Assembly: GCF_036429475.1 (NCBI RefSeq) | Contig: NZ_CP144125.1 | Location: 2,232,001-2,296,000 of the forward strand | Length of the DNA stretch: 64,000 nucleotides | From: Halalkalicoccus sp. CGA53 | Lineage (GTDB): Archaea; Halobacteriota; Halobacteria; Halobacteriales; Halalkalicoccaceae | Reading direction: 5' to 3' | In this document: positions 1 to 64,000 of the stretch, piece after piece | How positions within the stretch are numbered: the stretch's first letter is position 1 | How the letters are laid out: the number at the start of each line of letters is the position of its first letter | The notes under the pieces: model-generated | What the model was told of the DNA's origin: nothing | The model's database searches: none | The model's input: only the letters and a program-made list of their open reading frames with translations | Made by a program: the position numbers and the translations under genes

Positions 1-24
1 CTCGACGACTCTGTTCTGACTCAT
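1..24 (-). CDS. DUF5795-like protein, N-terminal 8 codons only
   Basis: An ATG on the minus strand at 24-22 opens a frame reading MSQNRVVE and then leaves the window. The start resembles what I remember of the small haloarchaeal DUF5795 family (N-terminus xxxNRVVxGR). A TATA-like stretch (minus strand AGGCTTAGG, about 48-56) lies some 28 bases before the ATG, which suits a leaderless transcript. The gene follows the DUF5794-like gene on the same strand, and I recall these two families as neighbours in haloarchaea. Too little is visible for any functional statement. Confidence 0.5.
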
Positions 25-61
25 ACCGGAACGGAGAGAGCGAGCGGCCTAAGCCTTGGCC

Positions 62-892
62 TTACTGCCAGGGTGCGCGTTCGTGATCGAGGAGCCTGTC
101 CCGGGTCTCTCGCTCCTCGCCGTCGCCGCCGTCGGCGACCGTTCCCTCTGACGCTCGTTCGATCGGCTCGCCACCGGGATCGAACGCGAGCACAGCGGCG
201 ACGACGAGCACCGCCAGCGGTGCCTGTTCGGGGACGAGGTTGAGCAGCGCGAGCGGGAGCACGCCGAGTGCGACCGCGCTCCCGAAGCGGAAGCGGTCGA
301 TGTCCATCGCCTCGCGGAGCCACGGACCGCCGAGCGCGACGGCCAGCGCGAACGCCACGCCGACGAGCGCGGCCGCGACCGCCCTCGCCACGAGTTCAAG
401 GTCGGTCGTGACGACCAGCGACGCGCCCGCGAGATCGATGCTCGCGACGAAGCCGAGACCGACTATCACGGCAGGTCTCGGGAGGTACTCGCCGACGCGC
501 GCGCTCGCGGTTTTCGCGGCGATGGCGGCGATGACGAGCGCGGCGAAGCGCTCGAAGATCACCAGGTCGAGCACGCTCGCGATGGTCGGCGCGAGCGCGG
601 CCTCGATCGCCGCGAGCGCGACGAGCGGCACAGCGAGTACGAGGACGATCGTCGCCTGCTCGCGTGGGCTGCCGTCCATCTCGGCGAGGATCACGGCGAG
701 GACGGCGCTGCCGCCGAAGATGAGCAGGCCGACCTGGAGGATTCCTACCACAGAATCGAGCGCCCCCGCGAGTATCAGCGCGGGGAAGATCCCGTCGATC
801 AGCGGGAGGAACAGGACGATCGCCAGTAACTTCGTCGGCCCGTCGACGGCACGTTCGAGCCGCAGCGCGATGGGGTGCTGGGAGCTACTCAT
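62..892 (-). CDS. DUF5794-like haloarchaeal polytopic membrane protein
   Basis: A 276-residue protein made of about seven or eight hydrophobic segments joined by short loops, with a charged C-terminal tail of about 35 residues; it resembles the haloarchaeal DUF5794 family as I remember it. No catalytic motif is visible and its function is unknown. The start MSSSQHP is chosen because the open frame upstream of it is antisense to guaB and has no membrane character. The ATG overlaps the stop of a 56-codon upstream frame by 8 bases (ATGAGTAG), which suggests translational coupling. A DUF5795-like gene follows on the same strand. Confidence 0.75.
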   Translation of the reverse strand: MSSSQHPIALRLERAVDGPTKLLAIVLFLPLIDGIFPALILAGALDSVVGILQVGLLIFGGSAVLAVILAEMDGSPREQATIVLVLAVPLVALAAIEAALAPTIASVLDLVIFERFAALVIAAIAAKTASARVGEYLPRPAVIVGLGFVASIDLAGASLVVTTDLELVARAVAAALVGVAFALAVALGGPWLREAMDIDRFRFGSAVALGVLPLALLNLVPEQAPLAVLVVAAVLAFDPGGEPIERASEGTVADGGDGEERETRDRLLDHERAPWQ

Positions 893-1055
893 GTAACGGT
901 CTGGCTCCCGGCCGACGGTGTTCGACGAGCCGCTCGCCGACCGCAGTGACCGGTGTGAACCGTTTGAACTCCGCAAATGTCGTCCAGAGTCGTCCGTCGA
1001 GTCCCGCGATCGATCGGTCGACGACACGCCGTACGGCCGGACGGTCGGAGTCCAT
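885..1055 (-). CDS. small uncharacterised protein (56 aa) upstream of DUF5794-like gene
   Basis: A 56-codon frame begins MDSDRPAVRRVVDRS and ends GARPLHE. I do not recognise a family. It is listed because the minus strand carries a TATA-like TTTATT (1080-1085) about 30 bases before this ATG, the expected geometry for a leaderless haloarchaeal message, and because its stop overlaps the start of the DUF5794-like gene by 8 bases. It is basic for a haloarchaeal protein (many Arg), which weakens the case. Another reading is that the promoter serves the DUF5794-like gene with a leader of about 165 bases. Confidence 0.4.
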   Translation of the reverse strand: MDSDRPAVRRVVDRSIAGLDGRLWTTFAEFKRFTPVTAVGERLVEHRRPGARPLHE

Positions 1056-1079
1056 GAACGAACATGCACGACCCGGGAG

Positions 1080-1086
1080 AATAAAC
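1080..1086 (-). promoter_or_regulatory. TATA-like element for the small ORF/DUF5794-like unit
   Basis: Minus-strand GTTTATT, centred about 27 bases before the ATG at 1055. This is the standard archaeal TATA spacing for a transcript that starts at or next to the initiation codon. Confidence 0.45.
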
Positions 1087-1288
1087 GTTGTGTGAGCCGT
1101 GACCGCAGGGGGCGAAACGAACGGGCGCACACCGACGGACAGCGTTGAACATCGGTCGGCAGGTCCGGGTATCGGTGGAAGATCGACACCCCCCGTCCGA
1201 TCCGCGTCCGTACACCGCACCCGGTGGGCCCGTGGAGCGAGCTTGCGGCTCTCGCAACGCTTTTCCGCGGGGCACCCACACCGATTAC

Positions 1289-2791
1289 ATGGCGAGCGAC
1301 GAACGAGGGTTCTTCTCGGAGAAACTGGACGTACCGGAGGCACTGACGTTCGACGACGTGCTGCTCAAACCGAAAGAGAGCCGGGTCGAGCCGGACGACG
1401 CCGACGTCTCGACGCGCGTCTCGACGAACGTCTCGCTGGAGGTGCCGATCCTGACCGCCGCGATGGACACGGTCACCGAGAGCGAGATGGCGACCGCGAT
1501 GGCGAGACACGGCGGCCTCGGCGTGCTCCACCGGAACATGGACATCGACCGGATGGTCGAAGAGATCGAGCAGGTGAAAGCCGCCGACGAGCTGATTATC
1601 CCCCTCGAATCGGTCGTCACGGCCGACCCGGAGATGAGCGTCCGCCAGGCCGACGATCTGATGGCCCGACGCGGCGTCGGCGGCGCGCCCGTCACGAACA
1701 CGAACGGGGAGGTCCTCGGGATCATCTCGAGCACCGACATCCGTCCGCACCTCGAGGTCGGCGAGAACGACCCCGTGCGCGAGGCGATGACCGACGAGGT
1801 GATCACCGCGCCCGAGGACGTCGCCGCGCGCGAGGCGTTCGACCTCATGTACGAACACAAGATCGAGCGGGTCCCCGTCGTCGACGACGAGAACCTCCTC
1901 GTGGGGCTGGTGACGATGCAGGGCATCCTCCAGCGCCGCGAGTACGGGGACGCCGTGCGCGACGAGCGCGGCCGGCTCCGCTGTGGGGTCGCCGTCGGCC
2001 CGTTCGAGACCGAGCGGGCCCACGCCGCCGACGAGGCCGGCGCGGACGTGCTCTTCATCGACTGCGCGCACGCACACAACATGAACGTGATCGACGGCGC
2101 CAGAGAGATCGCCTCCGGTACCGAGGCGGACGTCGTCGTCGGGAACATCGGTACGCGCGAGGCCGCCGAAGCGCTCGTCGAGTTCGCCGACGGCCTGAAG
2201 GTCGGGATCGGCCCGGGATCGATCTGTACCACCCGCGTCGTCACCGGCTCAGGGATGCCCCAGATCACCGCGGTCAGCCAGGTCGCGGACGTCGCCCGGA
2301 GGCACGACGTGCCGGTGATCGCGGACGGCGGGATCAGGTACTCCGGCGACGCGATCAAGGCCATCGCGGCCGGCGCTGACGCCGTCATGCTCGGGTCGTA
2401 CTTCGCGGGCACAGACGAGGCGCCCGGGCGCGTGATCACGATGAACGGGAAACGCTACAAGCAGTACCGGGGGATGGGTTCGGTCGGCGCGATGCGAAGC
2501 GGCGAGAGCGAGGGCAACAGGTATCTCAAACGCGAACCAGACGAGGACGAGGAGTACGTCCCCGAGGGTGTCGAGGCAGCGACGCCGTACAAGGGCTCGC
2601 TCCGGAGCGAGCTCACCCAGTTGGTCGGGGGAATGCAGTCGGGGATGGGCTACGTCGGGGCCGAATCCCTCTCGGAGTTCACAGAGCGCGCGGAGTTCGT
2701 CCGCGTCTCACCGGCGGGTCAGACGGAGGGCCACGCCCACGACGTCGTGATCACGGACGAGGCGCCGAACTACAGCCCAAAACAGGACTGA
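1289..2791 (+). CDS. guaB: inosine-5'-monophosphate dehydrogenase
   Basis: A 500-residue cytoplasmic enzyme that oxidises IMP to XMP with NAD, the first committed step of GMP synthesis. The N-terminal barrel motif LTFDDVLLKP (19-28) is typical. A CBS pair lies at about 105-215. The active-site loop GPGSICTTR carries the nucleophile Cys313, and the flap contains YRGMGSVGAM. Length matches the family. The start MASDERGFF is chosen over an upstream in-frame extension that lacks homology-like sequence. The gene is transcribed away from the DUF5794-like unit, with no operon partner on its strand apart from the deacetylase gene 96 bases downstream. Confidence 0.97.
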   Translation: MASDERGFFSEKLDVPEALTFDDVLLKPKESRVEPDDADVSTRVSTNVSLEVPILTAAMDTVTESEMATAMARHGGLGVLHRNMDIDRMVEEIEQVKAADELIIPLESVVTADPEMSVRQADDLMARRGVGGAPVTNTNGEVLGIISSTDIRPHLEVGENDPVREAMTDEVITAPEDVAAREAFDLMYEHKIERVPVVDDENLLVGLVTMQGILQRREYGDAVRDERGRLRCGVAVGPFETERAHAADEAGADVLFIDCAHAHNMNVIDGAREIASGTEADVVVGNIGTREAAEALVEFADGLKVGIGPGSICTTRVVTGSGMPQITAVSQVADVARRHDVPVIADGGIRYSGDAIKAIAAGADAVMLGSYFAGTDEAPGRVITMNGKRYKQYRGMGSVGAMRSGESEGNRYLKREPDEDEEYVPEGVEAATPYKGSLRSELTQLVGGMQSGMGYVGAESLSEFTERAEFVRVSPAGQTEGHAHDVVITDEAPNYSPKQD

Positions 2792-2887
2792 GTCGGTGAC
2801 GACTGCCCGCTCGCCCGGCTCGGGGGAACCCGGCGACCACTCCGTAACCTCCACATACTAACGTCCGATCTGGGCGATCCGGTCCTC

Positions 2888-4240
2888 ATGGAGAACGATC
2901 CTCGGAGGAGAGGCGCCCTCGGCCGGCGGGCGGTCCTGGCCGCGGCGCTCGCCGCGAGTATCGGCGGCTGTGCCGACGCGTCCCCCTCGGGAAACGAGGG
3001 TGAAGAGGGGGATCGGCCGGAGCCCGACGACCGGGGCGATGCGGACGACGGGTCTTCCGACGACGGGCCGGGCGAACCGACCGACGAACCGGACGGGGAC
3101 GGCGACGCGAAGGCCGAGAGTACGGTGGTAGAGGACGTCCTCCTCTTCGACTTCGAGGATCTCGAAGAGTGGGAGCTTCCCGCGAGTGATGCGACGCTGG
3201 ACGGGGAGACCTCCCTGACCGGTGGGTCCTCGGTCCGGTTCGAGGTGGGTAGAGAGGAGAACTGGGCGCGGCTCGAACGCACGGGCCTCGACCTCGACCT
3301 GAGCGAGCACCGTCTCTCGCTCGTCACGCGAGTGCACGCACCGGACGTACCGGGACAGTCCGTCGACGTCGTCCTCACCGATCGTGAGGGTACCGAACTC
3401 CGACTCAGGGGTCGAATACGCAAGACCGGCACCGACACGACACTCATGCCGCTGGACCTCGGTATCCGGGAGTGGGACCCCGACGCGCCGATCGACCTCG
3501 CCTCCGTCGAACGGCTCAGGGTCCAGTCGCGCTTCGACGACGAGACCGGGGGCGAACTCTGGGTGGACGCGCTGTATGCGACCCCGCTGCCCGAGACCCC
3601 CGTCCTCACGATTCACTGGGACGACGGCTACCTCTCCCAGTACACGGAGGGCTTTCCGATCCAGCGCGAGTACGGGATCCCTGCGACGACGTTCGTCGTC
3701 CCCACGTACATCGGTCGGGACGACGAGCGCCTCACTCTCGATCAGCTACACGAACTGCAGGACGAGGGCTGGGACGTGAGCAGCCACCTCTATCACCACG
3801 ACAACCTGACCGAGCTCCCGCCCGAGGAACAGGAGACACAGATCCGCGACGCGAAGGAGTGGCTGGTCGACAACGGCTTCGAGGAGGGTGCGGAGTACTT
3901 CGCCTACCCCTACGGCGAACACGATCAGTCGAGCTACGACCTCGTCGAGGAGTATCACACGTTCGGGCTGATCGGGAGCGAGCCGGGCTACGGCCGACCG
4001 CGCAACCTCCCGGCCCTCGGTCGCACTTCCGAGCGGACGATCGAGGACGCGTCGGCGTACGTCGACACGCTCGTCGAGTGGGGCGGCTACGGTGGCCTGT
4101 TCTGGCATCGCATCCCGGACGAAACCCCCATAGCCGAGTTCGACGAGATCATGGCCACCATCGCGGAGCGACGTGACGACGGCGATATCGCCGTCGTCAC
4201 GCTCTCCGAACTCGACGACCGGCTCCGGGCGAGTTGGTGA
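2888..4240 (+). CDS. secreted polysaccharide deacetylase-family lipoprotein (NodB-like)
   Basis: A 450-residue exported protein. The N-terminus has an RRRGALGRRA twin-arginine region, a hydrophobic stretch and a lipobox-like IGGC, then a long Asp/Glu/Gly-rich linker (about 35-80). The middle (about 85-235) looks like a carbohydrate-binding beta-sandwich. The C-terminal half begins LTIHWDDGY, matching the TFDDG metal and base motif of NodB carbohydrate esterases, and has SHLYHHDN as the metal-binding His pair and YFAYPYGEHD as motif 4. It probably removes acyl groups from an extracellular polysaccharide or glycan. The substrate cannot be read from sequence. Confidence 0.85.
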   Translation: MENDPRRRGALGRRAVLAAALAASIGGCADASPSGNEGEEGDRPEPDDRGDADDGSSDDGPGEPTDEPDGDGDAKAESTVVEDVLLFDFEDLEEWELPASDATLDGETSLTGGSSVRFEVGREENWARLERTGLDLDLSEHRLSLVTRVHAPDVPGQSVDVVLTDREGTELRLRGRIRKTGTDTTLMPLDLGIREWDPDAPIDLASVERLRVQSRFDDETGGELWVDALYATPLPETPVLTIHWDDGYLSQYTEGFPIQREYGIPATTFVVPTYIGRDDERLTLDQLHELQDEGWDVSSHLYHHDNLTELPPEEQETQIRDAKEWLVDNGFEEGAEYFAYPYGEHDQSSYDLVEEYHTFGLIGSEPGYGRPRNLPALGRTSERTIEDASAYVDTLVEWGGYGGLFWHRIPDETPIAEFDEIMATIAERRDDGDIAVVTLSELDDRLRASW

Positions 4241-4396
4241 AACGACCCGACCCGAAACCGGACCGATGTCCCCTCTTCTCCCGTCACTCGTGCCGTCCGC
4301 GAGCGGCGACGGCGCTCGCGGCGTTCTGGAGCGGATGTGTGCGCTGGACGGGTCGCGGACGGAGCGGGCGAACACGACGAGGAGACCGGTGTGCGG

Positions 4397-5542
4397 TCAG
4401 AAGGTGTAGCCGTAACGGTCCTCCAACACGTAGGCTGCGGTACCCCAGACGTAGTTCTCGCCTGGCCACCACGTCCGGGCCTTGTTCACGCCACAGACGA
4501 GCAGGCCGTCGTCCGGTGCCTCGGGATCGGGGTGATAGCAGACCGAACCGCTGTCGCCGTCGAGGAAGTCCGACTCCTCGCCCCACTTCACCTGTCCACC
4601 CTTACACGGGTCGCCGTAGATACAGGAGACGCCGTCTATGGCCTCGATCGACCCCGAGGTGAGCCCGGTCCGCGCGCCGGTCTTTCTTACCTCAGCGCCC
4701 CGTGCCTTGAGGTCGGCGAGACCGAGTTTGGTGAAGGTCCCGACGACCTCGCCCGGCAGCTCGCCCGCGATCCGCGAGGTCGGGACGACCTCCTCGGTCG
4801 GTCGGACGAGCGCGATGTCCTCCTCCCGATAGCCGCGTTCGACGACGCCCATCGAGTGTGTGCCGTCGTCGGTGATCAGCCGACACTCCTCGCCGCGCAT
4901 CTCGTCACCCTCGCCGCCGTAGAGGTGGTTGGCGGTCGCGAAGAACACCCGCTCCCGGTCCCGGTCGTAGAGCGCGGGGGTGAGCGTCGCCATCGACTCG
5001 CCGTCCGAGCAGGCGACGCCGCCCGGTACCTCGACGCCGTCGGCGAGGTCGTGGGTCCGTTCCGGCCCGACGTCACCGGCGTCTCCCTCGGGGCGCCCCT
5101 CGACTACGCTGACGTCGAACGGGGTGTCCTCGAGGAGGCCGGCGATCCGGTCTCTGAGCCCCGCGTCGACCGTGTCGATCCGGATGCTCGCCCCCAGCTC
5201 CTCGTAGCTCCCCGGCGAGACCGCGCTGCTCACCACCCCCTCGAGCTCGGCGAGGTCGAGGCTCGCGTGCGTCTCGAACACCCGTCGGAGCTCGTCGTAC
5301 CAGCGAGCCGGGACGAGCTTCGTCACCGGTTCGATCGAGGCGGGATCCGCGGGGTCGGCCCGCCGGTGGGCGTAGACGATCGGCACCTCCTCGTCGTCCG
5401 CTGCCTCGAACTCCGAGGCGGAGAGACAGCTCGCCATCGCCGCGCTGAACCCCGCCCCGACGAGCGTCTCGACGAACCTGCGTCTGCCCATCAGTGAGAG
5501 CGGCTCCCCGTGGACCGAGCCGCTGCGTGTCCCTCCTCCCAT
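4397..5542 (-). CDS. Tat-exported trypsin-like (S1-fold) serine protease
   Basis: A 381-residue protein. Residues 19-38 form a twin-arginine signal (GRRRFVETLVGAGF). The triad of a chymotrypsin-fold protease is visible in order: His206 in ATANHLYGG, Asp242 in EDIALVRP, and Ser331 in DGDSGSVC. Two Cys near 307 and 313 and Cys335 could form disulphides. About 140 residues after the signal are unassigned. The 5542 start is preferred because a minus-strand TATA (5576-5582) lies about 34 bases upstream; a second ATG at 5491 (MGRRRF) would also give a good Tat signal. It is convergent with the deacetylase gene. Target proteins are unknown. Confidence 0.75.
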   Translation of the reverse strand: MGGGTRSGSVHGEPLSLMGRRRFVETLVGAGFSAAMASCLSASEFEAADDEEVPIVYAHRRADPADPASIEPVTKLVPARWYDELRRVFETHASLDLAELEGVVSSAVSPGSYEELGASIRIDTVDAGLRDRIAGLLEDTPFDVSVVEGRPEGDAGDVGPERTHDLADGVEVPGGVACSDGESMATLTPALYDRDRERVFFATANHLYGGEGDEMRGEECRLITDDGTHSMGVVERGYREEDIALVRPTEEVVPTSRIAGELPGEVVGTFTKLGLADLKARGAEVRKTGARTGLTSGSIEAIDGVSCIYGDPCKGGQVKWGEESDFLDGDSGSVCYHPDPEAPDDGLLVCGVNKARTWWPGENYVWGTAAYVLEDRYGYTF

Positions 5543-5575
5543 CCAATCCGATAGCCGCTACGGGCCGGACCCTCC

Positions 5576-5582
5576 TAAATAA
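5576..5582 (-). promoter_or_regulatory. TATA element of the S1 protease gene
   Basis: Minus-strand TTATTTA about 34 bases before the ATG at 5542, predicting a start site about 10 bases before that codon. It favours 5542 over 5491 as the start. Confidence 0.5.
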
Positions 5583-5708
5583 CGTCTACAGCTTCGCAGA
5601 ATATGTCATACTTTCGCATACGTGTCTGCCGTGCGTCCGACGGGGCCGACCCGGGACCACGTTTCGTCTCCTCCGTGCGTCGCTCACGTCGGTTCGCGAC
5701 CAGCAACG

Positions 5709-5786
5709 GGCCGGAGATGGGATTCGAATCAGAGAGCGTAGCGAGCCCAGCGAGCGGAGCGAGCGTGGTTCGAATCCCACCGGAGT
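5709..5786. repeat. tRNA 3'-end-like imperfect inverted repeat
   Basis: The left arm GATGGGATTCGAATC (5716-5730) and right arm GGTTCGAATCCCACC (about 5766-5780) pair as an imperfect hairpin around a core built of GCGAGC-like units. The left arm, preceded by GGGCCGGA, copies the 3' end of the tRNA-Lys gene about 110 bases away, where the sequence is GGGCCGG followed by ATGGGATTCGAA. It looks like a partial tRNA T-arm duplication, as left by integrating elements or by a mobile palindrome. Confidence 0.5.
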
Positions 5787-5826
5787 TCGCGCCGCACCGC
5801 TCACGGAGATGTTCGCGGTGCGTCGA

Positions 5827-5900
5827 CGGGCCGGATGGGATTCGAACCCACGACCATCTGGTTAAAAGCCAGACGCTCTGCCGGACTGAGCTACCGGCCC
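5827..5900 (-). tRNA. tRNA-Lys (anticodon UUU)
   Basis: The minus strand folds as a full cloverleaf. Acceptor GGGCCGG pairs with CCGGCCC, the D arm contains TAGCTCAG, the anticodon stem is TCTGG/CCAGA around loop CTTTTAA with anticodon TTT, and the T arm contains GGGTTCGAATCCC. No intron is seen and CCA is not encoded. The 3' end lies beside the inverted repeat described separately. Confidence 0.95.
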
Positions 5901-6005
5901 TCGGTTCGAACTTTTAGCGCGGCGAGGAAATACGTTTCCTTTCTCTCGGTCCGGGAACCTGACCGGAAGGGGAGGCTTAAGTAACGACCGTGGATAGTAG
6001 GGGCA

Positions 6006-7445
6006 ATGAGTGCTGGGGTACCCGTATCCGCGATGTCTTCCTACGCGATCCTCGGCTGTGGCAGCGTCGGCCACGCGGTCGCGGAGGAGCTGGTCGACCA
6101 GGGCCGGGACGTACTGATCATCGACCGCGACGCCGACCGGGTGGAGACCCTGCGCGATCAGGACCTGAACGCACAGGTCGGCGATATCCGGGAGGAGGAG
6201 GTGGCGGCGGTCGCGGCCGACCGCGACATCGTCCTCATCCTCTCCTCGGACGTGGAGGCGAACGAGGCGGCCGTCAGGAACATCCGCGAACACGACGGGA
6301 CCCAGTTCGTCGTCGCACGCGCGAGCGACCCGGTGACCGGCGACGAACTCGCCGCCGTCGGTGCGGACACGGTGATCAACCCCTCCGCGGTTATCGCCGA
6401 CTCGGCGCTCCGGGCGCTGGAATCCGGCGAACTCGAACACAAGGCGAGCCAGCTCGCGGACGTCATCGAGGCGACCGGCTCGCGCATGGGGATCCTCACG
6501 CCCGACAACCCCGACCCGGATTCGATCGCGAGCGCGGTCGCCCTGCGAGCGATCGCGGCCCACCTCGACGTCGAGGCCGACATCCTCTACCTCGGCGAGG
6601 TCGGCCACCAGGAGAACCGTGCCTTCGTCAACCTGCTCGACGTCGAGATGATCGCGGTTGACCGCGAGGCGGAGAACCCGCTCTCGGGGTACGACACGGT
6701 CGCGCTGGTCGACGGCTCGCTGTTGAGTTCCGGGCTCGACCTCTCGGTCGACGTCCTGATCGACCACCACGACGTCGATGTGGGCGACGCCATCTCCTTC
6801 GTCGACGTCAGGCCGCAGATGACCTCGACGTCGACGATCCTCACGAAGTACGTCCAGGAGTTCGACGTCTCGGTCAACGAGACGGTCGCGACGGCGCTGC
6901 TCTACGGTATCCGCGCCGAGACGCTCGACTTCAAGCGCGATACGACGCCGGCTGACCTCACCGCGGCGGCCTATCTCTACCCGTTCGCGAACCACGACAC
7001 GCTCGAACAGGTCGAGTCACCCTCGATGAGCCCGGAGACGCTCGACGTGCTCGCCGAGGCGATCCAGAACCGGGAGGTCCAGGGCAGCCACCTCGTCTCG
7101 AACGCCGGGTTCGTCCGGGACAGGGAGGCAGTCGAACAGGCCGCCCAGCACCTGCTCAACCTCGAGGGGATCACGACCACGGCGGTCTTCGGCATCGCCG
7201 AGGACACGATCTACCTCGCCGCCCGGTCGAAGGACATCCGACTCAACATCGGTCGGGTGCTCAGCGACGCCTTCACCGACATCGGCGAGACGGTCGGCCA
7301 CTCGACGCAGGCGAGCGTGGAGATCCCGCTGGGGCTGTTCACCGGGATTGAGGCGAGCGAGGAGAGGCTGCTCGAACTCACCGAGGAGGCGGTACGGCGA
7401 AAGCTCTTCGACGCGATGGGTGTCGAAAGCGAGAACGGCTCCTAG
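6006..7445 (+). CDS. TrkA-N / DHH-family phosphoesterase fusion protein
   Basis: A 479-residue cytoplasmic protein. An N-terminal Rossmann domain of the TrkA-N type (ILGCGSVGHA, 15-24) should bind a nucleotide. A DHH phosphoesterase domain follows, with DNPDPDSIASA (167-177), DHHD (253-256) and a DHHA1-like C-terminus. Related fusions are widespread in haloarchaea and are thought to be phosphodiesterases acting on small nucleotides; cyclic di-AMP or oligoribonucleotide hydrolysis is an inference. The 6006 start sits about 26 bases after a TATA-like CTTAAGTA (5976-5983), which supports a leaderless start here rather than the later ATG at 6033. Confidence 0.85.
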   Translation: MSAGVPVSAMSSYAILGCGSVGHAVAEELVDQGRDVLIIDRDADRVETLRDQDLNAQVGDIREEEVAAVAADRDIVLILSSDVEANEAAVRNIREHDGTQFVVARASDPVTGDELAAVGADTVINPSAVIADSALRALESGELEHKASQLADVIEATGSRMGILTPDNPDPDSIASAVALRAIAAHLDVEADILYLGEVGHQENRAFVNLLDVEMIAVDREAENPLSGYDTVALVDGSLLSSGLDLSVDVLIDHHDVDVGDAISFVDVRPQMTSTSTILTKYVQEFDVSVNETVATALLYGIRAETLDFKRDTTPADLTAAAYLYPFANHDTLEQVESPSMSPETLDVLAEAIQNREVQGSHLVSNAGFVRDREAVEQAAQHLLNLEGITTTAVFGIAEDTIYLAARSKDIRLNIGRVLSDAFTDIGETVGHSTQASVEIPLGLFTGIEASEERLLELTEEAVRRKLFDAMGVESENGS

Positions 7446-7744
7446 GCCGCGATCTCGTCTTCGGCCTCGCCCTCGTCCTCTCGGTCTTTCAGCCGCTCGA
7501 CGACGTCGTTCACGAGAACGATGTCGCCGACCGACCGAACCCAGCGGTACGGGATCATCACGCCGCGGGTGCCGCCGGTGTAGTCGGCGAAGAGTTCGTC
7601 GTTCGTCCGGCCGAGCGCCAGTCCCGTCACGAGCTCCGAATCGAGGTCGAGTCTGACGTCCTCGATCTCGCCGACGAAGACGCCGTTGTTCGAGTAGACT
7701 TCACGCCCGACGAGGGTCGTGATGTTCTCCGGGATACGGTCCAT
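7442..7744 (-). CDS. PRC-barrel domain protein
   Basis: A 100-residue protein with one PRC-barrel fold: the opening LVGREVYSNNGVFVGEI and the later VMIPYRWVRSVGDIVLV are the typical strands. The tail is acidic. Archaeal single-domain PRC-barrel proteins have been linked to RNA handling and to cell division (the CdpB group); the sequence alone does not choose between these. Its stop overlaps that of the DHH-family gene by 4 bases, tail to tail. A minus-strand TATTACA near 7766-7772 is spaced for a leaderless start. Confidence 0.85.
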   Translation of the reverse strand: MDRIPENITTLVGREVYSNNGVFVGEIEDVRLDLDSELVTGLALGRTNDELFADYTGGTRGVMIPYRWVRSVGDIVLVNDVVERLKDREDEGEAEDEIAA

Positions 7745-7807
7745 GCGGGCACATCGGCCGGCCGGGTGTAATAGTTGACGGATGGACCAGGGGATGACGA
7801 GGCAACG

Positions 7808-7965
7808 AAATATATTAATAGTAGAAATCAGGGAGTGACGTTCGCGTCGAGGGGTGGTGTAAAGAGCGTCAGACGAGAAGACGCGAGTGCCGGAGTGCCT
7901 CTGACAACCGGCAGTGGGGCGACAGTCCTGCCCGGATCCCGTCGCCCCGGCGGTTCATCCGCCTC
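7808..7965 (+). ncRNA. candidate small RNA (TATA element plus GC hairpin)
   Basis: The gap between the PRC-barrel gene and the next membrane protein holds an AT-rich AAATATATTAATA (7808-7820), unlike its surroundings and a good TATA match. About 95 bases further is a perfect 8-bp stem, GGGGCGAC (7916-7923) with GTCGCCCC (7941-7948), followed by CTCTTTC. No convincing reading frame starts at the expected position. The TATA stretch could also fire on the minus strand. Speculative. Confidence 0.25.
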
Positions 7966-7983
7966 TTTCAATCGGAGACGACG

Positions 7984-8937
7984 CTACCGAGCCCCGGCCG
8001 TCCCCCGTGCGTAGCGCCGGTCGGTCCCGGCGAGCGTCAACAGCGCGAGATACCTCACGTAGACGGTGGCCGGCACGTGGACGAGACCGACGAGCGCGAG
8101 CGTCGCGAGGAGATACGGGGGGACGAGCAACGCACCCGTCACGCCCGAGACGATCCCTTCCGAGAGCCCGCCGGCGACGAGCAGGCTCCCCACGCCCAGC
8201 CCGAACGTTCCGATGGGGAGTGCGACGGCGAGGGCGACGAGCGCGCCGAGGACCGCCCCGAAGACGAACACGACCGCGAGCGCGCTCAGGTCGACGACGA
8301 GGTAGACGGCGTACCGGTCGGGACGTGCGTCGACCCTGCGGAGAAGATGTCGCCAGCCCTCGCGGAGCGAACAGCCCTCGACGAGCATGATCGGGGCGAC
8401 CAGACGCGAGGTCAGCCGCGAGACGGTGAGGCAGACGAGCGCGACGGCAACGAACGAGAGCGAGCCGACCGTCGCGTGTCGGCCGTCGACGGGTTCGACA
8501 CCGACGAACGCCGCGAGCGCCCCGACGAGCGCCACGATCACCAGTCCGTAGAGGACGAGGCGGAAGACGAAGAGGTCGAGACCGGGCCGGAGGTGGCCGG
8601 GGAGTGGCCCCAGGAGGCGCACGGGCCGGCCACGGAGCGTATCGAGGAGGACGAACTCGAAGACCGCACCCGCGAGCAGGAAGGCGAAGAGGACGAGCGT
8701 GCCGAGGGCGAGGCCGACGACCGCGATCGAGAGGAGTCCCGGATCGGTGGGATCGACCGCGAGCGGGTTCGTGACGAGGGGTCCCCGGTTGAAGTCCGCG
8801 ACGAGTGTCGTCGTCGGACCGCCGACGAAGACGGCGAGCACCGACAGCCGTGCCCAGTCGGGAATCGATCGGCCGGCGAGCAGCGCTCGCGTCGCCCCGA
8901 CGGCCTCGCGGGCGGCGACGAGCGCGTGCCAGGACAT
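7984..8937 (-). CDS. haloarchaeal polytopic membrane protein, unknown function
   Basis: A 317-residue protein with about six long hydrophobic segments and Arg-rich cytoplasmic loops (for example LREGWRHLLRRVDARPDRY). The pattern fits the haloarchaeal DUF4013/DUF7544-like membrane proteins of unknown role. No enzyme motif is seen. It lies just downstream of the zinc-type ABC permease on the same strand, 38 bases away, so cotranscription with the transporter is possible, but nothing in the sequence links it to metals. Confidence 0.7.
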   Translation of the reverse strand: MSWHALVAAREAVGATRALLAGRSIPDWARLSVLAVFVGGPTTTLVADFNRGPLVTNPLAVDPTDPGLLSIAVVGLALGTLVLFAFLLAGAVFEFVLLDTLRGRPVRLLGPLPGHLRPGLDLFVFRLVLYGLVIVALVGALAAFVGVEPVDGRHATVGSLSFVAVALVCLTVSRLTSRLVAPIMLVEGCSLREGWRHLLRRVDARPDRYAVYLVVDLSALAVVFVFGAVLGALVALAVALPIGTFGLGVGSLLVAGGLSEGIVSGVTGALLVPPYLLATLALVGLVHVPATVYVRYLALLTLAGTDRRYARGTAGAR

Positions 8938-8975
8938 GACCGGGGTAGCGACCGGGTACGCTTATACTCCCTGTA

Positions 8976-10055
8976 TCAGTGGACCGAGATCGCGTTCACC
9001 GACCGATCGGAGAGCACGATCGAGAGCAGGTAGATCGCGATGGCGACGACGACGATCGACCCGCCCGCGGGCAGGCCCTGTCGGACAGAGAACGCGAAGC
9101 CCAGGAGGATCGAGAGCTGCCCGAACAGGATCGAGAGGACGAGCGTCTCCCGGAAGCTCGTGGCGACCTGCGAGGCGGCGGCGACCGGGACGACGAGCAT
9201 GGCGGCGACCAGGATCACCCCGAGGATCTGCATCGCGCCGACGACGACCACCGCGGTCATCACGATCAACAGCGCGTTGTACCAACGAACGTGGAGGCCA
9301 GCGACGCTGGCGGCCTGTTCGTCGAAGGTGACGAACAGGAGCTGTTTGTAGTTGTAGACGACGACCGCGACGACGACCACGCTGAGCAGCGCCATCAGCC
9401 GCGCGCCGTCGGCCGTGACGACCGTGATCTGCCCGAAGAGGTAGGCCTCGATGTCGATCGTCACCGACATGAAATCGCGACCCCAGCTGATCAGGAGCGT
9501 CCCGACGGCGAAGCTCCCACTCAGCATGATCGCGATCGGTACGTCGCCGTAGCTGTTGGTGTGCTCGATGAGCCACTGGAGACCGAGCGCGCCGAGGACG
9601 CTCACGACGAGCGCGACGAGCAGCAGCGAACCGCTCAGCCCGAAGAAGCCGGTGACCAGCAGGCCGACCGCGACGCCGGCGAACGCGGTGTGTGCGAGCG
9701 TCTCGCCGATCAGCGCCATCTCGCGGTGGACGACGAACGTGCCGACCATCGGCGCGACGATCCCGATCAGGACCCCCGTCGCGAGCGACTGCCACATGAA
9801 GGGGTGTCTGAACACCCGCGTCCCGAGGTAGAGGTCGATCCACTGACCGGCGATCATGAACTGCCCGTATGCCTGGGCACCGACGGGGCTCTCGCGCAGC
9901 CAGTAGAGCGCGACGAACGAGAGCATCACGGCCGCGAGCAACGCGGTACAGAGGAGACCGACGAACTCGACGGCCTCGCGCCGCGAGCGCGGTCTGAGCG
10001 GGTCCGTCGGCCGGGTGAACGAGCCGTCTGTGCCCTCGGACTCCCCGAGACTCAT
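8976..10055 (-). CDS. znuB: zinc/manganese-type ABC transporter permease
   Basis: A 359-residue inner-membrane permease of the ABC-3 family, with about eight or nine membrane segments. It carries the typical VGTFVVHREMALIGETLAHT loop near residue 125 (the EAA-like contact with the ATPase) and an AFAGVAVGLL segment after it. It would form the channel for the metal delivered by the binding protein encoded two genes upstream. The start overlaps the stop of the ATPase gene by 4 bases (ATGA), so the two are translationally coupled. The metal (Zn or Mn) is inferred from the neighbouring His-rich proteins. Confidence 0.9.
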   Translation of the reverse strand: MSLGESEGTDGSFTRPTDPLRPRSRREAVEFVGLLCTALLAAVMLSFVALYWLRESPVGAQAYGQFMIAGQWIDLYLGTRVFRHPFMWQSLATGVLIGIVAPMVGTFVVHREMALIGETLAHTAFAGVAVGLLVTGFFGLSGSLLLVALVVSVLGALGLQWLIEHTNSYGDVPIAIMLSGSFAVGTLLISWGRDFMSVTIDIEAYLFGQITVVTADGARLMALLSVVVVAVVVYNYKQLLFVTFDEQAASVAGLHVRWYNALLIVMTAVVVVGAMQILGVILVAAMLVVPVAAASQVATSFRETLVLSILFGQLSILLGFAFSVRQGLPAGGSIVVVAIAIYLLSIVLSDRSVNAISVH

Positions 10056-10855
10056 GGGTGGTCGTGGGTGACGATCCTCGCGGTCTCGCCGTAGGCACGG
10101 GTGAGCGCGTCGCTCTCGACGAACTCATCGGTGCTCCCGTGGTGGTACAGCTCGGTGTTGAGACAGGCGACGTGGTCCGCGTGGTCGGTGACGACCCCGA
10201 TGTCGTGTTCGATGAGGACGATCGTGATGCCGGTCCCGTTCAGCGAGTCGAGCAGGTCGTAGAACGCGTCCCTGGACTCCGCGTCGACGCCGACCGCTGG
10301 CTCGTCGAGCGCGAGCAGGTCGGCCTCGCTCGCGAGCGCCCGCGCGATGTACGCCCGCTGGCGCTGGCCGCCCGAGAGCTGGCCGATCCGTCGCTCCGCG
10401 AAGCCGGAGATCCCCACGCGGTCGATCGCCCGCTCGACCGCCTCGTAGTCCGTCTCGCCCAGCCGTCCGTGACCGACGTGGGCGAACCGGCCCATCGTCA
10501 CGCACTCACGGACCGTCACCGGCATCGTCTTTCCCCTGCTGGTCGCCTGCTGGGATACGTAGCCGATCCGGCCCCGGTCGTCGAACCGTCCGACCGGCTC
10601 GCCGAACAGCTCGACGCTCCCCGTGTCGGGCTCGAGGAGCCCGAGCATCAGGTGCATCAGCGTCGTCTTCCCGGAGCCGTTCGGCCCGACTAGGCCGAAG
10701 AAATCGCCCCGCTCGATTCCGAACGTGACGTCCGTCAGCGCGACGGTCTCGCCGTAGGCGAAGCCGACGCTCTCGAACGAGACGGCGAGCTCTCGCTCAC
10801 GGTGGTCGACCCCCTCGTCGGATCCCGTCGGTTCGCTCCGGCTCTCTGTTCTCAC
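10052..10855 (-). CDS. znuC: zinc/manganese-type ABC transporter ATP-binding protein
   Basis: A 267-residue ATPase with Walker A GPNGSGKTTL, the ABC signature LSGGQRQR, Walker B DLLALDEP and a switch His in IEHD. It energises the ZnuB-like channel on the cytoplasmic face. No ATG lies near the N-terminus; the frame starts with GTG at 10855, three bases after the stop of the binding-protein gene, so translation is probably coupled. The first 25 residues are an acidic extension common in haloarchaeal ATPases. Confidence 0.92.
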   Translation of the reverse strand: MRTESRSEPTGSDEGVDHRERELAVSFESVGFAYGETVALTDVTFGIERGDFFGLVGPNGSGKTTLMHLMLGLLEPDTGSVELFGEPVGRFDDRGRIGYVSQQATSRGKTMPVTVRECVTMGRFAHVGHGRLGETDYEAVERAIDRVGISGFAERRIGQLSGGQRQRAYIARALASEADLLALDEPAVGVDAESRDAFYDLLDSLNGTGITIVLIEHDIGVVTDHADHVACLNTELYHHGSTDEFVESDALTRAYGETARIVTHDHP

Positions 10856-10858
10856 GGT

Positions 10859-12259
10859 TCACTCCGCACCGAGTGCCTGTCGGAGCGACGGGATATTGAT
10901 CTCTTCCATCTGCTCGACCCAGCCCCAGCCCGCCTCGTTCCACTCGGGCGTCGTCCCCTCGACGGCGGTGAGGGGGGCTGCCTCGCTCGCGTCGCTGTTC
11001 TCTATGATCAGCTCGACCATGCTCGGCAGCTCCTCGTCCGGGTCCGGGCTCTCGAACGGGTCGTAGAGGACCGTATCGATCCCGTGTTCCTCCACCACCT
11101 CGATCATCCCCGCGACGTCGTCGAGCGACTCCGCGTCGTCCGGCGCGATCCCGACCGGCGAGTACAGCTCGAACCCGTAGCGCGCTTCGAGGTACCGGAA
11201 CGAGTCGTGGCTCGCGACGACCCCGATCTCGCGTTCCGCGTCCTCGACGAGCGCCGCGAACGCCTCGTCTACCCCCTCGAGGCGCTCGGTGTACGCCGCC
11301 GCGTTCTCCTCGAACGACGCCGCGTTCTCGGGGTCGACCTCCCCCAGACGATCCGCGATCGTCCCGACGATCTCCGTCGCGATCACCGGGTCGACCCAGA
11401 CGTGCGGGTCGGAGAACTCCGGGCTCTCCCCACCGGCCTCCTCGACGACCTCGACCGGGAGGCCGTCGTTCGTCGTGTCGAACAGCACCTCTCCGTCGGA
11501 GACGAGTTCGAAGACCACCTGCGTGCGGCCCTCCTCGACGCCGGTGACCCGCACGATCTCCCCGTCGGAGTCGACCTCGACGACCTCCTGGGCACCCTCC
11601 CTGACCCTCCCCCGTATCTGGAACGGCTCGTCATCGCCGAGCGGGAGCACCCGGTCTTCGGTGTCGACGACCACCCCGCCGACGCTCGCCGTGCCCTCGA
11701 GCGGGACGTCGGGGAACCCGCCGTGCCAGTGGCCGTCGTGCCAGTAGGCGACGACGTCGCCGGTTCCCGGATCGACGACGTCGAACTCGGCGATCTCTAC
11801 CTCCTCGCCGTCGAACACGTCGGCGTCGTCCGGTTCCGGGAGCTCCCCGCCCCCGTCGCCGCCGGGTAGCAGATACTCGCCGAGCCCCTCCATCCCGTCG
11901 ATCAGCGCGACCTCCGGGTAGTCCGATTCGAGCGTCGTGGCGAGGTCCTGCGCCCAGGCGAACTCCGGGCTGTCGAGGTAGACGAACGCGTCGGTCTCGG
12001 CGACGTCCACGGCGAGTTCGCCGTCGGGTTCCCAGCCGTGGCCCATCTCGCCCACGTCGACCGGGTTCTCGAACGAGAAGGCGTCCCCGCCGACCTCGTT
12101 CGCCCAGTCGTAGAGGCTGAAGAACGCCGCGTAGCCCGAGTGATTCCCGTCGCCGCCTCCGTCGTCTGCGTCCCCTTGCGGCTCGCTCAGACAGCCGGCC
12201 AGGGTCCCGAGCGCGAGGAGGCCAACCCCGCCGAGCACGCCCCGTCGCGTGTGGTTCAT
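10859..12259 (-). CDS. znuA: ZnuA-like metal-binding lipoprotein with an inserted HWH domain
   Basis: A 466-residue exported binding protein of cluster A-I. The N-terminus TRRGVLGGVGLLALGTLAGC is a Tat signal with lipobox Cys23. Family metal-site regions are seen at GEMGHGWEP (His73), DPHVWVDPV (His286), VASHDSFRY and DPFES. Between the first two, where ordinary ZnuA proteins carry a short His-rich loop, lies an extra domain at about 155-272 with HDGHWHGGFPDVPLEG. This domain is similar along its length to the neighbouring His-rich lipoprotein. The start is taken as 12259, because the upstream ATG at 12286 lies inside the promoter. It is first in the znuA-znuC-znuB unit. Confidence 0.9.
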   Translation of the reverse strand: MNHTRRGVLGGVGLLALGTLAGCLSEPQGDADDGGGDGNHSGYAAFFSLYDWANEVGGDAFSFENPVDVGEMGHGWEPDGELAVDVAETDAFVYLDSPEFAWAQDLATTLESDYPEVALIDGMEGLGEYLLPGGDGGGELPEPDDADVFDGEEVEIAEFDVVDPGTGDVVAYWHDGHWHGGFPDVPLEGTASVGGVVVDTEDRVLPLGDDEPFQIRGRVREGAQEVVEVDSDGEIVRVTGVEEGRTQVVFELVSDGEVLFDTTNDGLPVEVVEEAGGESPEFSDPHVWVDPVIATEIVGTIADRLGEVDPENAASFEENAAAYTERLEGVDEAFAALVEDAEREIGVVASHDSFRYLEARYGFELYSPVGIAPDDAESLDDVAGMIEVVEEHGIDTVLYDPFESPDPDEELPSMVELIIENSDASEAAPLTAVEGTTPEWNEAGWGWVEQMEEINIPSLRQALGAE

Positions 12260-12284
12260 ACGTCCGAGATTCGTCCGGACCGAC

Positions 12285-12300
12285 AAAAGCGTTATTATTC
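12285..12300 (-). promoter_or_regulatory. shared TATA/operator motif before znuA-like gene
   Basis: The minus strand reads GAATAATAACGCTTTT, 26 bases before the ATG. A near-identical ATAATAACACTTTT lies 25 bases before the His-rich lipoprotein gene at 13056. The AT part is the TATA box. The conserved ACRCTTTT that follows lies between TATA and start, a position suited to a metal-responsive repressor. Confidence 0.55.
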
Positions 12301-12372
12301 AAACGAACCAGGTTAACAACCCCTCCGGGCGAGCCCCGATCTCACCGGTACGGGTCGGAGACGACCGTCCGA

Positions 12373-13056
12373 TCAGTCGTCGTCGTGGTCGTCGTCAGTG
12401 TCGTGATCGTCCGCCTGATCGTCGTCGTGACCGTGGTCGTCGTCGTGACCGTGGTCGTCGTCGTGACCGTGGTCGTCCGCGTGATCATCGTCGTGACCGT
12501 GATCGTCGCCCTGGTCGTCGACGTCCTCCGGATTCTCGGCGACCTCGACGTCGATCGGGGGCGTGTCGTAGTCCGAGTGGTCGTCGTGCCAGAGCTGGAA
12601 GACGATCTCGGTGATCCCCTCCTCCTCGCCGAGGACGTCGACGTGGTCCCCGTGGAACTCGAAGTCGACGATCCCCTCCTGGGCGCCCTCCATGACCTCC
12701 GCCCGGAGTTCGTACCCGTCGCCGAGTTCGATCTCCTCGCCGTCTTCGTCCGCGATGTACGCGCCCAGCGAGATCTGGCCGTCGAGCGGTACCGGCGGGA
12801 GGCCGTAGTCCCAGTGGCCCCCGTGGACGAAGGCGGTCGTCTCGTCGGTCTTCCGATCGATCAGTTCGAACTCCGAGAGGCGCGCGTCCTCTAGCTCCTC
12901 GTCGTCGTGGTCGTCGTGATCGTCACCGTGATCGTCGACAGCGTCGTCGCCCTCCGTGGGGTCGTCGTCGGCCTCGCCGTCGAGACAGCCCGCGACGACC
13001 GCCGCCGCGATCGCTCCCGCGCTCCGCTTCAGCATCCGCCGTCTGGTCTGGACCAT
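12373..13056 (-). CDS. His/Asp-rich metal-binding lipoprotein (ZnuA-insert homologue)
   Basis: A 227-residue exported protein: Tat signal TRRRMLKRSAGAIAAAVVAGC with lipobox Cys24, an Asp/His linker (30-55), a compact domain at about 59-175 with VHGGHWDYGLPPVPLDG, and a C-terminal tail (about 183-227) of repeated GHDDDH-type units. The domain is homologous to the insert of the adjacent ZnuA-like protein. The His/Asp tail should bind divalent metal, most likely zinc. It probably buffers or hands metal to the ABC importer at the cell surface; that role is inferred. The tail is encoded by a tandem 18-base repeat. Confidence 0.85.
   Translation of the reverse strand: MVQTRRRMLKRSAGAIAAAVVAGCLDGEADDDPTEGDDAVDDHGDDHDDHDDEELEDARLSEFELIDRKTDETTAFVHGGHWDYGLPPVPLDGQISLGAYIADEDGEEIELGDGYELRAEVMEGAQEGIVDFEFHGDHVDVLGEEEGITEIVFQLWHDDHSDYDTPPIDVEVAENPEDVDDQGDDHGHDDDHADDHGHDDDHGHDDDHGHDDDQADDHDTDDDHDDD
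12420..12515. repeat. 18-base tandem repeat encoding His/Asp tail
   Basis: Several near-identical copies of GTGACCGTGGTCGTCGTC lie inside the His-rich lipoprotein gene, coding on the minus strand for GHDDDH units. Copy number could vary by slippage. Confidence 0.8.
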
Positions 13057-13080
13057 ACGGAGTCATACGGTGATGGCAGT

Positions 13081-13094
13081 AAAAGTGTTATTAT
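13081..13094 (-). promoter_or_regulatory. shared TATA/operator motif before His-rich lipoprotein gene
   Basis: Minus-strand ATAATAACACTTTT, 25 bases before the ATG at 13056. It matches the znuA-like promoter in sequence and spacing, which suggests one regulator for both transcripts. Confidence 0.55.
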
Positions 13095-13107
13095 CTACCC
13101 AAGCAAT

Positions 13108-13147
13108 ATTAGTAATCCGAGTCATCGAATCGTTCTGGATTACTAAT
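13108..13147. repeat. 11-bp perfect inverted repeat between His-rich lipoprotein and YbaK genes
   Basis: ATTAGTAATCC (13108-13118) and GGATTACTAAT (13137-13147) are perfect inverses separated by 18 bases. The right arm covers the YbaK-like stop codon and the left arm lies just upstream of the promoter of the next gene on the same strand. It may be a terminator hairpin for the YbaK-like gene or an operator for the lipoprotein gene. The arms are AT-rich in a GC-rich setting. Confidence 0.5.
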
Positions 13148-13613
13148 CGACGACGTCGGTCGGTCTCGCGCCGGCGAGCGAGTGGAGCTCCTCGGGGTCG
13201 ATCGGGAAGACCGCTTCCGGGGTGCCTGCAGCCGTCCAGACCACGTCGTGTTCCAGCAGCGTCTCGTCGAAGAGCACCGGGACCTCGCTGTCGTGACAGA
13301 TCGGGGGGACCCCGCCGATCGACCAGCCGAGCGTCTCGCGTATCCCGTCGGCGTCGGCCATCTCCACCGACTCCGCGCCCACCACCTCCGCGATCCGGTC
13401 CTCGTTCACGCGGTTCGCCCCGCTGGTCACGACGACCACGAGGTCGCCGTCGGCGTCCATCACGATGCTGCTGGCGATCTGGGCGACCTCGCAGCCGACT
13501 GCCTCCGCGGCGTCGGCGGCCGTCTTCGTCCCCTCGGGGAACTCCCTCACCTCGATCTTGATGTCGTGTTCATCGCGTGCACGATCGCGGAACGCCTCGG
13601 TCCGTGGGTGCAT
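13143..13613 (-). CDS. YbaK/EbsC-family aminoacyl-tRNA deacylase
   Basis: A 156-residue single-domain protein. Family features are the central VVVVTSGANRVNEDRIAEVVG (split here: VVVVTSGANR then VNEDRIAEVV) and the glycine motif GWSIGGVPPI. YbaK-like proteins hydrolyse amino acids wrongly attached to tRNA, acting in trans on Cys-tRNA-Pro or similar substrates. This one is of the short archaeal type, and the exact substrate is not determined. It stands alone, divergent from nothing and upstream of the His-rich lipoprotein gene on the same strand. Confidence 0.85.
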   Translation of the reverse strand: MHPRTEAFRDRARDEHDIKIEVREFPEGTKTAADAAEAVGCEVAQIASSIVMDADGDLVVVVTSGANRVNEDRIAEVVGAESVEMADADGIRETLGWSIGGVPPICHDSEVPVLFDETLLEHDVVWTAAGTPEAVFPIDPEELHSLAGARPTDVVD

Positions 13614-13661
13614 ACCGGCTACTGGAGGGTCGACCTACGAAAAGGTGTAGGAACCCGCCCG

Positions 13662-14855
13662 CTACCGTGAGGTGCGGACGACGGGCACGCGATCCGAGAT
13701 CCAGCCGAGCAGTCGCCGCCACCTCGGGCCCCGTCGTCCCTCGAGAGCCCGTCGAAGACGGTCGTTCTCCGCCTGCAGGCGTGCGTTATCCATCTCGAGG
13801 CGGTCCACCCGGTCCGTCAGCTCCCGTCGCCGCGTCCGCTCCGCGGCGGGGGGACCCGCCGCGGGAGCGAGTTCGCGCGGCGTGGGTGTGGTGGGTCGAG
13901 TCGGCCCGCCGGTGTCGAGGCTCCCCCGAGCGCTCTCGTCGGCTCTCGATTCCTCCTCCTCCACTCCGTCTAGTTCCGTATCCACCTCGGACCCGCTTTC
14001 CGAACGGTCGGAGACCGCGGGCAGCCGACCGCCGTTGGCGGCGTTCACGACCGCCCCGACCAGCAGTACCAGCCCACCGAAGTAGAGCCACGTGAGAAGC
14101 AGGAGTACGGCCCCGATCGCGCCGGCGGACTCCGAGTCGGCCGCGACCGAGACGTACACCTGAAAGAGCGCCTGGAGGGCGGCCCAGCCGACGGCCGCCA
14201 CGACCACCCCCGGCAGGATCTCTCGCACGGTGACGTCGACGTCCGGGAAGTAGTAGTACATCGGGGCGAAGGCGATCGAGAGTCCGACCGCGAGCAGCAG
14301 CGGGTTCACCAGGCCGAGGAGGGCGCTGTCCGGGAAGAACGCGAACGCGGTGCTCGCGACCGCCGCCGCGACGAGCGCGAGTCCGATCGCGACGAACACG
14401 ACCAGCGCGTCCCGGAGCTGCTCGACGAACGAGTTCTCGGCCGTCGAGTCGTAGATCTCGGAGAACGCGGTGTCGAGGCCACGGAAGATCTTGAGCGAGC
14501 CCCACAGCAGCGTCACCAGACCGATCGCCGAGGCACCGGTCGTCGCGACGGAGCCGGCGATCGCGTCCTCGAGGAGGTCGTTCCCACTCTCCGGAAGGAA
14601 ACCCCGTGTCGTGGCCGTGACCGTCGCGGCCAACCCGTCGTCGCCGACGACCGAAACGAGGAAGAAGACGAGCACGAGCAACGGTATCAGCGAGACGAAC
14701 GCCTGGTAGGCGATGCTCCCGGCCATGAACGTGACGTTCTCCTCCTTGATCCCGGTCACGACCGCCTTCGCGAGCGGGAGTAGCTCTCTGGGGCTGGCGC
14801 TCACGTCCGTCGCTGACGCCAGGGGTCGGGATAGCCGGACGGCCTGCGTGGGCAC
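13662..14855 (-). CDS. YihY/BrkB-family membrane protein
   Basis: A 397-residue protein. Residues about 30-265 contain the YihY/BrkB core with six membrane segments, including NVTFMAGSIAYQAFVSLIPLL split as NVTFMAGSIAYQ and AFVSLIPLL, the GLVTLLWGSLKIFRGLDTAF region, and LLLLTWLYFGGLVLLVGA. A long charged tail follows, ending in a short heptad-like stretch (LTDRVDRLEMDNARLQAEND) that suggests a coiled coil. The biochemical role of the family is unsettled; old annotation as ribonuclease BN is wrong. The start at 14855 is the first ATG giving the whole core. Confidence 0.88.
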   Translation of the reverse strand: MPTQAVRLSRPLASATDVSASPRELLPLAKAVVTGIKEENVTFMAGSIAYQAFVSLIPLLVLVFFLVSVVGDDGLAATVTATTRGFLPESGNDLLEDAIAGSVATTGASAIGLVTLLWGSLKIFRGLDTAFSEIYDSTAENSFVEQLRDALVVFVAIGLALVAAAVASTAFAFFPDSALLGLVNPLLLAVGLSIAFAPMYYYFPDVDVTVREILPGVVVAAVGWAALQALFQVYVSVAADSESAGAIGAVLLLLTWLYFGGLVLLVGAVVNAANGGRLPAVSDRSESGSEVDTELDGVEEEESRADESARGSLDTGGPTRPTTPTPRELAPAAGPPAAERTRRRELTDRVDRLEMDNARLQAENDRLRRALEGRRGPRWRRLLGWISDRVPVVRTSR

Positions 14856-14909
14856 GTCGCCGGGGAGAACGAGGAGGTTCCCCGCAGGTAGACGGGTGAT
14901 CCCGCTCGG

Positions 14910-15881
14910 TCACCGACCGGGATCTCGCTCGATCGGATCGTCGGTGCGGAGCGTCTCGACGGCCTCGCGGTCCGGGAGTGCCGTCATCGCGCCCTCGGCG
15001 GTCGTCGCGGTCGACGCGACGGCGTTCGCGAACGCGAGCGCCTCGTCCAGGTCCTCGCCGCCGACCAGCGCCGCGATCGCTCCGGCGAGGAACGCGTCGC
15101 CCGCCCCTGTCGTGTCGACCGGTTCGACCGCGTACCCCGGGTGGTGGGCCTCGCCGCTCCAGGGCGCCTCGTCGGTCGCCACCGCCAGCGCACCCTCCCC
15201 CCCGAGCGTGAGCAACGCCGTGTGGGGCCCACGCTCGCAGACCGTCCCTGCGAGCGCTTCGTGATCGCCCTCAATTCCCACCCCCTGGAGGTCCTCGGGG
15301 CTTGCCTTCACGACGTGCGCGAGCGCGAGCATCTCGCCGACGAGATCGGCGAGGTCGCCGGACCAGAGTTCGGGCCTGACGTTCGGGTCGAACGAGACCG
15401 TACAGCCCGCCTCGCGCGCCCGACGTGCGAGGTCGAGCGTCGCCTCGCGTGCCGGTTCGGTGGTGAGCGTCACGCCCCCGACGTGGACCCACGAGAGATC
15501 CCTCAACGCCCCGTTCGGGACGGCCCCCGTCGAGAGCCGGGTGTCCGCCGTCTCCTCCCGGTAGAAGCTGAACGCCCTGTTCGCCTCCTCGTCGTGCGTG
15601 ACGAACGCGAGCGTCGTCTTCGCCTCGCCGTCGCGCTCTACGAACCGCTCGGGAATCCCCTCCCGTTCGAGGGTGTCCGCCAAGAACGCGCCGAACGGGT
15701 CGCGGGCGATCCGGGTCCAGAACAGCGGGTCCTCTCCCAGCCGGGAGAGCGCGACGGCGACGTTCGCGGGTGCGCCCCCGGCACGCTTGGTGAAGCGCTC
15801 GACCGTCGTGAGCGGCCCGGGCCGATCGGGGATGAAGTCGATGAGCGTCTCGCCCGCGACCAGCACCTCGTGGTCGGCCAT
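14910..15881 (-). CDS. PfkB-family carbohydrate kinase
   Basis: A 323-residue ribokinase-fold enzyme. It starts MADHEVLVAGETLIDFIPD, has the PfkB signature 1 region GGAPANVAVALSRLG and signature 2 DTTGAGDAFLAGAI containing the catalytic Asp. It phosphorylates a sugar or sugar derivative with ATP; fructokinase or 2-keto-3-deoxygluconate kinase is plausible, and the latter would suit the downstream sugar-acid genes, though they are 24 kb away. The start at 15881 lies about 25 bases after a minus-strand TTATTTTT, whereas the longer frame runs through that promoter. Confidence 0.9.
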   Translation of the reverse strand: MADHEVLVAGETLIDFIPDRPGPLTTVERFTKRAGGAPANVAVALSRLGEDPLFWTRIARDPFGAFLADTLEREGIPERFVERDGEAKTTLAFVTHDEEANRAFSFYREETADTRLSTGAVPNGALRDLSWVHVGGVTLTTEPAREATLDLARRAREAGCTVSFDPNVRPELWSGDLADLVGEMLALAHVVKASPEDLQGVGIEGDHEALAGTVCERGPHTALLTLGGEGALAVATDEAPWSGEAHHPGYAVEPVDTTGAGDAFLAGAIAALVGGEDLDEALAFANAVASTATTAEGAMTALPDREAVETLRTDDPIERDPGR

Positions 15882-16031
15882 ACACACCGCTCTCCCGGTG
15901 GAAAAATAACGCTGCCGGAGCCCGTGTGACGGGCGCACCTTCCCCACGAACGAAAAGAAATCTTTCCGTACCGAAAACCGATGTTCGCGAAATCAATCTT
16001 TAAGGGGGTGGCGACCGTACCTCGAGACGAG

Positions 16032-16580
16032 ATGAGTGTACAGAAGACCGTCCGTCAGGAAGCCGGCACCGTCGAGGAGAACGAGCTTCGAATCGAGAAG
16101 GAGAAGGCCGAGCAGATCATCGACGCGCTGAACACCGACCTCGCGAACTCGTACGTACTCTACCACCAGCTGAAAAAGCACCACTGGGTCGTCGAGGGTG
16201 CGGAGTTCCGCGACCTCCACCTCTTCTTAGAGGAGGCCTACGAGCACGTCGAGGTCGGTGCCGACCACATCGCAGAGCGCGCGCAGGCGCTCGGCGGCGT
16301 GCCCGTCTCGGGTCCCGCGAACTTAGAGGAGCGTGCGACCGTCGAGTTCGAGGGCGAGGACGTCTACGACATCCGGACGATGCTCGAGAACGACCTCGAG
16401 ACCTACGGCGACATCATCGAGGGACTGCGAGAGCACATCCGCCTCGCTGACAACCTCGGCGACTACGCCACCGAGGAGCTGCTGCGCGAGGTCTTAGCGA
16501 CCGTCGAGGAGGACGCCCACCACATCGAACACTACCTCGAGGACGACACGCTCGTCATCTCCGAGGCGATGGAACGGTAG
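16032..16580 (+). CDS. dpsA: DNA-protecting ferritin-like protein DpsA
   Basis: A 182-residue Dps family protein, the usual haloarchaeal length. The ferroxidase-site residues between subunits are visible in YHQLKKHHWVVEGAEFRDLHLFLEEAY and are typical: KHHWVV then FRDLHLFLEEAYEHVEV. It stores iron as oxide in a 12-mer shell and protects DNA from peroxide. The start MSVQKTVRQ is chosen, with a TATA-like CTTTAAGG near 15999-16006 about 28 bases before it. It ends 94 bases before a convergent small gene that carries an iron-regulator box. Confidence 0.95.
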   Translation: MSVQKTVRQEAGTVEENELRIEKEKAEQIIDALNTDLANSYVLYHQLKKHHWVVEGAEFRDLHLFLEEAYEHVEVGADHIAERAQALGGVPVSGPANLEERATVEFEGEDVYDIRTMLENDLETYGDIIEGLREHIRLADNLGDYATEELLREVLATVEEDAHHIEHYLEDDTLVISEAMER

Positions 16581-16673
16581 GCCACCCCGACGGAGAACCG
16601 GGTTTTTTGCGATCGAGAACGACGCAGTGGTGGCTGTGGTCTTACCGGAAAAGAGCGGTCGAAACTCGAGTAG

Positions 16674-16829
16674 CTACCGGAGGAGCTCGACGGTCAGGTC
16701 GGTCGCGATCCAGCCGTCGCTGTTCCCCTCCTCGGTGAAGACCGTCCGCTCCGGGGAGGCGGTGAGTGCGGAGATGAACGGGCCCGGGGGCTCCTCGCCG
16801 CCCGAATCCTGTGTGCCCTGTACTGCCAT
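16674..16829 (-). CDS. 51-aa small protein, DUF7331-like, with an iron-regulator box
   Basis: The frame reads MAVQGTQDSGGEEPPGPF at the start and ends EGNSDGWIATDLTVELLR. The pattern GWIATDLTVEL resembles small haloarchaeal proteins with AWIQSDxxVxL (DUF7331 as I recall). Its ATG lies 9 bases from a perfect palindrome TTAGGCGAGCCTAA (16838-16851), and a TTTACCTTT TATA-like run (about 16849-16857) is next to it. A DtxR-family regulator bound there should repress the gene when iron is plentiful. Function unknown; it may bind a partner through the hydrophobic C-terminus. Confidence 0.65.
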   Translation of the reverse strand: MAVQGTQDSGGEEPPGPFISALTASPERTVFTEEGNSDGWIATDLTVELLR

Positions 16830-16837
16830 ACGAGGAG

Positions 16838-16851
16838 TTAGGCGAGCCTAA
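16838..16851. promoter_or_regulatory. DtxR/IdeR-type iron box (A)
   Basis: TTAGGCGAGCCTAA, with perfect 6-base arms TTAGGC/GCCTAA around two bases. It sits at the promoter of the 51-aa gene, and similar boxes flank the iron transporter genes 14-17 kb away. Confidence 0.65.
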
Positions 16852-16873
16852 AGGTAAAGAGGTTTCGGTCCAC

Positions 16874-17713
16874 CTAATCCCGACCGATCCCGCAGCCGGA
16901 GACCGTCGCACAGGAGAGCCCGCGCGACTCGAGTTCGTCGATGTAAGTGTTCAGACCGATCGCGTCGCTCGCGATGTGGCCGGTCACGACGAGGTTCTTC
17001 CCCTCCCCCTCGAACTCCTCGCGGAGCTCGCTCGCGTCCCCCGGGCCGACGTGGATGTAGAGCACGGTGTCGAGGCCGTTCTCGAAGAACGTCCGGGCGA
17101 CCGACGCCCCGCCGTTGGTCCCCGCGGCGTGGTAGACCGCTACCTCGCCGAGGTCGTTTCCGGGCTCGCCGAGGCGGAGTTCGACGTCGGTCTCCGCCTC
17201 TCGCAGTTCGGGGATCTCTCCGGTGAGCGTCTCGCAGAACTCGCCGACGGAGGTGTCCGCGTCCATCCCTTCGGCCACCTCGACGAACCGTCGCCGTCCG
17301 ATCTCGTCCGGCGCGAGGTGGACGTTCATGTACGGCTGGTCGAGCAGTTCGGCGATCGAGGGGTCGTGACGGTAGTTCGCCGAGTGCGCGCCGAGTTCGA
17401 GGCGGTGTCGGAGATCGGAGAGCGCCGCTTCGGCCTCCTCTTTCGGTACCCCGTGGTCGGTCACCAGTTCGATTCCCCGGTCGAGAACGCCCGTGAACGC
17501 GGTGCGGGCTGACCCACCCGCCGGGTGGTGTGCGAGCGCGAGGTCGTATCCCTCCGAACGGGCGAGCTGTATCTCCGCACTCCCGAGGTCGATGCCGACG
17601 AGTGCGGTCTCTACGTCCTCGCCGGGAACGTAGACCGTGCTGTCGTCGGGAACCTCCTCCCAGCCGACGAGGTCGAGGCTGGCCTGCATGATCTCCTCCG
17701 TACTGAGTCCCAT
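16874..17713 (-). CDS. NIF3/DUF34 family protein (GTP cyclohydrolase I type 2-like)
   Basis: A 279-residue member of the NIF3 family. Metal-binding signatures are LALAHHPAGG in the N-terminal part and LVVTGHIASDAIG with the C-terminal SGCGIGRD. An internal insertion (about 100-190) is normal for archaeal versions. The family forms toroidal hexamers with a di-metal site; its physiological substrate is not settled, and annotation as GTP cyclohydrolase I type 2 is weakly supported. The start at 17713 is the ATG that gives the standard MGLSTEEIM N-terminus. It is divergent from the next gene, with 97 bases between. Confidence 0.85.
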   Translation of the reverse strand: MGLSTEEIMQASLDLVGWEEVPDDSTVYVPGEDVETALVGIDLGSAEIQLARSEGYDLALAHHPAGGSARTAFTGVLDRGIELVTDHGVPKEEAEAALSDLRHRLELGAHSANYRHDPSIAELLDQPYMNVHLAPDEIGRRRFVEVAEGMDADTSVGEFCETLTGEIPELREAETDVELRLGEPGNDLGEVAVYHAAGTNGGASVARTFFENGLDTVLYIHVGPGDASELREEFEGEGKNLVVTGHIASDAIGLNTYIDELESRGLSCATVSGCGIGRD

Positions 17714-17810
17714 ACTCGGGAGAGGGCCGGTCGGGTCGTGTAGTTCGGGAAACCGGCAACCCCCCTCCGAAACCGTCGGGGGTTTCACGCTTGCCCCCCA
17801 ATCGGGGACG

Positions 17811-18905
17811 ATGGCAGACCTGTTCACGCCGCTCAGCCTGCGAGGGACCGAGGCTCCGAACCGCGTCATGGTCTCGCCGATGTGCCAGTACTCCTGCGAG
17901 GACCGGGACGGGGTCGCGACCGAGTGGCACCGCGTCCACCTCGGGAGCCGCGCGGTCGGTCGCGCGGGGATCGTGATGACCGAGGCGACCGCCGTCGAGC
18001 CGAGAGGGCGGATCTCGCCGGAGGACCTCGGGATCTGGAGCGACGAACACGCCGAGGCGTTGCGCCCGATCGCCTCGTTCGTCGCCGAGCAGGGATCGGT
18101 CCCCGCGATCCAGCTCGCCCACGCCGGCCGGAAGGCGAGCACGAGCCGACCCTGGGAGGGCGGCGAGCCCCTCTCGCACGCCGAGGGCGGGTGGGACGCG
18201 ATCGCGCCGAGCGCGCTCCCGTATCCGGGCCACGAGGACCCTGTCGAGGTCGGGGAGATGGACAGTGGCGACATCGAGGACGTGATCGGTTCGTTCGAAG
18301 CGGCCGCCCGGCGCGCGCTCGCCGCCGGGTTCGAGGTCGCGGAGGTCCACGCCGCCCACGGCTACCTGCTCCACGAGTTCCTCTCGCCGGTTTCCAACCA
18401 CCGCACCGACGACTACGGCGGGAGCTTCGAGGACCGCGCGCGACTCGCAGTCGAGGTGACGGAGGCGGTGCGGGCGGTGTGGCCCGACGACAAGCCCGTC
18501 TTCGTCAGGATCTCCGCGACCGACTGGCTCCCCGATCGCGAGTCCTGGACCGTCTCCGACTCCGCGCGGCTGGCCGACGGTCTCGCCGAGGTCGGTGCGG
18601 ACCTGATCGACGTCTCCTCGGGCGGGATCCACCCCGACCAGGAGATCCCTCGAATCGGACCGAACTACCAGGTCGGACTCGCGGAGGAGATCGGGGAGGA
18701 GAGCGAGTCCGATATCGCGATCGGCGCGGTCGGGGGGATCACGACACCGGAACAGGCCGACGCGCTGATCGGAAACGGCCGAGCGGACCTGGCTATCGTC
18801 GGTCGGGAGTTCCTCCGGGACCCGTACTTCCCGGTCCGTGCCGCGGAGGCACTGGGTGCGACCGATCGGGTTCGGGTGCCCGAGCAGTACCAGCGCGGGT
18901 TCTGA
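17811..18905 (+). CDS. old yellow enzyme family NADH:flavin oxidoreductase (YqjM type)
   Basis: A 364-residue TIM-barrel flavoenzyme. It begins LFTPLSLRGTEAPNRVMVSPM, here cited as LFTPLSLRG and NRVMVSPMCQYSC, with Cys25 at the place that tunes FMN in YqjM-type enzymes. Other motifs are QLAHAGRKAS, the substrate-binding pair in VHAAHGYLLHEFLSP, and the phosphate-binding GAVGGITTPEQAD. It should reduce activated C=C bonds with NAD(P)H; the natural substrate is unknown. The start fits the family start MADLFTP. Confidence 0.92.
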   Translation: MADLFTPLSLRGTEAPNRVMVSPMCQYSCEDRDGVATEWHRVHLGSRAVGRAGIVMTEATAVEPRGRISPEDLGIWSDEHAEALRPIASFVAEQGSVPAIQLAHAGRKASTSRPWEGGEPLSHAEGGWDAIAPSALPYPGHEDPVEVGEMDSGDIEDVIGSFEAAARRALAAGFEVAEVHAAHGYLLHEFLSPVSNHRTDDYGGSFEDRARLAVEVTEAVRAVWPDDKPVFVRISATDWLPDRESWTVSDSARLADGLAEVGADLIDVSSGGIHPDQEIPRIGPNYQVGLAEEIGEESESDIAIGAVGGITTPEQADALIGNGRADLAIVGREFLRDPYFPVRAAEALGATDRVRVPEQYQRGF

Positions 18906-18945
18906 GTCGCCTCACCTTTTTCCACTCTCGCACGCTATGTCGGGT

Positions 18946-19656
18946 ATGGCCGACGAGCGAGACGACGACCTAGAGGAGCAGGTCGACGAGCTCAGACGCG
19001 AGCTCTCGACGCTTCGCGACCGGTTAGAGGGGGAGATGCGGCCGCCGCCGACGGGGCCGCTCGGCCTGCCCAGACCGCCGACACCGGGCGAGCTGATCCG
19101 CTTCGCCGACGAGTTCGCGATCCCCGCGGCGATCGCGGTGCTGGAGGCGAACATCAAGGCGCTCGAACTCGTGCGTGGTGCGCTCCATCTCCTCGATCCC
19201 GATCGCGGGGCCGTGGAGGGGACGAGAGCGCGACGACGGGCGGAATCGGTGGGTAAAAGCGCGCTCACACGACTCGACCGCACGGTCGAGGACCTCCAGC
19301 GCGCGCTCGACGAGGGCACCCTCCCACGCGACGAGAACGCCCGGGAGATAGTCGAGGACGCCCGCCGGCTCCGCGGGGAGATCGCGGACCGGATCGACGG
19401 ATCGAGAAACGGCGAGCGCACCGCCCGCGAGGAGGGATCGGAGCGGTCGGAGCGGACCGACACCGAGCGGACGGAGCCCGACCGGGAGGGGACGCCGATC
19501 GAGATCGACGTCGACGAGGAGATCGACTCGATCAAGGCGGAACTCGAGGGTGGCGACCTGGAGGAGGGAGGGGACGAAGCGGGCGGCGAGGAGCGTGCGG
19601 AGGAGGGGGGCCGTGCGGAGGAGGATGACGCGGACGACGACGCCGACCGGGACTAG
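18946..19656 (+). CDS. haloarchaeal conserved protein, coiled-coil and acidic tail
   Basis: A 236-residue protein of unknown function. The N-terminus (EEQVDELRRELSTLRDRLEG) is a strong heptad coil. A Pro-rich linker leads to a conserved-looking block LGLPRPPTPGELIRFADEF and a helical middle (about 60-145). The last 90 residues are nearly all Glu, Asp, Arg and Gly. It resembles haloarchaeal DUF7547-like proteins. An alternative ATG at 18937 adds three residues. The stop overlaps that of the DUF35 gene by 4 bases, tail to tail. Confidence 0.7.
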   Translation: MADERDDDLEEQVDELRRELSTLRDRLEGEMRPPPTGPLGLPRPPTPGELIRFADEFAIPAAIAVLEANIKALELVRGALHLLDPDRGAVEGTRARRRAESVGKSALTRLDRTVEDLQRALDEGTLPRDENAREIVEDARRLRGEIADRIDGSRNGERTAREEGSERSERTDTERTEPDREGTPIEIDVDEEIDSIKAELEGGDLEEGGDEAGGEERAEEGGRAEEDDADDDADRD

Positions 19657-20003
19657 ACCGGCTCGAAGCGGTAGCCGTCCCACTCCTGGCTCTCGGGCTC
19701 TCTGATGCCCGCGTCGGGATCCCTGAGTTCCTCGACGTAGACCGGCCTGACGGTCTGGCCGATCTCGACAGGTTCGGTACACTGACCGAGCGCTCGCACC
19801 GGCTGTGCCTCGACTTCGAACTCGACGATCGCGAGGTGGTTCGGCGCCCTGACGCCGGGTGGGGTGGCTGTGCTCGTCGTCCAGGTCACTACCTCGGCGG
19901 TGAGTTCGGTGAGGTCGATCTCCTCGACCGGCGCACCGCCTTTCGGCCCGACCGGGTGGCCCGGATACGTGATCGTGCCGTCGTCGTACTTGGTCGCCTT
20001 CAT
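19653..20003 (-). CDS. DUF35 OB-fold protein, partner of thiolase
   Basis: A 116-residue protein with the OB-fold part of DUF35 proteins (LAIVEFEVEAQPVRALGQ, VEIGQTVRPVYVEE). In archaea such proteins bridge thiolase and HMG-CoA synthase or bind acyl-CoA. The usual N-terminal zinc ribbon with four Cys is absent here; only one Cys occurs. It overlaps the thiolase stop by 4 bases (ATGA), so the two are coupled and probably form a complex. Confidence 0.85.
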   Translation of the reverse strand: MKATKYDDGTITYPGHPVGPKGGAPVEEIDLTELTAEVVTWTTSTATPPGVRAPNHLAIVEFEVEAQPVRALGQCTEPVEIGQTVRPVYVEELRDPDAGIREPESQEWDGYRFEPV

Positions 20004-21154
20004 CGTCCTGCCTCCATGATCGTAGTAGAGACGCAGTTCCCGAACCCGCCGACGTTACAGGTCAGCCCGACCTCCGCCTCGACCTGTCTCGGACCGGCGT
20101 CGCCGGTCAGCTGTGTGTAGATCTCGTAGATCTGGGCGACGCCGCTCGCACCGAGCGGGTGCCCCTTCGACTTGAGTCCCCCGGACGTGTTCACCGGGAG
20201 TTCGCCGTCCCTGTCGGTCTTCCCCTCGTCGATCGCCTTCCAGCCCGCTCCCTTCTCGAAGAAGCCGAGCCCCTCGCTCTGGAGGAACTCGAGGATCGTG
20301 AACATGTCGTGGAGTTCGGCGACGTCGATATCGTCGGGTTCGAGACCGGCCATCTGGAACGCCTTCCGCCCGCTTTCTACCACTCCCCCCATCACCGAGG
20401 GGTCGAGCCGTTCGTGGACGACGTGGGTGTCGGTCGCGCCCGCGACGCCCGAGACGACGACGTAGTCGTCGGTGTACTCGCTCGCGACCTCCTCGGGACA
20501 GAACAGGAGCGCGGCCGACCCATCCGTGATCGGACAGAAGTCGTAGAGTCTGAGCGGATCGGCGACGATCGGCGACTCGAGGACCGTCTCCAGGTCGACC
20601 TCCTTCTGGAACTGCGCGTGTGGGTTGTCGACGCCGTTTCTGTGGTTCTTCACCGCGACCTTCGCGAGGCTCTCTCGCGGCGCGTCGTACTTCTCGAGGT
20701 AGTATCTAGCGGTCAAGCCGGCGAAACTCGGCAGCGTGACGCCGTGTTTGTACTCGACAGGGTGGGCGATCGAGGCGATCACGTCGGTCGATTCTGCCGT
20801 ACTTCGATGGGTCATCTTCTCGCCACCGACGAGCAGCGTGAGCTCGCTCGCCCCGCTCGCGATCGACTGGCAGGCGGCGTAGGCGCCCGAGCCGCCGCTC
20901 GAACTGGTCTGGTCGATCCGTTGGGTGTAGACCGGGAGCGCACCGATGTCGTGTGCGAGCATGTTCATCACCCCGGTCTGGCCCTCGAACTCCCCCGACG
21001 CCATGTTCGAGACGTAGAGGTGATCCAGGTCGTGGCCCTCGACACCCACGTCGTCGAGACAGGCGGTCGCCGCCTCGACGAGCAGGTCCCGGAGCCATCC
21101 CTCACGCTTGCCGAACTGGGTCATCGACGCCCCGATGATCGCTACGCGATCCAT
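20000..21154 (-). CDS. thiolase-family protein with Ser at the nucleophile position
   Basis: A 384-residue protein of the archaeal/SCP2-like thiolase group. The C-terminal catalytic region is complete: AELHDMFTI, the His in SKGHPLGASG, and CNVGGFGNC. At the N-terminal nucleophile site, where most thiolases have C-A-S-G-G, this protein has QTSSSGGSGAYAA, giving Ser84 in place of Cys. It may act on acyl-CoA by a modified route or serve as a scaffold with the DUF35 protein. It is followed by the coupled DUF35 gene; a role in fatty acid, mevalonate or PHA precursor metabolism is inferred only. Confidence 0.88.
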   Translation of the reverse strand: MDRVAIIGASMTQFGKREGWLRDLLVEAATACLDDVGVEGHDLDHLYVSNMASGEFEGQTGVMNMLAHDIGALPVYTQRIDQTSSSGGSGAYAACQSIASGASELTLLVGGEKMTHRSTAESTDVIASIAHPVEYKHGVTLPSFAGLTARYYLEKYDAPRESLAKVAVKNHRNGVDNPHAQFQKEVDLETVLESPIVADPLRLYDFCPITDGSAALLFCPEEVASEYTDDYVVVSGVAGATDTHVVHERLDPSVMGGVVESGRKAFQMAGLEPDDIDVAELHDMFTILEFLQSEGLGFFEKGAGWKAIDEGKTDRDGELPVNTSGGLKSKGHPLGASGVAQIYEIYTQLTGDAGPRQVEAEVGLTCNVGGFGNCVSTTIMEAGR

Positions 21155-21293
21155 GGCTCACCCTCTCGGGGCCGGGCTATAGATGCTGTGGTCCGTGCGA
21201 GCGTAGACCGCCGTATCCCCCACGTACACTCCTCCGCAGACGTGACGCCGAGCCGTCGGATACCGTTAAGCGGGCTCGCTCCGATCCGCTCGC

Positions 21294-21953
21294 ATGACGT
21301 ACTCGATCTGCGCCACGGACGGGACTTGCCACGGCGTCGCCATCGCGACGAAAGCCCCGACCGTGGGATCGCTCGCCCCGTTCGTCTCGCGAAACGGCGC
21401 GCTCTCGACGCAGGCGTCGGTCAGCATCCCGCTCGGCGTCCGTACCAAACGGCTCCTCGATCGGGGGTGTGGAGTCGAGGAAGCGGCTTCGACGCTCGTC
21501 GCCCGGGACGAGGGGGCGAACGAACGACAGCTCCACGGCGTCGACCGCTGGGGCGGGTCGGTGATCCACTCGGGTACCGACTGTGTCGAGTGGTTCGGCG
21601 GTCGCGAGGGCGAGGGATACACCGTCGCGGGGAACATGCTGACGGGGGAGGCCGTCGTCGACGCGATCGTCGAGGGGTTTGAGGGAGGCGAGGGACCCCT
21701 GCGAGAACGACTCCTCGACGCGCTGGAGGCCGGCGAGGACGCCGGCGGCGACAAGCGCGCGGAGCTCGCCCAGAGCGCCGCACTCAGGGTGTACAGTCCG
21801 GAGCCGTCCCTCGCGGACGATCTCAGAGTCGACGACGACGATGATCCCGTTCGCGAACTCCGACGACTCCACGGGGTAGCGCTCGACCAGCACGAGGAGT
21901 GGCGGGAGGAGAACCCGGTGATGGATCTCCAGCGGGTGCCGCCGCTCGGCTGA
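21294..21953 (+). CDS. DUF1028 family protein (Ntn-hydrolase-like fold)
   Basis: A 219-residue protein. It opens MTYSICATDG, and the family motifs GVAIATKAPTVGSLAPF, GALSTQAS and VAGNMLTGEAVVDAI are clear. DUF1028 proteins resemble Ntn-hydrolases but their reaction is unknown; some sit beside peptidases or gamma-glutamyl-amide genes. No such partner is present here. It is divergent from the thiolase gene, with 139 bases between. Confidence 0.85.
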   Translation: MTYSICATDGTCHGVAIATKAPTVGSLAPFVSRNGALSTQASVSIPLGVRTKRLLDRGCGVEEAASTLVARDEGANERQLHGVDRWGGSVIHSGTDCVEWFGGREGEGYTVAGNMLTGEAVVDAIVEGFEGGEGPLRERLLDALEAGEDAGGDKRAELAQSAALRVYSPEPSLADDLRVDDDDDPVRELRRLHGVALDQHEEWREENPVMDLQRVPPLG

Positions 21954-22453
21954 GCGACGACGGCCACCCGTGGGACACCGGTACGACGGGTGAACTGTTC
22001 GCCAAACGGTGGACTTCCCGACGAGTTACAGGAGCCGGTTCCTGTGTCGAGCGACGACTTCTCTCCGCTCGAATGTCGGCTCTCCACCGTTCGGACGGCC
22101 TTTCGACGCGTTCGGTATCCCGGCCGCTACCGGCGAATTCGGAACGCGTGTGTTCGGGCCGCTCCGTTCGCCCCGCTGCGCACGGCGCCTCGATCGCCCG
22201 CGGTCGACGTCGCTGTTCAGTCACACCGTGTGTACCCTCACTCTCGTCTCGGAAAGCGCCCCTTGCGGTGCGTCACGGCTCTCGACCGTGAGTCGACCGA
22301 GGGAGAACCCGCCGGAGTACGGTCCGGTCGCCGTGCTCACGTACGGACGGCTCGACGGAGATACGCCCCCCGGAACGGAGTGGAACGCTCTCGTTACTGG
22401 ATATGTGTGGCAATAACAACAGTCAAACCTCCTGAACGATCGGCCGGCCTGCA
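21954..22453. other. 500-base gap with only a promoter
   Basis: No convincing gene. Several open frames are Arg-, Ser- and Pro-rich without conserved motifs. The last 50 bases hold an AT-rich GCAATAACAAC (about 22410-22420), about 34 bases before the multicopper oxidase start and likely its TATA. Confidence 0.5.
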
Positions 22454-24343
22454 ATGACACCGAACTCGCAGATAGACGATCCGGATCACCGGTCGAACGA
22501 TCCGTGGCGAACCTCCCGCCGGCGGTGGCTCCAGGGCGTCGGGGCGCTCGGCTCGGCGGCCCTCTTCGGCGTGCCCGGGGCGGCCTCGGAGGGTGGGGGA
22601 TCACACGCGGACGGGCTGACGATCGATCACTGTTCGCCCGATCTCGAGCCGTTCGTTGACGACCTCCCGATCCCGCCACTCCTCGAATCGAGCGACGGGG
22701 AAGAGAGGGCACGTCACGGTGCGACGTACTACGAGGTCGCGATGACGGAGTTCACCCAGCGACTCCACCGAGATCTCCCCGAGACGACGCTGTGGGGCTA
22801 CGAGGGGACGTACCCCGGCCCGACGATCGAGGTCGAACAGAACGAGCGGGTCGACGTCCTCTGGAGGAACGACCTCCCCGACGAGCACCTCCTTCCGCTC
22901 GACACGACGCTCCACGGCGCTGGCGAACGGTATCCCGCGGTGCGGACCGTCGTCCACCTCCACGGCGGGGCGACCGAGCCCGAGAGCGACGGCTACCCGG
23001 AGGCGTGGTTCACCCGCGGGTTCGAGCAGACGGGTGATCTCTTCCGTAAACGGGTCTACGAGTACGACAACACCCAGCCGCCGGCGACGCTCTGGTACCA
23101 CGACCACGCGCTCGGGATCACGCGGCTGAACGTCTACGCGGGGCTCGCGGGCGCGTATCTCGTTCGCGACCCGAAGGAAGAACGGTACGATCTACCGAGC
23201 GGGAGGTACGAGATCCCGCTGATCGTCCAGGACCGGTCGTTCGACGAGGACGGCTCGCTGTTCTACCCCGAGGGGGAAGACGGCGAGGGCCTCCCCTCGC
23301 CGAGCGTCGTTCCGGAGTTCTTCGGCGACACAGCTGTCGTCAACGGGAAGGTGTGGCCGAAACTCGACGTGGAGCCGCGGAAGTACCGGTTCCGGATGAT
23401 CAACGGGTCGAACAGCCGGTTTTACGACATGCAGCTGACCGAGTTCGACTCGGACGGGGCGGCCGGACCGGAGTTCGTCCAGATCGGGAGCGACGGCGGA
23501 TTCCTGAACGAGCCGGTGACGATCGACGAGCGCCTGTTGCTCGGCCCGGCCGAGCGCGCCGACGTGATCGTCGACTTCTCCGGGTTCGCCGGACGGTCGC
23601 TGCTCTTACACAACGACGCCCCGACGCCGTTCCCGTTCGGCGGCGACGACGCGCCGCTGCCGAAGCTCATGCGCTTCGACGTCGCGGATAAATCGGTCGA
23701 CGACGAGAGTCGAATCCCGTCGACGTTCACGGTCAGGCGGAAGAAGGACGAGAAGAACGACGACGAGAAGGTGAAGAAGGGCGAGGCCGTCCCCGAGATC
23801 CCCGAAGGCGACGCGGTCGTCGAACGAAACCTGGCGCTCGAGGAGGCGACCGACGAGTTCGACAGGCTCCTGTTGCTGCTCGATGGGCTTGAGTGGGACG
23901 ACCCGATCACGGAGAAGCCGACGCTCGGAACGACGGAGATCTGGAACCTGGTGAACCTGACCGAGGACACGCACCCGATCCACCTCCACGCGGTGCAGTT
24001 CCAGGTCCTCGGCCGCCAGCCGTTCGACGTCGCCGAGTTCGAAGCCAGCGGCGAGGTCGTTCCGACCGGTGACGAGCAGCCGCCGGAGCCGAACGAAGGG
24101 GGGTGGAAGGACACCGTCAACGCGAACCCCGAGGAGGTGACGCGGATCATCGCCCACTTCGGGAAGTTCGACGGGCTGTTCGCGGACCATCCCGGCGAGT
24201 TCGTCTGGCACTGCCATATTCTCGAACACGAGGACCACGAGATGATGCGACCGTACGTGATCGTTGAGGGCGAGAAGAGAGAACACCGGGATCTGAAGAA
24301 AAAGGACGCGAGGGACGACGAACAGGGGGACGAGAAGGGCTGA
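22454..24343 (+). CDS. Tat-exported multicopper oxidase (CotA/laccase-like)
   Basis: A 629-residue exported oxidase. Tat signal SRRRWLQGVGALGSAALFG starts at residue 21. All copper-ligand motifs are present: HLHGG (168-172), WYHDHALG (214-221), HPIHLHAVQF and HCHILEHEDHEMM near the C-terminus, the last holding the type 1 site with Met. The arrangement matches three-domain CotA/bilirubin-oxidase types. It would oxidise phenols or metal ions using O2 outside the cell. Two Lys-rich stretches (about residues 427-447 and the C-terminal tail) are unusual for a haloarchaeal protein. Confidence 0.93.
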   Translation: MTPNSQIDDPDHRSNDPWRTSRRRWLQGVGALGSAALFGVPGAASEGGGSHADGLTIDHCSPDLEPFVDDLPIPPLLESSDGEERARHGATYYEVAMTEFTQRLHRDLPETTLWGYEGTYPGPTIEVEQNERVDVLWRNDLPDEHLLPLDTTLHGAGERYPAVRTVVHLHGGATEPESDGYPEAWFTRGFEQTGDLFRKRVYEYDNTQPPATLWYHDHALGITRLNVYAGLAGAYLVRDPKEERYDLPSGRYEIPLIVQDRSFDEDGSLFYPEGEDGEGLPSPSVVPEFFGDTAVVNGKVWPKLDVEPRKYRFRMINGSNSRFYDMQLTEFDSDGAAGPEFVQIGSDGGFLNEPVTIDERLLLGPAERADVIVDFSGFAGRSLLLHNDAPTPFPFGGDDAPLPKLMRFDVADKSVDDESRIPSTFTVRRKKDEKNDDEKVKKGEAVPEIPEGDAVVERNLALEEATDEFDRLLLLLDGLEWDDPITEKPTLGTTEIWNLVNLTEDTHPIHLHAVQFQVLGRQPFDVAEFEASGEVVPTGDEQPPEPNEGGWKDTVNANPEEVTRIIAHFGKFDGLFADHPGEFVWHCHILEHEDHEMMRPYVIVEGEKREHRDLKKKDARDDEQGDEKG

Positions 24344-24375
24344 TCCCCTCCCGTTGGGACGACGGACGGGAGGAG

Positions 24376-25992
24376 TTACCGGAGCCCCATCTCGCGGACG
24401 TAGATCTGTTCGTCGATCCGCGGCTCCCACTCGATCCGCTCGTCGATCCCGTAGATGTTGTAGTGCTGGTGGAGGAAGACCCACGGCGCGAGCTCGTGGA
24501 GCCGTTCGTTGATCTCGAAGTAGAGCTCCTCTCTCTCGTCGAGGTCCGGCTCGGCTTCGGCCTGCGCGAAGAGGTCGTCTACCCCCTCGTCGCTGAAGGA
24601 CGTGATCGCTCCGGTCGAGGAGAGCGGCGGCATCGCGATCGCGCTCGTCTCGAAGGTGGCGTTGCCCCAGCTGATCAGGTACATCTCGGGGGAGGTCTCG
24701 ATATCGCCGTCGAGCAGTTCGTCGACGAGCGAGCCGAACTCGCGCTGTTGGACCTCACAGGAGACGCCCTCCAGCTCGTCGATGTAGCCCGCCGCGGCCT
24801 GGGCGACCTCGACGTCGCCGAAGACGTCGCCGATCGGGGTGTGCAGTTCGATGTCGACGTCGGTGTAGCCGCTTTCACTCACTAGCTCCGCGGCCCGATC
24901 CGGGTCGTACGGGTAGGGGTCCAGGTCGGGGTTGAACCCGAAGAAGCCCTCCATCGAGGGCTGACTCGTCGGCTCGCCGAAGCCCGAGAGTACCGACTCG
25001 ATGATCGCCTCCAGGTCGATCGCGTAGTTCATCGCCTGACGGAACTCGACGCTGTCGAAGGGCTCGACGTCGTAGCGCATCGCGACGTAGACGATCCGGG
25101 TCGCCGGCGAGGAGTCCACCCGCCGCTCCGGGTCGTCCTCGACGCTCGGTGCGTCGTCGGGGTGGAGGTCGGTGATGAAGTCGGCCTCGCCCGCGGCGAG
25201 CGCGCTGTACCGGGTGCTCGTCTCGGGCTGGCCCTGGAAGGTCACCGCCGGGATCGCGGGCTCGTCGTCCCAGTACCCCTCGAACCGGGTGAGCGAGAGT
25301 TCGACGTCCTCTTCGTACTCCTCGATCCGGTACGGTCCGGTCCCGTTCATGTCGGTCGCGACCTCGTCCGGGTCGCGCGACTCGACCCACTCCTCGCTCA
25401 CGACGGTCATGTAGGCGGCGAACAGCGAGAAGACCGCCGGGTTCACCGTGTCCATCAGCACGTCGACCGCGCCGTCGTCGGTCACCTCCGCGCCGACCAC
25501 TCCCGAGAGCTGATCGGCCTGCGGGCTCGCGATTCCTACGTCCGGATCGACCATCCGGCGGATGCTGTAGGCGACGTCCTCGGGGGTCAGCTCCGAGCCG
25601 TCGTGGAACTCGACGTCCTCTCGGATCTCGAAGCGGACCGTCTCGTCGTCGACCCGCTCGTAGTCCGTCGCGAGCACGGCGATGATCTCGGCGTCCCGAT
25701 CCCGACGGATCAGCCCCTCGTAGGTCTGTGAGAGCGTCCGCGTCGTCACCGCCTCGCGGTGGGCGTGCGGGTCGAGCGTCGTCCCGATCGCGTCCTGCAC
25801 GACCGTGATCCCCTCCTCGTCGGGGTCGCTCGCCTCGTCGGACGCACCGTCGGAGTCCTCCGCTTCCTCGTCTTCCTCCTCGTTCGGATCGGGCTCCTCG
25901 TCGCCGACACACCCCGCGAGAATGGCCGAGACCGCGCCGGCACCCGCGTACCGCAACACCGTTCGCCGCCCGATCGTGAGCTTACCACTCAT
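24376..25992 (-). CDS. peptide/nickel-type ABC transporter substrate-binding lipoprotein
   Basis: A 538-residue solute-binding protein of family 5 (DppA/OppA). Tat signal GRRTVLRYAGAGAVSAILAGC with a lipobox is followed by an acidic linker. Family segments include ETVRFEIREDVEFHDGSELT (cited as VRFEIREDVEFHDG) and TPEDVAYSIRRMVDPDVG. It should bind a peptide or similar ligand outside the cell. No permease or ATPase genes lie beside it, so it is an orphan or works with a distant transporter. Confidence 0.9.
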   Translation of the reverse strand: MSGKLTIGRRTVLRYAGAGAVSAILAGCVGDEEPDPNEEEDEEAEDSDGASDEASDPDEEGITVVQDAIGTTLDPHAHREAVTTRTLSQTYEGLIRRDRDAEIIAVLATDYERVDDETVRFEIREDVEFHDGSELTPEDVAYSIRRMVDPDVGIASPQADQLSGVVGAEVTDDGAVDVLMDTVNPAVFSLFAAYMTVVSEEWVESRDPDEVATDMNGTGPYRIEEYEEDVELSLTRFEGYWDDEPAIPAVTFQGQPETSTRYSALAAGEADFITDLHPDDAPSVEDDPERRVDSSPATRIVYVAMRYDVEPFDSVEFRQAMNYAIDLEAIIESVLSGFGEPTSQPSMEGFFGFNPDLDPYPYDPDRAAELVSESGYTDVDIELHTPIGDVFGDVEVAQAAAGYIDELEGVSCEVQQREFGSLVDELLDGDIETSPEMYLISWGNATFETSAIAMPPLSSTGAITSFSDEGVDDLFAQAEAEPDLDEREELYFEINERLHELAPWVFLHQHYNIYGIDERIEWEPRIDEQIYVREMGLR

Positions 25993-26365
25993 ACACGTGA
26001 TCCGAAGCTACCGCCCAAGACGGTTTCGTTAGCGGCGAACTCCAAGCACGCCCGATCCGTCCGCCGGCGCCGTCCTGAACGCTCTCGCGGGGTATCCGGC
26101 AATTGAATCGGTGTGCCACCGAGGCGGCCCACCGATCGAATGCTCATGGGGTGGGCGCGAACGCGAGGACAGTCGTCTCGTATCGCGCCAGCCGGTGGTA
26201 ACGGATCTGGGTATATAAATACCCTGCATCCGCGTGGGAAAAGTACCACCTCGAACCCGCGACGACGTGGCGCTCACCGTCGACACAGCGAGTCCCGTCG
26301 GGCCCGGATGGAGACCGACGTTCCGGGACCGCGATCGATAGTCACACGTAACGGGAGTGAGGTAC
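25993..26365. other. intergenic gap with a strong TATA-like element
   Basis: No gene seen. TATATAAATA (26212-26221) is a strong TATA match in either direction, far (about 220 bases) from the binding-protein start. It may give that gene a long leader or drive a small RNA. Confidence 0.4.
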
Positions 26366-27109
26366 TTACAGGTCCATGCCGCCGTTGACGTCGAGGACCT
26401 CGCCCGTGATGTAGGAGGCCTCGTCGCTGGCGACGAACCGGACGACAGAGGCGACCTCCTCGACCGTCGCGAACCGGCCGAGCGGGATCTCCTCGCGGAT
26501 CTTGTTCTGTACCCGTTCGGGGATGCCGGTGACCATCTCGGTCGCGGTGAACCCTGGCGCGACGCAGTTCGCGGTCGACCCACTCTTCGCGAGTTCGAGC
26601 GCGAGCGTGCGCGTGAGCCCGAACATCCCGCTCTTGGCCGCGGCGTAGTTCGCCTGTCCGAGGTTGCCCTGTTTGCCGACGACCGACGAGATGTTGATCA
26701 GCCGGCCGTGCTCGGCCGCCTTGATGTCGTCGAAGAAGGCCTTCGAACAGACGAACGCCCCGGTGAGGTCGACCTCGATCACGCGGTCCCACTCCGCCCG
26801 CGTCATCTCCTCGAACAGCGTATCGACGTTGATACCCGCGTTGTTCACGAGTACGTCGACGGGGCCGAACGCGTCGTGGATCTCCTCGCGCATCGCGTCG
26901 ATCTCCTCCTCGTCGGTGACGTCGGCCTGCGAGGCGATCGCCTCCCCGCCCGCGTCCGTGATGTCTGCCACGACGTTCTCCGCCGCGGCGGCCGACGCCC
27001 GGTAGTTGACGACGACCTGTGCGCCCTCGGCGGCCAGCTCCTCTGCGATCCCTCTGCCGATTCCTCGCGACGATCCAGTGATCAAGCACGTACGATTGTC
27101 GAGTCCCAT
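26366..27109 (-). CDS. phaB: acetoacetyl-CoA reductase (FabG-like SDR) for PHA
   Basis: A 247-residue short-chain dehydrogenase. Cofactor motif ITGSSRGIGRGIA, NNAG at about 90, catalytic Ser in INISSVVGKQG and YxxxK in YAAAKSG. The arrangement matches FabG/PhaB, which reduces acetoacetyl-CoA to (R)-3-hydroxybutyryl-CoA, the monomer for the synthase encoded next door. It lies 106 bases downstream of phaC on the same strand. A role in fatty-acid-like synthesis cannot be excluded, but archaea lack bacterial FAS and the context is PHA. Confidence 0.9.
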   Translation of the reverse strand: MGLDNRTCLITGSSRGIGRGIAEELAAEGAQVVVNYRASAAAAENVVADITDAGGEAIASQADVTDEEEIDAMREEIHDAFGPVDVLVNNAGINVDTLFEEMTRAEWDRVIEVDLTGAFVCSKAFFDDIKAAEHGRLINISSVVGKQGNLGQANYAAAKSGMFGLTRTLALELAKSGSTANCVAPGFTATEMVTGIPERVQNKIREEIPLGRFATVEEVASVVRFVASDEASYITGEVLDVNGGMDL

Positions 27110-27215
27110 GTGTCTCCCCGGACCGGGCGGCCCGATCCGATACCCGACATGGGCTACGCTCCCCCATTAAGATACGTGGTGGATCGAAGGCCGAAACGAG
27201 ATCGGAGAGCCGTCG

Positions 27216-28670
27216 TCAGTCGGAGACCTGGTCGTTCGCCTGGTCGACCCAGCGCTCGACGCGCGAGGCCCCGACGTCGATCTCGTCGGCGAGCGCGTCG
27301 GCGTCCGCATCGGCCAGGTCGGCGAGCTCCTCGATGCCCACCTCGGCGAGGCGGTCTGCGTAGGAGGGGCCGATCCCGTCGATCCGCTCGAGGCCCTCTT
27401 CGTCGACGTCGGAGAGCATCGACTGGGAGTCCCCGTCCTCGGCCGCGTCGGCCGCGCCGGACGTCTCGTCGAGTTCGCCGTCCTCGGGGGCGGTCTCGTC
27501 GCCAGCGGGGTCCTGGGCGTGTGCGGCCTCCGGCTCCTCGTCGTCTGCCTCCGCCTCGCCCTCCGCGTCGACGTCCTCCTCGACCGCGGAGCGTTCGGCG
27601 TACCATTCACAGACCTCGGGCCAGAGCTGTTCGTGCGAACGCGAGGAGACCGACAGCCCGATGTGGCCCGTCGGGAACTCGATCGCGGTCGTGTCCTCGC
27701 TCGCGACGAGGTCGTTGAACGAGGTGCTCGCCTCCGGCGGGATCAGGTGGTCGTACTCGCCGACGATCTGGAGGATCGGCATCTCGATCTTCCCCAGGTC
27801 GATATGCTGGTCGCCGAGGTAGAGCTCGTTCTCCGCGAGCTTGTTTTCCTGGTAGATCTCCTCTAAGAACTGGCGGTAGGTCGTGCCCGAGACGTCGATC
27901 CCGTCGCTGACCCAGCGCTCCATGCGCGCGAAGTTCTCGACGAACTCCTCGTTCTCGATGTTGTCGTAGAGCCTGACGTACTTCGAGACGAGGTTCTCGA
28001 CCGGCTCCATCAGCGCGAAGCCGGCGTCGAGGAAGTCTGCGGGCGCGTTGTGGAACGTCTCGACGACCTTCTCGGGGGAGTAGTGCTCCTCGTCACCCCA
28101 GAGCTCGAGCAGCCCGCCGTCGCCGGCGAAACAGAGCCCGGCGGCCATCAGGCCGAGGTTCCGGACCTTCTCGGGGTGGAGCGCGGCGTACATCACGCTC
28201 ATCGTCCCGCCCATGCAGTAGCCGAGGACGTTGATCGAGTCCTGGCCCGAGCGCTCTCTGACGACGTCGACGCAGTTGTCCATGTAGCGGTCGACGTAGT
28301 CCTCGAGCGTGAGGTTCGCGTCCATCAGCGACGGCTCGTTCCAGTCGATCAGGTAGACGTCGAAGCCCTGCTCCAGGAGCGTTCTGACGACGCTCCGATC
28401 GGGCTGGAGGTCGAGGATCGTCGGCTTGTTGATCAGCGCGTAGACGATCAGGATCGGGACGTCGTGCTGTTCGTCGGTCTGGGCCTCGTAGTGGCGCAGC
28501 TCGAGTTTGTTCTCCTCGTAGACGACCTCGTTCGGGGTGCCCGCGATCTCGACGTCGCCCATCGTCTCGGCTCGGTCGGGCGCGACGGTGCCCTTCTCGA
28601 CCGCCTCCGCGGCCGCTGTCCAGCCCTGGCGGTAGAGGTCGAGACTGGTGATGAAGGGGTTGACCGTCAT
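27216..28670 (-). CDS. phaC: class III PHA synthase PhaC with C-terminal HhH domain
   Basis: A 484-residue synthase subunit. The lipase-like box GYCMGG has nucleophile Cys152; Asp307 in GEYDHLI and His336 in PTGHIGLS complete the triad. Residues 1-360 match class III PhaC. An acidic linker (365-425) leads to a helix-hairpin-helix-like unit (428-465) with [20 protein letters not shown]. Long C-termini are known in haloarchaeal PhaC. With PhaE it polymerises 3-hydroxyacyl-CoA on granules. It overlaps phaE by 4 bases. Confidence 0.95.
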
Positions 28671-29212
28671 CGGTCCTCGAGCAGCTGGTCGAGCTTCTTC
28701 TCGATGGCGTGCTGTCTCCGCTCGACCTCGAGCAGGCGCTCACCCACCTCGAGGACGTCGCCGCGGGTGGCGAAGCCGAGGGTGTGAAGCGTTTCCTCCG
28801 CGGCCTCGTCGGCCTGCTGCTGGAGGTCGAGCGCCTGTTCGACGCTCTGGCCGGTCGCGGCGGCGAACGCGGAAGTGGCGGTGACGTCCTTGAACGCCTC
28901 GTTGGCCGCCGAGAGCCATATGTCCCGGAACTCCTCGGGCGAGACATCCTCGCCAGCCATCGCGTCGCCCGACCGCTCGAAGCTCTCCTGGGCGGCGCTC
29001 ATCCACGTCTCGTAGGCCTTCGCGTAGCCCTCGACGCCCTCTTTGACCTGTTCCTCCTCGGTCGCTCGCTCGAGCGACTCGACCCAGGACTCGACGAACT
29101 GTGACTGTGCCTCGACGTTCTGTTCGAGCGCCTGTGCGAAGCTCTCGTTCATCGCGTCCATGAACTCGTTCCAGTGATCTGGTTCTGACATCGGTATTTC
29201 GGCGTCTGACAT
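28667..29212 (-). CDS. phaE: PHA synthase subunit PhaE
   Basis: A 181-residue, mostly helical and acidic protein. Its position directly before phaC, the [12 protein letters not shown] and [12 protein letters not shown] repeats, and the C-terminal [20 protein letters not shown] coil match haloarchaeal PhaE, the essential partner of class III PhaC. A second ATG at 29191 is possible. The 4-base overlap with phaC implies coupled synthesis of the two subunits. Confidence 0.9.
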
Positions 29213-29249
29213 GGTGGCTGGTAGGGTGCTCGGGGTGAAAAAGTCGGCG

Positions 29250-29720
29250 CTATTCGACGTCGACGTCGACCGCGTCGGCGGCGGACTCGGTCTGGGCCTC
29301 TGCCTGCTCGTTCGCCTCGAGGGCGGCCTCGACGCCGTCGTCGAGCATCGCGAGGGTGCTGTCCGAGAACGCCTCGTAGGAGTCCAGGTTCTCCTCGACG
29401 AGGTGCTCGAAGGTGTCCCACGACTGGTCGTGGATCTCGTCTGCGGCGTCGAACTGCTCGTCGATCACCGTACGGAGGTCGTCGAAGCCCTCCGCGTCGG
29501 CGGGCAGCGACGCCTCCCAGGCGTCGATCGTCGCGTGCATGGCGCTCTTGGTCGCCGTGACGCCCTGTTTCTGGGCGGACTTCTGTGCGTCGAAGCCGCC
29601 GACCATCGCCTGTGCCATGTCGTGCTGGAGCTCGACGCCGCGTTTGAACGCCTCGTGGCTCTGCTCGATTGCGGTGCGCTGTGCTTCGAATACTGGTGCG
29701 AACGTGTATGCGTTACTCAT
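29250..29720 (-). CDS. phaP: phasin PhaP
   Basis: A 156-residue helical protein with mixed hydrophobic and charged faces (FEAQRTAIEQSHEAFKRGVE) and an acidic Ala-rich tail. Position between phaR and phaE fits the haloarchaeal phaRPEC order. It should coat PHA granules. Its start overlaps the phaR stop by 8 bases, matching the coupled phaR-phaP pair known in Haloferax mediterranei. Confidence 0.9.
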   Translation of the reverse strand: MSNAYTFAPVFEAQRTAIEQSHEAFKRGVELQHDMAQAMVGGFDAQKSAQKQGVTATKSAMHATIDAWEASLPADAEGFDDLRTVIDEQFDAADEIHDQSWDTFEHLVEENLDSYEAFSDSTLAMLDDGVEAALEANEQAEAQTESAADAVDVDVE

Positions 29721-30030
29721 TGTTGGAACCTCGTTTGACCGGAATGACGATCGCCTGAACGATGTCGCCCTCGTCGATGTCGAGGGCCTCCCGCTCGGCA
29801 TCGGGGATGCTGATGCGGCCGCCGCTCTGGACACGGGCCTTGAACGTCGCAGCGCCCATGTTCATCGGGCCGAGCGGGCCGAATCCGCCCTGCGTCGGCG
29901 TCCCCCCCATGCTCGACAGCCACTGACCGAACAGCCGCTGCTGGCGTTCGACCGCCTCCTCGCCCGCCTCCTGGAGCTGTTCTGCGAACAGCGCCGGGGG
30001 CCACGACACATCGTCGGCTTCGTTCGTCAT
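29713..30030 (-). CDS. phaR: AbrB-type PHA regulator PhaR
   Basis: A 105-residue protein. The C-terminal half is a SpoVT/AbrB swapped-hairpin domain (KARVQSGGRISIPDAEREAL, DIDEGDIVQAIVIPVKR). The N-terminal 45 residues are helical and may contact the granule or phasin. The haloarchaeal PhaR of this type represses its own phaRP promoter until it is drawn to granules. A TATA-like GCTTTATCC (minus strand, about 30057-30065) is placed for a leaderless start, and an inverted repeat lies just beyond it. Confidence 0.9.
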   Translation of the reverse strand: MTNEADDVSWPPALFAEQLQEAGEEAVERQQRLFGQWLSSMGGTPTQGGFGPLGPMNMGAATFKARVQSGGRISIPDAEREALDIDEGDIVQAIVIPVKRGSNNE

Positions 30031-30073
30031 CTACTCGGTACGAGGTGGGCCACACGGATAAAGCTTGCCGTTT

Positions 30074-30102
30074 GAAACCATCTGATACCATTAAATGGTT
30101 TC
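30074..30102. promoter_or_regulatory. inverted repeat, probable PhaR operator
   Basis: GAAACCAT (30074-30081) and ATGGTTTC (30095-30102) are perfect inverses 13 bases apart, with an inner ACCATTAAATGGT palindrome (30087-30099) that shares the right arm. It lies between phaR and the divergent MaoC gene, so one protein could control both. Confidence 0.6.
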
Positions 30103-30203
30103 AGTGACCAGCCCCGCTCCTATTACGCGTGTATACACCTAGCATGGGTATCGAAACCACTTTGAGGACGGGTTGCCGAGTAGCAGTCGGACAGACCTCC
30201 ACC

Positions 30204-30845
30204 ATGAGCGACACAGACGACGCTGGTTCCCGAGCCGTAGAGACGCTCTCCACGTTCACGAACGCGTGGGTACGGACGACAGAACACGCCCTGAACAGCG
30301 CGATCGAGGCGAACCGTGCCGCCCGCGCCTCGGTCGGCCTCGAGGGGTCGAACGGCGACGAGACGCTCTCGGGTACCGACTCGCTCAGCTACCGCCGTCT
30401 CGACTGGACCACCGCGTTCGACACCGAGAGACCCGAGACCGTCGACGTCGGCGACGTAGTCACCTTCTCGAAGCGGATCGACGAGAGCGACGTCGAGCGG
30501 TTCGCGCTCGCGAGCGGCGACACGAACCGCCTGCACCTCGACGAGGAGTTCGCGGGCCGCTCGCGCTTCGGCGGGACGATCGCACACGGGACGCTCGTCT
30601 CCGGACTCATCAGCGCCGCGCTCGCTCGCCTCCCCGGCCTCACGATCTACCTCTCACAGGAGACCCAGTTCCGCGCGCCCGTCTCGATCGGCGACGACCT
30701 CACCGCCGTCTGCGAGGTCGCGGAGGACCTCGGGGACGGCCAGTTCCGGCTCACCACCCGCGTCTTCGCGGGCGAGACGATGGTGATCGACGGCGAAGCG
30801 GTGGTGCTGATCGACGACCTCCCGGCGCCCGGCGACGACCGGTAG
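30204..30845 (+). CDS. phaJ: MaoC-like (R)-specific enoyl-CoA hydratase
   Basis: A 213-residue protein. The C-terminal hot-dog domain (about 70-205) has the hydratase motif ASGDTNRLHLDEEFA with the catalytic Asp and His, then GGTIAHGTLVSGLISAAL. This matches PhaJ-type hydratases that draw (R)-3-hydroxyacyl-CoA from beta-oxidation into PHA. The N-terminal 65 residues are helical and not part of the fold; they may tether the enzyme to granules. It is divergent from phaR across the inverted repeat. The start MSDTDDAG is the ATG giving a normal haloarchaeal acidic N-terminus. Confidence 0.88.
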   Translation: MSDTDDAGSRAVETLSTFTNAWVRTTEHALNSAIEANRAARASVGLEGSNGDETLSGTDSLSYRRLDWTTAFDTERPETVDVGDVVTFSKRIDESDVERFALASGDTNRLHLDEEFAGRSRFGGTIAHGTLVSGLISAALARLPGLTIYLSQETQFRAPVSIGDDLTAVCEVAEDLGDGQFRLTTRVFAGETMVIDGEAVVLIDDLPAPGDDR

Positions 30846-30850
30846 ACTTT

Positions 30851-30864
30851 TTAGGCCGCCCTAA
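30851..30864. promoter_or_regulatory. DtxR/IdeR-type iron box (B), one mismatch
   Basis: TTAGGCCGCCCTAA right after the MaoC gene, about 125 bases before the iron-binding protein gene. The arms match except for one base. Confidence 0.4.
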
Positions 30865-30928
30865 TTCTGTCCGGTAGCGAGCCCGGTCGACGAGCCGGTC
30901 GGCCGTTTTCGCGCCTCGATTATCACTC

Positions 30929-30944
30929 TTTAGGCCTGCCTAAA
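30929..30944. promoter_or_regulatory. DtxR/IdeR-type iron box (C) before iron transporter
   Basis: TTTAGGCCTGCCTAAA: perfect 7-base arms around two bases. It lies directly upstream of the TATA-like CTATAAGG (30952-30959). A weaker half-site GGTCGACCTAAAA follows at 30969-30981, near the start site. Binding here would block transcription factor access. Confidence 0.7.
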
Positions 30945-30987
30945 ACCGGCAGCTATAAGGTCGGTTTCGGTCGACCTAAAATCGTCC

Positions 30988-32229
30988 ATGAGACGAGCGA
31001 GACAGACGCGGTCGAATCGACGACGGTTCCTCCTCGCGGCCGGCGGCGCGGTCGCCGGTATCGGCCTCGCGGGCTGTACCGATGACGACGAGGGTGGGGA
31101 CGATGCCGCCGATGCCGGCGACGACGATCAGGGTGGGGACGACCACGACGAGGACGACGATACAGGAGACGACGAGGGGGCGGGAGCGGTCGCGAACGCC
31201 GAACCGATGGGCGAGGCGGTCGACTCGACGGCGGTCTCCTGGTCGGATCTCGGTGATCTGGAGGGCGAACTCACGATCTACTCCGGGCGGACACGCGACC
31301 AGATCGACCCGGTGTTCGCGGCCTTAGAGGAGGAGTACGACGGGCTCACGCTCAACGTCGACTACGACGAGAACGACGTCCAGGTCAACCAGATCGTCCA
31401 GGAGGGGGAGGCGACCCCGGCGGACCTGATGTACTCGCAGGACCCCGGAGCGCTCAACGCGCTCGAGGACGAGGGCGTGCTCCAGACGCTCCCGGGCGAC
31501 GTCGTCGACGCCGTCCCCGGGAGCTTCCGGCACCCGGACGGGCTCTGGACGGGCGTGACCGGGCGGACGCGCTCGATCCAGTTCAACGCCGATCGGCTGG
31601 CCGAGGAGACCGACTTCGAGAGCGGCGACGAACTCCCCACGGACATCGTGGAGTACGCGACCGACGAGCGATTTCGGGGCATCATCGCCACGCGACCCAA
31701 CTCCGGCACCTTCAGAGGGTTCATCCAGGCGATGGTCGAACTCGAGGGCGAGGAGGAGACCCGCGAGTGGGTCAGGGCGATGGTCGAAGACCAGGACGTC
31801 CAGCTCTTCTCCGGGGGGTCGGATATGGCCGAGGCGATCAGCCGCGGGGGCGACGACGACCCGATCGTCGCGCTCGGAAACAGCTACTACGCCGCTCGAA
31901 TCCTGAACGAGGACCCGGACGCGCCGATCGACCTGGCGTTCACGGAGAACGACGCCGGCTGTCTGTTCAGCGTCGCCGGCGTCGGCGTTCTGAACGACGT
32001 CGAGGGCCCGGAACTGGTCGCGGAGTTCGTCCGTCACCTGCTGGCCGCGGAGGGCCAGGAGTTCATGATGGAGGCCAACGGCGAGTACCCCGTCGTCGAG
32101 GGCGTCGACTACGTGGGTGAGCTCCCCGACTTAGAGGAGATCGACCCGCCGGAGTTCGACCTCAGCGAGTTCGACATGGCGTTACAGGACGCACGGGACC
32201 TCCTCACCGAGGAGGGGATGACGGTCTGA
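30988..32229 (+). CDS. iron(III) ABC transporter substrate-binding lipoprotein
   Basis: A 413-residue Fbp/AfuA-type binding protein. Tat signal with SNRRRFLLAAGGAVAG and lipobox Cys31 (LAGC), an Asp/Glu linker, then the bilobal fold beginning GELTIYSGRTRDQIDPVFAA, cited as ELTIYSGRTRDQI. A Tyr pair used for Fe(III) in this family is likely in LGNSYYAARIL. It should capture ferric ion outside the cell. It is first in the transporter unit with a clear iron box and TATA upstream. Confidence 0.9.
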   Translation: MRRARQTRSNRRRFLLAAGGAVAGIGLAGCTDDDEGGDDAADAGDDDQGGDDHDEDDDTGDDEGAGAVANAEPMGEAVDSTAVSWSDLGDLEGELTIYSGRTRDQIDPVFAALEEEYDGLTLNVDYDENDVQVNQIVQEGEATPADLMYSQDPGALNALEDEGVLQTLPGDVVDAVPGSFRHPDGLWTGVTGRTRSIQFNADRLAEETDFESGDELPTDIVEYATDERFRGIIATRPNSGTFRGFIQAMVELEGEEETREWVRAMVEDQDVQLFSGGSDMAEAISRGGDDDPIVALGNSYYAARILNEDPDAPIDLAFTENDAGCLFSVAGVGVLNDVEGPELVAEFVRHLLAAEGQEFMMEANGEYPVVEGVDYVGELPDLEEIDPPEFDLSEFDMALQDARDLLTEEGMTV

Positions 32230-32364
32230 GAACGCTCGACCGGAGCGGTTCGACGCCGTCTCCCGCCGTCTCCCGATGACTCCACGCACGGGACTCGTCC
32301 GTCCGAACGAACTAAACAAGGCTAATCAGCGACGAGGTCGAGAGACAGACACCGGGGCTACGCC

Positions 32365-33963
32365 ATGAAACCGTTCACGACCCGTCTCGACGCCTCACAC
32401 GGACTCGTCGGGAGCGACCGTTCCACCGTCGCCCTGGCGACGGCGAGCGCCGTCGTCGCGTTCCTCGTCGTCTCCCCGATGGCGTGGCTGGTCTGGCAGG
32501 CGGCGACGGTCGAGCCGGCCCGTGCGTACGAGCTGATCGTCTCCTCCCAGACCGCGTGGATCACGGCCAACAGCGTCGCGCTGATGCTCGCGGTCACGGT
32601 CTTTTCGATCCTGCTCGGCGTCCCGCTCGCGGTGCTGACGACGCTCACCGACCTCCCGTATCCGCGTCTCTGGACCGTCGTCGCGGCGCTCCCGCTCGTG
32701 ATCCCGAGCTACATCGGCGCGATCGCGTTCGTCGGTGTGTTCGGCCCCGGGGGCGAGGTCGACACGCTCTTCGGCGCGACGCTTCCCCGCGTCGACGGGC
32801 TGCGCGGCGCGGTGTTCATCATCACGCTCTACACCTACCCCTACGTCTTCCTGACGACGCGGGCCGCGCTGCTGTCGATCGACGGCTCGCTTGTCGACGC
32901 GGCACGCACGCTCAACGCCGGCCGGCTCGACGCGTTCCGGCGGGTCACGCTCCCGCAGATCAGGCCGGGGATCGCCGCGGGGGCGTTGCTCGCCGCTCTG
33001 TACGCGATCTCGGACTTCGGAACGCCCGCGTTCATGGGGGCGAACGTGTTCACGAGCACGATCTACTGGGAGTTCAGCGGGTTCGCCGTCGAGTACGCCG
33101 CGCTGCTCGCGCTGCAGCTGGTCGCGATCGTCGCCGTCGTCCTCGTGATCGAGGCGGGTATCGGCCGCGACGAGGACGCGAGCGGCGGTACCGACAGGGG
33201 CAGTCCGATCCGCCTGGGGATCTGGAAGTGGCCGGCGATGGGCTTCGTCTCGGCGATCGGGCTCCTCACGCTCGTCGTCCCGGTCGCGATCTTCACGAAC
33301 TGGCTGTTCCGCAGCGCGGGCGATCCGATCCCCTCGCTCGAGTTCCAGCCGGAGTTCGCGCTCAACTCGGTTTACCTCGCGCTGCTGGCCGCGCTGGTCG
33401 CCTGTGCGTTCGCCCTGCCGGTCGCCTACTACTCCGGCCGGACGAACTCGCTCGTCTCGCGGGTGCTCGAGCGGGCGACGTACGTCGGGTTCGCGGTTCC
33501 CGGCATCGTCATCGGGCTCGCGCTGGTGTTCCTCGGCACGCGAACGCTCCCCTCGCTCTACAGACAGGGCGTCTGGCTGCTCGTCTTCGCCTACGTCGTC
33601 CGCTTCCTCCCGCAGGCGGTCGGCACCGTCCGCTCGTCGGTCCTGCAGGTCGACGACGCAACCCTGGAGGCCGCCCGTACGCTGGACGCTGGCCCGATAG
33701 CGACGTTCCGGCGGGTCACCCTCCCGCTGATCATGCCGGGTGTGGTGGCCGGGGGCATCCTCGTCTTCCTCACGACGATGAAGGAGCTACCGATGACGCT
33801 GATGCTCCAGCCGATCGGGATGGACACGCTCGTCATCGTCATCTGGGGGGCACAGAACGCCCTCGCGTACCGCTACGCGGCGGTCCCCGCGCTGTTGTTG
33901 ATCCTCATCTCCGGACTGACGATGGTCGTCATGCTCCGACAGGAAGGCTACGACGTGAGCTGA
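32365..33963 (+). CDS. iron(III) ABC transporter permease (fused two-domain)
   Basis: A 532-residue permease with about 12 membrane segments and two EAA loops (ARTLNAGRLDAFRRVTLPQI near 205 and ARTLDAGPIATFRRVTLPLI near 460), meaning two fused FbpB-type halves. It forms the channel for iron delivered by the binding protein encoded 135 bases upstream. The gap contains no obvious promoter, so the two are probably cotranscribed. Confidence 0.92.
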   Translation: MKPFTTRLDASHGLVGSDRSTVALATASAVVAFLVVSPMAWLVWQAATVEPARAYELIVSSQTAWITANSVALMLAVTVFSILLGVPLAVLTTLTDLPYPRLWTVVAALPLVIPSYIGAIAFVGVFGPGGEVDTLFGATLPRVDGLRGAVFIITLYTYPYVFLTTRAALLSIDGSLVDAARTLNAGRLDAFRRVTLPQIRPGIAAGALLAALYAISDFGTPAFMGANVFTSTIYWEFSGFAVEYAALLALQLVAIVAVVLVIEAGIGRDEDASGGTDRGSPIRLGIWKWPAMGFVSAIGLLTLVVPVAIFTNWLFRSAGDPIPSLEFQPEFALNSVYLALLAALVACAFALPVAYYSGRTNSLVSRVLERATYVGFAVPGIVIGLALVFLGTRTLPSLYRQGVWLLVFAYVVRFLPQAVGTVRSSVLQVDDATLEAARTLDAGPIATFRRVTLPLIMPGVVAGGILVFLTTMKELPMTLMLQPIGMDTLVIVIWGAQNALAYRYAAVPALLLILISGLTMVVMLRQEGYDVS

Positions 33964-34007
33964 GACGCGACGAGCCGGGATCGATGGACGGTCGGCGGCA
34001 CCGGGCG

Positions 34008-34025
34008 TTTTAGGAAAGCCTAAAA
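34008..34025. promoter_or_regulatory. DtxR/IdeR-type iron box (D) before iron ATPase gene
   Basis: TTTTAGGAAAGCCTAAAA in the 293-base gap between permease and ATPase genes; arms TTTTAGG/CCTAAAA are perfect. It suggests a second iron-controlled start for the ATPase. The rest of the gap holds no gene. Confidence 0.6.
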
Positions 34026-34256
34026 CCCTGGAACGCGGAACCATCACCGAGTAGACCGTGATCACGAACCGACGCGGGGAGTTGGGAGGGACCGACGGTG
34101 GGAAGCCGGTGACCTGCCACGACGGTATCTCTGCGGATCGACCCCGAGCCGTCGGCGACGATCGTGCGTACACCGGGCGCACACGAAGCCGTCCACCCTG
34201 TACTGGCGACTCGCGTTCCCGTTCTGGCGCCCGTCCCGAGACGAGAGGAGACCCCG

Positions 34257-35393
34257 ATGTCAGTTAGGAACCAGCGAACCGACCGACGCGAGGCGTCCGA
34301 GAGCGCCGACGACCGCACCGCAACCGAGACCGTCCTCGAAGTCGACGACGCCGCGAAGGCCTTCGGGGAGGAGTGCGCCGTCGACGGGCTCTCGCTGTCG
34401 GTCCGCGAGGGCGAACTGCTGACGCTGCTCGGTCCCTCGGGCTGTGGGAAGACGACGACGCTGCGGCTGATCGCCGGGCTCGAACGACCCGACGACGGTG
34501 TGATCCGCGTCGGCGGGGACCGGGTCGCCGCCGGGGACGAGCGTGCGTTCGTCCCCCCCGAGCGTCGCGACGTCGGCGTGGTCTTTCAGGACTTCGCGCT
34601 GTTTCCCCACATGACGGCGGCCGAGAATGTCGGCTTCGGACTCGACGGCTGGGAGCCCGACGCCCGCGAGGAGCGGGTGGCGGAGCTACTCGATCTGGTG
34701 GGTCTGGAGGCACACACCGACAGCACGCCCGACGAACTCTCGGGCGGTCAGAAACAGCGCGTCGCGCTCGCGCGCTCGCTCGCGCCCGAACCCGAGATCC
34801 TGCTGCTCGACGAACCCTTCTCCAACCTCGACGTCGACCTCAGAGTCGAGATGCGCGAGGAGGTACGGCGCATCCTGAAGGAGGCGGGCGTCACGGGGAT
34901 CTCGGTCACCCACGACCAGGAGGAGGCGATGTCGATCTCGGACCGGGTGGCGGTGATGGCCGAGGGGAGGATAGAGCAGGTCGGCACCCCCGAAGACGTC
35001 TTCCAGCACCCCCGATCGCGGTTCGTCGCGGGCTTTCTCGGCCACGCGAGCTTCCTTCCAGGGTATATCTCCGGCGACCTCGTCGAGACGCCGCTCGGGC
35101 CGGTCGGCCGCGACCGGATCTACGGGCTGGCCGCCGAGTACGACTTCACCCGGATCGACGTGCTGGTCAGGCCGGACGACGTGCTCGCCCGACCCGCCAA
35201 CGAGGAGACAGCAGACGGCCGCGTCACCTACCGGCGATATCTCGGGCCGTCGGTACTGTACAGGGTGGAACTCGACTCCGGCGAGACCGTCGAGGCGATG
35301 CACAACCACTCGGATCGGCTCTCGCTCGACACGCCGGTCACCGTCGAACTCGCCGCCGCCCACGAGCTCGCGTGGTTCCCCGCCGAGGAGTGA
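34257..35393 (+). CDS. iron(III) ABC transporter ATP-binding protein
   Basis: A 378-residue ATPase. Walker A GPSGCGKTTT, signature LSGGQKQR, Walker B ILLLDEPFSN, switch His in SVTHDQEEAM, and a C-terminal TOBE-like regulatory domain. This is the FbpC/PotA type that pairs with the permease upstream. The start MSVRNQRTD is preceded by GAGAGGAG, a good ribosome-binding site 6-10 bases away, unlike most genes here; this fits a transcript with a long leader starting near iron box D. Confidence 0.92.
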   Translation: MSVRNQRTDRREASESADDRTATETVLEVDDAAKAFGEECAVDGLSLSVREGELLTLLGPSGCGKTTTLRLIAGLERPDDGVIRVGGDRVAAGDERAFVPPERRDVGVVFQDFALFPHMTAAENVGFGLDGWEPDAREERVAELLDLVGLEAHTDSTPDELSGGQKQRVALARSLAPEPEILLLDEPFSNLDVDLRVEMREEVRRILKEAGVTGISVTHDQEEAMSISDRVAVMAEGRIEQVGTPEDVFQHPRSRFVAGFLGHASFLPGYISGDLVETPLGPVGRDRIYGLAAEYDFTRIDVLVRPDDVLARPANEETADGRVTYRRYLGPSVLYRVELDSGETVEAMHNHSDRLSLDTPVTVELAAAHELAWFPAEE

Positions 35394-35400
35394 CTGACCC

Positions 35401-35730
35401 TCACCGCGGTTCGCGGTCGGTGTGCTGGCCCCAGAACCCCGGATACTTCCGAACGGTCACGTCGCCCTCGACGCGCACCTGACAGGAGAGTCTGAGCCCC
35501 GATTCGGTGTCGTGCGGTGGGAACGAGAGCCGGCGCGCTTCCCCACCGGCTCGGTCGCTCACTGCCCCCTCCACCTCAACCGCACAGGTGCCACAGGTCG
35601 CCATCCCGTGGCAGTTCAGGTACCGTGTCCGACCGTTATGCGGCGAGGCCCCCGACCCGATCAGCACGTCCCGGAGGACCGCTCCCTCCGCACACTCGAC
35701 CTCTCGCCCCTCGAACGTCACCGTCGGCAT
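35401..35730 (-). CDS. [2Fe-2S] ferredoxin, adrenodoxin-like Cys spacing
   Basis: A 109-residue ferredoxin. Cluster Cys are Cys40, Cys46, Cys49 and Cys83, giving C-x5-C-x2-C-x33-C, the spacing of adrenodoxin/vertebrate-type ferredoxins rather than the C-x4-C of the usual large haloarchaeal plant-type ferredoxin. It should carry one electron to an oxygenase, P450 or similar partner, none of which is nearby. The start MPTVTFEGRE gives the normal first strand. It is convergent with the iron ATPase gene. Confidence 0.88.
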   Translation of the reverse strand: MPTVTFEGREVECAEGAVLRDVLIGSGASPHNGRTRYLNCHGMATCGTCAVEVEGAVSDRAGGEARRLSFPPHDTESGLRLSCQVRVEGDVTVRKYPGFWGQHTDREPR

Positions 35731-35786
35731 ACTCGATACTGGTCCGCCCGACGGATAACTCGGTCGACGGGTGCTCGTCGCCCGGG

Positions 35787-36899
35787 CTACACGGCCTCGA
35801 GCAGTCGGCGGAGGAAGCCGTCTACGTGTGAGCGCTCGTCGTCGCTCTCGAGCCAGCGCGCCACGGCGACGAGCTCGTGCTCCGGGTCGATCCAGAGGAC
35901 GTTCCGGCCGTAGCCGAGCGCGGCGTAGCTCGATTCGGGAACACTTTCCCATCTGTTCTGGGTGTTCAGCCAGACCAGTCCCCCGTATCCGGATTCGATC
36001 GGACACGGCTCGGTCATCCAGTCGATGTAGGAAGGAGAAAGCAGTCGGTTCCCGTCCCACTCGCCGCGGTCGAGGAGGAGCTGGCCTACCCGCGCGAGGT
36101 CTCGGGCGGCGATCCAGAGGCCGCCGCCCCAGTGACCGCCGCCGGAGACCGACCTCATCCGGGTGCCGTTCACCATGACGTGGGAGTTGTAGTAACCATG
36201 CCACTCCCACCGGGTCGCGCCGATCGGGTCCATGAGTTCGTGGGCGAGCACGCGCGGGAGCGGCTTCTCCCAGAGGCGAAGCAAGGAGAGCGCGAGGCGG
36301 TTGATCCGGACGTCGTTGTACTCCCAGTACGTACCCGGTTCCCGGAGCGAGCGCTCGCCGCGGTCGCCGAGCTCGTCGGCCTCGCGGCCGACCGGACGGT
36401 TCCGGTCGACCGAATCGGGCCGGTCGAAGAGCGTTCCCTCCCACTCGCTCGTCCCGTGGAGCAGGTGCTCCCAGGTGATCGTCCGGTTCTGCTCGGTGTC
36501 GAACCCGCCGTCGTCGACGTACTCGGACACCGGATCGGAGAGCTCCTCAATCAGGCCACGGTCCCACGCGAGTCCGGCGAGCAGCGAGAGGAAGGTCTTC
36601 GCGACGCTGAACGTGTGATCGACCCGTCGAGTGTCGCCCCACTCCACGACGGGCGTTCCCCGAAAGAGCACGACGCCGGCGGGCCCGCCGCGTCGGTCGG
36701 GCATCGCCCCGAGCGCCCCGCCGAGGGGGCCGTCGCCCTCCCAGGGGTGGGTGTTCGAGAAGTCGTAGGCGACCTGTTCGGGTGGCGTCTCGTGGGCTTT
36801 CGCGTAGGCCACCGCCTCCGCGAGCGCCTCGGGGTCGAGGCCGACCGACTCCGGGTCCGGTACCGTCCAGTCGGTGCCGCTCTCGTCGGATTCGAGCAT
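35787..36899 (-). CDS. serine hydrolase (class C beta-lactamase fold)
   Basis: A 370-residue protein without signal peptide. The nucleophile motif SVAK (Ser98, Lys101) in HTFSVAKTFLSLLAGL and the YxN-like WEYNDVRINRLAL match the beta-lactamase/esterase-B superfamily. Such enzymes in archaea are esterases, amidases or peptidases; the substrate is unknown. It lies 56 bases upstream of the ferredoxin on the same strand, with no functional link evident. Confidence 0.85.
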   Translation of the reverse strand: MLESDESGTDWTVPDPESVGLDPEALAEAVAYAKAHETPPEQVAYDFSNTHPWEGDGPLGGALGAMPDRRGGPAGVVLFRGTPVVEWGDTRRVDHTFSVAKTFLSLLAGLAWDRGLIEELSDPVSEYVDDGGFDTEQNRTITWEHLLHGTSEWEGTLFDRPDSVDRNRPVGREADELGDRGERSLREPGTYWEYNDVRINRLALSLLRLWEKPLPRVLAHELMDPIGATRWEWHGYYNSHVMVNGTRMRSVSGGGHWGGGLWIAARDLARVGQLLLDRGEWDGNRLLSPSYIDWMTEPCPIESGYGGLVWLNTQNRWESVPESSYAALGYGRNVLWIDPEHELVAVARWLESDDERSHVDGFLRRLLEAV

Positions 36900-37061
36900 A
36901 GGGGACGGGGGGAGGCGACGGTGATGAAAGCGCGGGTCCCGGAAAGCCCGGCGAGCGGTGGAAAACGTTAACGGGGGTCCGACACACCCATCGGGTATGG
37001 CCGCTCTCGGTCGGGTCGATCGGCGCCTCGGGTACGACGAACGAACAGAATTGCTTGTGAT

Positions 37062-37481
37062 ATGACTGGTCTCGACGACGTGCCGGACGACCTGCTCCGA
37101 TCCGCGCTCTCTCGGACGAAGGAGGCGAAGGCGGCCAAGCGGCTGATGATCGCGCTCGCGGTCAAGGACGGCGAGTCGGTGTCGACGCTGAGCCGACGCT
37201 ACGGCATCCCGCAGTCGACGATCTACTACTGGCTCTCGCGGTTCGAGGACCGGTCGTTCACGGAGGCGCTCGCGGACGAACCGCGGCCCGGCCGACCGAG
37301 AAAGCTCGAGGACGACGAGCGGGCACGGCTCGCGGCGGATCTAGAGTCGTCACCGACGGAGTTCGGATACGAGGCCGCGGAGTGGTCGCCGGCACTCGTC
37401 CGCGATCACGTCGAGGAAGGCTACGGCGTCGAGTACTCGCTGGGACACGTCAGGCGGATCCTGAGGGAGGGACTAGAATAA
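37062..37481 (+). CDS. HTH protein, IS630-transposase N-terminal-like
   Basis: A 139-residue protein. The HTH (SVSTLSRRYGIPQSTIYYWL, about 39-58), the following RPGRPRKL and a second wHTH-like part resemble the N-terminal DNA-binding region of IS630-type transposases, but no DDE catalytic domain follows. Stand-alone forms are frequent in haloarchaea and may be regulators or remnants. A 7-bp palindrome overlaps the stop. Confidence 0.75.
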   Translation: MTGLDDVPDDLLRSALSRTKEAKAAKRLMIALAVKDGESVSTLSRRYGIPQSTIYYWLSRFEDRSFTEALADEPRPGRPRKLEDDERARLAADLESSPTEFGYEAAEWSPALVRDHVEEGYGVEYSLGHVRRILREGLE

Positions 37482-37495
37482 CATAATTTATTCTA
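37474..37495. terminator. palindrome at end of HTH gene
   Basis: TAGAATA (37474-37480) and TATTCTA (37489-37495) form a perfect inverted repeat over the stop codon of the HTH gene, within an AT-rich patch. It may be a terminator or an element end. Confidence 0.4.
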
Positions 37496-37704
37496 TTCGT
37501 ATATCAGCACGAAGCCTCCTCCGCGAGACGGACTCGGACAGCCGCCCGTCCGGGCCGGGTTTGACGTCACCGGATTCGAGAGAATATCGGAACAGCCGCC
37601 CCTAGTACGCGCATGCGTACTGGTAAAACATCGGCGCGAACGCGTCTACCGAGTCGTCGGCCGTCCCCGTCAGAGTGATCCGGTTCCGGGACGTACGGGA
37701 TTCG

Positions 37705-37905
37705 ATGGATACAGCGCGCGCCGAGTTCACGGTTCCGGGCATCGAATCGGACGAGGACGCCGAGCGCCTCCGCGAGGGCTTGCGGGAGGTCGAGGGGGTC
37801 TTGAGCGTCGAAATCGATCGAGAGAGCGGCGAGACGACCGTCGACTACGACGCGTGGCGGTGGCCACCGGCCGAGGGGCGGGACGCCGGTGCCGACCAGA
37901 GCTAG
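37705..37905 (+). CDS. HMA-like small protein lacking CxxC
   Basis: A 66-residue protein, MDTARAEFTVPGIESDED onward, with the ferredoxin-like pattern of heavy-metal-associated domains (VEGVLSVEIDRESGETTVDYD). The metal-binding CxxC loop of true HMA domains is absent (PGIESDED instead), so copper binding as in CopZ is unlikely. An upstream in-frame start adds ten residues. Role unknown. Confidence 0.6.
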   Translation: MDTARAEFTVPGIESDEDAERLREGLREVEGVLSVEIDRESGETTVDYDAWRWPPAEGRDAGADQS

Positions 37906-38653
37906 GGGCGCTCGGGTGACCGATCGTCCAGAGCAGCGCGTTCTCAGTCCGCCGGGAGTCGAGGCGGGTGACGGACGACCAGCGCATCCGATCCGACCAC
38001 GCTCGAGAATGACGTCTCCGTCGGTCCCCTCGACCTCGTCGAACGGAGGTGTCCCGTCCGTTCGGCGGGACCGTTTCGACGTATGGTCCCGCCGGTTCAC
38101 GGCGGCAGCTGTGTGACGATGTATGGGACGTGTTCATCGAAGTACCCGACGAGCGTCGTGATCCGCTCGGAGAACTCGAGAGTCCGACGTCCATGACTCG
38201 CCGAAGCGTTTCACTATGATCGAACGGAAGTTACAATCGTACTGGTGTAATCGGTGGTGTCGTTCCACTGGGTTATTTAGACCGACTTCAGGACACGTGC
38301 CGGGTGTTGACGTTCTGTACCCCAACGACCGGTGATGGACGGTTTACTTCAGGTCGCATTCCATTCGGTATCACTGAACGCAACTGTGGGGCTTCCTGCT
38401 GTCACCAGTCGTGATCCAATGTCAGCGGGCGGCGGGACCGTTACCCGTCCGTTCGGATAGTCGTCCGTTCGGATAGCGAGCGAAGTCGAGCCCGACAGTG
38501 GTTCTCGCGTTCGGTGTCGCGTCGCCCCCGATGATCGGGTGTGATCACTGCCGACGAGCACGTTTGCGAAGGGTCACCGCGACGTGCTGGCGTTCAGCTA
38601 TTACGAACCCGTCCCTGACTCCCCGGTCGACCGAGCGCCGTACACGATCCGCG
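37906..38653. other. 750-base gap, possible transposase remnant
   Basis: No intact gene seen. Around 38340-38420 the minus strand resembles the end of IS1341/TnpB-type elements (CAGGAAGCCCC, with a frame reading LVTAGSPTVAF). A 15-base direct repeat CGTCCGTTCGGATAG occurs at 38446-38460 and 38462-38476. Base composition is less GC-rich than its surroundings. It is probably a decayed mobile element. Confidence 0.3.
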
Positions 38654-39835
38654 CTACCGAGCGGATCGGTAGATCTCGATCACGTCCTCGCGGTCGAGCG
38701 AGCGCGGGTTCCGATCGATGTTGTGGCGGGAGTACTCGAACGCGACGTCGGTGAACCGTTCGACGGTCTCTCGATCGATCTCGCCGAGGTGGCCGATCGA
38801 CGTCGGGATTCCGACGTCCTCGGTCAGCGAGAAGACCGCGTCGACGCCCGCCTCGGCCCGCTCCCGGGTCGAACCGGTCGCCTCGGGTACGAGGAGGTCG
38901 CCGACCTCCGCGTAGCGCTCGGGTTCGGCGGGGACGTTGTACGCCATCACGTGGGGCAGCAACATCGCGTTCGCCTCGCCGTGGCCGACGCCGTACTCGA
39001 TCCCGATCGGGTAGGTCAGCGCGTGGACCGCGCCGAGCCCGGAGTTGACGAATGCCTGGCCGGCGATCGTCGACGCGAGCAGCATCTCGTAGCGCGCCCG
39101 GTCGTTGTGTTCGCCCTGATGGACCGCCTCCCCGAGGTTCGCGCCGATGCGCTCGATCGCGTTCCGGGCCAGCACGTCGGTGTAGGGGGTCCGGAGGACG
39201 CTCGTGTAGCTCTCGATCGCGTGCGTGAGCGCGTCGAGCCCGGTCGCGGCCGCGACCCGTTTCGGGAGGCTCGCGGTGAGCGCCGGGTCGACGGCGACGA
39301 CGTCCGCGAAGAGGTGGTCGTCGTAGACGACCCGCTTCATGCCGTCGTCGTCGGAGAAGACGCCGATGTGCGTCACCTCGCTTCCCGTCCCGGCGGTCGT
39401 GGGAACCAGCCCGAGTGGGAGTCCCGGCCCGGGCACGTTCCCCATGCCGAGGGTGTCGGCTGGCTCGACGTCGTGTTCGGCGACGATTGACGCGAGCTTC
39501 GCGGTGTCGAGCGCGCTCCCGCCGCCGACGCCGACGACGAACTCGTAGCTCCCCTCCCGGAGCCGCTCCACCCCGTCGGCGACCATCGACAGCTTCGGTT
39601 CCGGTTTCACGCCCTCGAACAGGTCGACGGAGACGCCGGCACCCTCGAGCGCGTCGACGACCGGGTCGATCACCCCCGCGGCGACGATGTCGGCGTCGGT
39701 GACGACCAGCGCGGACTTCAGCCCGTGCTCCTCGGCGTACGCCCCTATCTCCGACACCGTCCCGAACCCGTAGCTGACGCGGTTCGGGCTCCTGATCGAG
39801 TACGGCTCGGTGAGCGACGTGAGTCCGTCAGACAT
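38654..39835 (-). CDS. iron-containing alcohol dehydrogenase
   Basis: A 393-residue group III dehydrogenase. The nucleotide loop VGVGGGSALDTAK, TAGTGSEVTHIGVF, and metal-site His in GLDALTHAIESY, ALTYPIGIEYGVGHGEAN are typical. It oxidises or reduces a small alcohol or hydroxy acid with NAD(P). Next to sugar-acid dehydratases it may act on lactaldehyde, glycolaldehyde or tartronate semialdehyde; this is inferred. The start MSDGLTSL is the family-like N-terminus. The gene is 46 bases downstream of uxuA on the same strand, likely one operon. Confidence 0.9.
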   Translation of the reverse strand: MSDGLTSLTEPYSIRSPNRVSYGFGTVSEIGAYAEEHGLKSALVVTDADIVAAGVIDPVVDALEGAGVSVDLFEGVKPEPKLSMVADGVERLREGSYEFVVGVGGGSALDTAKLASIVAEHDVEPADTLGMGNVPGPGLPLGLVPTTAGTGSEVTHIGVFSDDDGMKRVVYDDHLFADVVAVDPALTASLPKRVAAATGLDALTHAIESYTSVLRTPYTDVLARNAIERIGANLGEAVHQGEHNDRARYEMLLASTIAGQAFVNSGLGAVHALTYPIGIEYGVGHGEANAMLLPHVMAYNVPAEPERYAEVGDLLVPEATGSTRERAEAGVDAVFSLTEDVGIPTSIGHLGEIDRETVERFTDVAFEYSRHNIDRNPRSLDREDVIEIYRSAR

Positions 39836-39881
39836 GACGGCGAGACGGAGACGGCACACAATACGCTTTCGGTGGGTCCGA

Positions 39882-40841
39882 TCAGTCGTCGCCGACGGAC
39901 TCCCACAGCCCCGTCATGTAGCCGACGGCGAACAGCCGTCCGAGCGTCTCGTAGCCGGGGTTCTCGTTCTCCTCGGTCGCCATCGTCGGCACGTGGTCCG
40001 GACGCATCGGCCCCTCGAATCCCACGTCGCGGTAGGCGCGCATCGCCTCGAGCATGTCGGTCGGGCCGTCGTCGTGCCAGGTCTCGACGAACCCCTCGGC
40101 CGTCCCCTCGACGTCCCTGAAGTGGACGAAGTTGATCGCGTCGCCGAAGTGGCGGATCGCCCCGGGGACGTCGACGCCCATCGCCGCGAAGTTCCCCTGA
40201 CAGAACGTGATGCCGTTGTGCTCGCTCGGATAGAGCTCGAGGACGCGGTCGTACGCTTCGACGCTCCGGACGATCCGACCGACGCCGCGGACCTCGGGAA
40301 GCGGCGGGTCGTCCGGGTGGAGCCCCAGTTTCACGTCCGCTTCCTCGGCGACGGGGACGACCCGTTCGAGGAAGTACTCGAGGCTCTCCCAGAGCGTCTC
40401 CTCCGACACGGGGGCGATCGGGTCGGCCGGACCGGCCTGCATCTGTTCGTGGTCGTAGCCGGTCGTCAGCGAGTCGCCCCGGGAACGGATGTCGACGGAG
40501 GTCCGCGCCCAGCGGAGTCCGGCCATCCAGTCGTAACAGACGACCGGGACCCCGAGCGAGCCGACGTCCCGGAGGAACTGTTGAAACTCCTCGATCTCCT
40601 CGTCGCGTCCCTCCCGTCCGAGCCGTGTCGTGTCGGTGATCGGGACGCTCCCCTCGATCACCGCGATCTCGAGGCCGGCGTTCCGGAAGCTGTTTCGCAT
40701 CCGCAACAGCGAGTCGTAGTCCCAGAACCGTCGGCCGTCGCCGATCTCGAGCGTGTGGACGACCGCGTCCGTGACGCCGATCTGCTTCGCGAGCGTCCAC
40801 CGCTCGTCCGGCGATGCTGGGAGTATTAGTGCTGGCTTCAT
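39882..40841 (-). CDS. uxuA: mannonate dehydratase
   Basis: A 319-residue TIM-barrel enzyme of the UxuA family (KLGLHPDDPPLPEVRGVGRI, cited as LGLHPDDPPLP; GITFCQGNFAAMG; INFVHFRDVEG). It dehydrates D-mannonate to 2-keto-3-deoxy-D-gluconate in glucuronate breakdown. Length is slightly below bacterial UxuA (about 390), as in archaeal forms. No UxaC or UxuB is in the window, so mannonate may be imported or made elsewhere. It is divergent from an enolase-superfamily dehydratase with 140 bases between. Confidence 0.92.
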   Translation of the reverse strand: MKPALILPASPDERWTLAKQIGVTDAVVHTLEIGDGRRFWDYDSLLRMRNSFRNAGLEIAVIEGSVPITDTTRLGREGRDEEIEEFQQFLRDVGSLGVPVVCYDWMAGLRWARTSVDIRSRGDSLTTGYDHEQMQAGPADPIAPVSEETLWESLEYFLERVVPVAEEADVKLGLHPDDPPLPEVRGVGRIVRSVEAYDRVLELYPSEHNGITFCQGNFAAMGVDVPGAIRHFGDAINFVHFRDVEGTAEGFVETWHDDGPTDMLEAMRAYRDVGFEGPMRPDHVPTMATEENENPGYETLGRLFAVGYMTGLWESVGDD

Positions 40842-40981
40842 CGTGAGCGAGCGGGACGACGCGACACCCGGTGATAAAAGTTGACGACCGACTCGCGTGA
40901 GCCCTCTACCACCGGAGGGCGGGTCTCGGCCCACGAGCGGTTAAGTCACTGACTCGCGTGGGGACGAGTACGACCCGACCC

Positions 40982-42064
40982 ATGCCACGGATCACCGACG
41001 TTCGAACGGGACTGTACCGGCTACCGAACGAGACGGCGCTCGAGGACGCGACCCAGTCGTTCGACGGGCTCGAGCTGATCACCGTGCGGCTGGAGGACGA
41101 GACCGGGGCACACGGAACCGGGTTCACCTACACGATCGGGAGCGGGGGAAGGACGATCCGGACGTTCCTCGGCGACGTCTGTACGCCGATCGTCCTCGAG
41201 GGATCCGCCGCTCCGCGGGCGTTGAGAGGGAGGCTCGCCGCGAACACGACGTTCGTCGGTCGGGAGGGGATCTCCGAGCTCGCACTCTCCGCGATCGACG
41301 TGGCGGCGTGGGACCTCCTCGGGAACCGGCTGGGGGCGCCGCTCTACGAGCTACTGGGCGGGGAGCGGCGAGAGGTGCCGGTCTACGAGACCGACGGCGG
41401 GTGGCTCCACTTCGACGTGGAGACCCTCGTTCGGAACGCCGAGGAGGCGGTCGAGGAGGGATTTTCCGGCTTCAAGATGAAGGTGGGGAGGGGCCACGGC
41501 GAAGACGAAGAACGCGTCCGCGCCGTGAACGAGGTCCTCCCCGACGGTGTCGACCTCCTGATCGACGCCAACTGTTCGTACCGCGTCGACGGCGCACGCA
41601 GGCTTGCCCGCCGCCTGGCGGACGTCGACCTCGGGTGGTTCGAGGAGCCGCTCGAGAAGGGCGACTACGCGGCGTACGCCGACCTCAGACGACACGTCGA
41701 CGTCCCGATCGCAACCGGCGAGAACCTCTACAACGTGACCCAGTTCAAGGGGGTCGTCGAGCGCGGGGGGGCCGACGTGCTACAGCCCGACGTCGCCCGC
41801 GTCGGGGGGGTCACGCCGTGGCTGGCCGTCGCGGAGGTCGCCGAGGCGTGGGGGCTCTCGCTCTCGCCGCACTACGTCGAACCGGTCCACGTCCACCTCG
41901 CGGTCAGTTCCGGGAACGTCCCCTACGTCGAGCACCACTCGACGGTCCTCGACGAGGTCGTTCGGAACCCGTTGACCGTACGCGACGGCACGTTCGAACC
42001 ACCGGCGGAGCCGGGTCACGGTATCGAGTTCGACGGCCTCGATGCGTACGCGATCCAGCGCTAG
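40982..42064 (+). CDS. mandelate-racemase-type sugar-acid dehydratase/racemase (KxK)
   Basis: A 360-residue enolase-superfamily enzyme. Catalytic features of the mandelate racemase subgroup are visible: FKMKVG (the KxK base), metal ligands in LLIDANC, WFEEPL and ATGENL, and the Asp-His pair in LQPDVARVGG and LSPHYVE. It should abstract an alpha proton from an acid sugar or hydroxy acid. The exact substrate is unknown. A TATA-like GGTTAAGTC (40938-40946) is spaced for a near-leaderless start. The TRAP transporter genes follow 128 bases later. Confidence 0.88.
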   Translation: MPRITDVRTGLYRLPNETALEDATQSFDGLELITVRLEDETGAHGTGFTYTIGSGGRTIRTFLGDVCTPIVLEGSAAPRALRGRLAANTTFVGREGISELALSAIDVAAWDLLGNRLGAPLYELLGGERREVPVYETDGGWLHFDVETLVRNAEEAVEEGFSGFKMKVGRGHGEDEERVRAVNEVLPDGVDLLIDANCSYRVDGARRLARRLADVDLGWFEEPLEKGDYAAYADLRRHVDVPIATGENLYNVTQFKGVVERGGADVLQPDVARVGGVTPWLAVAEVAEAWGLSLSPHYVEPVHVHLAVSSGNVPYVEHHSTVLDEVVRNPLTVRDGTFEPPAEPGHGIEFDGLDAYAIQR

Positions 42065-42192
42065 TCCGCGCGTCGAGAGGACCGCGGCCCGACGCCGGAC
42101 GGGGACGACCGGACGTTCCGGTGACCGCGAAAAGTGACCGACAGCGGAGGGATCGGTACAGCTATAACACCTGATTCCATCCACGGACGTGC

Positions 42193-43305
42193 ATGACAAC
42201 TCCACACAGGCCTGATCGGCGGAGATTCCTCAGGGGTGCGTCGGTGGTCGGTATCGCCGGGCTCGTCGGCTGTATCGGCGACGACGATGAGGACGATCCC
42301 GCCGACGATACCGACGACGCCGAACCGGTCGACGACGCTGACGACCCGGACGACGACGCCGACGACACCGACGACGCTGCCGAGGACCTCGACGACGTGA
42401 GCATGGAGATCGGCAGCACGTTCGAGCCGGGACACATCACCGTCGAGTGCGCGGAGATGTTCGCCGAGCGGATGGACGAGGAGTCCGACGGTCGCTTCGA
42501 CGTCACGGTCACACCCGGCGGCGCGTACGGGGCCGAGGACGAGATCGCGGAGCTGGTCGCCGGCGGGACCTTGGAAGGACTCACGGGCGGGATGCTCCCG
42601 TACATGATGTACGCGGAGGAGAACTACCCGCTCGTGTCCCCGTTCCTGGCCGAGGACTGGGACCATCACCAGCGTATCGTCGAGAGCGACATCATTCAGG
42701 AGGGTGCGATCCCACAACTGATCGAGGAGGGCAACCAGCGGGTACTCGGCCAGGAGGTCTACCGTGGCGTTCGTCACTTCACCTCCAACGAGCCAATCTA
42801 CGAGCCCGCGGACGTCGCCGGCCTCGACCTTCGACTCCCGGAGATCGACGCGTGGGTCGAGGTCTGGACGGAGATCGGGGCCAGCCCGACACCGGTCGCG
42901 CTCGACGAGATGTACAGCGCCGTCCAGACGGGGGTCGTCGACTCGACCGAGGGCGACGTCGAACAGATCTCCGCGTTCAACCTCGACGAGGTTCAGGACT
43001 ACCTCACCCTGACCGGCCACAGGGTCGAGACGGGGATCCTCAGCTTCAACGAGGACTTCTACCAGGGGCTCGACGAGACCTACCAGGAGATGATGGAGGA
43101 GGTCGCCTGGGAGGTCACCGAGGAGGCCGCACAGATCGCGGTCGACCGCGAGGACGACCTGGTCGACGAGCTCGGCGAGGAGATGGAGATCATCGACGAG
43201 CCCGACCTCGATCGCGACGCGTTCTTCGACGAGGCCGAGCCCGCCCTCGAACGGCTCTTCGAGGAACGCTTCGAGGCCGACCTCGAAGAGGTCCGCGCGC
43301 TGTAA
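42193..43305 (+). CDS. dctP: TRAP transporter substrate-binding protein DctP
   Basis: A 370-residue binding protein. Tat signal DRRRFLRGASVVGIAGLVGC with lipobox, then a long Asp-rich linker. The DctP fold is seen in LDLRLPEIDAWVEVWTEIGA, with the conserved Arg/Asn region, and DEMYSAVQTGVVDSTEG. It should bind an organic acid, probably an aldonate, uronate or hydroxy acid given the neighbours. First of a three-gene dctPQM operon. Confidence 0.9.
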   Translation: MTTPHRPDRRRFLRGASVVGIAGLVGCIGDDDEDDPADDTDDAEPVDDADDPDDDADDTDDAAEDLDDVSMEIGSTFEPGHITVECAEMFAERMDEESDGRFDVTVTPGGAYGAEDEIAELVAGGTLEGLTGGMLPYMMYAEENYPLVSPFLAEDWDHHQRIVESDIIQEGAIPQLIEEGNQRVLGQEVYRGVRHFTSNEPIYEPADVAGLDLRLPEIDAWVEVWTEIGASPTPVALDEMYSAVQTGVVDSTEGDVEQISAFNLDEVQDYLTLTGHRVETGILSFNEDFYQGLDETYQEMMEEVAWEVTEEAAQIAVDREDDLVDELGEEMEIIDEPDLDRDAFFDEAEPALERLFEERFEADLEEVRAL

Positions 43306-43324
43306 CTCTCGTACCCGTTCCACC

Positions 43325-43900
43325 ATGGAGATCGACCAATCGTTGGACGTGAAGACCGACACCCGCTTCGACCGGGCGGTCCTGTACACGGCGATGTTCT
43401 TCTTCTCGATGACGATCGTGCTGGTGTCGGTCCAGGTCTCGCTCCGATACCTGCCGATCCAGATCGGGATCGGCCACTGGACGGAGCCGCTCTCGCGGTA
43501 CATGCTCATCGTGGGGACGTTCTTCGGAGCGGCCGTCGCCGCGAGGAACCGCGAACACATCAGCATGTACTTCATGCTCGAGCGGGTCGAGGCCAGGGCA
43601 CCACGGCTCCACGCCGTGCTCCAGCTCGTCGTGAGCGTCGTCGTCATCGGCTTCCTCGCGATCGCCGTCGCAGCCGGGATCACCACGGCGACGAGGAACT
43701 GGGGGAACTACTTCGGCGGGGTCTACATCGTGACGATGGGCCAGATGATGGCGCTCATCTCGACGGGTCTACTACTCTACCTGCTCTACTCGCTCGTCGA
43801 GTTCAGAGACCGCATCCGAACGGCGCACGAACGGCTGGTTCGCGGCGAATCGCCGCGGACCGTAGGGGAGGCGTCCTCGGAGGAGGGGTCGGGTCGGTAA
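43325..43900 (+). CDS. dctQ: TRAP transporter small permease DctQ
   Basis: A 191-residue membrane protein with four hydrophobic segments and the DctQ motif RYMLIVGTFFGAAVAARNREHI. It forms the permease with DctM, driven by an ion gradient (probably Na+ in a halophile). It starts 19 bases after dctP. Confidence 0.9.
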   Translation: MEIDQSLDVKTDTRFDRAVLYTAMFFFSMTIVLVSVQVSLRYLPIQIGIGHWTEPLSRYMLIVGTFFGAAVAARNREHISMYFMLERVEARAPRLHAVLQLVVSVVVIGFLAIAVAAGITTATRNWGNYFGGVYIVTMGQMMALISTGLLLYLLYSLVEFRDRIRTAHERLVRGESPRTVGEASSEEGSGR

Positions 43901-43902
43901 CC

Positions 43903-45204
43903 ATGGTGAACGAGCTCTACGTCATCGGTATCCTCTTTCTGGGCGTGCTGTTGTTGCTGTACGCCATCGGCGTTCCGGTGGCGATCGCGATGGGAGCGAC
44001 GTCGGTCGTCGTCATGCTATCGCCGTACGGTCCCGCCTTCAGCCTGGAGACGGTCGCCAACCCGTTGCTGTTCGGGCTGAACACGTTCTCGCTGCTCGCG
44101 ATCCCGTTCTACCTGCTGCTCGGCCGACTGATGAACCGGATGGGGTTCACCGAGGAGCTGTTCGACTTCGCGAACGCGCTCGTCGGATGGCTCCGGGGCG
44201 GGATAGCGCAGGTGAACGTCGTCGCGAGTATGCTCTTCTCGGGGATGTCCGGGCTCGCGGTCGCGGACGCCTCGGGGCTCGGCCGTGTGGAGTTCACCGC
44301 GATGAAGAACTACGGCTACGACGACGACCTCTCGATCGGCGTCACCGGTAGCTCGTCGATCATCGGGCCGATCATTCCCCCGAGCGTTCCGGTGATCATC
44401 TACGGCGTGCTGGCCGAGGAGTCGATCGGCGCGCTCTTCCTCGCCGGTATCGTCCCGGGAGTCCTGCTCGGGATCGCGATCATGTGTCTCGTCTACGTCC
44501 TCGTCCGGATGCGGGGGATGGAGGCGACCGGCGGGCTCGACCTGGGCCGGATCGCCTCGACGTTCCTGAAGGCGCTTCCGGCGCTTCTCATCCCGATCAT
44601 CATCATCGGTGGGATCCTCGGGGGCTTTTTCACCGCCACCGAGGCCGGCGCGGTCGCCGTGATCTACACGCTCGTCGTCGGCGGGATCTGGGGGGATATG
44701 ACGCTCTACCAGTTCTACGAGGAGGTCCGTGACAGCACGATCGAGACGTTCGCACTCACGTTCATCATCGGTATCGCGGCGCTGTACGGACTGATCGCCC
44801 TCCGACTCCAGCTCCCACAGCTCCTGGTCGAGGCGATCACGGCGATCACGGAGGATACGACGATGATACTGCTGTTGATCGTCGTGTTGTTGCTGATCGT
44901 CGGGACGTTCATGGAGACGATCGCGGCGATCACGATCCTGGTTCCCGTGCTCATGCCGGTGATCAGTATCGCTGGTATCGACCCGATCCACTTCGGGATC
45001 GTCATGATCCTGACGCTGATGATCGGGCTGCTCACGCCCCCGTTCGGCATCATCCTGTTCGTCCTCGACAAGGTGACGCCAGTCGCGCTAGAGGACATCA
45101 TGGTCTACGTTCTCCCGTTCTACATCCCTCTGATCGCGGTCCTCCTCCTGATCATCTTCTTCCCGGGTCTGGTGACGTACGTCCCCTACGAACTGATGAA
45201 CTGA
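43903..45204 (+). CDS. dctM: TRAP transporter large permease DctM
   Basis: A 433-residue permease with about 12-14 segments. DctM motifs GMSGLAVADASGLGRVEF, SSSIIGPIIPPSVPVIIYG and TPPFGIILFVLDKV are clear. It is the ion-coupled transport subunit of the complex encoded by this operon, starting 2 bases after dctQ. Confidence 0.95.
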   Translation: MVNELYVIGILFLGVLLLLYAIGVPVAIAMGATSVVVMLSPYGPAFSLETVANPLLFGLNTFSLLAIPFYLLLGRLMNRMGFTEELFDFANALVGWLRGGIAQVNVVASMLFSGMSGLAVADASGLGRVEFTAMKNYGYDDDLSIGVTGSSSIIGPIIPPSVPVIIYGVLAEESIGALFLAGIVPGVLLGIAIMCLVYVLVRMRGMEATGGLDLGRIASTFLKALPALLIPIIIIGGILGGFFTATEAGAVAVIYTLVVGGIWGDMTLYQFYEEVRDSTIETFALTFIIGIAALYGLIALRLQLPQLLVEAITAITEDTTMILLLIVVLLLIVGTFMETIAAITILVPVLMPVISIAGIDPIHFGIVMILTLMIGLLTPPFGIILFVLDKVTPVALEDIMVYVLPFYIPLIAVLLLIIFFPGLVTYVPYELMN

Positions 45205-45335
45205 CCGGGACCCACCCACAACGCCCTCGAATCGAGCGGTTTTCCGAGCCTCGTCCGGCCTGACCGGGTGCACCCTCGACGATCGTGGAAACGAGATCAC
45301 CCCCTCGAAACGCAGGTCGACCGATCGGTGACGAA

Positions 45336-46658
45336 TCAGTCGTTCGGGAACGGTGGGAGCCGGCCGTTCTCGAACGTCAGTTCCCGCGGTTCTCCGACGA
45401 CGCGAAGGTCCTCTCGCTCCCTGGCGCGCTCGACGAGCGCCTCCGAGACGACGAGCCGTTTCAGGTTCATCGTGTCCCGGATCCGTGCGACGCGGACCGA
45501 CTCCGGATCGACCACCCCGATCGTCGACAGCCCCGCGACGACGCCTGCCCGATCGGTCTCGACCACCGGCGGGGTTCGAACACCGCGGGGGGTGCTCGCG
45601 GTGAGGGCGTTGATCAGCGTCTTCGACGGGTCCATCGCCTCCAGGAGCTCCCCGTGGACGAAGTCGGCGAGCCCGAGCCCGACGGCGTTGCCGTGTGACG
45701 GATCGGTCAGCGACCGGGTGTAGATCCGTTTTATTTCCGGACGGTCGGGCGCGGGCTCGTTCAGGCCGTAGACCATCCGTCCGATGACGTTCGGGTCCAT
45801 CCCGGGACCACTCACGTCCTTTCCCATCCGGTCGATCACGAGGAGGTCGAGCGTCTCGAACGGAATTCTCGGGAGGAGCTCGTAGGCGAGTTCGAGGAGT
45901 TCGGCCTCCCGGTCGAGGAACCCTTCGGGGGGGATCCCCTCGACGAGGGAGGGCTCGTCGTGCTGGTCCTCGACGACGGCGATCCCGCCCGCGATCGGGA
46001 GCCGCTCGAGCAGTAGCCCGGTGATCTCCGGGATCATGTTCCGAAAGCTCCAGTCGACCGCCCACGTGTGTGCCGTCTTCGCACCGGGCTGGTTCCCCAT
46101 GCCGATGACGAGCATCTTCGAGAGCCCGCTCTCGACTGCCCCGCTGAAGTCGGTGTGGGGTTTGATTCGGTTGATCGGGACGATCGCGTCGGCGGCCACC
46201 GCGGCCGCGTCGGCGTAGACCGGGACGTCCCGTTCGGGGGTCCGTCCGATCTCCGTGACCTCCGTCGAGGACTCGATCCGACAGCCGATCGACCCCTCGG
46301 TCACCCCCAGCGCCGCCAGCTTCGCGCGCTGTCCGTCGGCGGTCGCACCCCCGTGGCTGCCCATCGCCGGGACGACGAAGGGGTCGTACCCACGGTCACG
46401 GAACGCGCGAACCGCCCCCTCGACGAGGGTCGGGAGCGCGTGTATCCCCCGGCTACCGACGCCGAGCGCGACGGTTCCGCCGTCCGGTATCGCATCGAGG
46501 GCCAGATCGGAGACCGCCAGATCGACGTGTCCTCCGATCTCGGGTCCGGGAATCGGGTTCGTCTCCCACAGCTGTTCGACGACCCCGAACCGGGGTATCG
46601 GGGTCTCTCCGCAGGCGTCGAGCACCGTCGACTCGGGAACGGTCAGTGGCGAGGACAT
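45336..46658 (-). CDS. LarA-like nickel-dependent hydroxyacid racemase
   Basis: A 440-residue protein of the lactate racemase (DUF2088) family. Seen are GVGSRGIHALP, GSHGGATADG and INRIKPHTDF followed by ESGLSKMLVIGMG, the cofactor and substrate regions. Members carry a nickel-pincer nucleotide and racemise or epimerise 2-hydroxy acids, including lactate, malate and sugar acids. Here it could adjust the C2 configuration of a sugar acid or hydroxy acid. LarB, LarC and LarE are not in the window. The ATG at 46658 is preferred to an upstream GTG. Confidence 0.82.
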   Translation of the reverse strand: MSSPLTVPESTVLDACGETPIPRFGVVEQLWETNPIPGPEIGGHVDLAVSDLALDAIPDGGTVALGVGSRGIHALPTLVEGAVRAFRDRGYDPFVVPAMGSHGGATADGQRAKLAALGVTEGSIGCRIESSTEVTEIGRTPERDVPVYADAAAVAADAIVPINRIKPHTDFSGAVESGLSKMLVIGMGNQPGAKTAHTWAVDWSFRNMIPEITGLLLERLPIAGGIAVVEDQHDEPSLVEGIPPEGFLDREAELLELAYELLPRIPFETLDLLVIDRMGKDVSGPGMDPNVIGRMVYGLNEPAPDRPEIKRIYTRSLTDPSHGNAVGLGLADFVHGELLEAMDPSKTLINALTASTPRGVRTPPVVETDRAGVVAGLSTIGVVDPESVRVARIRDTMNLKRLVVSEALVERAREREDLRVVGEPRELTFENGRLPPFPND

Positions 46659-46753
46659 CGGTATCACCTACCACGTATTCGAACTCGACGGTTAAGTGTA
46701 TCGAGCGGGCGGGATCGATCGGTGGAGCGGCAACCGAGGGGATCGTCGTTCGT

Positions 46754-47710
46754 TCAGAGTTCGTTCACCGGGTTCCGCGGTTCCCCGCCTGTAAGCACCG
46801 CGAGGACGTCTTCGGTGACCGTCCGCCGGAGCGTCTCGATCGACTCCTCGGAGTACCACGCGACGTGTGGGGTGTAGACGATCCGCGGGTCGTCGAAGGG
46901 GGGCGTCGGCTCGGGCGGCTCCTCCGGCAACACGTCGAGGCCAGCGCCCGCGATCTCGCCCTCTTCGATCGCTCCGACGAGCGCGTCGACGTCGACGAGC
47001 CCGCCGCGGGCGGTGTTCACGAGGATCGCGTCCTCGCGCATCGCCTCGAACGCCCGTTCGTCGAACATCTCCCGGGTCTCGTCGGTGAGCGGCGCGTGGA
47101 CCGAGACGTACTGCGAGCGCCCGAGCAGCCCCTCGAGGTCGACCTTCTCCGCGCCGATCGACTCAATCTCCTCGGCCTCGACGTACGGGTCGTAGACGAG
47201 GACGTCGAACTCGAAGCCTGCGACGAGCTCGAGCAGCCGTCGGGGGAGCTTCCCGAAGCCGACGAGGCCGAACGTCGCGCCCGTGATCCGGCCGATCGGC
47301 TCGCCGACGGTCCAGTCCCACTCGCCGCCTTTGACCGTCGCGTCGTACCGCGCGGTCTCGCGTACGCACGTCAGCAACAGCGCGAGGGCGTGGGTGGGGA
47401 CCTCCTCGATACAGTAGTCGGGAACGTTCAGGACCTGCACGCCGTGGTCGGAGGCGGCCTCGAGGTCGACCGAGTCCACGCCGATCCCGTAGCGTCCGAC
47501 CGCCTTCAGGTCCGAGAGCGCCTCGAAGACGCGCTCGTCGATCTCCGCGTACTGGACGAGCAGGCCGTCGGCCCCCTGGGCCACCCCGACGACCTCCTCT
47601 GGCGTGCGGGCCTGTTCGCCGACCAGTTCGACGTCCCCGCCCTCGAGGGCGTCGCGTTCGACCGAGAGATCCGGGAAGTCGTAGTCGGTGACGACGATTC
47701 GCTGGGTCAT
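46754..47710 (-). CDS. D-isomer-specific 2-hydroxyacid dehydrogenase (CtBP-like)
   Basis: A 318-residue NAD-dependent enzyme. The Rossmann motif GLVGFGKLPRRL, the catalytic Arg in VNTARGGLVD, Glu in LDVLPEEPP and His in YTPHVAWYS match the family; the CtBP-like subgroup fits best. It interconverts 2-oxo and 2-hydroxy acids. Note GFGKLP where most have GxGxIG. The start at 47710 lies about 28 bases after a minus-strand ATCTTTTTGG. It probably works with the adjacent racemase. Confidence 0.88.
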   Translation of the reverse strand: MTQRIVVTDYDFPDLSVERDALEGGDVELVGEQARTPEEVVGVAQGADGLLVQYAEIDERVFEALSDLKAVGRYGIGVDSVDLEAASDHGVQVLNVPDYCIEEVPTHALALLLTCVRETARYDATVKGGEWDWTVGEPIGRITGATFGLVGFGKLPRRLLELVAGFEFDVLVYDPYVEAEEIESIGAEKVDLEGLLGRSQYVSVHAPLTDETREMFDERAFEAMREDAILVNTARGGLVDVDALVGAIEEGEIAGAGLDVLPEEPPEPTPPFDDPRIVYTPHVAWYSEESIETLRRTVTEDVLAVLTGGEPRNPVNEL

Positions 47711-47799
47711 CGTCCCCGGATCGGCGAGCGACCCCCAAAAAGATTGGCGAGCGCTCCCGGTCGGAGAGCGGAGCCGGTCGGCGGATCCGGCGAGCCCGA

Positions 47800-48840
47800 T
47801 CAGCCGAACCGGAAGATCGGCTTGCACGTCTCGCCGGCGAGGAACGCCTCGAACGCCGCGACGGGCTCCTCGACGCTGAACGAGTCGTCGGTGATCGTCT
47901 CCGCGTCGACGGCGCCACGCTCGATGAGGTCGATCGCGCGTTCGAAGTCGCGCCAGGTCGACCCGTAGGAGGTCGTCAGCTCGACCTCGCCGCGAACCAG
48001 CGGCGTGAAGAAGAACTCGCTGTCGGCGGCGGGCAGTCCGACCACGACGATCTGGCCGCCCCGACGGACGACCTCGACCGCGTTCTCGACGCCCGAGTGG
48101 TGGCCGGTCGTGTCGAAGATCACGTCGAAGCCGACGCCCCCGGTCTCCTCCTCGACGAGCGATTCGAGCGACGTCTCCTCGACGTCCACGGTACGGGGTC
48201 CCAGCTCCTCGACGAGCGGGAGGCGGAACGCAGCGTCCCGACCAAGCCCGGAGACGAGCACGTCCGCCCCGATCGAGTGGGCGATCACCGCGGTCAGCAC
48301 GCCGATCGGCCCCGGTCCCTCGACGAGGACGGTGTCGCCGGGAGCGACGACCGACCGCTCCAGTACGGCTCGCGCCGCGATGGCGGTCGGTTCGGTGAGC
48401 GCGGCGTCGCGAAGCGGTATCTCCTCCGGTAGCTCGTGCAGGTGTCTCGCCTCGACGACGGTGTACTCGGCGAAGCCGCCGTCGTGGTGGAAGCCGGCGA
48501 TCTCGAAGTTCTCACAGACGTTCTCCTGGCCGTTCTTGCACTGGAAACAGCCTCCTCCGCAGTCGTGGATCGGCTCCTCGATCACCTTCTGGCCGACGGC
48601 GAACTCCTCGACGTCCTCGCCGACCTCCGCGACCTCGCCCGAGTACTCGTGGCCCAGCACCCGGGGTGTGGGGACCCACCGGAACCCCTGGGCGGCCTTG
48701 TACGCGTGTGCGTCGCTCCCGCAGAGCCCGGCCGTGTGGACCTTCACGAGCACCTCCTCGGGCCCCGGCTCCGGTACGTCCCAGTCGCCGTCGTAAGCGA
48801 CGGCACCCTCCTCGACCGCGGTGTGTACGATGGCTTTCAT
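47800..48840 (-). CDS. zinc-dependent alcohol/polyol dehydrogenase (1)
   Basis: A 346-residue MDR enzyme. Catalytic zinc motif GLCGSDAHAYK and GHEYSGEVAEVG, structural zinc loop CGGGCFQCKNGQENVC, cofactor motif VEGPGPIGVL. Similar enzymes act on L-threonine, sorbitol, galactitol-phosphate or aldoses. In this island it may start oxidation of a sugar or oxidise a sugar acid. Upstream of the 2-hydroxyacid dehydrogenase on the same strand. Confidence 0.9.
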   Translation of the reverse strand: MKAIVHTAVEEGAVAYDGDWDVPEPGPEEVLVKVHTAGLCGSDAHAYKAAQGFRWVPTPRVLGHEYSGEVAEVGEDVEEFAVGQKVIEEPIHDCGGGCFQCKNGQENVCENFEIAGFHHDGGFAEYTVVEARHLHELPEEIPLRDAALTEPTAIAARAVLERSVVAPGDTVLVEGPGPIGVLTAVIAHSIGADVLVSGLGRDAAFRLPLVEELGPRTVDVEETSLESLVEEETGGVGFDVIFDTTGHHSGVENAVEVVRRGGQIVVVGLPAADSEFFFTPLVRGEVELTTSYGSTWRDFERAIDLIERGAVDAETITDDSFSVEEPVAAFEAFLAGETCKPIFRFG

Positions 48841-49008
48841 GCTCTCTCCGTTCGTCTCACACTCCCCGGCGACGACGCAAATACGTATCGGGACCCGGTG
48901 GATTCAGACCGCCACCACGACACCACCTCGAGGGATCGTCGTCGGGGGACTCCGGCTCCCGCCAGCAGCCGTCGGAACGGTTATTAGCCCGATCCGAGGC
49001 ACTCCGGT

Positions 49009-49738
49009 ATGTAACACGGTTCGATTCAGCGACCCCGCGGGCAGCATCAGGACCGGCGAACTCGGCGGGGGCACCGTCAGCTTCGGCGCCGAGACGTACG
49101 ACCTCGAGGAGGTCGACCTCCTCGCACCGTGCGAGCCAACAAAGATCGTCTGTGTCGGGCTCAACTACGAGAACCACGCCGAGGAGGCGGGGATTGAGAT
49201 CCCGGATCGACCACTCCTGTTCCTCAAGGGGCCGAATACGGTCGCCGGGCCGAACGACACGGTGACCCTCCCGGCGGGGAAAGAACGCGTCGACTGGGAG
49301 GCGGAGTTCGGGGTCGTGATCGGCGAGCAGTGCAAGGACGTCCCCGAGGAGGCGGCGATGGACGTCGTCACGGGCTACACTTGCGTGAACGACGTCTCGA
49401 ACCGCGACGACCAGGAGGTCGAACAGAACTGGGTCCGCGGAAAGGCGTTCGACGGTGCCGCGCCGATCGGCCCGGCGATCGCGAGCCCCGACGAGGTCCC
49501 AGACGACGCGTCGATCGAGCTGCGCGTGAACGGCGAGACGAAACAGGACTCCTCGATCTCGGAGTTCATCTTCTCCGTGCCGGAGCTCGTCGAGGAGATC
49601 ACGACGTACATGACGCTCGAACCCGGCGACGTCATCTCGACCGGCACGCCCGCGGGCGTCGGGGCGCTCTCGGACGGCGACCGGGTCGAAGTCGAGATCG
49701 AGGGCGTCGGCGTCCTCGAACACGGGGTCGTCCAGTAG
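49009..49738 (+). CDS. FAH-family hydrolase (1), start codon apparently frameshifted
   Basis: About 242 residues of a fumarylacetoacetate-hydrolase-fold protein with the full core: VCVGLNYENHAEEAG, DWEAEFGVVIG (metal Glu), GYTCVNDVSNRDDQ, KAFDGAAPIGPAI and STGTPAGVG. The frame has no ATG, GTG or TTG near its N-terminus. A TATA (TTATTA, 48981-48986) points to ATG at 49009, but the next codon there is TAA; removing one T would give MNTVRFSDP in frame. It may be a real frameshift, a sequencing error or unusual initiation. Probable role: cleavage or dehydration of a 2-keto acid. Confidence 0.75.
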
Positions 49739-49861
49739 CGCGGATCGACCGTCGTTCGGGTCGATCCCCGTGGCGGCTCGGCCGGGGTCAACACTACCGA
49801 TCGACACGGTCCGTGACAGCGACCGACACGTATACCTCGATCGCCCCTCGACTCACACTTC

Positions 49862-50983
49862 ATGCGATCGAGAACGCTCGTGATGGAGGAGCCCGGCAGC
49901 CTCGCGGTGAGAGAGATCGACGTCCCCGAGATCGGCCCCGGCGAACTGCTCGTCGAGGTCGAACTGTCGGGCGTCTGTGGGACGGACGTCCACGTGAACG
50001 GCGGCGGGATGGCGCTCGAGTTTCCGGTCGTCCCCGGACACGAGTTCTCGGGCACCGTCGTCGAGGCCGGCGAGGGTGTCGAGACGGACGCTGCCGGACA
50101 CGAACTCGGCGAGGGCGACGCGGTGACGGTCGTGCCCGGACGGGCCTGCGGCGAGTGCTGGTACTGCACGAACGTTCCCGCCAGGCCGACCGCGTGTACC
50201 GAACGGGTCGTCTACGGCTTCCGGAGCGTCGAGGAGGGCTCTGGCCTCCACGGCGGGATGGGAGAGTACGTCGTCGTCGAAGCCGACGCGGACGTCTACC
50301 GGCTCCCCGATGGGATGAGTGTCGAGCTTGGCGCGCTGGTCGAGCCGCTCGCGGTTTCCTCCCACGCGCTCGAGCGTGGGTACCAGCCGGGTCTCCCGAG
50401 CGCGCGGGAGGGGTTCGGGCTGGGCCAGACCGTCGCCGTGCAGGGTGCCGGGCCGATCGGGCTGCTCACCGTCGCCGCCGCGACCGCCGCCGGCGCGGAT
50501 AGAATACTCTCGATCGACATGATCGAGGAGCGACTCGACCTCGCCGAGGAGTTCGGGGCGACCGACGTGATCGACCTCCGCGAGCACGACGGCGACGACG
50601 AGCTGATACGGGCGGTGGCCGAGGCGACGCCGGGCGGCGTCGGCCCGGACGTCGTCGTCGAGGCCGTCGGCCAGCCAGCGGCGTTCGGACAGGGGCTGAA
50701 GATGCCCAGGAACGGGGGGACGCTCGTCGAGGTCGGCCACTTCGCGGACAACGGCGAGGTGTCGATCAACCCGACCGACATCGTCCAGAACGACGTGAGC
50801 GTCGCGAGCAGCTACGTCTACCCGCCGACGCAGTTCGGGACGGCGCTCTCGCTGCTCGATCGACACGGAGACCGGCTCCCGTTCGCCGACCTCTTCAACT
50901 ACCGGACGGGCCTCGACGAGGCGGCCGACGCGTTCGAGAAGCAGGCCTCCGGCGAGGCGTACCGGGCGACGATCCACCCGTAG
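49862..50983 (+). CDS. zinc-dependent alcohol/polyol dehydrogenase (2)
   Basis: A 373-residue MDR enzyme, a distant paralogue of the one at 47800. GVCGTDVHVNGG, GHEFSGTVVEAG, the structural zinc loop CGECWYCTNVPARPTAC and VQGAGPIGLLTV are seen. It may oxidise an aldose or sugar acid. It begins 123 bases after the FAH gene and is convergent with the next dehydratase gene. Confidence 0.9.
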   Translation: MRSRTLVMEEPGSLAVREIDVPEIGPGELLVEVELSGVCGTDVHVNGGGMALEFPVVPGHEFSGTVVEAGEGVETDAAGHELGEGDAVTVVPGRACGECWYCTNVPARPTACTERVVYGFRSVEEGSGLHGGMGEYVVVEADADVYRLPDGMSVELGALVEPLAVSSHALERGYQPGLPSAREGFGLGQTVAVQGAGPIGLLTVAAATAAGADRILSIDMIEERLDLAEEFGATDVIDLREHDGDDELIRAVAEATPGGVGPDVVVEAVGQPAAFGQGLKMPRNGGTLVEVGHFADNGEVSINPTDIVQNDVSVASSYVYPPTQFGTALSLLDRHGDRLPFADLFNYRTGLDEAADAFEKQASGEAYRATIHP

Positions 50984-51062
50984 TCCGACGCTTCGGTCGC
51001 CGCGTCCCGGTCGACCGACCGCCGCCGTCCGATCGCTCTCCCGCGACCGCTTCGGCGCTCGC

Positions 51063-52169
51063 TCACTCGATCCCGTACTCGTCGACGACTTCCTCGGTGA
51101 GCTCGACGCCCAGCCCGGGCGTCGTGGGCAGCGAGACCCGTCCCTCGCCGATCTCGAGCGGCTCCGCGTAGAACGCCTCGAGCAACGGGAACTCGGTGAC
51201 GTCGAACTCGAACCACTCGCAGTTCGGTGTGCTCGCGAGGAGGTGTAACGTCGCCAGCAGCCCGACGCCAGTCGTGTAGCTGTGGGGCGTGCAGGTGACG
51301 TTGAACGACGCCGCGGTCGCACAGATCTTCTTCGTCTCCGTGATCCCGCCACAGCGCATAGCGTCGGGCATCGCGTAGTCGACCGCCTCCGCCTCGAACA
51401 GTTCCCTGAACCCCCACTTCGTGAACTCGTTCTCGCCGGTCGCGATCGGCGTGTCGAGCTTCCGCCGGAGGTGTGCGTGGCCCTCGACGTCGTACGGCGA
51501 GAGGGGTTCCTCGTACCAGTAGACGCCGTGTCGATCGAGCATCCGCCCAACGCGGAGCGCGTCGGCCCGATCGTAGCCGCAGTTCATGTCGACCATCAGG
51601 TGCGCGTCGCCGATCGCCCCCGTCATCGCCTCGACGCGCCGTTCGTCGGCCTCGAGCCCACGCCCGAGGTGGGCCTTGACGGCCGAGTAGCCCCGATCGA
51701 CGTACCCGGCGGCGCGCTCGGCCATGACCTCCGGGTCGTCCCAGAACAGGTCAGAGGCGTAGGCCTTCACGCTCCCCTCGCCGCCGACGTCCCCGCCGAG
51801 GAGCCGGTACAGCGGCTCGTCGTACAGTTTCCCCGCGAGATCCCACAGCGCGATATCGACGCCGCTCGCGGCGGCGACGCCCTGTCCCTTCCGATCCCAG
51901 TACGTGTCGAGGATCAGCATGTCGTCCCAGAGCCGCTCGCGATCGCGCGGGTCCTCGCCGAGCAGTCGCGGTCGGTACTTCTCCTCGACGACCGTCTCGA
52001 CGATATGCGGGTTCGGACCGTAGCCCTCGCCGATCCCGGTCACGCCCTCGTCCGTCTCGACGACGGTGATCGCAGCGGGTCTGACGTCGAACTCGCGACC
52101 CGCGGAGGTCCGTTTCGGCTCGTCGAGCTCGACCGAGAACTTCTCGACGCGCACGTCGGTGATCTCCAT
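51063..52169 (-). CDS. mandelate-racemase-type dehydratase with KxH motif
   Basis: A 368-residue enolase-superfamily protein. Metal ligands are in LMVDMNCGYD, YWYEEPL and IATGENEF; the His partner is in TPHSYTTG. The base motif after beta-strand 2 reads SAVKAHLGRG, giving Lys-x-His instead of the common Lys-x-Lys. The substrate is likely an acid sugar but cannot be named. The start MEITDVRVEKFSVEL is the usual first strand. It is divergent from the aldehyde dehydrogenase gene, with a 195-base gap that holds GGGGACC/GGTCCCC inverted arms (52207-52234). Confidence 0.88.
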   Translation of the reverse strand: MEITDVRVEKFSVELDEPKRTSAGREFDVRPAAITVVETDEGVTGIGEGYGPNPHIVETVVEEKYRPRLLGEDPRDRERLWDDMLILDTYWDRKGQGVAAASGVDIALWDLAGKLYDEPLYRLLGGDVGGEGSVKAYASDLFWDDPEVMAERAAGYVDRGYSAVKAHLGRGLEADERRVEAMTGAIGDAHLMVDMNCGYDRADALRVGRMLDRHGVYWYEEPLSPYDVEGHAHLRRKLDTPIATGENEFTKWGFRELFEAEAVDYAMPDAMRCGGITETKKICATAASFNVTCTPHSYTTGVGLLATLHLLASTPNCEWFEFDVTEFPLLEAFYAEPLEIGEGRVSLPTTPGLGVELTEEVVDEYGIE

Positions 52170-52365
52170 CTCGACCGCGAGGTGGCGCCCACGCGGTAAG
52201 AAGCTAGGGGACCCCCCGGTCGAACCCGGTCCCCGGAGTCGATTCCGACCGAGAGCGGCGGCACGAACCGATCGAGGACGGTCGGCCCGGAGAGGAGGCG
52301 ACGACGGACGATCACGAGGGGTCGACCGTAACACCCCTAACCGTTCGACCCGTAGGGCGGCCTGC

Positions 52366-53817
52366 ATGAGCGAGTTCCGTCAGAACTACGTCGACGGCGA
52401 GTGGAGCGACTCCGAAGGCGGAGACACTTTCGAGAGTACGAACCCGGCCGACACGGGCGACGTGATCGGCGAGTACCAGCGATCGACCGCGACGGACGCC
52501 GAACGGGCGGTCGAGGCGGCCGACGCCGCGAGCGAGGAGTGGGCGACCACGCCGGGGCCGGAGCGGGGAGGGTACCTCCGGCGGGTCGCGGCCGAACTCG
52601 ACTCGCGGCGCGACGAGCTGACCGAGACGCTCGTCCGCGAGGAGGGGAAGGCGCGGCCCGAGGCCGCCGGCGAGGTCGGCCGCGCGGTCGACATCTTCTA
52701 CTACTACGCCGAGAAGGCCCGTGACCGCGGCGGCGAGGTGCGCCAGCCGAGCGGTCGGAACAAGCGCCTGTACACGAGAGAGGAGCCGATCGGGGTCGCC
52801 TCCGTCATCACGCCGTGGAACTACCCGATCGCGATCCCCGCCTGGAAGATCGCACCGGCGCTGGCCGCCGGCAACGCCGTCGTCTGGAAGCCCGCGACGC
52901 TCACTCCCGAGATCGCGACGAAGCTGACCGAGTGTGTCGACGCCGCGGACCTGCCCGACGGTGTCCTGAACCTCCTCACCGGCTCCGGGAGCGATCTCGG
53001 CGAGCCGCTGACCACCCACGACGCGGTCGACGCCGTCTCGTTCACCGGCAGCACCGACGTCGGAAAGCGGGTCTACGGGGACGCGACCGACGAGGAAAAG
53101 CGCGTCCAGACGGAGATGGGCGGGAAGAATCCAGCAGTGGTCTGTGCGTCGGCCGATCCATCCGATGCCGCCGAGATAGTCGCGGCCGGCGGCTTCGGCG
53201 TCACCGGCCAGGCGTGTACCGCGACCTCGCGTGCGATCGTCCACGAGTCCGTCCACGACGAGTTCGTCTCGGCGCTGGTCGAGGAGGCCGAATCGATCGA
53301 GATCGGTCCCGGCCTCGACGGCTACGGGATGGGCCCGCAGGTCGACGAGAGCGAACTCGAGTCGACGCTCGAGTACGTCGAGATCGGCGAGGAGGAGGGC
53401 GGCACGATCGAGACCGGCGGCGGCACGCCCGACGGCGACCGGTACGAGGACGGCTTCTTCGTCGAGCCGACGGTCGTCACCGACGTCGATCCCGATAGCA
53501 CGCTCGGTCAGGAGGAGGTGTTCGGGCCGGTCGTCGCGGTGATGGCCGTCTCCGACTTCGACGAGGCGATGGCTGTCGCCAACGGCGTCGATTACGGCCT
53601 CTCGGCGAGCGTGATCAGCGACAGCAACGAGGAGATCGGCCGGTTCGTCGACGAGATCGAGGCGGGGGTCGTGAAGGTGAACGAGAAGTCGACCGGCCTC
53701 GACCTCCACGTACCCTTCGGCGGGTTCAAGGACTCGTCTTCGGAGACCTACCGCGAACAGGGCGACGCGGGCTACGACTTCTTCTCGATCACGAAGACGG
53801 TCTATCATAACTACTGA
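52366..53817 (+). CDS. aldehyde dehydrogenase, probable 2-oxoglutarate semialdehyde dehydrogenase
   Basis: A 483-residue enzyme. Catalytic Cys284 in GQACTATSR, Glu250 in QTEMGGKNP, cofactor motif FTGSTDVG. Similar haloarchaeal enzymes (XacF) convert 2-oxoglutarate semialdehyde to 2-oxoglutarate at the end of oxidative pentose degradation, which suits the dehydratases around it. That substrate is inferred. A TATA-like CCCCTAACC (about 52334-52342) gives a near-leaderless start. Confidence 0.92.
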   Translation: MSEFRQNYVDGEWSDSEGGDTFESTNPADTGDVIGEYQRSTATDAERAVEAADAASEEWATTPGPERGGYLRRVAAELDSRRDELTETLVREEGKARPEAAGEVGRAVDIFYYYAEKARDRGGEVRQPSGRNKRLYTREEPIGVASVITPWNYPIAIPAWKIAPALAAGNAVVWKPATLTPEIATKLTECVDAADLPDGVLNLLTGSGSDLGEPLTTHDAVDAVSFTGSTDVGKRVYGDATDEEKRVQTEMGGKNPAVVCASADPSDAAEIVAAGGFGVTGQACTATSRAIVHESVHDEFVSALVEEAESIEIGPGLDGYGMGPQVDESELESTLEYVEIGEEEGGTIETGGGTPDGDRYEDGFFVEPTVVTDVDPDSTLGQEEVFGPVVAVMAVSDFDEAMAVANGVDYGLSASVISDSNEEIGRFVDEIEAGVVKVNEKSTGLDLHVPFGGFKDSSSETYREQGDAGYDFFSITKTVYHNY

Positions 53818-53901
53818 ACCGAGACAGTCCTCGACCGACCGTCGTGTCGGGAGGGAGTCCGTTCCCCGAACCGTTATACCCGCCCCTTCCGAGGCGTCGT
53901 C

Positions 53902-55167
53902 ATGACGGACTCGAAGTACCGAAGGTTAGTCGCGGAGATGAAAGGTGGCATCGGGTGGCGCGACCTCCGGTTAGAGGGTGAACGCCGGGATCCCGACCGC
54001 GACGTCTCGATCACCGGGATCGACTGCGTCGTCGTGGAGGGGAACTTCCCGTGGAACCTGCTCGTCGTCCACACTGACGCCGGCGTCTACGGCCTCGGCG
54101 AGGCCTTTACCGGACCGGCAGTCGAGTTCGTCGAGTTCCTCGAACCGGGGCTGATCGGCCAGAACCCGTTCGACGTCGACCGGCTCGTCGAGCACATGAC
54201 CCAGCTCGTCTCGGGGCTCGGCGGCACCGGCGGGTACGCGCAGGCTGCCGTCAGTGGGATCGGGATCGCGCTGTGGGACGCCGTGGGGAAGCTCACCGAC
54301 CTCCCGGTCTACCAGCTGCTCGGCGGCAAGTACCGCGACGAGGTGACCATCTACGCCGACTGCCACGCCGGGGAGGCGCTCGCGGGCGCGACGACGCTCG
54401 ATCCGAGGGAGATCTACTCGCCGGAGGCGTACGCGGCGGCGGCACGCGAGGTCGTCGACGAGGGGTACTCGGCGCTGAAGTTCGACCTCGACGTGAAGGT
54501 CGCTCCCGCCGACACCGCGACCAGGCGGCTCTCGAACGCCGCGATCGACCACAAGGTCGCGATCGTCGAGGCCGTCCGGGAGGAGATCGGCTACGAGTCG
54601 GTCCTGGGCTTCGACCTCCACTGGAACTTCTCGGTCGAGACCGCGAAGAAGATCGCACGGCGGCTCGAACCGTACGAGCTCGACTGGCTCGAGGACCCGG
54701 TGCCGCCCGAGAGCCCCGAAACCCATCGGGAGGTCCGGGAGTTCACGTCGACGCCGATCCTCGCGGGGGAGAACCTCGTCCGGGTGGAGGGGTTCGTCCC
54801 GTTCCTGACGGCGGGCGCGCTCGACGTCATCGCCCCGGACATCCAGAAGTGCGGCGGGCTGCTCGAGTTCAGGAAGATCGCCTCGCTCGCCGACGCCTAC
54901 GGCGTCCCCGTCGCCCCGCACAACATCTCGACGCCGATCGGGACGATGGGCAGCGTCCACGTCGCGGCGACGGTGCCGAACGCGTTCGCCCTCGAGTACC
55001 ACGCCCGCGAGGTGCCGTGGTGGGACGACCTCCACACGAACGACGAACCGCTCATAACCGATGGCACGATCGACGTCCCCGAAGCGCCCGGGCTGGGCGT
55101 CGACTTGAACCTCGACCGGGTGAACGAAGAGCTGGCTCCTGGACAGGACCGGCTCGAACTGCCGTGA
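53902..55167 (+). CDS. enolase-superfamily aldonate dehydratase (xylonate/gluconate type)
   Basis: A 421-residue protein. The motif SALKFDLDVK gives Lys-x-Asp as seen in archaeal gluconate/xylonate dehydratases; metal ligands are in GFDLHWNF, WLEDPVPPE and ILAGENL; the Asp-His pair is in IAPDIQKCGG and VAPHNISTP. It should turn a sugar acid into the 2-keto-3-deoxy acid, like XacD of Haloferax. It follows the aldehyde dehydrogenase gene by 84 bases on the same strand, and the FAH dehydratase gene is convergent. Confidence 0.88.
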   Translation: MTDSKYRRLVAEMKGGIGWRDLRLEGERRDPDRDVSITGIDCVVVEGNFPWNLLVVHTDAGVYGLGEAFTGPAVEFVEFLEPGLIGQNPFDVDRLVEHMTQLVSGLGGTGGYAQAAVSGIGIALWDAVGKLTDLPVYQLLGGKYRDEVTIYADCHAGEALAGATTLDPREIYSPEAYAAAAREVVDEGYSALKFDLDVKVAPADTATRRLSNAAIDHKVAIVEAVREEIGYESVLGFDLHWNFSVETAKKIARRLEPYELDWLEDPVPPESPETHREVREFTSTPILAGENLVRVEGFVPFLTAGALDVIAPDIQKCGGLLEFRKIASLADAYGVPVAPHNISTPIGTMGSVHVAATVPNAFALEYHAREVPWWDDLHTNDEPLITDGTIDVPEAPGLGVDLNLDRVNEELAPGQDRLELP

Positions 55168-55248
55168 GACTGGAACCGGAACATACTACGGGAGTACGCT
55201 CGCCAGGGGGCTGGGCCTGCTACGAGCCGTCGAGAACGCAGCGAAGAA

Positions 55249-56115
55249 TCAGACGTCGACGACGTCGTTCTCCAGCGTCCCGATCCCCTCGATCTCGATC
55301 GAGACGCGATCGCCCTCGCGGAGCGTGAACGACTCGGGCGGGACGAGCGAGGTGCCCGTGAGCAGGACCGCCGTCTCGGGCACCGCCTGGTGGGCCGTGT
55401 AACACTCGACGAGCTCGTCGCAGGTTCTGACCATCTCGCCGGTGTTCGTCGACTCCTCGTACTCCACCTCGGCGTCGCGGGTGATCGTCATCGACATCTC
55501 GAGGTCGTGGGGATCCCCGATCGAGGTCGCGGAGACGACCGCCGGGCCGAGCGAACAGCACCGGTCGTAGACCTTCGCCTGCGGGAGATACAGCGGGTTC
55601 CTCCCCTCGATCGACCGACTGCTCACGTCGTTGCCGATCGTGTAGCCGACGACCTCCCCGCCGAGGAGGACGACACCCAACTCGGGTTCGGGGACGTTCC
55701 ACTCCGAGTCCGAACGCACGCCGACGGCCTCTCCGGGGCCGACGATCCGCGAGGGGGTCGCCTTGAAGAAGATCTCCGGGCGCTCGGACTCGTAGACGTC
55801 AAGGTAGATCTCGGGCATCCCGCTCTCGGCCTCGCGTGCGGCCTCGCTGATCTCGTAGGTCACCCCCGCGGCCCACACCTCCGCCGGAACGACCGGCAGC
55901 GACAGCCCGCCGCCAGCCGGCTCGTCGACGGCCGTCGCGTCGTCGAGGTGGCGTGCTACGATCTCGTCGATCGGCTCCTTCGCGATGCGCGCCGCCCGTG
56001 CGAGGTCGAAGAACGTGTCCAGTCCGGCGTTCGTACTCGTGAGGTCGTACGCCTCCCGTCCGTTCGTGGCGACGAGACGCGGTGGGTGGCCCACGCCCTG
56101 CTGGTAGTAACGCAT
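55249..56115 (-). CDS. FAH-family 2-keto-3-deoxy-pentonate dehydratase-like protein
   Basis: A 288-residue FAH-fold protein. VWAAGVTYEISEAAREAESG, IFFKATPSRIVGPGEAV, NVPEPELGVVL (metal Glu), GYTIGNDVSSRSIEG and GTSLVPPESFTL match the group that includes haloarchaeal XacE and Sulfolobus KdaD, which dehydrate 2-keto-3-deoxy-xylonate or arabonate to 2-oxoglutarate semialdehyde. With the adjacent aldonate dehydratase and aldehyde dehydrogenase it would complete a Weimberg-type route. The start MRYYQQGVG is the family start. Confidence 0.88.
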   Translation of the reverse strand: MRYYQQGVGHPPRLVATNGREAYDLTSTNAGLDTFFDLARAARIAKEPIDEIVARHLDDATAVDEPAGGGLSLPVVPAEVWAAGVTYEISEAAREAESGMPEIYLDVYESERPEIFFKATPSRIVGPGEAVGVRSDSEWNVPEPELGVVLLGGEVVGYTIGNDVSSRSIEGRNPLYLPQAKVYDRCCSLGPAVVSATSIGDPHDLEMSMTITRDAEVEYEESTNTGEMVRTCDELVECYTAHQAVPETAVLLTGTSLVPPESFTLREGDRVSIEIEGIGTLENDVVDV

Positions 56116-56186
56116 ACCCGAACTGATGTTACCGCTATCACAAATATCTATCTCTGGTGGAGTCGGGAGGATGCGCTCTCCGTGGA

Positions 56187-56966
56187 TCAGAGCGCGGACT
56201 GGATGAACCCACAGTCGACGGTCAGGATCTCCCCCCGCACGTAACGTGAGGCGTCCGAGGCGAGATAGATCGCGGCCCCGCCGATGTCCACGGGTTCCCC
56301 GATCCGATCCTCGTACGTCCGTTCGGTGACCGCTTCGTACCGGTCGGTCCCGGGCGCGTACGTCCCTCTCGTCTGCTCGGTGACGATGAACCCCGGACGG
56401 ATGGCGTTCACCCGGACGGCCGGTGCGAGCTCTCGGGCGCTGACGCGCGTGAGCGCGTCGATTCCCGCTTTCGCGGCGGAGTACGCCGCCAGCTCGTCGA
56501 TCGCCGTCACCGACGAGGCGGAGGAGATGTTGATGATACTCCCGACACCCCCACGTGTCAGCGCATCGGCGAACACCTGGGTCGCACGCCTCGGGCCGTC
56601 GAGCTGGACGTCGAACACCCGATCCCACTCCTCGTCGGTCACCTCCACGAGCGACTTCCGCGCGATGGCGCTCGGCGAGTTGACGAGGATGTCGACGCCC
56701 CCGAACTCGTCGACCACCCGATCGCGGAGCGCGACGAGCGACTCGCGATCGGTGACGTCACAGGTGGCCCGAACCGTCTCGGCGCCGAGGTCCGCGAGTT
56801 CGTCCGCCGTCACCTCGACACGCGATTCGCTCCGGCTCGTCGGAACGACGCGAGCCCCGTCCGCGGCGAACGCCGTGGCGATCCCTCGTCCGATGCCGCT
56901 CGTTCCACCGATCACGACCGCTCGTTTACCAGCGACCGAAACCGGCTCGTGTTCGTAGTCGACCAT
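56187..56966 (-). CDS. short-chain dehydrogenase/reductase
   Basis: A 259-residue SDR. VVIGGTSGIGRGIA (cofactor), NSPS in place of NNAG at about 90, catalytic Ser in NISSASSVTAI and YSAAKAG. It probably oxidises or reduces a sugar, sugar acid or hydroxy acid with NAD(P). It lies 71 bases upstream of the FAH gene on the same strand. The NNAG-to-NSPS change is seen in part of the family. Confidence 0.88.
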   Translation of the reverse strand: MVDYEHEPVSVAGKRAVVIGGTSGIGRGIATAFAADGARVVPTSRSESRVEVTADELADLGAETVRATCDVTDRESLVALRDRVVDEFGGVDILVNSPSAIARKSLVEVTDEEWDRVFDVQLDGPRRATQVFADALTRGGVGSIINISSASSVTAIDELAAYSAAKAGIDALTRVSARELAPAVRVNAIRPGFIVTEQTRGTYAPGTDRYEAVTERTYEDRIGEPVDIGGAAIYLASDASRYVRGEILTVDCGFIQSAL

Positions 56967-57397
56967 GCCTCCGAAGGGTGTGGGTTCTCCTTAGCTGCTT
57001 CTCATTCGTCCATCCGGTGGCCTCACCCGTTGCTACTGGCTTCGAATCGGTATCGATGATATGTCTGAGAGCGGTCGGTACTGGGAGGTCGTCCACGCTA
57101 CCGAAGCGTCGTCCGCTGTCGTCACAGCGAGCCGCCCGAATCGACGGAGATAGTTACCCGCTTTTCGAGGCGTCCGTAGCGTTTGCGTCGATCGCGGGGC
57201 GTGTCGACGGCACGGTCTCGTACGATAAACGGGGGCGAGGCGGAACAGACGCGCTTTCTACGAAGTATCCGCGAGTCGAAAGCGGTGATGGGTGCCGGAT
57301 ACGACCGTCGAACGGGGATTCAGCCCGACGTCGAAGCGACCGCCGGAAATCTACGCCTCCACCCGAGGTTAAGTGGATTCGACGAGAGAAGTACGGC
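56967..57397. other. 431-base gap
   Basis: No confident gene. A 30-codon frame at 57061-57153 (MSESGRYWEVVHATEAS...) looks protein-like but has no visible promoter. The final 30 bases carry the GGTTAAGTGG TATA-like element of the UspA gene. Confidence 0.4.
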
Positions 57398-57841
57398 ATG
57401 GATCGAGCATTGGCACTCGTATCGGGTACCGATACCGACAGACGTCTCCTCGCCGAAGCGGGATCCCTCGCGGGAGGCGTCGGGGCGAAACTGTTCGTCC
57501 TCGAAATCGTCGACGCGGCGGAGTACGGAGGAGACGTACAACGGAGGTCTACCGTCGGGAGACGATCGGAGAGTCCGGAGGAGGTGGCCGAGGCGGCGAG
57601 GAAGAACGCGTCGACCGTCGCCGAGGAGGTACTGTCCGATCTGGAGATCGATTACGAGGCGATCGGACTCGTCGGGGACGTCCCTGAAGACGTCCTCTCA
57701 GAGGCCGAGCGCCTCGACTGCGATCACGTCTTCGTCGTCGGACGACGACGCTCTCCCACGGGAAAGGCCATCTTCGGGGACGTCGCGCAGTCGGTCGTCC
57801 TGGGTTTCGGCGGACCCGTAACCGTTCTCCTCGAGGAGTGA
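57398..57841 (+). CDS. UspA-family universal stress protein
   Basis: A 147-residue single-domain protein. The C-terminal ATP-loop VVGRRRSPTGKAIFGDVAQS matches the G-x2-G-x9-G pattern in loosened form. Such proteins often sit beside transporters in archaea. GGTTAAGTG (57367-57375) about 27 bases before the ATG supports a leaderless start. Confidence 0.85.
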   Translation: MDRALALVSGTDTDRRLLAEAGSLAGGVGAKLFVLEIVDAAEYGGDVQRRSTVGRRSESPEEVAEAARKNASTVAEEVLSDLEIDYEAIGLVGDVPEDVLSEAERLDCDHVFVVGRRRSPTGKAIFGDVAQSVVLGFGGPVTVLLEE

Positions 57842-58019
57842 CGGACGGTGGTGGGCCGACACCGAGAACGTGGCCGTCGTCGACGAGAGAGCGGAGGGCA
57901 CGGAGCCTCGCGATCGTCGAACGACGGATGTTACGACGGCCGTAACCCTCGACACGGCCCCCGAGACGTCGGCCGGGACTTACCGCAGTCGTTGCTGGTC
58001 GAAACCTACCTCCTCGACC

Positions 58020-58938
58020 CGAGCTTCGGATCGGCCGACCACCGGGCTACCGTGACGTTCCAGGAGTTCATGGAGAGGCGGACTGATGGGCGATTTTGGG
58101 TCGACATCGCCCCAGCGGACGAACTCGCGGGCGACGTCGAGTCCATCGAGCAGGACCGTGAAGGCGCCTCGAGATGGTCAAAGTCGCCGGCGGTCATCTC
58201 GCACCGTTCTACCCGAACATCAACGCGATTTCGGTCCCGTACGCGTTTCCGAACATCGACGTCGCCAACTACGTGTTTCAACACGAGTTCGGCGACACAC
58301 TTCGAGAGGGCATCCGCGACGAACTCGGCCTCGTCTCGATCGGTAACTACGACAACGGTGGGTTTCGCGATTACAGCGCCAACGAACCGCTCACTGGTCC
58401 CGAGAGCTTCGAGGGACTGTCCATCCGGAACATGGACATCGAACCCCACATGGAGATAACCAGACAGCTCGGGGTGAATCCGGACCCTATCGACTGGACG
58501 GAACTGTACGAGGCACTGGATACGGGCGTCGTCGACGGGCAAGAGAACGCGATCCCGACGTTCCTCGCAGGTAGTCTCCAGGAGGTACAGGACTACTTCA
58601 TTCTCGATCATCACGTGTACAGCCTCACCATGACGCTGGCCAACGGCGACTGGTACGACGACCTCCACCCGACCTACCAGGAGCTGGTCGAACACGGGAT
58701 GACGCTCGGCGTGAGGGACGCAGAGCGGGTAAATCGACTCCTCCGCAACCACGGGATCGAGATCATGGAGGATGCGGGTGTCGAAGTGTACGAACCGACC
58801 GAGGACGAGATGGAAGAGTTTCAGGAGATAACCCAGGAGCCAGTCATCGACGTTATCGAGGATATCGTGGACGACCCGGGGCTCATCGACGAGCTACTGA
58901 CCGCTGCCGACGAAGCGGAGGAAGCACTCGGCATGTAG
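58020..58938 (+). pseudogene. broken TRAP DctP gene (frameshift, no signal peptide)
   Basis: The sequence is similar to the intact DctP encoded at 61836. The N-terminal part (VTFQEFMERRTDGRFWVDIAP, cited as VTFQEFMERR and GRFWVDIAPADELAGDVES) is in one frame, up to QDREGAS. The rest, from MVKVAGGHLAPFYPNINAIS (58174) to the stop, is in another. Aligning with the paralogue places a one-base deletion near 58170. The Tat signal and lipobox are missing, and upstream sequence is unrelated. It is probably a decayed duplicate; expression of the 254-residue C-terminal frame is possible but would lack export. Confidence 0.8.
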
Positions 58939-59083
58939 CGAAGACCTCGGTAGAGGCGTTCGGTCGACGCCGGGTGTCGCGGTTATCCGACTCGTTCCGG
59001 TCGCTGGTGGAAACGACGCGCGTCGCTCTCTCCTCCTGCTGTACCGATTCAAGATTTATACTCCGGTAGTACTCATCGCTGCT

Positions 59084-60097
59084 ATGACCTTTGATCTGTC
59101 TTTAGAAACCGTCCGCCAGTATCTGATCGAGTCGGGCTACGCAGCCGACACGGACGTCACGGCAACTCGGCTGGGCGGTGGCGTCTCCAACCACGTTATC
59201 ATGGCCAGAGTCGGTGGTGATTGCCTCGTCCTGAAACAACCCCTCCCCGACCTCGACGTCGCGGAGGACTGGCCTGCGGACGTCGAGCGGGTCCACAACG
59301 AAGCAGCGGCGACCCGTGTGTTCGAAACGATCCTCGATGGCACGGAGCTCGCTGCGACGGTACCCGGTGTTCTGTTCGAAGACCGGGACAATCACATCGT
59401 CGGGATGGAGTGTGCCTCCTCCGACGCACGAATGTGGAAAGAAGACCTCCTGGAGGGGACGATCGACTGTGGTGTCGCCCGTGAGGTCGGTCGGGTTCTC
59501 GGTACCGTCCACGAGGAGGCAGCGACGGATCCGGAACTACTTGCACCGTTCGAAGAGGTCTTGCCGTTCGTTCAGCTTCGAATCGACCCCTACCATCGGA
59601 TCGTCATGGATCGACATCCGGACGTGAGTGAGTACGTCGGCCAGGCGACCGAAAACCTACTCCAGTCCAGGTGGACGCTCGTTCACGGCGACTACAGCCC
59701 GAAGAACGTCCTCGTCGAAGATCGAGACGGCGGCCACGTCTGGATTCTGGACTTCGAAGTCGCTCATCGGGGGAACCCGGCGTTCGACACGGCGTTCATG
59801 CTCAATCACCTGTTTATCAAATCGATATATAACCCCGAGAAGGCCGCCGCATACCACGACGCGGCCGGGGAGTTTTTCGGCGCGTACGACGAGGCCGTCT
59901 CGTGGGATATCGAGGCCGACACGATCGAGCAGTTAGGTGTCCTCATGCTGGCGCGAGTGGACGGGAAATCGCCGGTCGAGTACGTGACTCGCGAGCGTAC
60001 GAAAGGGACCTTGAGGCGGGTCGCAAAACGGGCGCTCGTCGAGAGGGCACGGGATCTGCGGGAGTTCGAAACGATCCTGCGAGCGGAACGTGCGTGA
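59084..60097 (+). CDS. APH-fold small-molecule kinase
   Basis: A 337-residue protein of the aminoglycoside phosphotransferase / methylthioribose kinase superfamily. LVLKQPL holds the ATP-binding Lys, LVHGDYSPKNVLV is the catalytic loop (Asp and Asn), and WILDFEVAHRGNPAFD the metal-binding DFE. It should phosphorylate a hydroxyl group of a small molecule, probably what the adjacent TRAP system imports. Antibiotic resistance is unlikely. A TATA-like ATTTATACT (59053-59061) is spaced for a leaderless start. Confidence 0.85.
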   Translation: MTFDLSLETVRQYLIESGYAADTDVTATRLGGGVSNHVIMARVGGDCLVLKQPLPDLDVAEDWPADVERVHNEAAATRVFETILDGTELAATVPGVLFEDRDNHIVGMECASSDARMWKEDLLEGTIDCGVAREVGRVLGTVHEEAATDPELLAPFEEVLPFVQLRIDPYHRIVMDRHPDVSEYVGQATENLLQSRWTLVHGDYSPKNVLVEDRDGGHVWILDFEVAHRGNPAFDTAFMLNHLFIKSIYNPEKAAAYHDAAGEFFGAYDEAVSWDIEADTIEQLGVLMLARVDGKSPVEYVTRERTKGTLRRVAKRALVERARDLREFETILRAERA

Positions 60098-60288
60098 CCG
60101 AACATCCGAGTGCCCGGATGCGGGCGGTCATCGAAAACGAGTACCGAGATGCAGTCGACGTTCCGCGTCGGCTCGAACCGAGGACCGATCCGTTTGGACC
60201 GCGACCCCGAACGGGGGTGCTGTCCTGATGTGATAGATCTGGTACACTCGGAAGCCAGGTTTACATACTGAACATCCGAACTGGCCAC

Positions 60289-61554
60289 ATGCCGACGATC
60301 GAATCTATCGATGCATGGGAGGTCCTGGACTCTCGAGGAACTCCGACAGTCAGGACTCGAGTAGAGACGACGACTGGCTCGGGAACGTTCACTGTGCCCT
60401 CCGGAGCCAGTACCGGAACTCACGAAGCGGTCGAGATACGGGATGGAGACGATCGATTCGGGGGGATGGGTGTCTCCAGAGCGGTTCGTGCGGTCCGTGA
60501 GGAGCTCGCGCCAGCCGTCGTCGGATACGACGCGACCGAACAGGAGAGAATCGACGCACTGCTCGTCGCCGCCGACGGAACCGACGATCTCTCGACGTAC
60601 GGTGCGAACGCCCTACTCGCGGTTTCAGGAGGAGTCGCCCGATCGGCGGCCAGCGCCAGGGGCGAGCCGCTGTACGAGTATCTCACACCGAGCAACCCGG
60701 AGACGCTCCCTCGGCCGATGGTGAACGTAGTGAGCGGCGGGCTGCACGCCCACGGCGGCATCGCTGTTCAGGATCTGTTGGTTCTCCCGACAGCTGCAGA
60801 GACGTACAGCGAAGCGATCGAATCCGTTTGGGACGTTCGTCGGTGCGTCGAAAAACGAATCGCGGAAACCGGTACCCGGCCCTTGGTCGCGGACGAAGGG
60901 GGATTTTCCCCTCCGTTCGACCGGATAACCGACGCGTTCGAGCTGCTGTGCGCCGGGATCTCCGCCGCTGGGTTCGTACCCGCCATCGACGGGATGGCGA
61001 TCGCTGTCGACGTCGCCGCGACGCATTTTTACGATCCCGGTACCGAGCGCTACGACTTAGAAACCGAACACGACTCGCTTTCGCGCGAGGGGATGATAGC
61101 TCGATTGCTCGAATGGGTCGAGACGTATCCGATCGTTTCACTCGAGGACCCGCTCTCCGAGGACGACTGGGAGGGATGGCGCTCCCTCGCCGACCGACTT
61201 CCCGCTCACGTGCAACTGGTCGGTGACGACTTGCTGGTCACGGATCACTCCCGGGTAGACCGGGCGATCGACGAAGAAGCCGCCACGTCGGTTCTCGTGA
61301 AGATGAATCAGGCGGGAACGCTAACTCGAACGACGAAGGTTCTCGAGAGAGCGCAGAACGCTGGTCTATCGACGATCGTCTCCGCCCGGTCGGGCGAGAC
61401 GTGTGACTCTACGCTGGCCGATCTCGCCGTTGCGTACGGGTCCCGGCACCTGAAAGTCGGTTCTCTCGCACGATCGGAACGGCTGGCGAAGTACAATCGA
61501 CTGTTCGAGATCGAACGCGAACTCGGCCCGAACGTAGCCGTCGGTGGGGGATAG
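60289..61554 (+). CDS. enolase paralogue with altered active site
   Basis: A 421-residue enolase-family protein. Conserved: SGASTG loop (38-43), His153, Glu203 in DEGGFSP, metal ligands Asp241, Glu286 and Asp313, the base Lys338 in VKMNQAGTL and Lys389. Altered: the universal SHRSGET motif is SARSGET (Ala366 for yeast His373), and the acid Glu168 of yeast is Asp162 in VQDLLVL; the NIINGG stretch reads NVVSGG. It is therefore probably not a normal 2-phosphoglycerate enolase. Beside a kinase and TRAP importer it may dehydrate a phosphorylated hydroxy acid. GTTTACATAC (60258-60267) is its TATA. Confidence 0.85.
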   Translation: MPTIESIDAWEVLDSRGTPTVRTRVETTTGSGTFTVPSGASTGTHEAVEIRDGDDRFGGMGVSRAVRAVREELAPAVVGYDATEQERIDALLVAADGTDDLSTYGANALLAVSGGVARSAASARGEPLYEYLTPSNPETLPRPMVNVVSGGLHAHGGIAVQDLLVLPTAAETYSEAIESVWDVRRCVEKRIAETGTRPLVADEGGFSPPFDRITDAFELLCAGISAAGFVPAIDGMAIAVDVAATHFYDPGTERYDLETEHDSLSREGMIARLLEWVETYPIVSLEDPLSEDDWEGWRSLADRLPAHVQLVGDDLLVTDHSRVDRAIDEEAATSVLVKMNQAGTLTRTTKVLERAQNAGLSTIVSARSGETCDSTLADLAVAYGSRHLKVGSLARSERLAKYNRLFEIERELGPNVAVGGG

Positions 61555-61835
61555 ACGGTGGCGGTTACGATGACTCCCGTCGAGATCCACGGTCGTTCTC
61601 CCGTAGTTCGTTCGCACCTCTCCTCCCTGTAAGAACTCGGCGTGTGTAGGCCGATCTCACCGTATCGATGGCCCCGCGAAGGCTCGCTGTCGTCAGCTCG
61701 CGGACCTTTCGGAACTGCTGAATCTGGTGGTCGACAGTCGCCGATTCGCTGGTACGGTCCGGCTACCGGCGTCTCGTTTAATTATCAATACAATTAGGTA
61801 AAATATATATGCCTCTGAATCATTGCGGTGCGTGT
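61555..61835. other. 281-base gap with TATA element
   Basis: No gene with a start codon. The minus strand has a protein-like open stretch (VDHQIQQFRKVRELTTASLR) without an ATG, perhaps a remnant. AATATATAT (61802-61810) is the TATA of the dctP gene that follows. Confidence 0.4.
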
Positions 61836-62999
61836 ATGTCTCACACAGACAGGCACCCGAACCGATCCGACGGCGGTTCGGGGCGTCGGACCTTCATGAA
61901 AGCGGCCGGTGCGCTCGGTGCGGTCTCCGCGATGGGGGGTCTCGCCGGTTGTTTCGGTGACGATGACGCCAACGGCGACGCCGAGGAAGTCGACGACCCA
62001 GACGACCTGCCGGAGGAAGAGATCGTCTGGCACCACCTCGGTGCACCCGACATCTCACTCCACAACCACCGCCAGGCGGTGACCTTCCAGCAGCTAATGG
62101 ACGAGTGGAGCGACGGACGGTTCCAGGTCGACATCGCCCCGGCGGGCGAACTCGCGGGCGACGTCGAGTCCGTCGAGCAGGCCCAGGAGGGCGCCATCGA
62201 GGTCGCGGCGGGGATCGCCGAGGGACACGTCGCACCGTTCTGGCCGGACATCAACGTGATCGGGATGCCGTTCGCGTATCCCGACGTCACCGTCGCGAAC
62301 TACGTCTGGGATCACACCGATTTCGGTCGCGGCATGCGCCAGAGTATGGCGGAGGACATGGACGTCACGCCGATCAGCTGGTATGACAACGGCGGTATGC
62401 GCTGTTACACGTCCAGCCAGCCCCTCGAGTCGCCCGATGACTTCGAGGGACAGTCCTTCCGTAACATGGACATCGAAGCGCACCTGGAGATCACGCGGTC
62501 GCTGGGCGCGTCCGCCGAGCCGATCGACTGGACCGAACTCTACGAGGCGCTGGACACGGGTGTCGTGGACGGACAGGAGAACGCGGTCCCGACGATCCCA
62601 CTGGAGAACCTCCAGGAGGTCCAGGAGTACCTCTACCTGACCCTGCACGTCTACTCGATCAACTTCGCGCTGGCCTCCAACCAGTGGTGGGAGGACCTCC
62701 ACCCGACCTATCAGCACCTCGTTCGAACTGCCGGTGCGTACGCGGGCAACCACGCCCGGAAGGTCAACCGGCTCCAGCGCGTCCAGTTGCTCACCGTCTT
62801 CGAGGAGGAGTACGACATGACGATCACCTCGCCGACGCCCGAGGACCACGAACGGATGCAGGAGATGACCCAGGGGCCGGTCGGCGAGATCATCGAAGAG
62901 GAGGTGTCCGACGCCGGCCTGATCGACGATCAGGAAGAAGCAATCGAGACGGCGATGGAGGAACTGGGCTACGATCCGGAGATCGCACCGGAGACGTAG
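61836..62999 (+). CDS. dctP: TRAP transporter substrate-binding protein DctP (second system)
   Basis: A 387-residue binding protein. Tat signal GRRTFMKAAGALGAVSAMGG with lipobox Cys39 (LAGC), an acidic linker, then the DctP fold with GRFQVDIAPAGELAGDVES and ELYEALDTGVVDGQENAVPT, cited as EALDTGVVDGQENA. The ATG at 61836 is chosen because the earlier in-frame ATG (61809) lies inside the TATA element. It is closely related to the pseudogene at 58020 and only distantly to the DctP at 42193, so the ligand probably differs. Confidence 0.92.
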   Translation: MSHTDRHPNRSDGGSGRRTFMKAAGALGAVSAMGGLAGCFGDDDANGDAEEVDDPDDLPEEEIVWHHLGAPDISLHNHRQAVTFQQLMDEWSDGRFQVDIAPAGELAGDVESVEQAQEGAIEVAAGIAEGHVAPFWPDINVIGMPFAYPDVTVANYVWDHTDFGRGMRQSMAEDMDVTPISWYDNGGMRCYTSSQPLESPDDFEGQSFRNMDIEAHLEITRSLGASAEPIDWTELYEALDTGVVDGQENAVPTIPLENLQEVQEYLYLTLHVYSINFALASNQWWEDLHPTYQHLVRTAGAYAGNHARKVNRLQRVQLLTVFEEEYDMTITSPTPEDHERMQEMTQGPVGEIIEEEVSDAGLIDDQEEAIETAMEELGYDPEIAPET

Positions 63000-63060
63000 G
63001 AGGAAAGACTGAATACGAATAGCTCGTAGTGTTCGTCCGGAGTACTAGATCACGGCACAC

Positions 63061-63750
63061 ATGTCAACACCTACCACTGTTATCGAGTACGTAGATACCT
63101 ACATCGATAGGGCGCTCACTCCGTTGAGCAGAACCGTCCGGGCGGTGTTCGACAGGTACGATCGCCACCTGGAGTGGTGGTTCGAGACGATGGATCGGCT
63201 GGAGGCGGCGCTGTGGACGGTCGGGAAGACGATACTCGCCGTACTCGCGATCCTCGTCACGTTCCAGGTCGTGACACGATACCTGTTCAACTGGATCCCG
63301 GTGTGGGGTGGCGAACTCGCCTCGTATCTGGGGATCTGGGCGTCGCTGCTCATGCTATGCGCGCTGGTCTGGAGCGACACCCACCTCCAGGTTGAGTTCG
63401 TCTTCGAGAAGCTCCCGCTCAGGATGAGACGCCGCATCAGATCGCTCCAGCTCATCCTCATCGGCGGGTTCGCGCTCGCGTACACCTACTACGGGTGGCA
63501 GTACGCGTACGGCGCCGGGTTCCGCTCGTACTCCACCTCGCTGCACCACTTCTTCGGTCTCCTCCCGTTCGTTCCGTCGGGGTGGCGACTCGACATGTTC
63601 TGGGTCTATATCATCCTCCCGATCAGTGGCGTGTTGTTCGTTCTGGCTGCCTTCTCGAAGCTCCTTCAGATCAACTACTATCCCGAACAGCTCAGGGAGG
63701 ATTACTCCCAGCGATACGGTGCCGTCGAAGTGGAAACGGGGGCCGACTGA
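63061..63750 (+). CDS. dctQ: TRAP transporter small permease DctQ (second system)
   Basis: A 229-residue membrane protein with four segments (about 60-80, 95-115, 135-155, 180-205). The DctQ motif WGGELASYLGIWASLLMLCA is present. An N-terminal extension of about 45 residues precedes the first segment. It lies 61 bases after dctP. Confidence 0.9.
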   Translation: MSTPTTVIEYVDTYIDRALTPLSRTVRAVFDRYDRHLEWWFETMDRLEAALWTVGKTILAVLAILVTFQVVTRYLFNWIPVWGGELASYLGIWASLLMLCALVWSDTHLQVEFVFEKLPLRMRRRIRSLQLILIGGFALAYTYYGWQYAYGAGFRSYSTSLHHFFGLLPFVPSGWRLDMFWVYIILPISGVLFVLAAFSKLLQINYYPEQLREDYSQRYGAVEVETGAD

Positions 63751-63752
63751 CG

Positions 63753-64000
63753 ATGGATACGATGTTGTTGCTCGGGCTAATGGTCCTCCTGCTCGTGTTC
63801 ATCTTCTCACGAGTGGAGATCGCGTTCACGCTCGGGATGGTCGGCTTCGTTTTCCTGTTGATCGCCGACCAGTCCCTCGTCACCGGGATCTCACGGGCGT
63901 TCGGGGGGCTCAACCGGTTCGTGTTGTTGGCGATCCCCTTCTTCCTTCTCGCGGGCGAGTTGATGAACCAGTCGGGAATCACCGAACGTCTCATCGAAGC
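63753..64000 (+). CDS. dctM: TRAP transporter large permease DctM (second system), partial
   Basis: The first 82 codons of a DctM permease, cut by the window edge. MDTMLLLGLMVLLLVFIFSR, then LAIPFFLLAGELMNQSGITE, which is the typical DctM opening. It starts 2 bases after dctQ. Confidence 0.9.
   Translation, partial: MDTMLLLGLMVLLLVFIFSRVEIAFTLGMVGFVFLLIADQSLVTGISRAFGGLNRFVLLAIPFFLLAGELMNQSGITERLIE

Follow-up and report, generated by a model that had tools for sequence, protein, structure and literature searches.

The N-terminal domain of PhtD, which carries an HxxHxH triad, passes Zn2+ to AdcAII in vitro, as seen by NMR (PMC3842936). Likewise, AztD hands zinc to AztC, and a loop of AztC is needed for this transfer (PMC6689063). 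The actinobacterial anchored-repeat ABC operon holds a metal substrate-binding protein (SBP) together with surface-anchored proteins, and in Corynebacterium diphtheriae it is regulated by zinc and Zur (PMC6711530). An archaeal counterpart of PhtD, ZinT or AztD was not found in a limited literature search. To our knowledge, few studies have addressed how organisms of carbonate-rich soda brines, at a pH near 10, acquire zinc, cobalt and nickel.

The locus described here lies in a haloarchaeal stretch of 64,000 nucleotides (the window), which spans positions 2232001-2296000 of a contig in a genome of 4.04 Mb. Two neighbouring proteins of this locus, the ZnuA-like P0001 and the His-rich P0002, have in common a domain of ~116 residues, referred to as DOM, which is inserted in P0001 (about residues 154-274) and forms the core of P0002. 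From the comparisons presented below, we infer that DOM is probably an extracytoplasmic module of metal importers that captures transition metals and hands them on.

The importer locus and the domain common to two of its proteins

The gene of P0001 (10859..12259, minus strand, ATG at 12259) encodes a Tat lipoprotein of 466 aa that resembles the SBPs of cluster A-I metal ABC transporters (Pfam ZnuA 7e-41, Foldseek). Directly 3' of it, on the same strand, lies the gene of a ZnuC-like ABC ATPase (10052..10855, minus), which overlaps by 4 bases with that of a ZnuB-like ABC permease (8976..10055, minus); homologues of both ORFs are found at the same place in related loci. The ORF of P0002 (12373..13056, minus) is translated into a His-rich Tat lipoprotein of 227 aa, composed of an RR signal with a lipobox, an acidic and His-rich linker, a free copy of DOM and a C-terminal tail of tandem His/Asp repeats lying outside DOM. 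The free copy is located at 12535..12882 (minus; profile match E 5e-47) and the inserted copy at 11438..11800 (minus; profile match E 1e-36). The gene upstream of that of P0002 (13143-13613, minus) presumably encodes a YbaK/EbsC-type protein, and no metal link was seen for it. The same genome carries another ZnuA-like SBP (L178:4234-5987) that has no insert and adjoins a gene of a DtxR-like regulator, a family recognised by eye; it is possibly part of a manganese system.

The BLASTP comparison showed that residues 156-262 of P0001 and 60-165 of P0002 are 40% identical (E 7e-20), and the profiles of free and inserted copies matched each other in hhalign with a probability of 100 and an E value of 1.9e-49. 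When the window rows were excluded, the free-copy profile matched P0001 at 8.5e-29 among the six-frame ORFs of the window, while the inserted-copy profile built from copies outside the window matched P0002 at 3.6e-38. Apart from P0001 and P0002 themselves, neither profile matched any of the window's 575 six-frame ORFs or any of 1000 shuffled sequences. The insert of P0001 and the core of P0002 are one homologous domain, which confirms the alignment of the two segments that the first-pass annotation had proposed. Both proteins are strongly acidic and contain His, and their likeness could in principle reflect only the composition of haloarchaeal proteins; this explanation has practically no standing, as it is refuted by the match at 8.5e-29 with none in the shuffled sequences or other ORFs, by the identical predicted strand order of the free and inserted DOM and by the conservation of DOM in bacteria. 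A recent duplication was also rejected as the origin of the window pair, because in the phylogenetic tree the free copy and the inserted copy each cluster with the corresponding copies of related genomes.

Searches of the Pfam-A, NCBIfam and PDB sequences with single copies of DOM and with an alignment of 33 rows returned no match above chance level; a PDB match labelled precorrin isomerase (E 0.02) was dismissed, since it covers just 31 residues. For P0002, no Pfam or NCBIfam family was found above cut-off, no ZinT-like or other Pfam family appeared at E up to 1, and the AztD propeller model NF038015 did not match. ZnuA is the only Pfam domain of P0001, in which no ZinT-like domain was detected. 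The actinobacterial anchored repeat, TIGR03769, had no match in 33 DOM copies at E up to 1, and its search in 149 genomes of the phylum to which the Nitriliruptoria MAG belongs gave just 3 matches, all of them sub-threshold; TIGR03772 matches P0001 over the C-lobe only. The best match of Pfam PF04270 (Strep_his_triad), E 0.047, concerned 2 of the 33 copies, with only the HxxHxH motif in common. Many matches obtained with full-length P0002 covered the Tat signal alone, and only relatives covering DOM were kept; plasmid searches revealed no relatives of P0002. DOM is thus a domain absent from the searched libraries; the proteins built on it are probably accessory factors that recruit metal for importers.

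Predicted fold, insertion position and histidine sites

The AlphaFold2 model of the free DOM is all-beta, with 11 strands (pLDDT 94.9, pTM 0.88), and the model of the whole P0001 (pLDDT 89.9) presents the same 11 strands in the same order at model residues 127-243. The confidently predicted fold is an Ig-like beta-sandwich. Foldseek matched the free DOM to Ig-like sandwiches (the S-layer proteins EA1 and SbsC, Rib and filamin) with a best E value of 7e-4 and a TM of ~0.5; these are generic sandwich domains, and none of them belongs to a metal transporter.

The remaining part of P0001 is of the ZnuA type. Pfam PF01297 (ZnuA) matched residues 44-409 with an E value of 7.3e-41 over profile positions 3-224 of 263, that is, around the insert, and the Foldseek matches of the whole protein were the cluster A-I SBPs AdcA, YcdH and AztC (E 8e-19 to 4e-17), with AdcA at 8.3e-19 and TMt 0.86. 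The model shows a two-lobe SBP fold with a long linking helix (281-311). The motifs GHGWEP, DPHVW, SHDSF and LYDPFE stand at the alignment positions expected for the ligands His, His, His and Asp/Glu, an assignment that we take from general knowledge of ZnuA and AztC. Family match, predicted fold and ligand positions all point to a cluster A-I (ZnuA-type) SBP, whose specificity for zinc is putative.

The insert follows the final N-lobe strand and precedes DPHVWVDP, and it takes the position at which ordinary ZnuA has its His-rich loop. This canonical loop is absent in P0001, in which both linkers flanking DOM are devoid of His. In all groups of aligned SBPs, the inserts occupy the same place, just before DPHxW.

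Two histidine clusters were distinguished in DOM. Site 1, HxxHWH (H20, H23, W24 and H25), is preserved in full in all 42 inserted copies, and each of its residues is present in 82-98% of the 91 free copies. All three histidines of the site 2 triad, HGDHxH, are found in 14 of the 42 inserted copies and in 70 of the 91 free ones. The histidines of site 2 are correlated with each other at 0.25-0.66 and those of site 1 at 0.16-0.48, while the correlations between the sites are mostly near 0 and reach 0.21 at the highest; conservation and correlations were both computed over related, not independent, copies. The window copies deviate from the family pattern: the inserted copy has kept site 1 (HDGHWH) and lost site 2 (SDGEIVR), and in the free copy (HGGHWD at site 1, HGDHVD and HDDH at site 2) Asp replaces the third His of both triads. 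Judged by these residue patterns, the family would fit a division of labour in which the importer retains one metal site and the collector offers further ones. The first-pass annotation had described a dedicated HWH domain, used both free and fused and placed at the position of the ZnuA His-rich loop, and it agrees in these respects with the conserved HxxHWH, the homology and the insertion position; the predictions gave no sign of different folds.

Occurrence, genomic context and upstream dyad

DOM was found in 74 of 391 sampled genomes of the class, representing 28 of 86 genera. The scan of a collection of named genomes yielded 55 DOM loci, which belong to haloarchaea, Thermoplasmata and bacteria, the latter including Syntrophomonadaceae, Tindallia, Izimaplasma/Mollicutes, Nitriliruptoria, Myxococcales and Gemmatimonadetes. 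The domain occurs in 7 of 98 genomes of the class of the Syntrophomonadaceae MAG and in 12 of 237 genomes of the phylum of the Myxococcales MAG. Most of the bacterial MAGs bear sample names of the Kulunda soda lakes (CSSed, B1Sed, T1Sed, T3Sed), whose pH is around ten (PMC6146748), and many isolates are named as alkaliphiles, e.g., Natrarchaeobius, Natronolimnohabitans, Halorubrum alkaliphilum and Salinadaptatus halalkaliphilus. The tie to soda lakes and haloalkaliphiles is descriptive, being read from the sample and isolate names.

The tree of 140 copies is a quick one, built without bootstrap on 120 columns of a short domain. On this tree the label "inserted" needs 9 changes, some of which may be losses, and at least 4 are forced by starred branches. 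The inserted copies of Halobacteria, Thermoplasmata and Izimaplasma lie apart, and that of the window belongs to an all-inserted haloarchaeal group of 25 rows (SH-aLRT 97). Repeated independent insertion is favoured because at least 4 label changes are forced and the inserts stand at the same loop position; the sequence comparison suggests such a history rather than proving a count.

Among 67 distinct loci, a free DOM lies no more than 3 kb from an insert-bearing SBP in 24, beside an AztC without insert in one and near CbiM in 7 (one of them counted in another class too). In 16 loci an SBP with an inserted or tail DOM has no free gene nearby, and in 20 the free DOM has no importer in reach, many of these being on short MAG contigs. 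A permease is encoded near the insert-bearing SBP in 36 of 40 such loci. In the soda-lake Clostridia, the gene of a free DOM lipoprotein is flanked by those of CbiO and CbiM, with NikL coming next wherever this part was read; in loci L100 and L101 it lies within a tetrapyrrole/cobalamin cluster. A DOM-DOM protein precedes CbiM and NikL in an archaeal locus (L163), and a double-DOM protein precedes CbiM, CbiQ and CbiO in Halorutilus (L030). Two membrane proteins with a C-terminal DOM (L039:1130-2212 and L040:2448-3590) show a weak likeness, tested on L039, to the nickel/cobalt NicO family. The locus of the Nitriliruptoria MAG (L106) has the order permease, DOM-DOM, DOM-AztD fusion and AztC, in which the propeller resembles AztD (5e-28 with NF038015, below the curated cut-off, and 1e-25 with AztD of the PDB) and AztC matches at 2e-87.

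A role of the domain in sensing, raised as an alternative in the first-pass annotation, would have DOM signal the metal status of the surface through the transporter. Its insertion in the SBP near the cleft is in line with this; however, the loci examined contain no recognised signalling or DNA-binding partner, kinase or regulator fusion, only a separate gene of a Fur-family regulator (L113:7319-7732) that follows an Izimaplasma operon with free and inserted DOM. Sensing is therefore highly improbable.

The number of copies per protein varies as well. Three SBPs (L077, L099 and L119) contain two inserted copies each, and those of L085-L087 contain an inserted and a tail copy. In two proteins of Thermoplasmata MAGs (L098:4624-6339 and L105:4666-6339), the C-lobe of the SBP stands before the N-lobe, followed by two DOM and preceded by one apparent transmembrane segment; this order looks like a circular permutation whose break point is the site of the insert. 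In the paralogous insert-bearing SBPs of L033, L121, L124 and L125, DAKFF replaces DPHVW, by which one metal His is lost, and an extra His-rich stretch separates DOM from the C-lobe. Large, apparently secreted proteins of 763-1049 aa with 1-3 DOM (L030:4677-7343, L030:11126-13414, L093:4783-7929 and L153:6816-9638) were also noted; those read contain a second repeated module, LLAETxVDxxHACLHG...VWNVTxxGxxGYVxFDA...FVFY, for which Pfam gave no significant match.

Such tandem copies and C-terminal fusions would suit a scaffold, and Ig-like folds are common interaction modules. DOM could accordingly be a docking module whose face joins the free protein to the importer or dimerises the SBP, with histidines that hold a structural metal only and with His/Asp tails that deliver the substrate; the His-rich tail of P0002 does lie outside DOM. 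However, a scaffold needs neither a near-invariant HxxHWH nor two His clusters that vary independently, and several free proteins of the soda-lake Clostridia end with DOM and have no long His tail. We regard docking as unlikely, though less so than any other alternative to the capture and hand-off of metals by DOM.

Both genes of the window are preceded by a dyad. That of the P0002 gene, TTACTAA-N14-ATAATAAC-ACTTTT, is located at 13081..13115 (minus) and starts 59 bp before the ATG, and that of the P0001 gene, TTGTTAA-N14-ATAATAAC-GCTTTT, at 12285..12319 (minus), starting 60 bp before the ATG. Their common form is TTRYTAA-N14-ATAATAACRCTTTT. Exact ATAATAACRCTTTT occurs in the genome of 4.04 Mb at these two places only, and the looser dyad at four. 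The dyad is conserved across haloarchaeal genera: upstream of the haloarchaeal genes, TTNNYAA-N14-WTANNAA was found with exactly N14 in 17 of 27 SBP genes and 18 of 27 free genes, compared to 0-3 (SBP genes) and 0-6 (free genes) for other spacings. This contrast between spacings, and not the count of matches, is the useful control, because the pattern was chosen after part of the sequences had been seen. The dyad may be an operator that responds to metal starvation.

The common dyad also bears on the possibility that the free DOM proteins buffer or detoxify metal, sequestering its excess at the surface while the SBP copy limits uptake. The long His/Asp tails would suit low-affinity buffering, as would the 20 loci in which free copies lie away from importers. 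On the other hand, the free gene and the importer have the same dyad upstream, all recognised partners are importers (ZnuABC-, AztC-, CbiMQO- and NicO-like), and neither exporters nor resistance genes were recognised among the adjoining genes, whose annotation was not exhaustive. This makes buffering very unlikely.

Proposed metal transfer and comparison with known systems

If DOM captures and hands on metals, as we think probable, the Ig-like sandwich would present the histidine triads HxxHWH and HGDHxH. Under metal scarcity, the surface lipoprotein P0002, equipped with a free DOM and a His/Asp tail, would gather Zn2+ or a different divalent metal, and the DOM grafted into the ZnuA-like protein would dock the collector and/or accept the metal via HxxHWH. 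From the inserted DOM the metal would move on to the four-ligand cleft, and the ATPase and the permease would import it. Hand-off is plausible because of the analogies with PhtD and AdcAII and with AztD and AztC, and because DOM is fused to an AztD-type zinc chaperone. The fusion to the AztD-like propeller and the presence in CbiMQO operons make a role in metal handling likely and exclusivity for zinc unlikely; since cobalt contexts exist, the metal of the window organism cannot be read off DOM. The two-part surface zinc relay proposed in the first-pass annotation is partly supported: the co-location of the genes and the common dyad also lend weight to a relay, but "zinc" is too narrow in view of the CbiMQO and NicO-like contexts.

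More tentatively, and at somewhat less than even chances, DOM may represent an undescribed family that has spread between haloalkaliphilic archaea and bacteria, was recruited by unrelated importers (ZnuABC-type, AztABCD-type, CbiMQO and NicO-like) and entered the same ZnuA-type loop in several independent events, so that the metal would move in a homotypic relay from the free copy to the inserted copy and to the transport site. The recurrence of DOM beside several kinds of metal importer, largely in soda lakes, suggests a common tool for scavenging scarce metals, and the domain, present in two archaeal lineages and several bacterial ones, is a concrete and testable candidate for this task. It would also supply a likely function for many proteins in which no domain is annotated. 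Moreover, the apparently repeated insertion at the loop of chaperone-to-SBP transfer is a natural experiment on the working of this loop.

The locus resembles the PhtD/AdcAII system in that surface proteins with HxxHxH are encoded together with a cluster A-I zinc SBP, and the core HGDHWHG of DOM has the same spacing. However, the Pht repeats are short three-stranded units of a different Pfam family, and we know of no insertion of a Pht unit into an SBP. The anchored-repeat system (TIGR03769/TIGR03772) has a long SBP model of 486 positions, which is consistent with extra sequence between the lobes, presumably the anchored repeat itself; unlike it, DOM copies do not match TIGR03769, and P0001 matches TIGR03772 in the C-lobe only. 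In AdcA, an accessory metal-recruiting domain is likewise fused to a ZnuA-type SBP, but this ZinT-like domain is of another family and sits behind the ZnuA part, whereas P0001 shows the ZnuA Pfam only. AztD and AztC also combine an extracytoplasmic protein, a ZnuA-type SBP and a loop region, and an AztD-type propeller is one of the fusion partners of DOM; AztD itself is a beta-propeller, while DOM is predicted to be an Ig-like sandwich within the SBP loop itself. With ZnuA, P0001 shares the SBP fold, the four-ligand site and the operon with ATPase and permease, but where ZnuA has a His-rich loop, P0001 has a folded domain of ~116 residues that also exists free.
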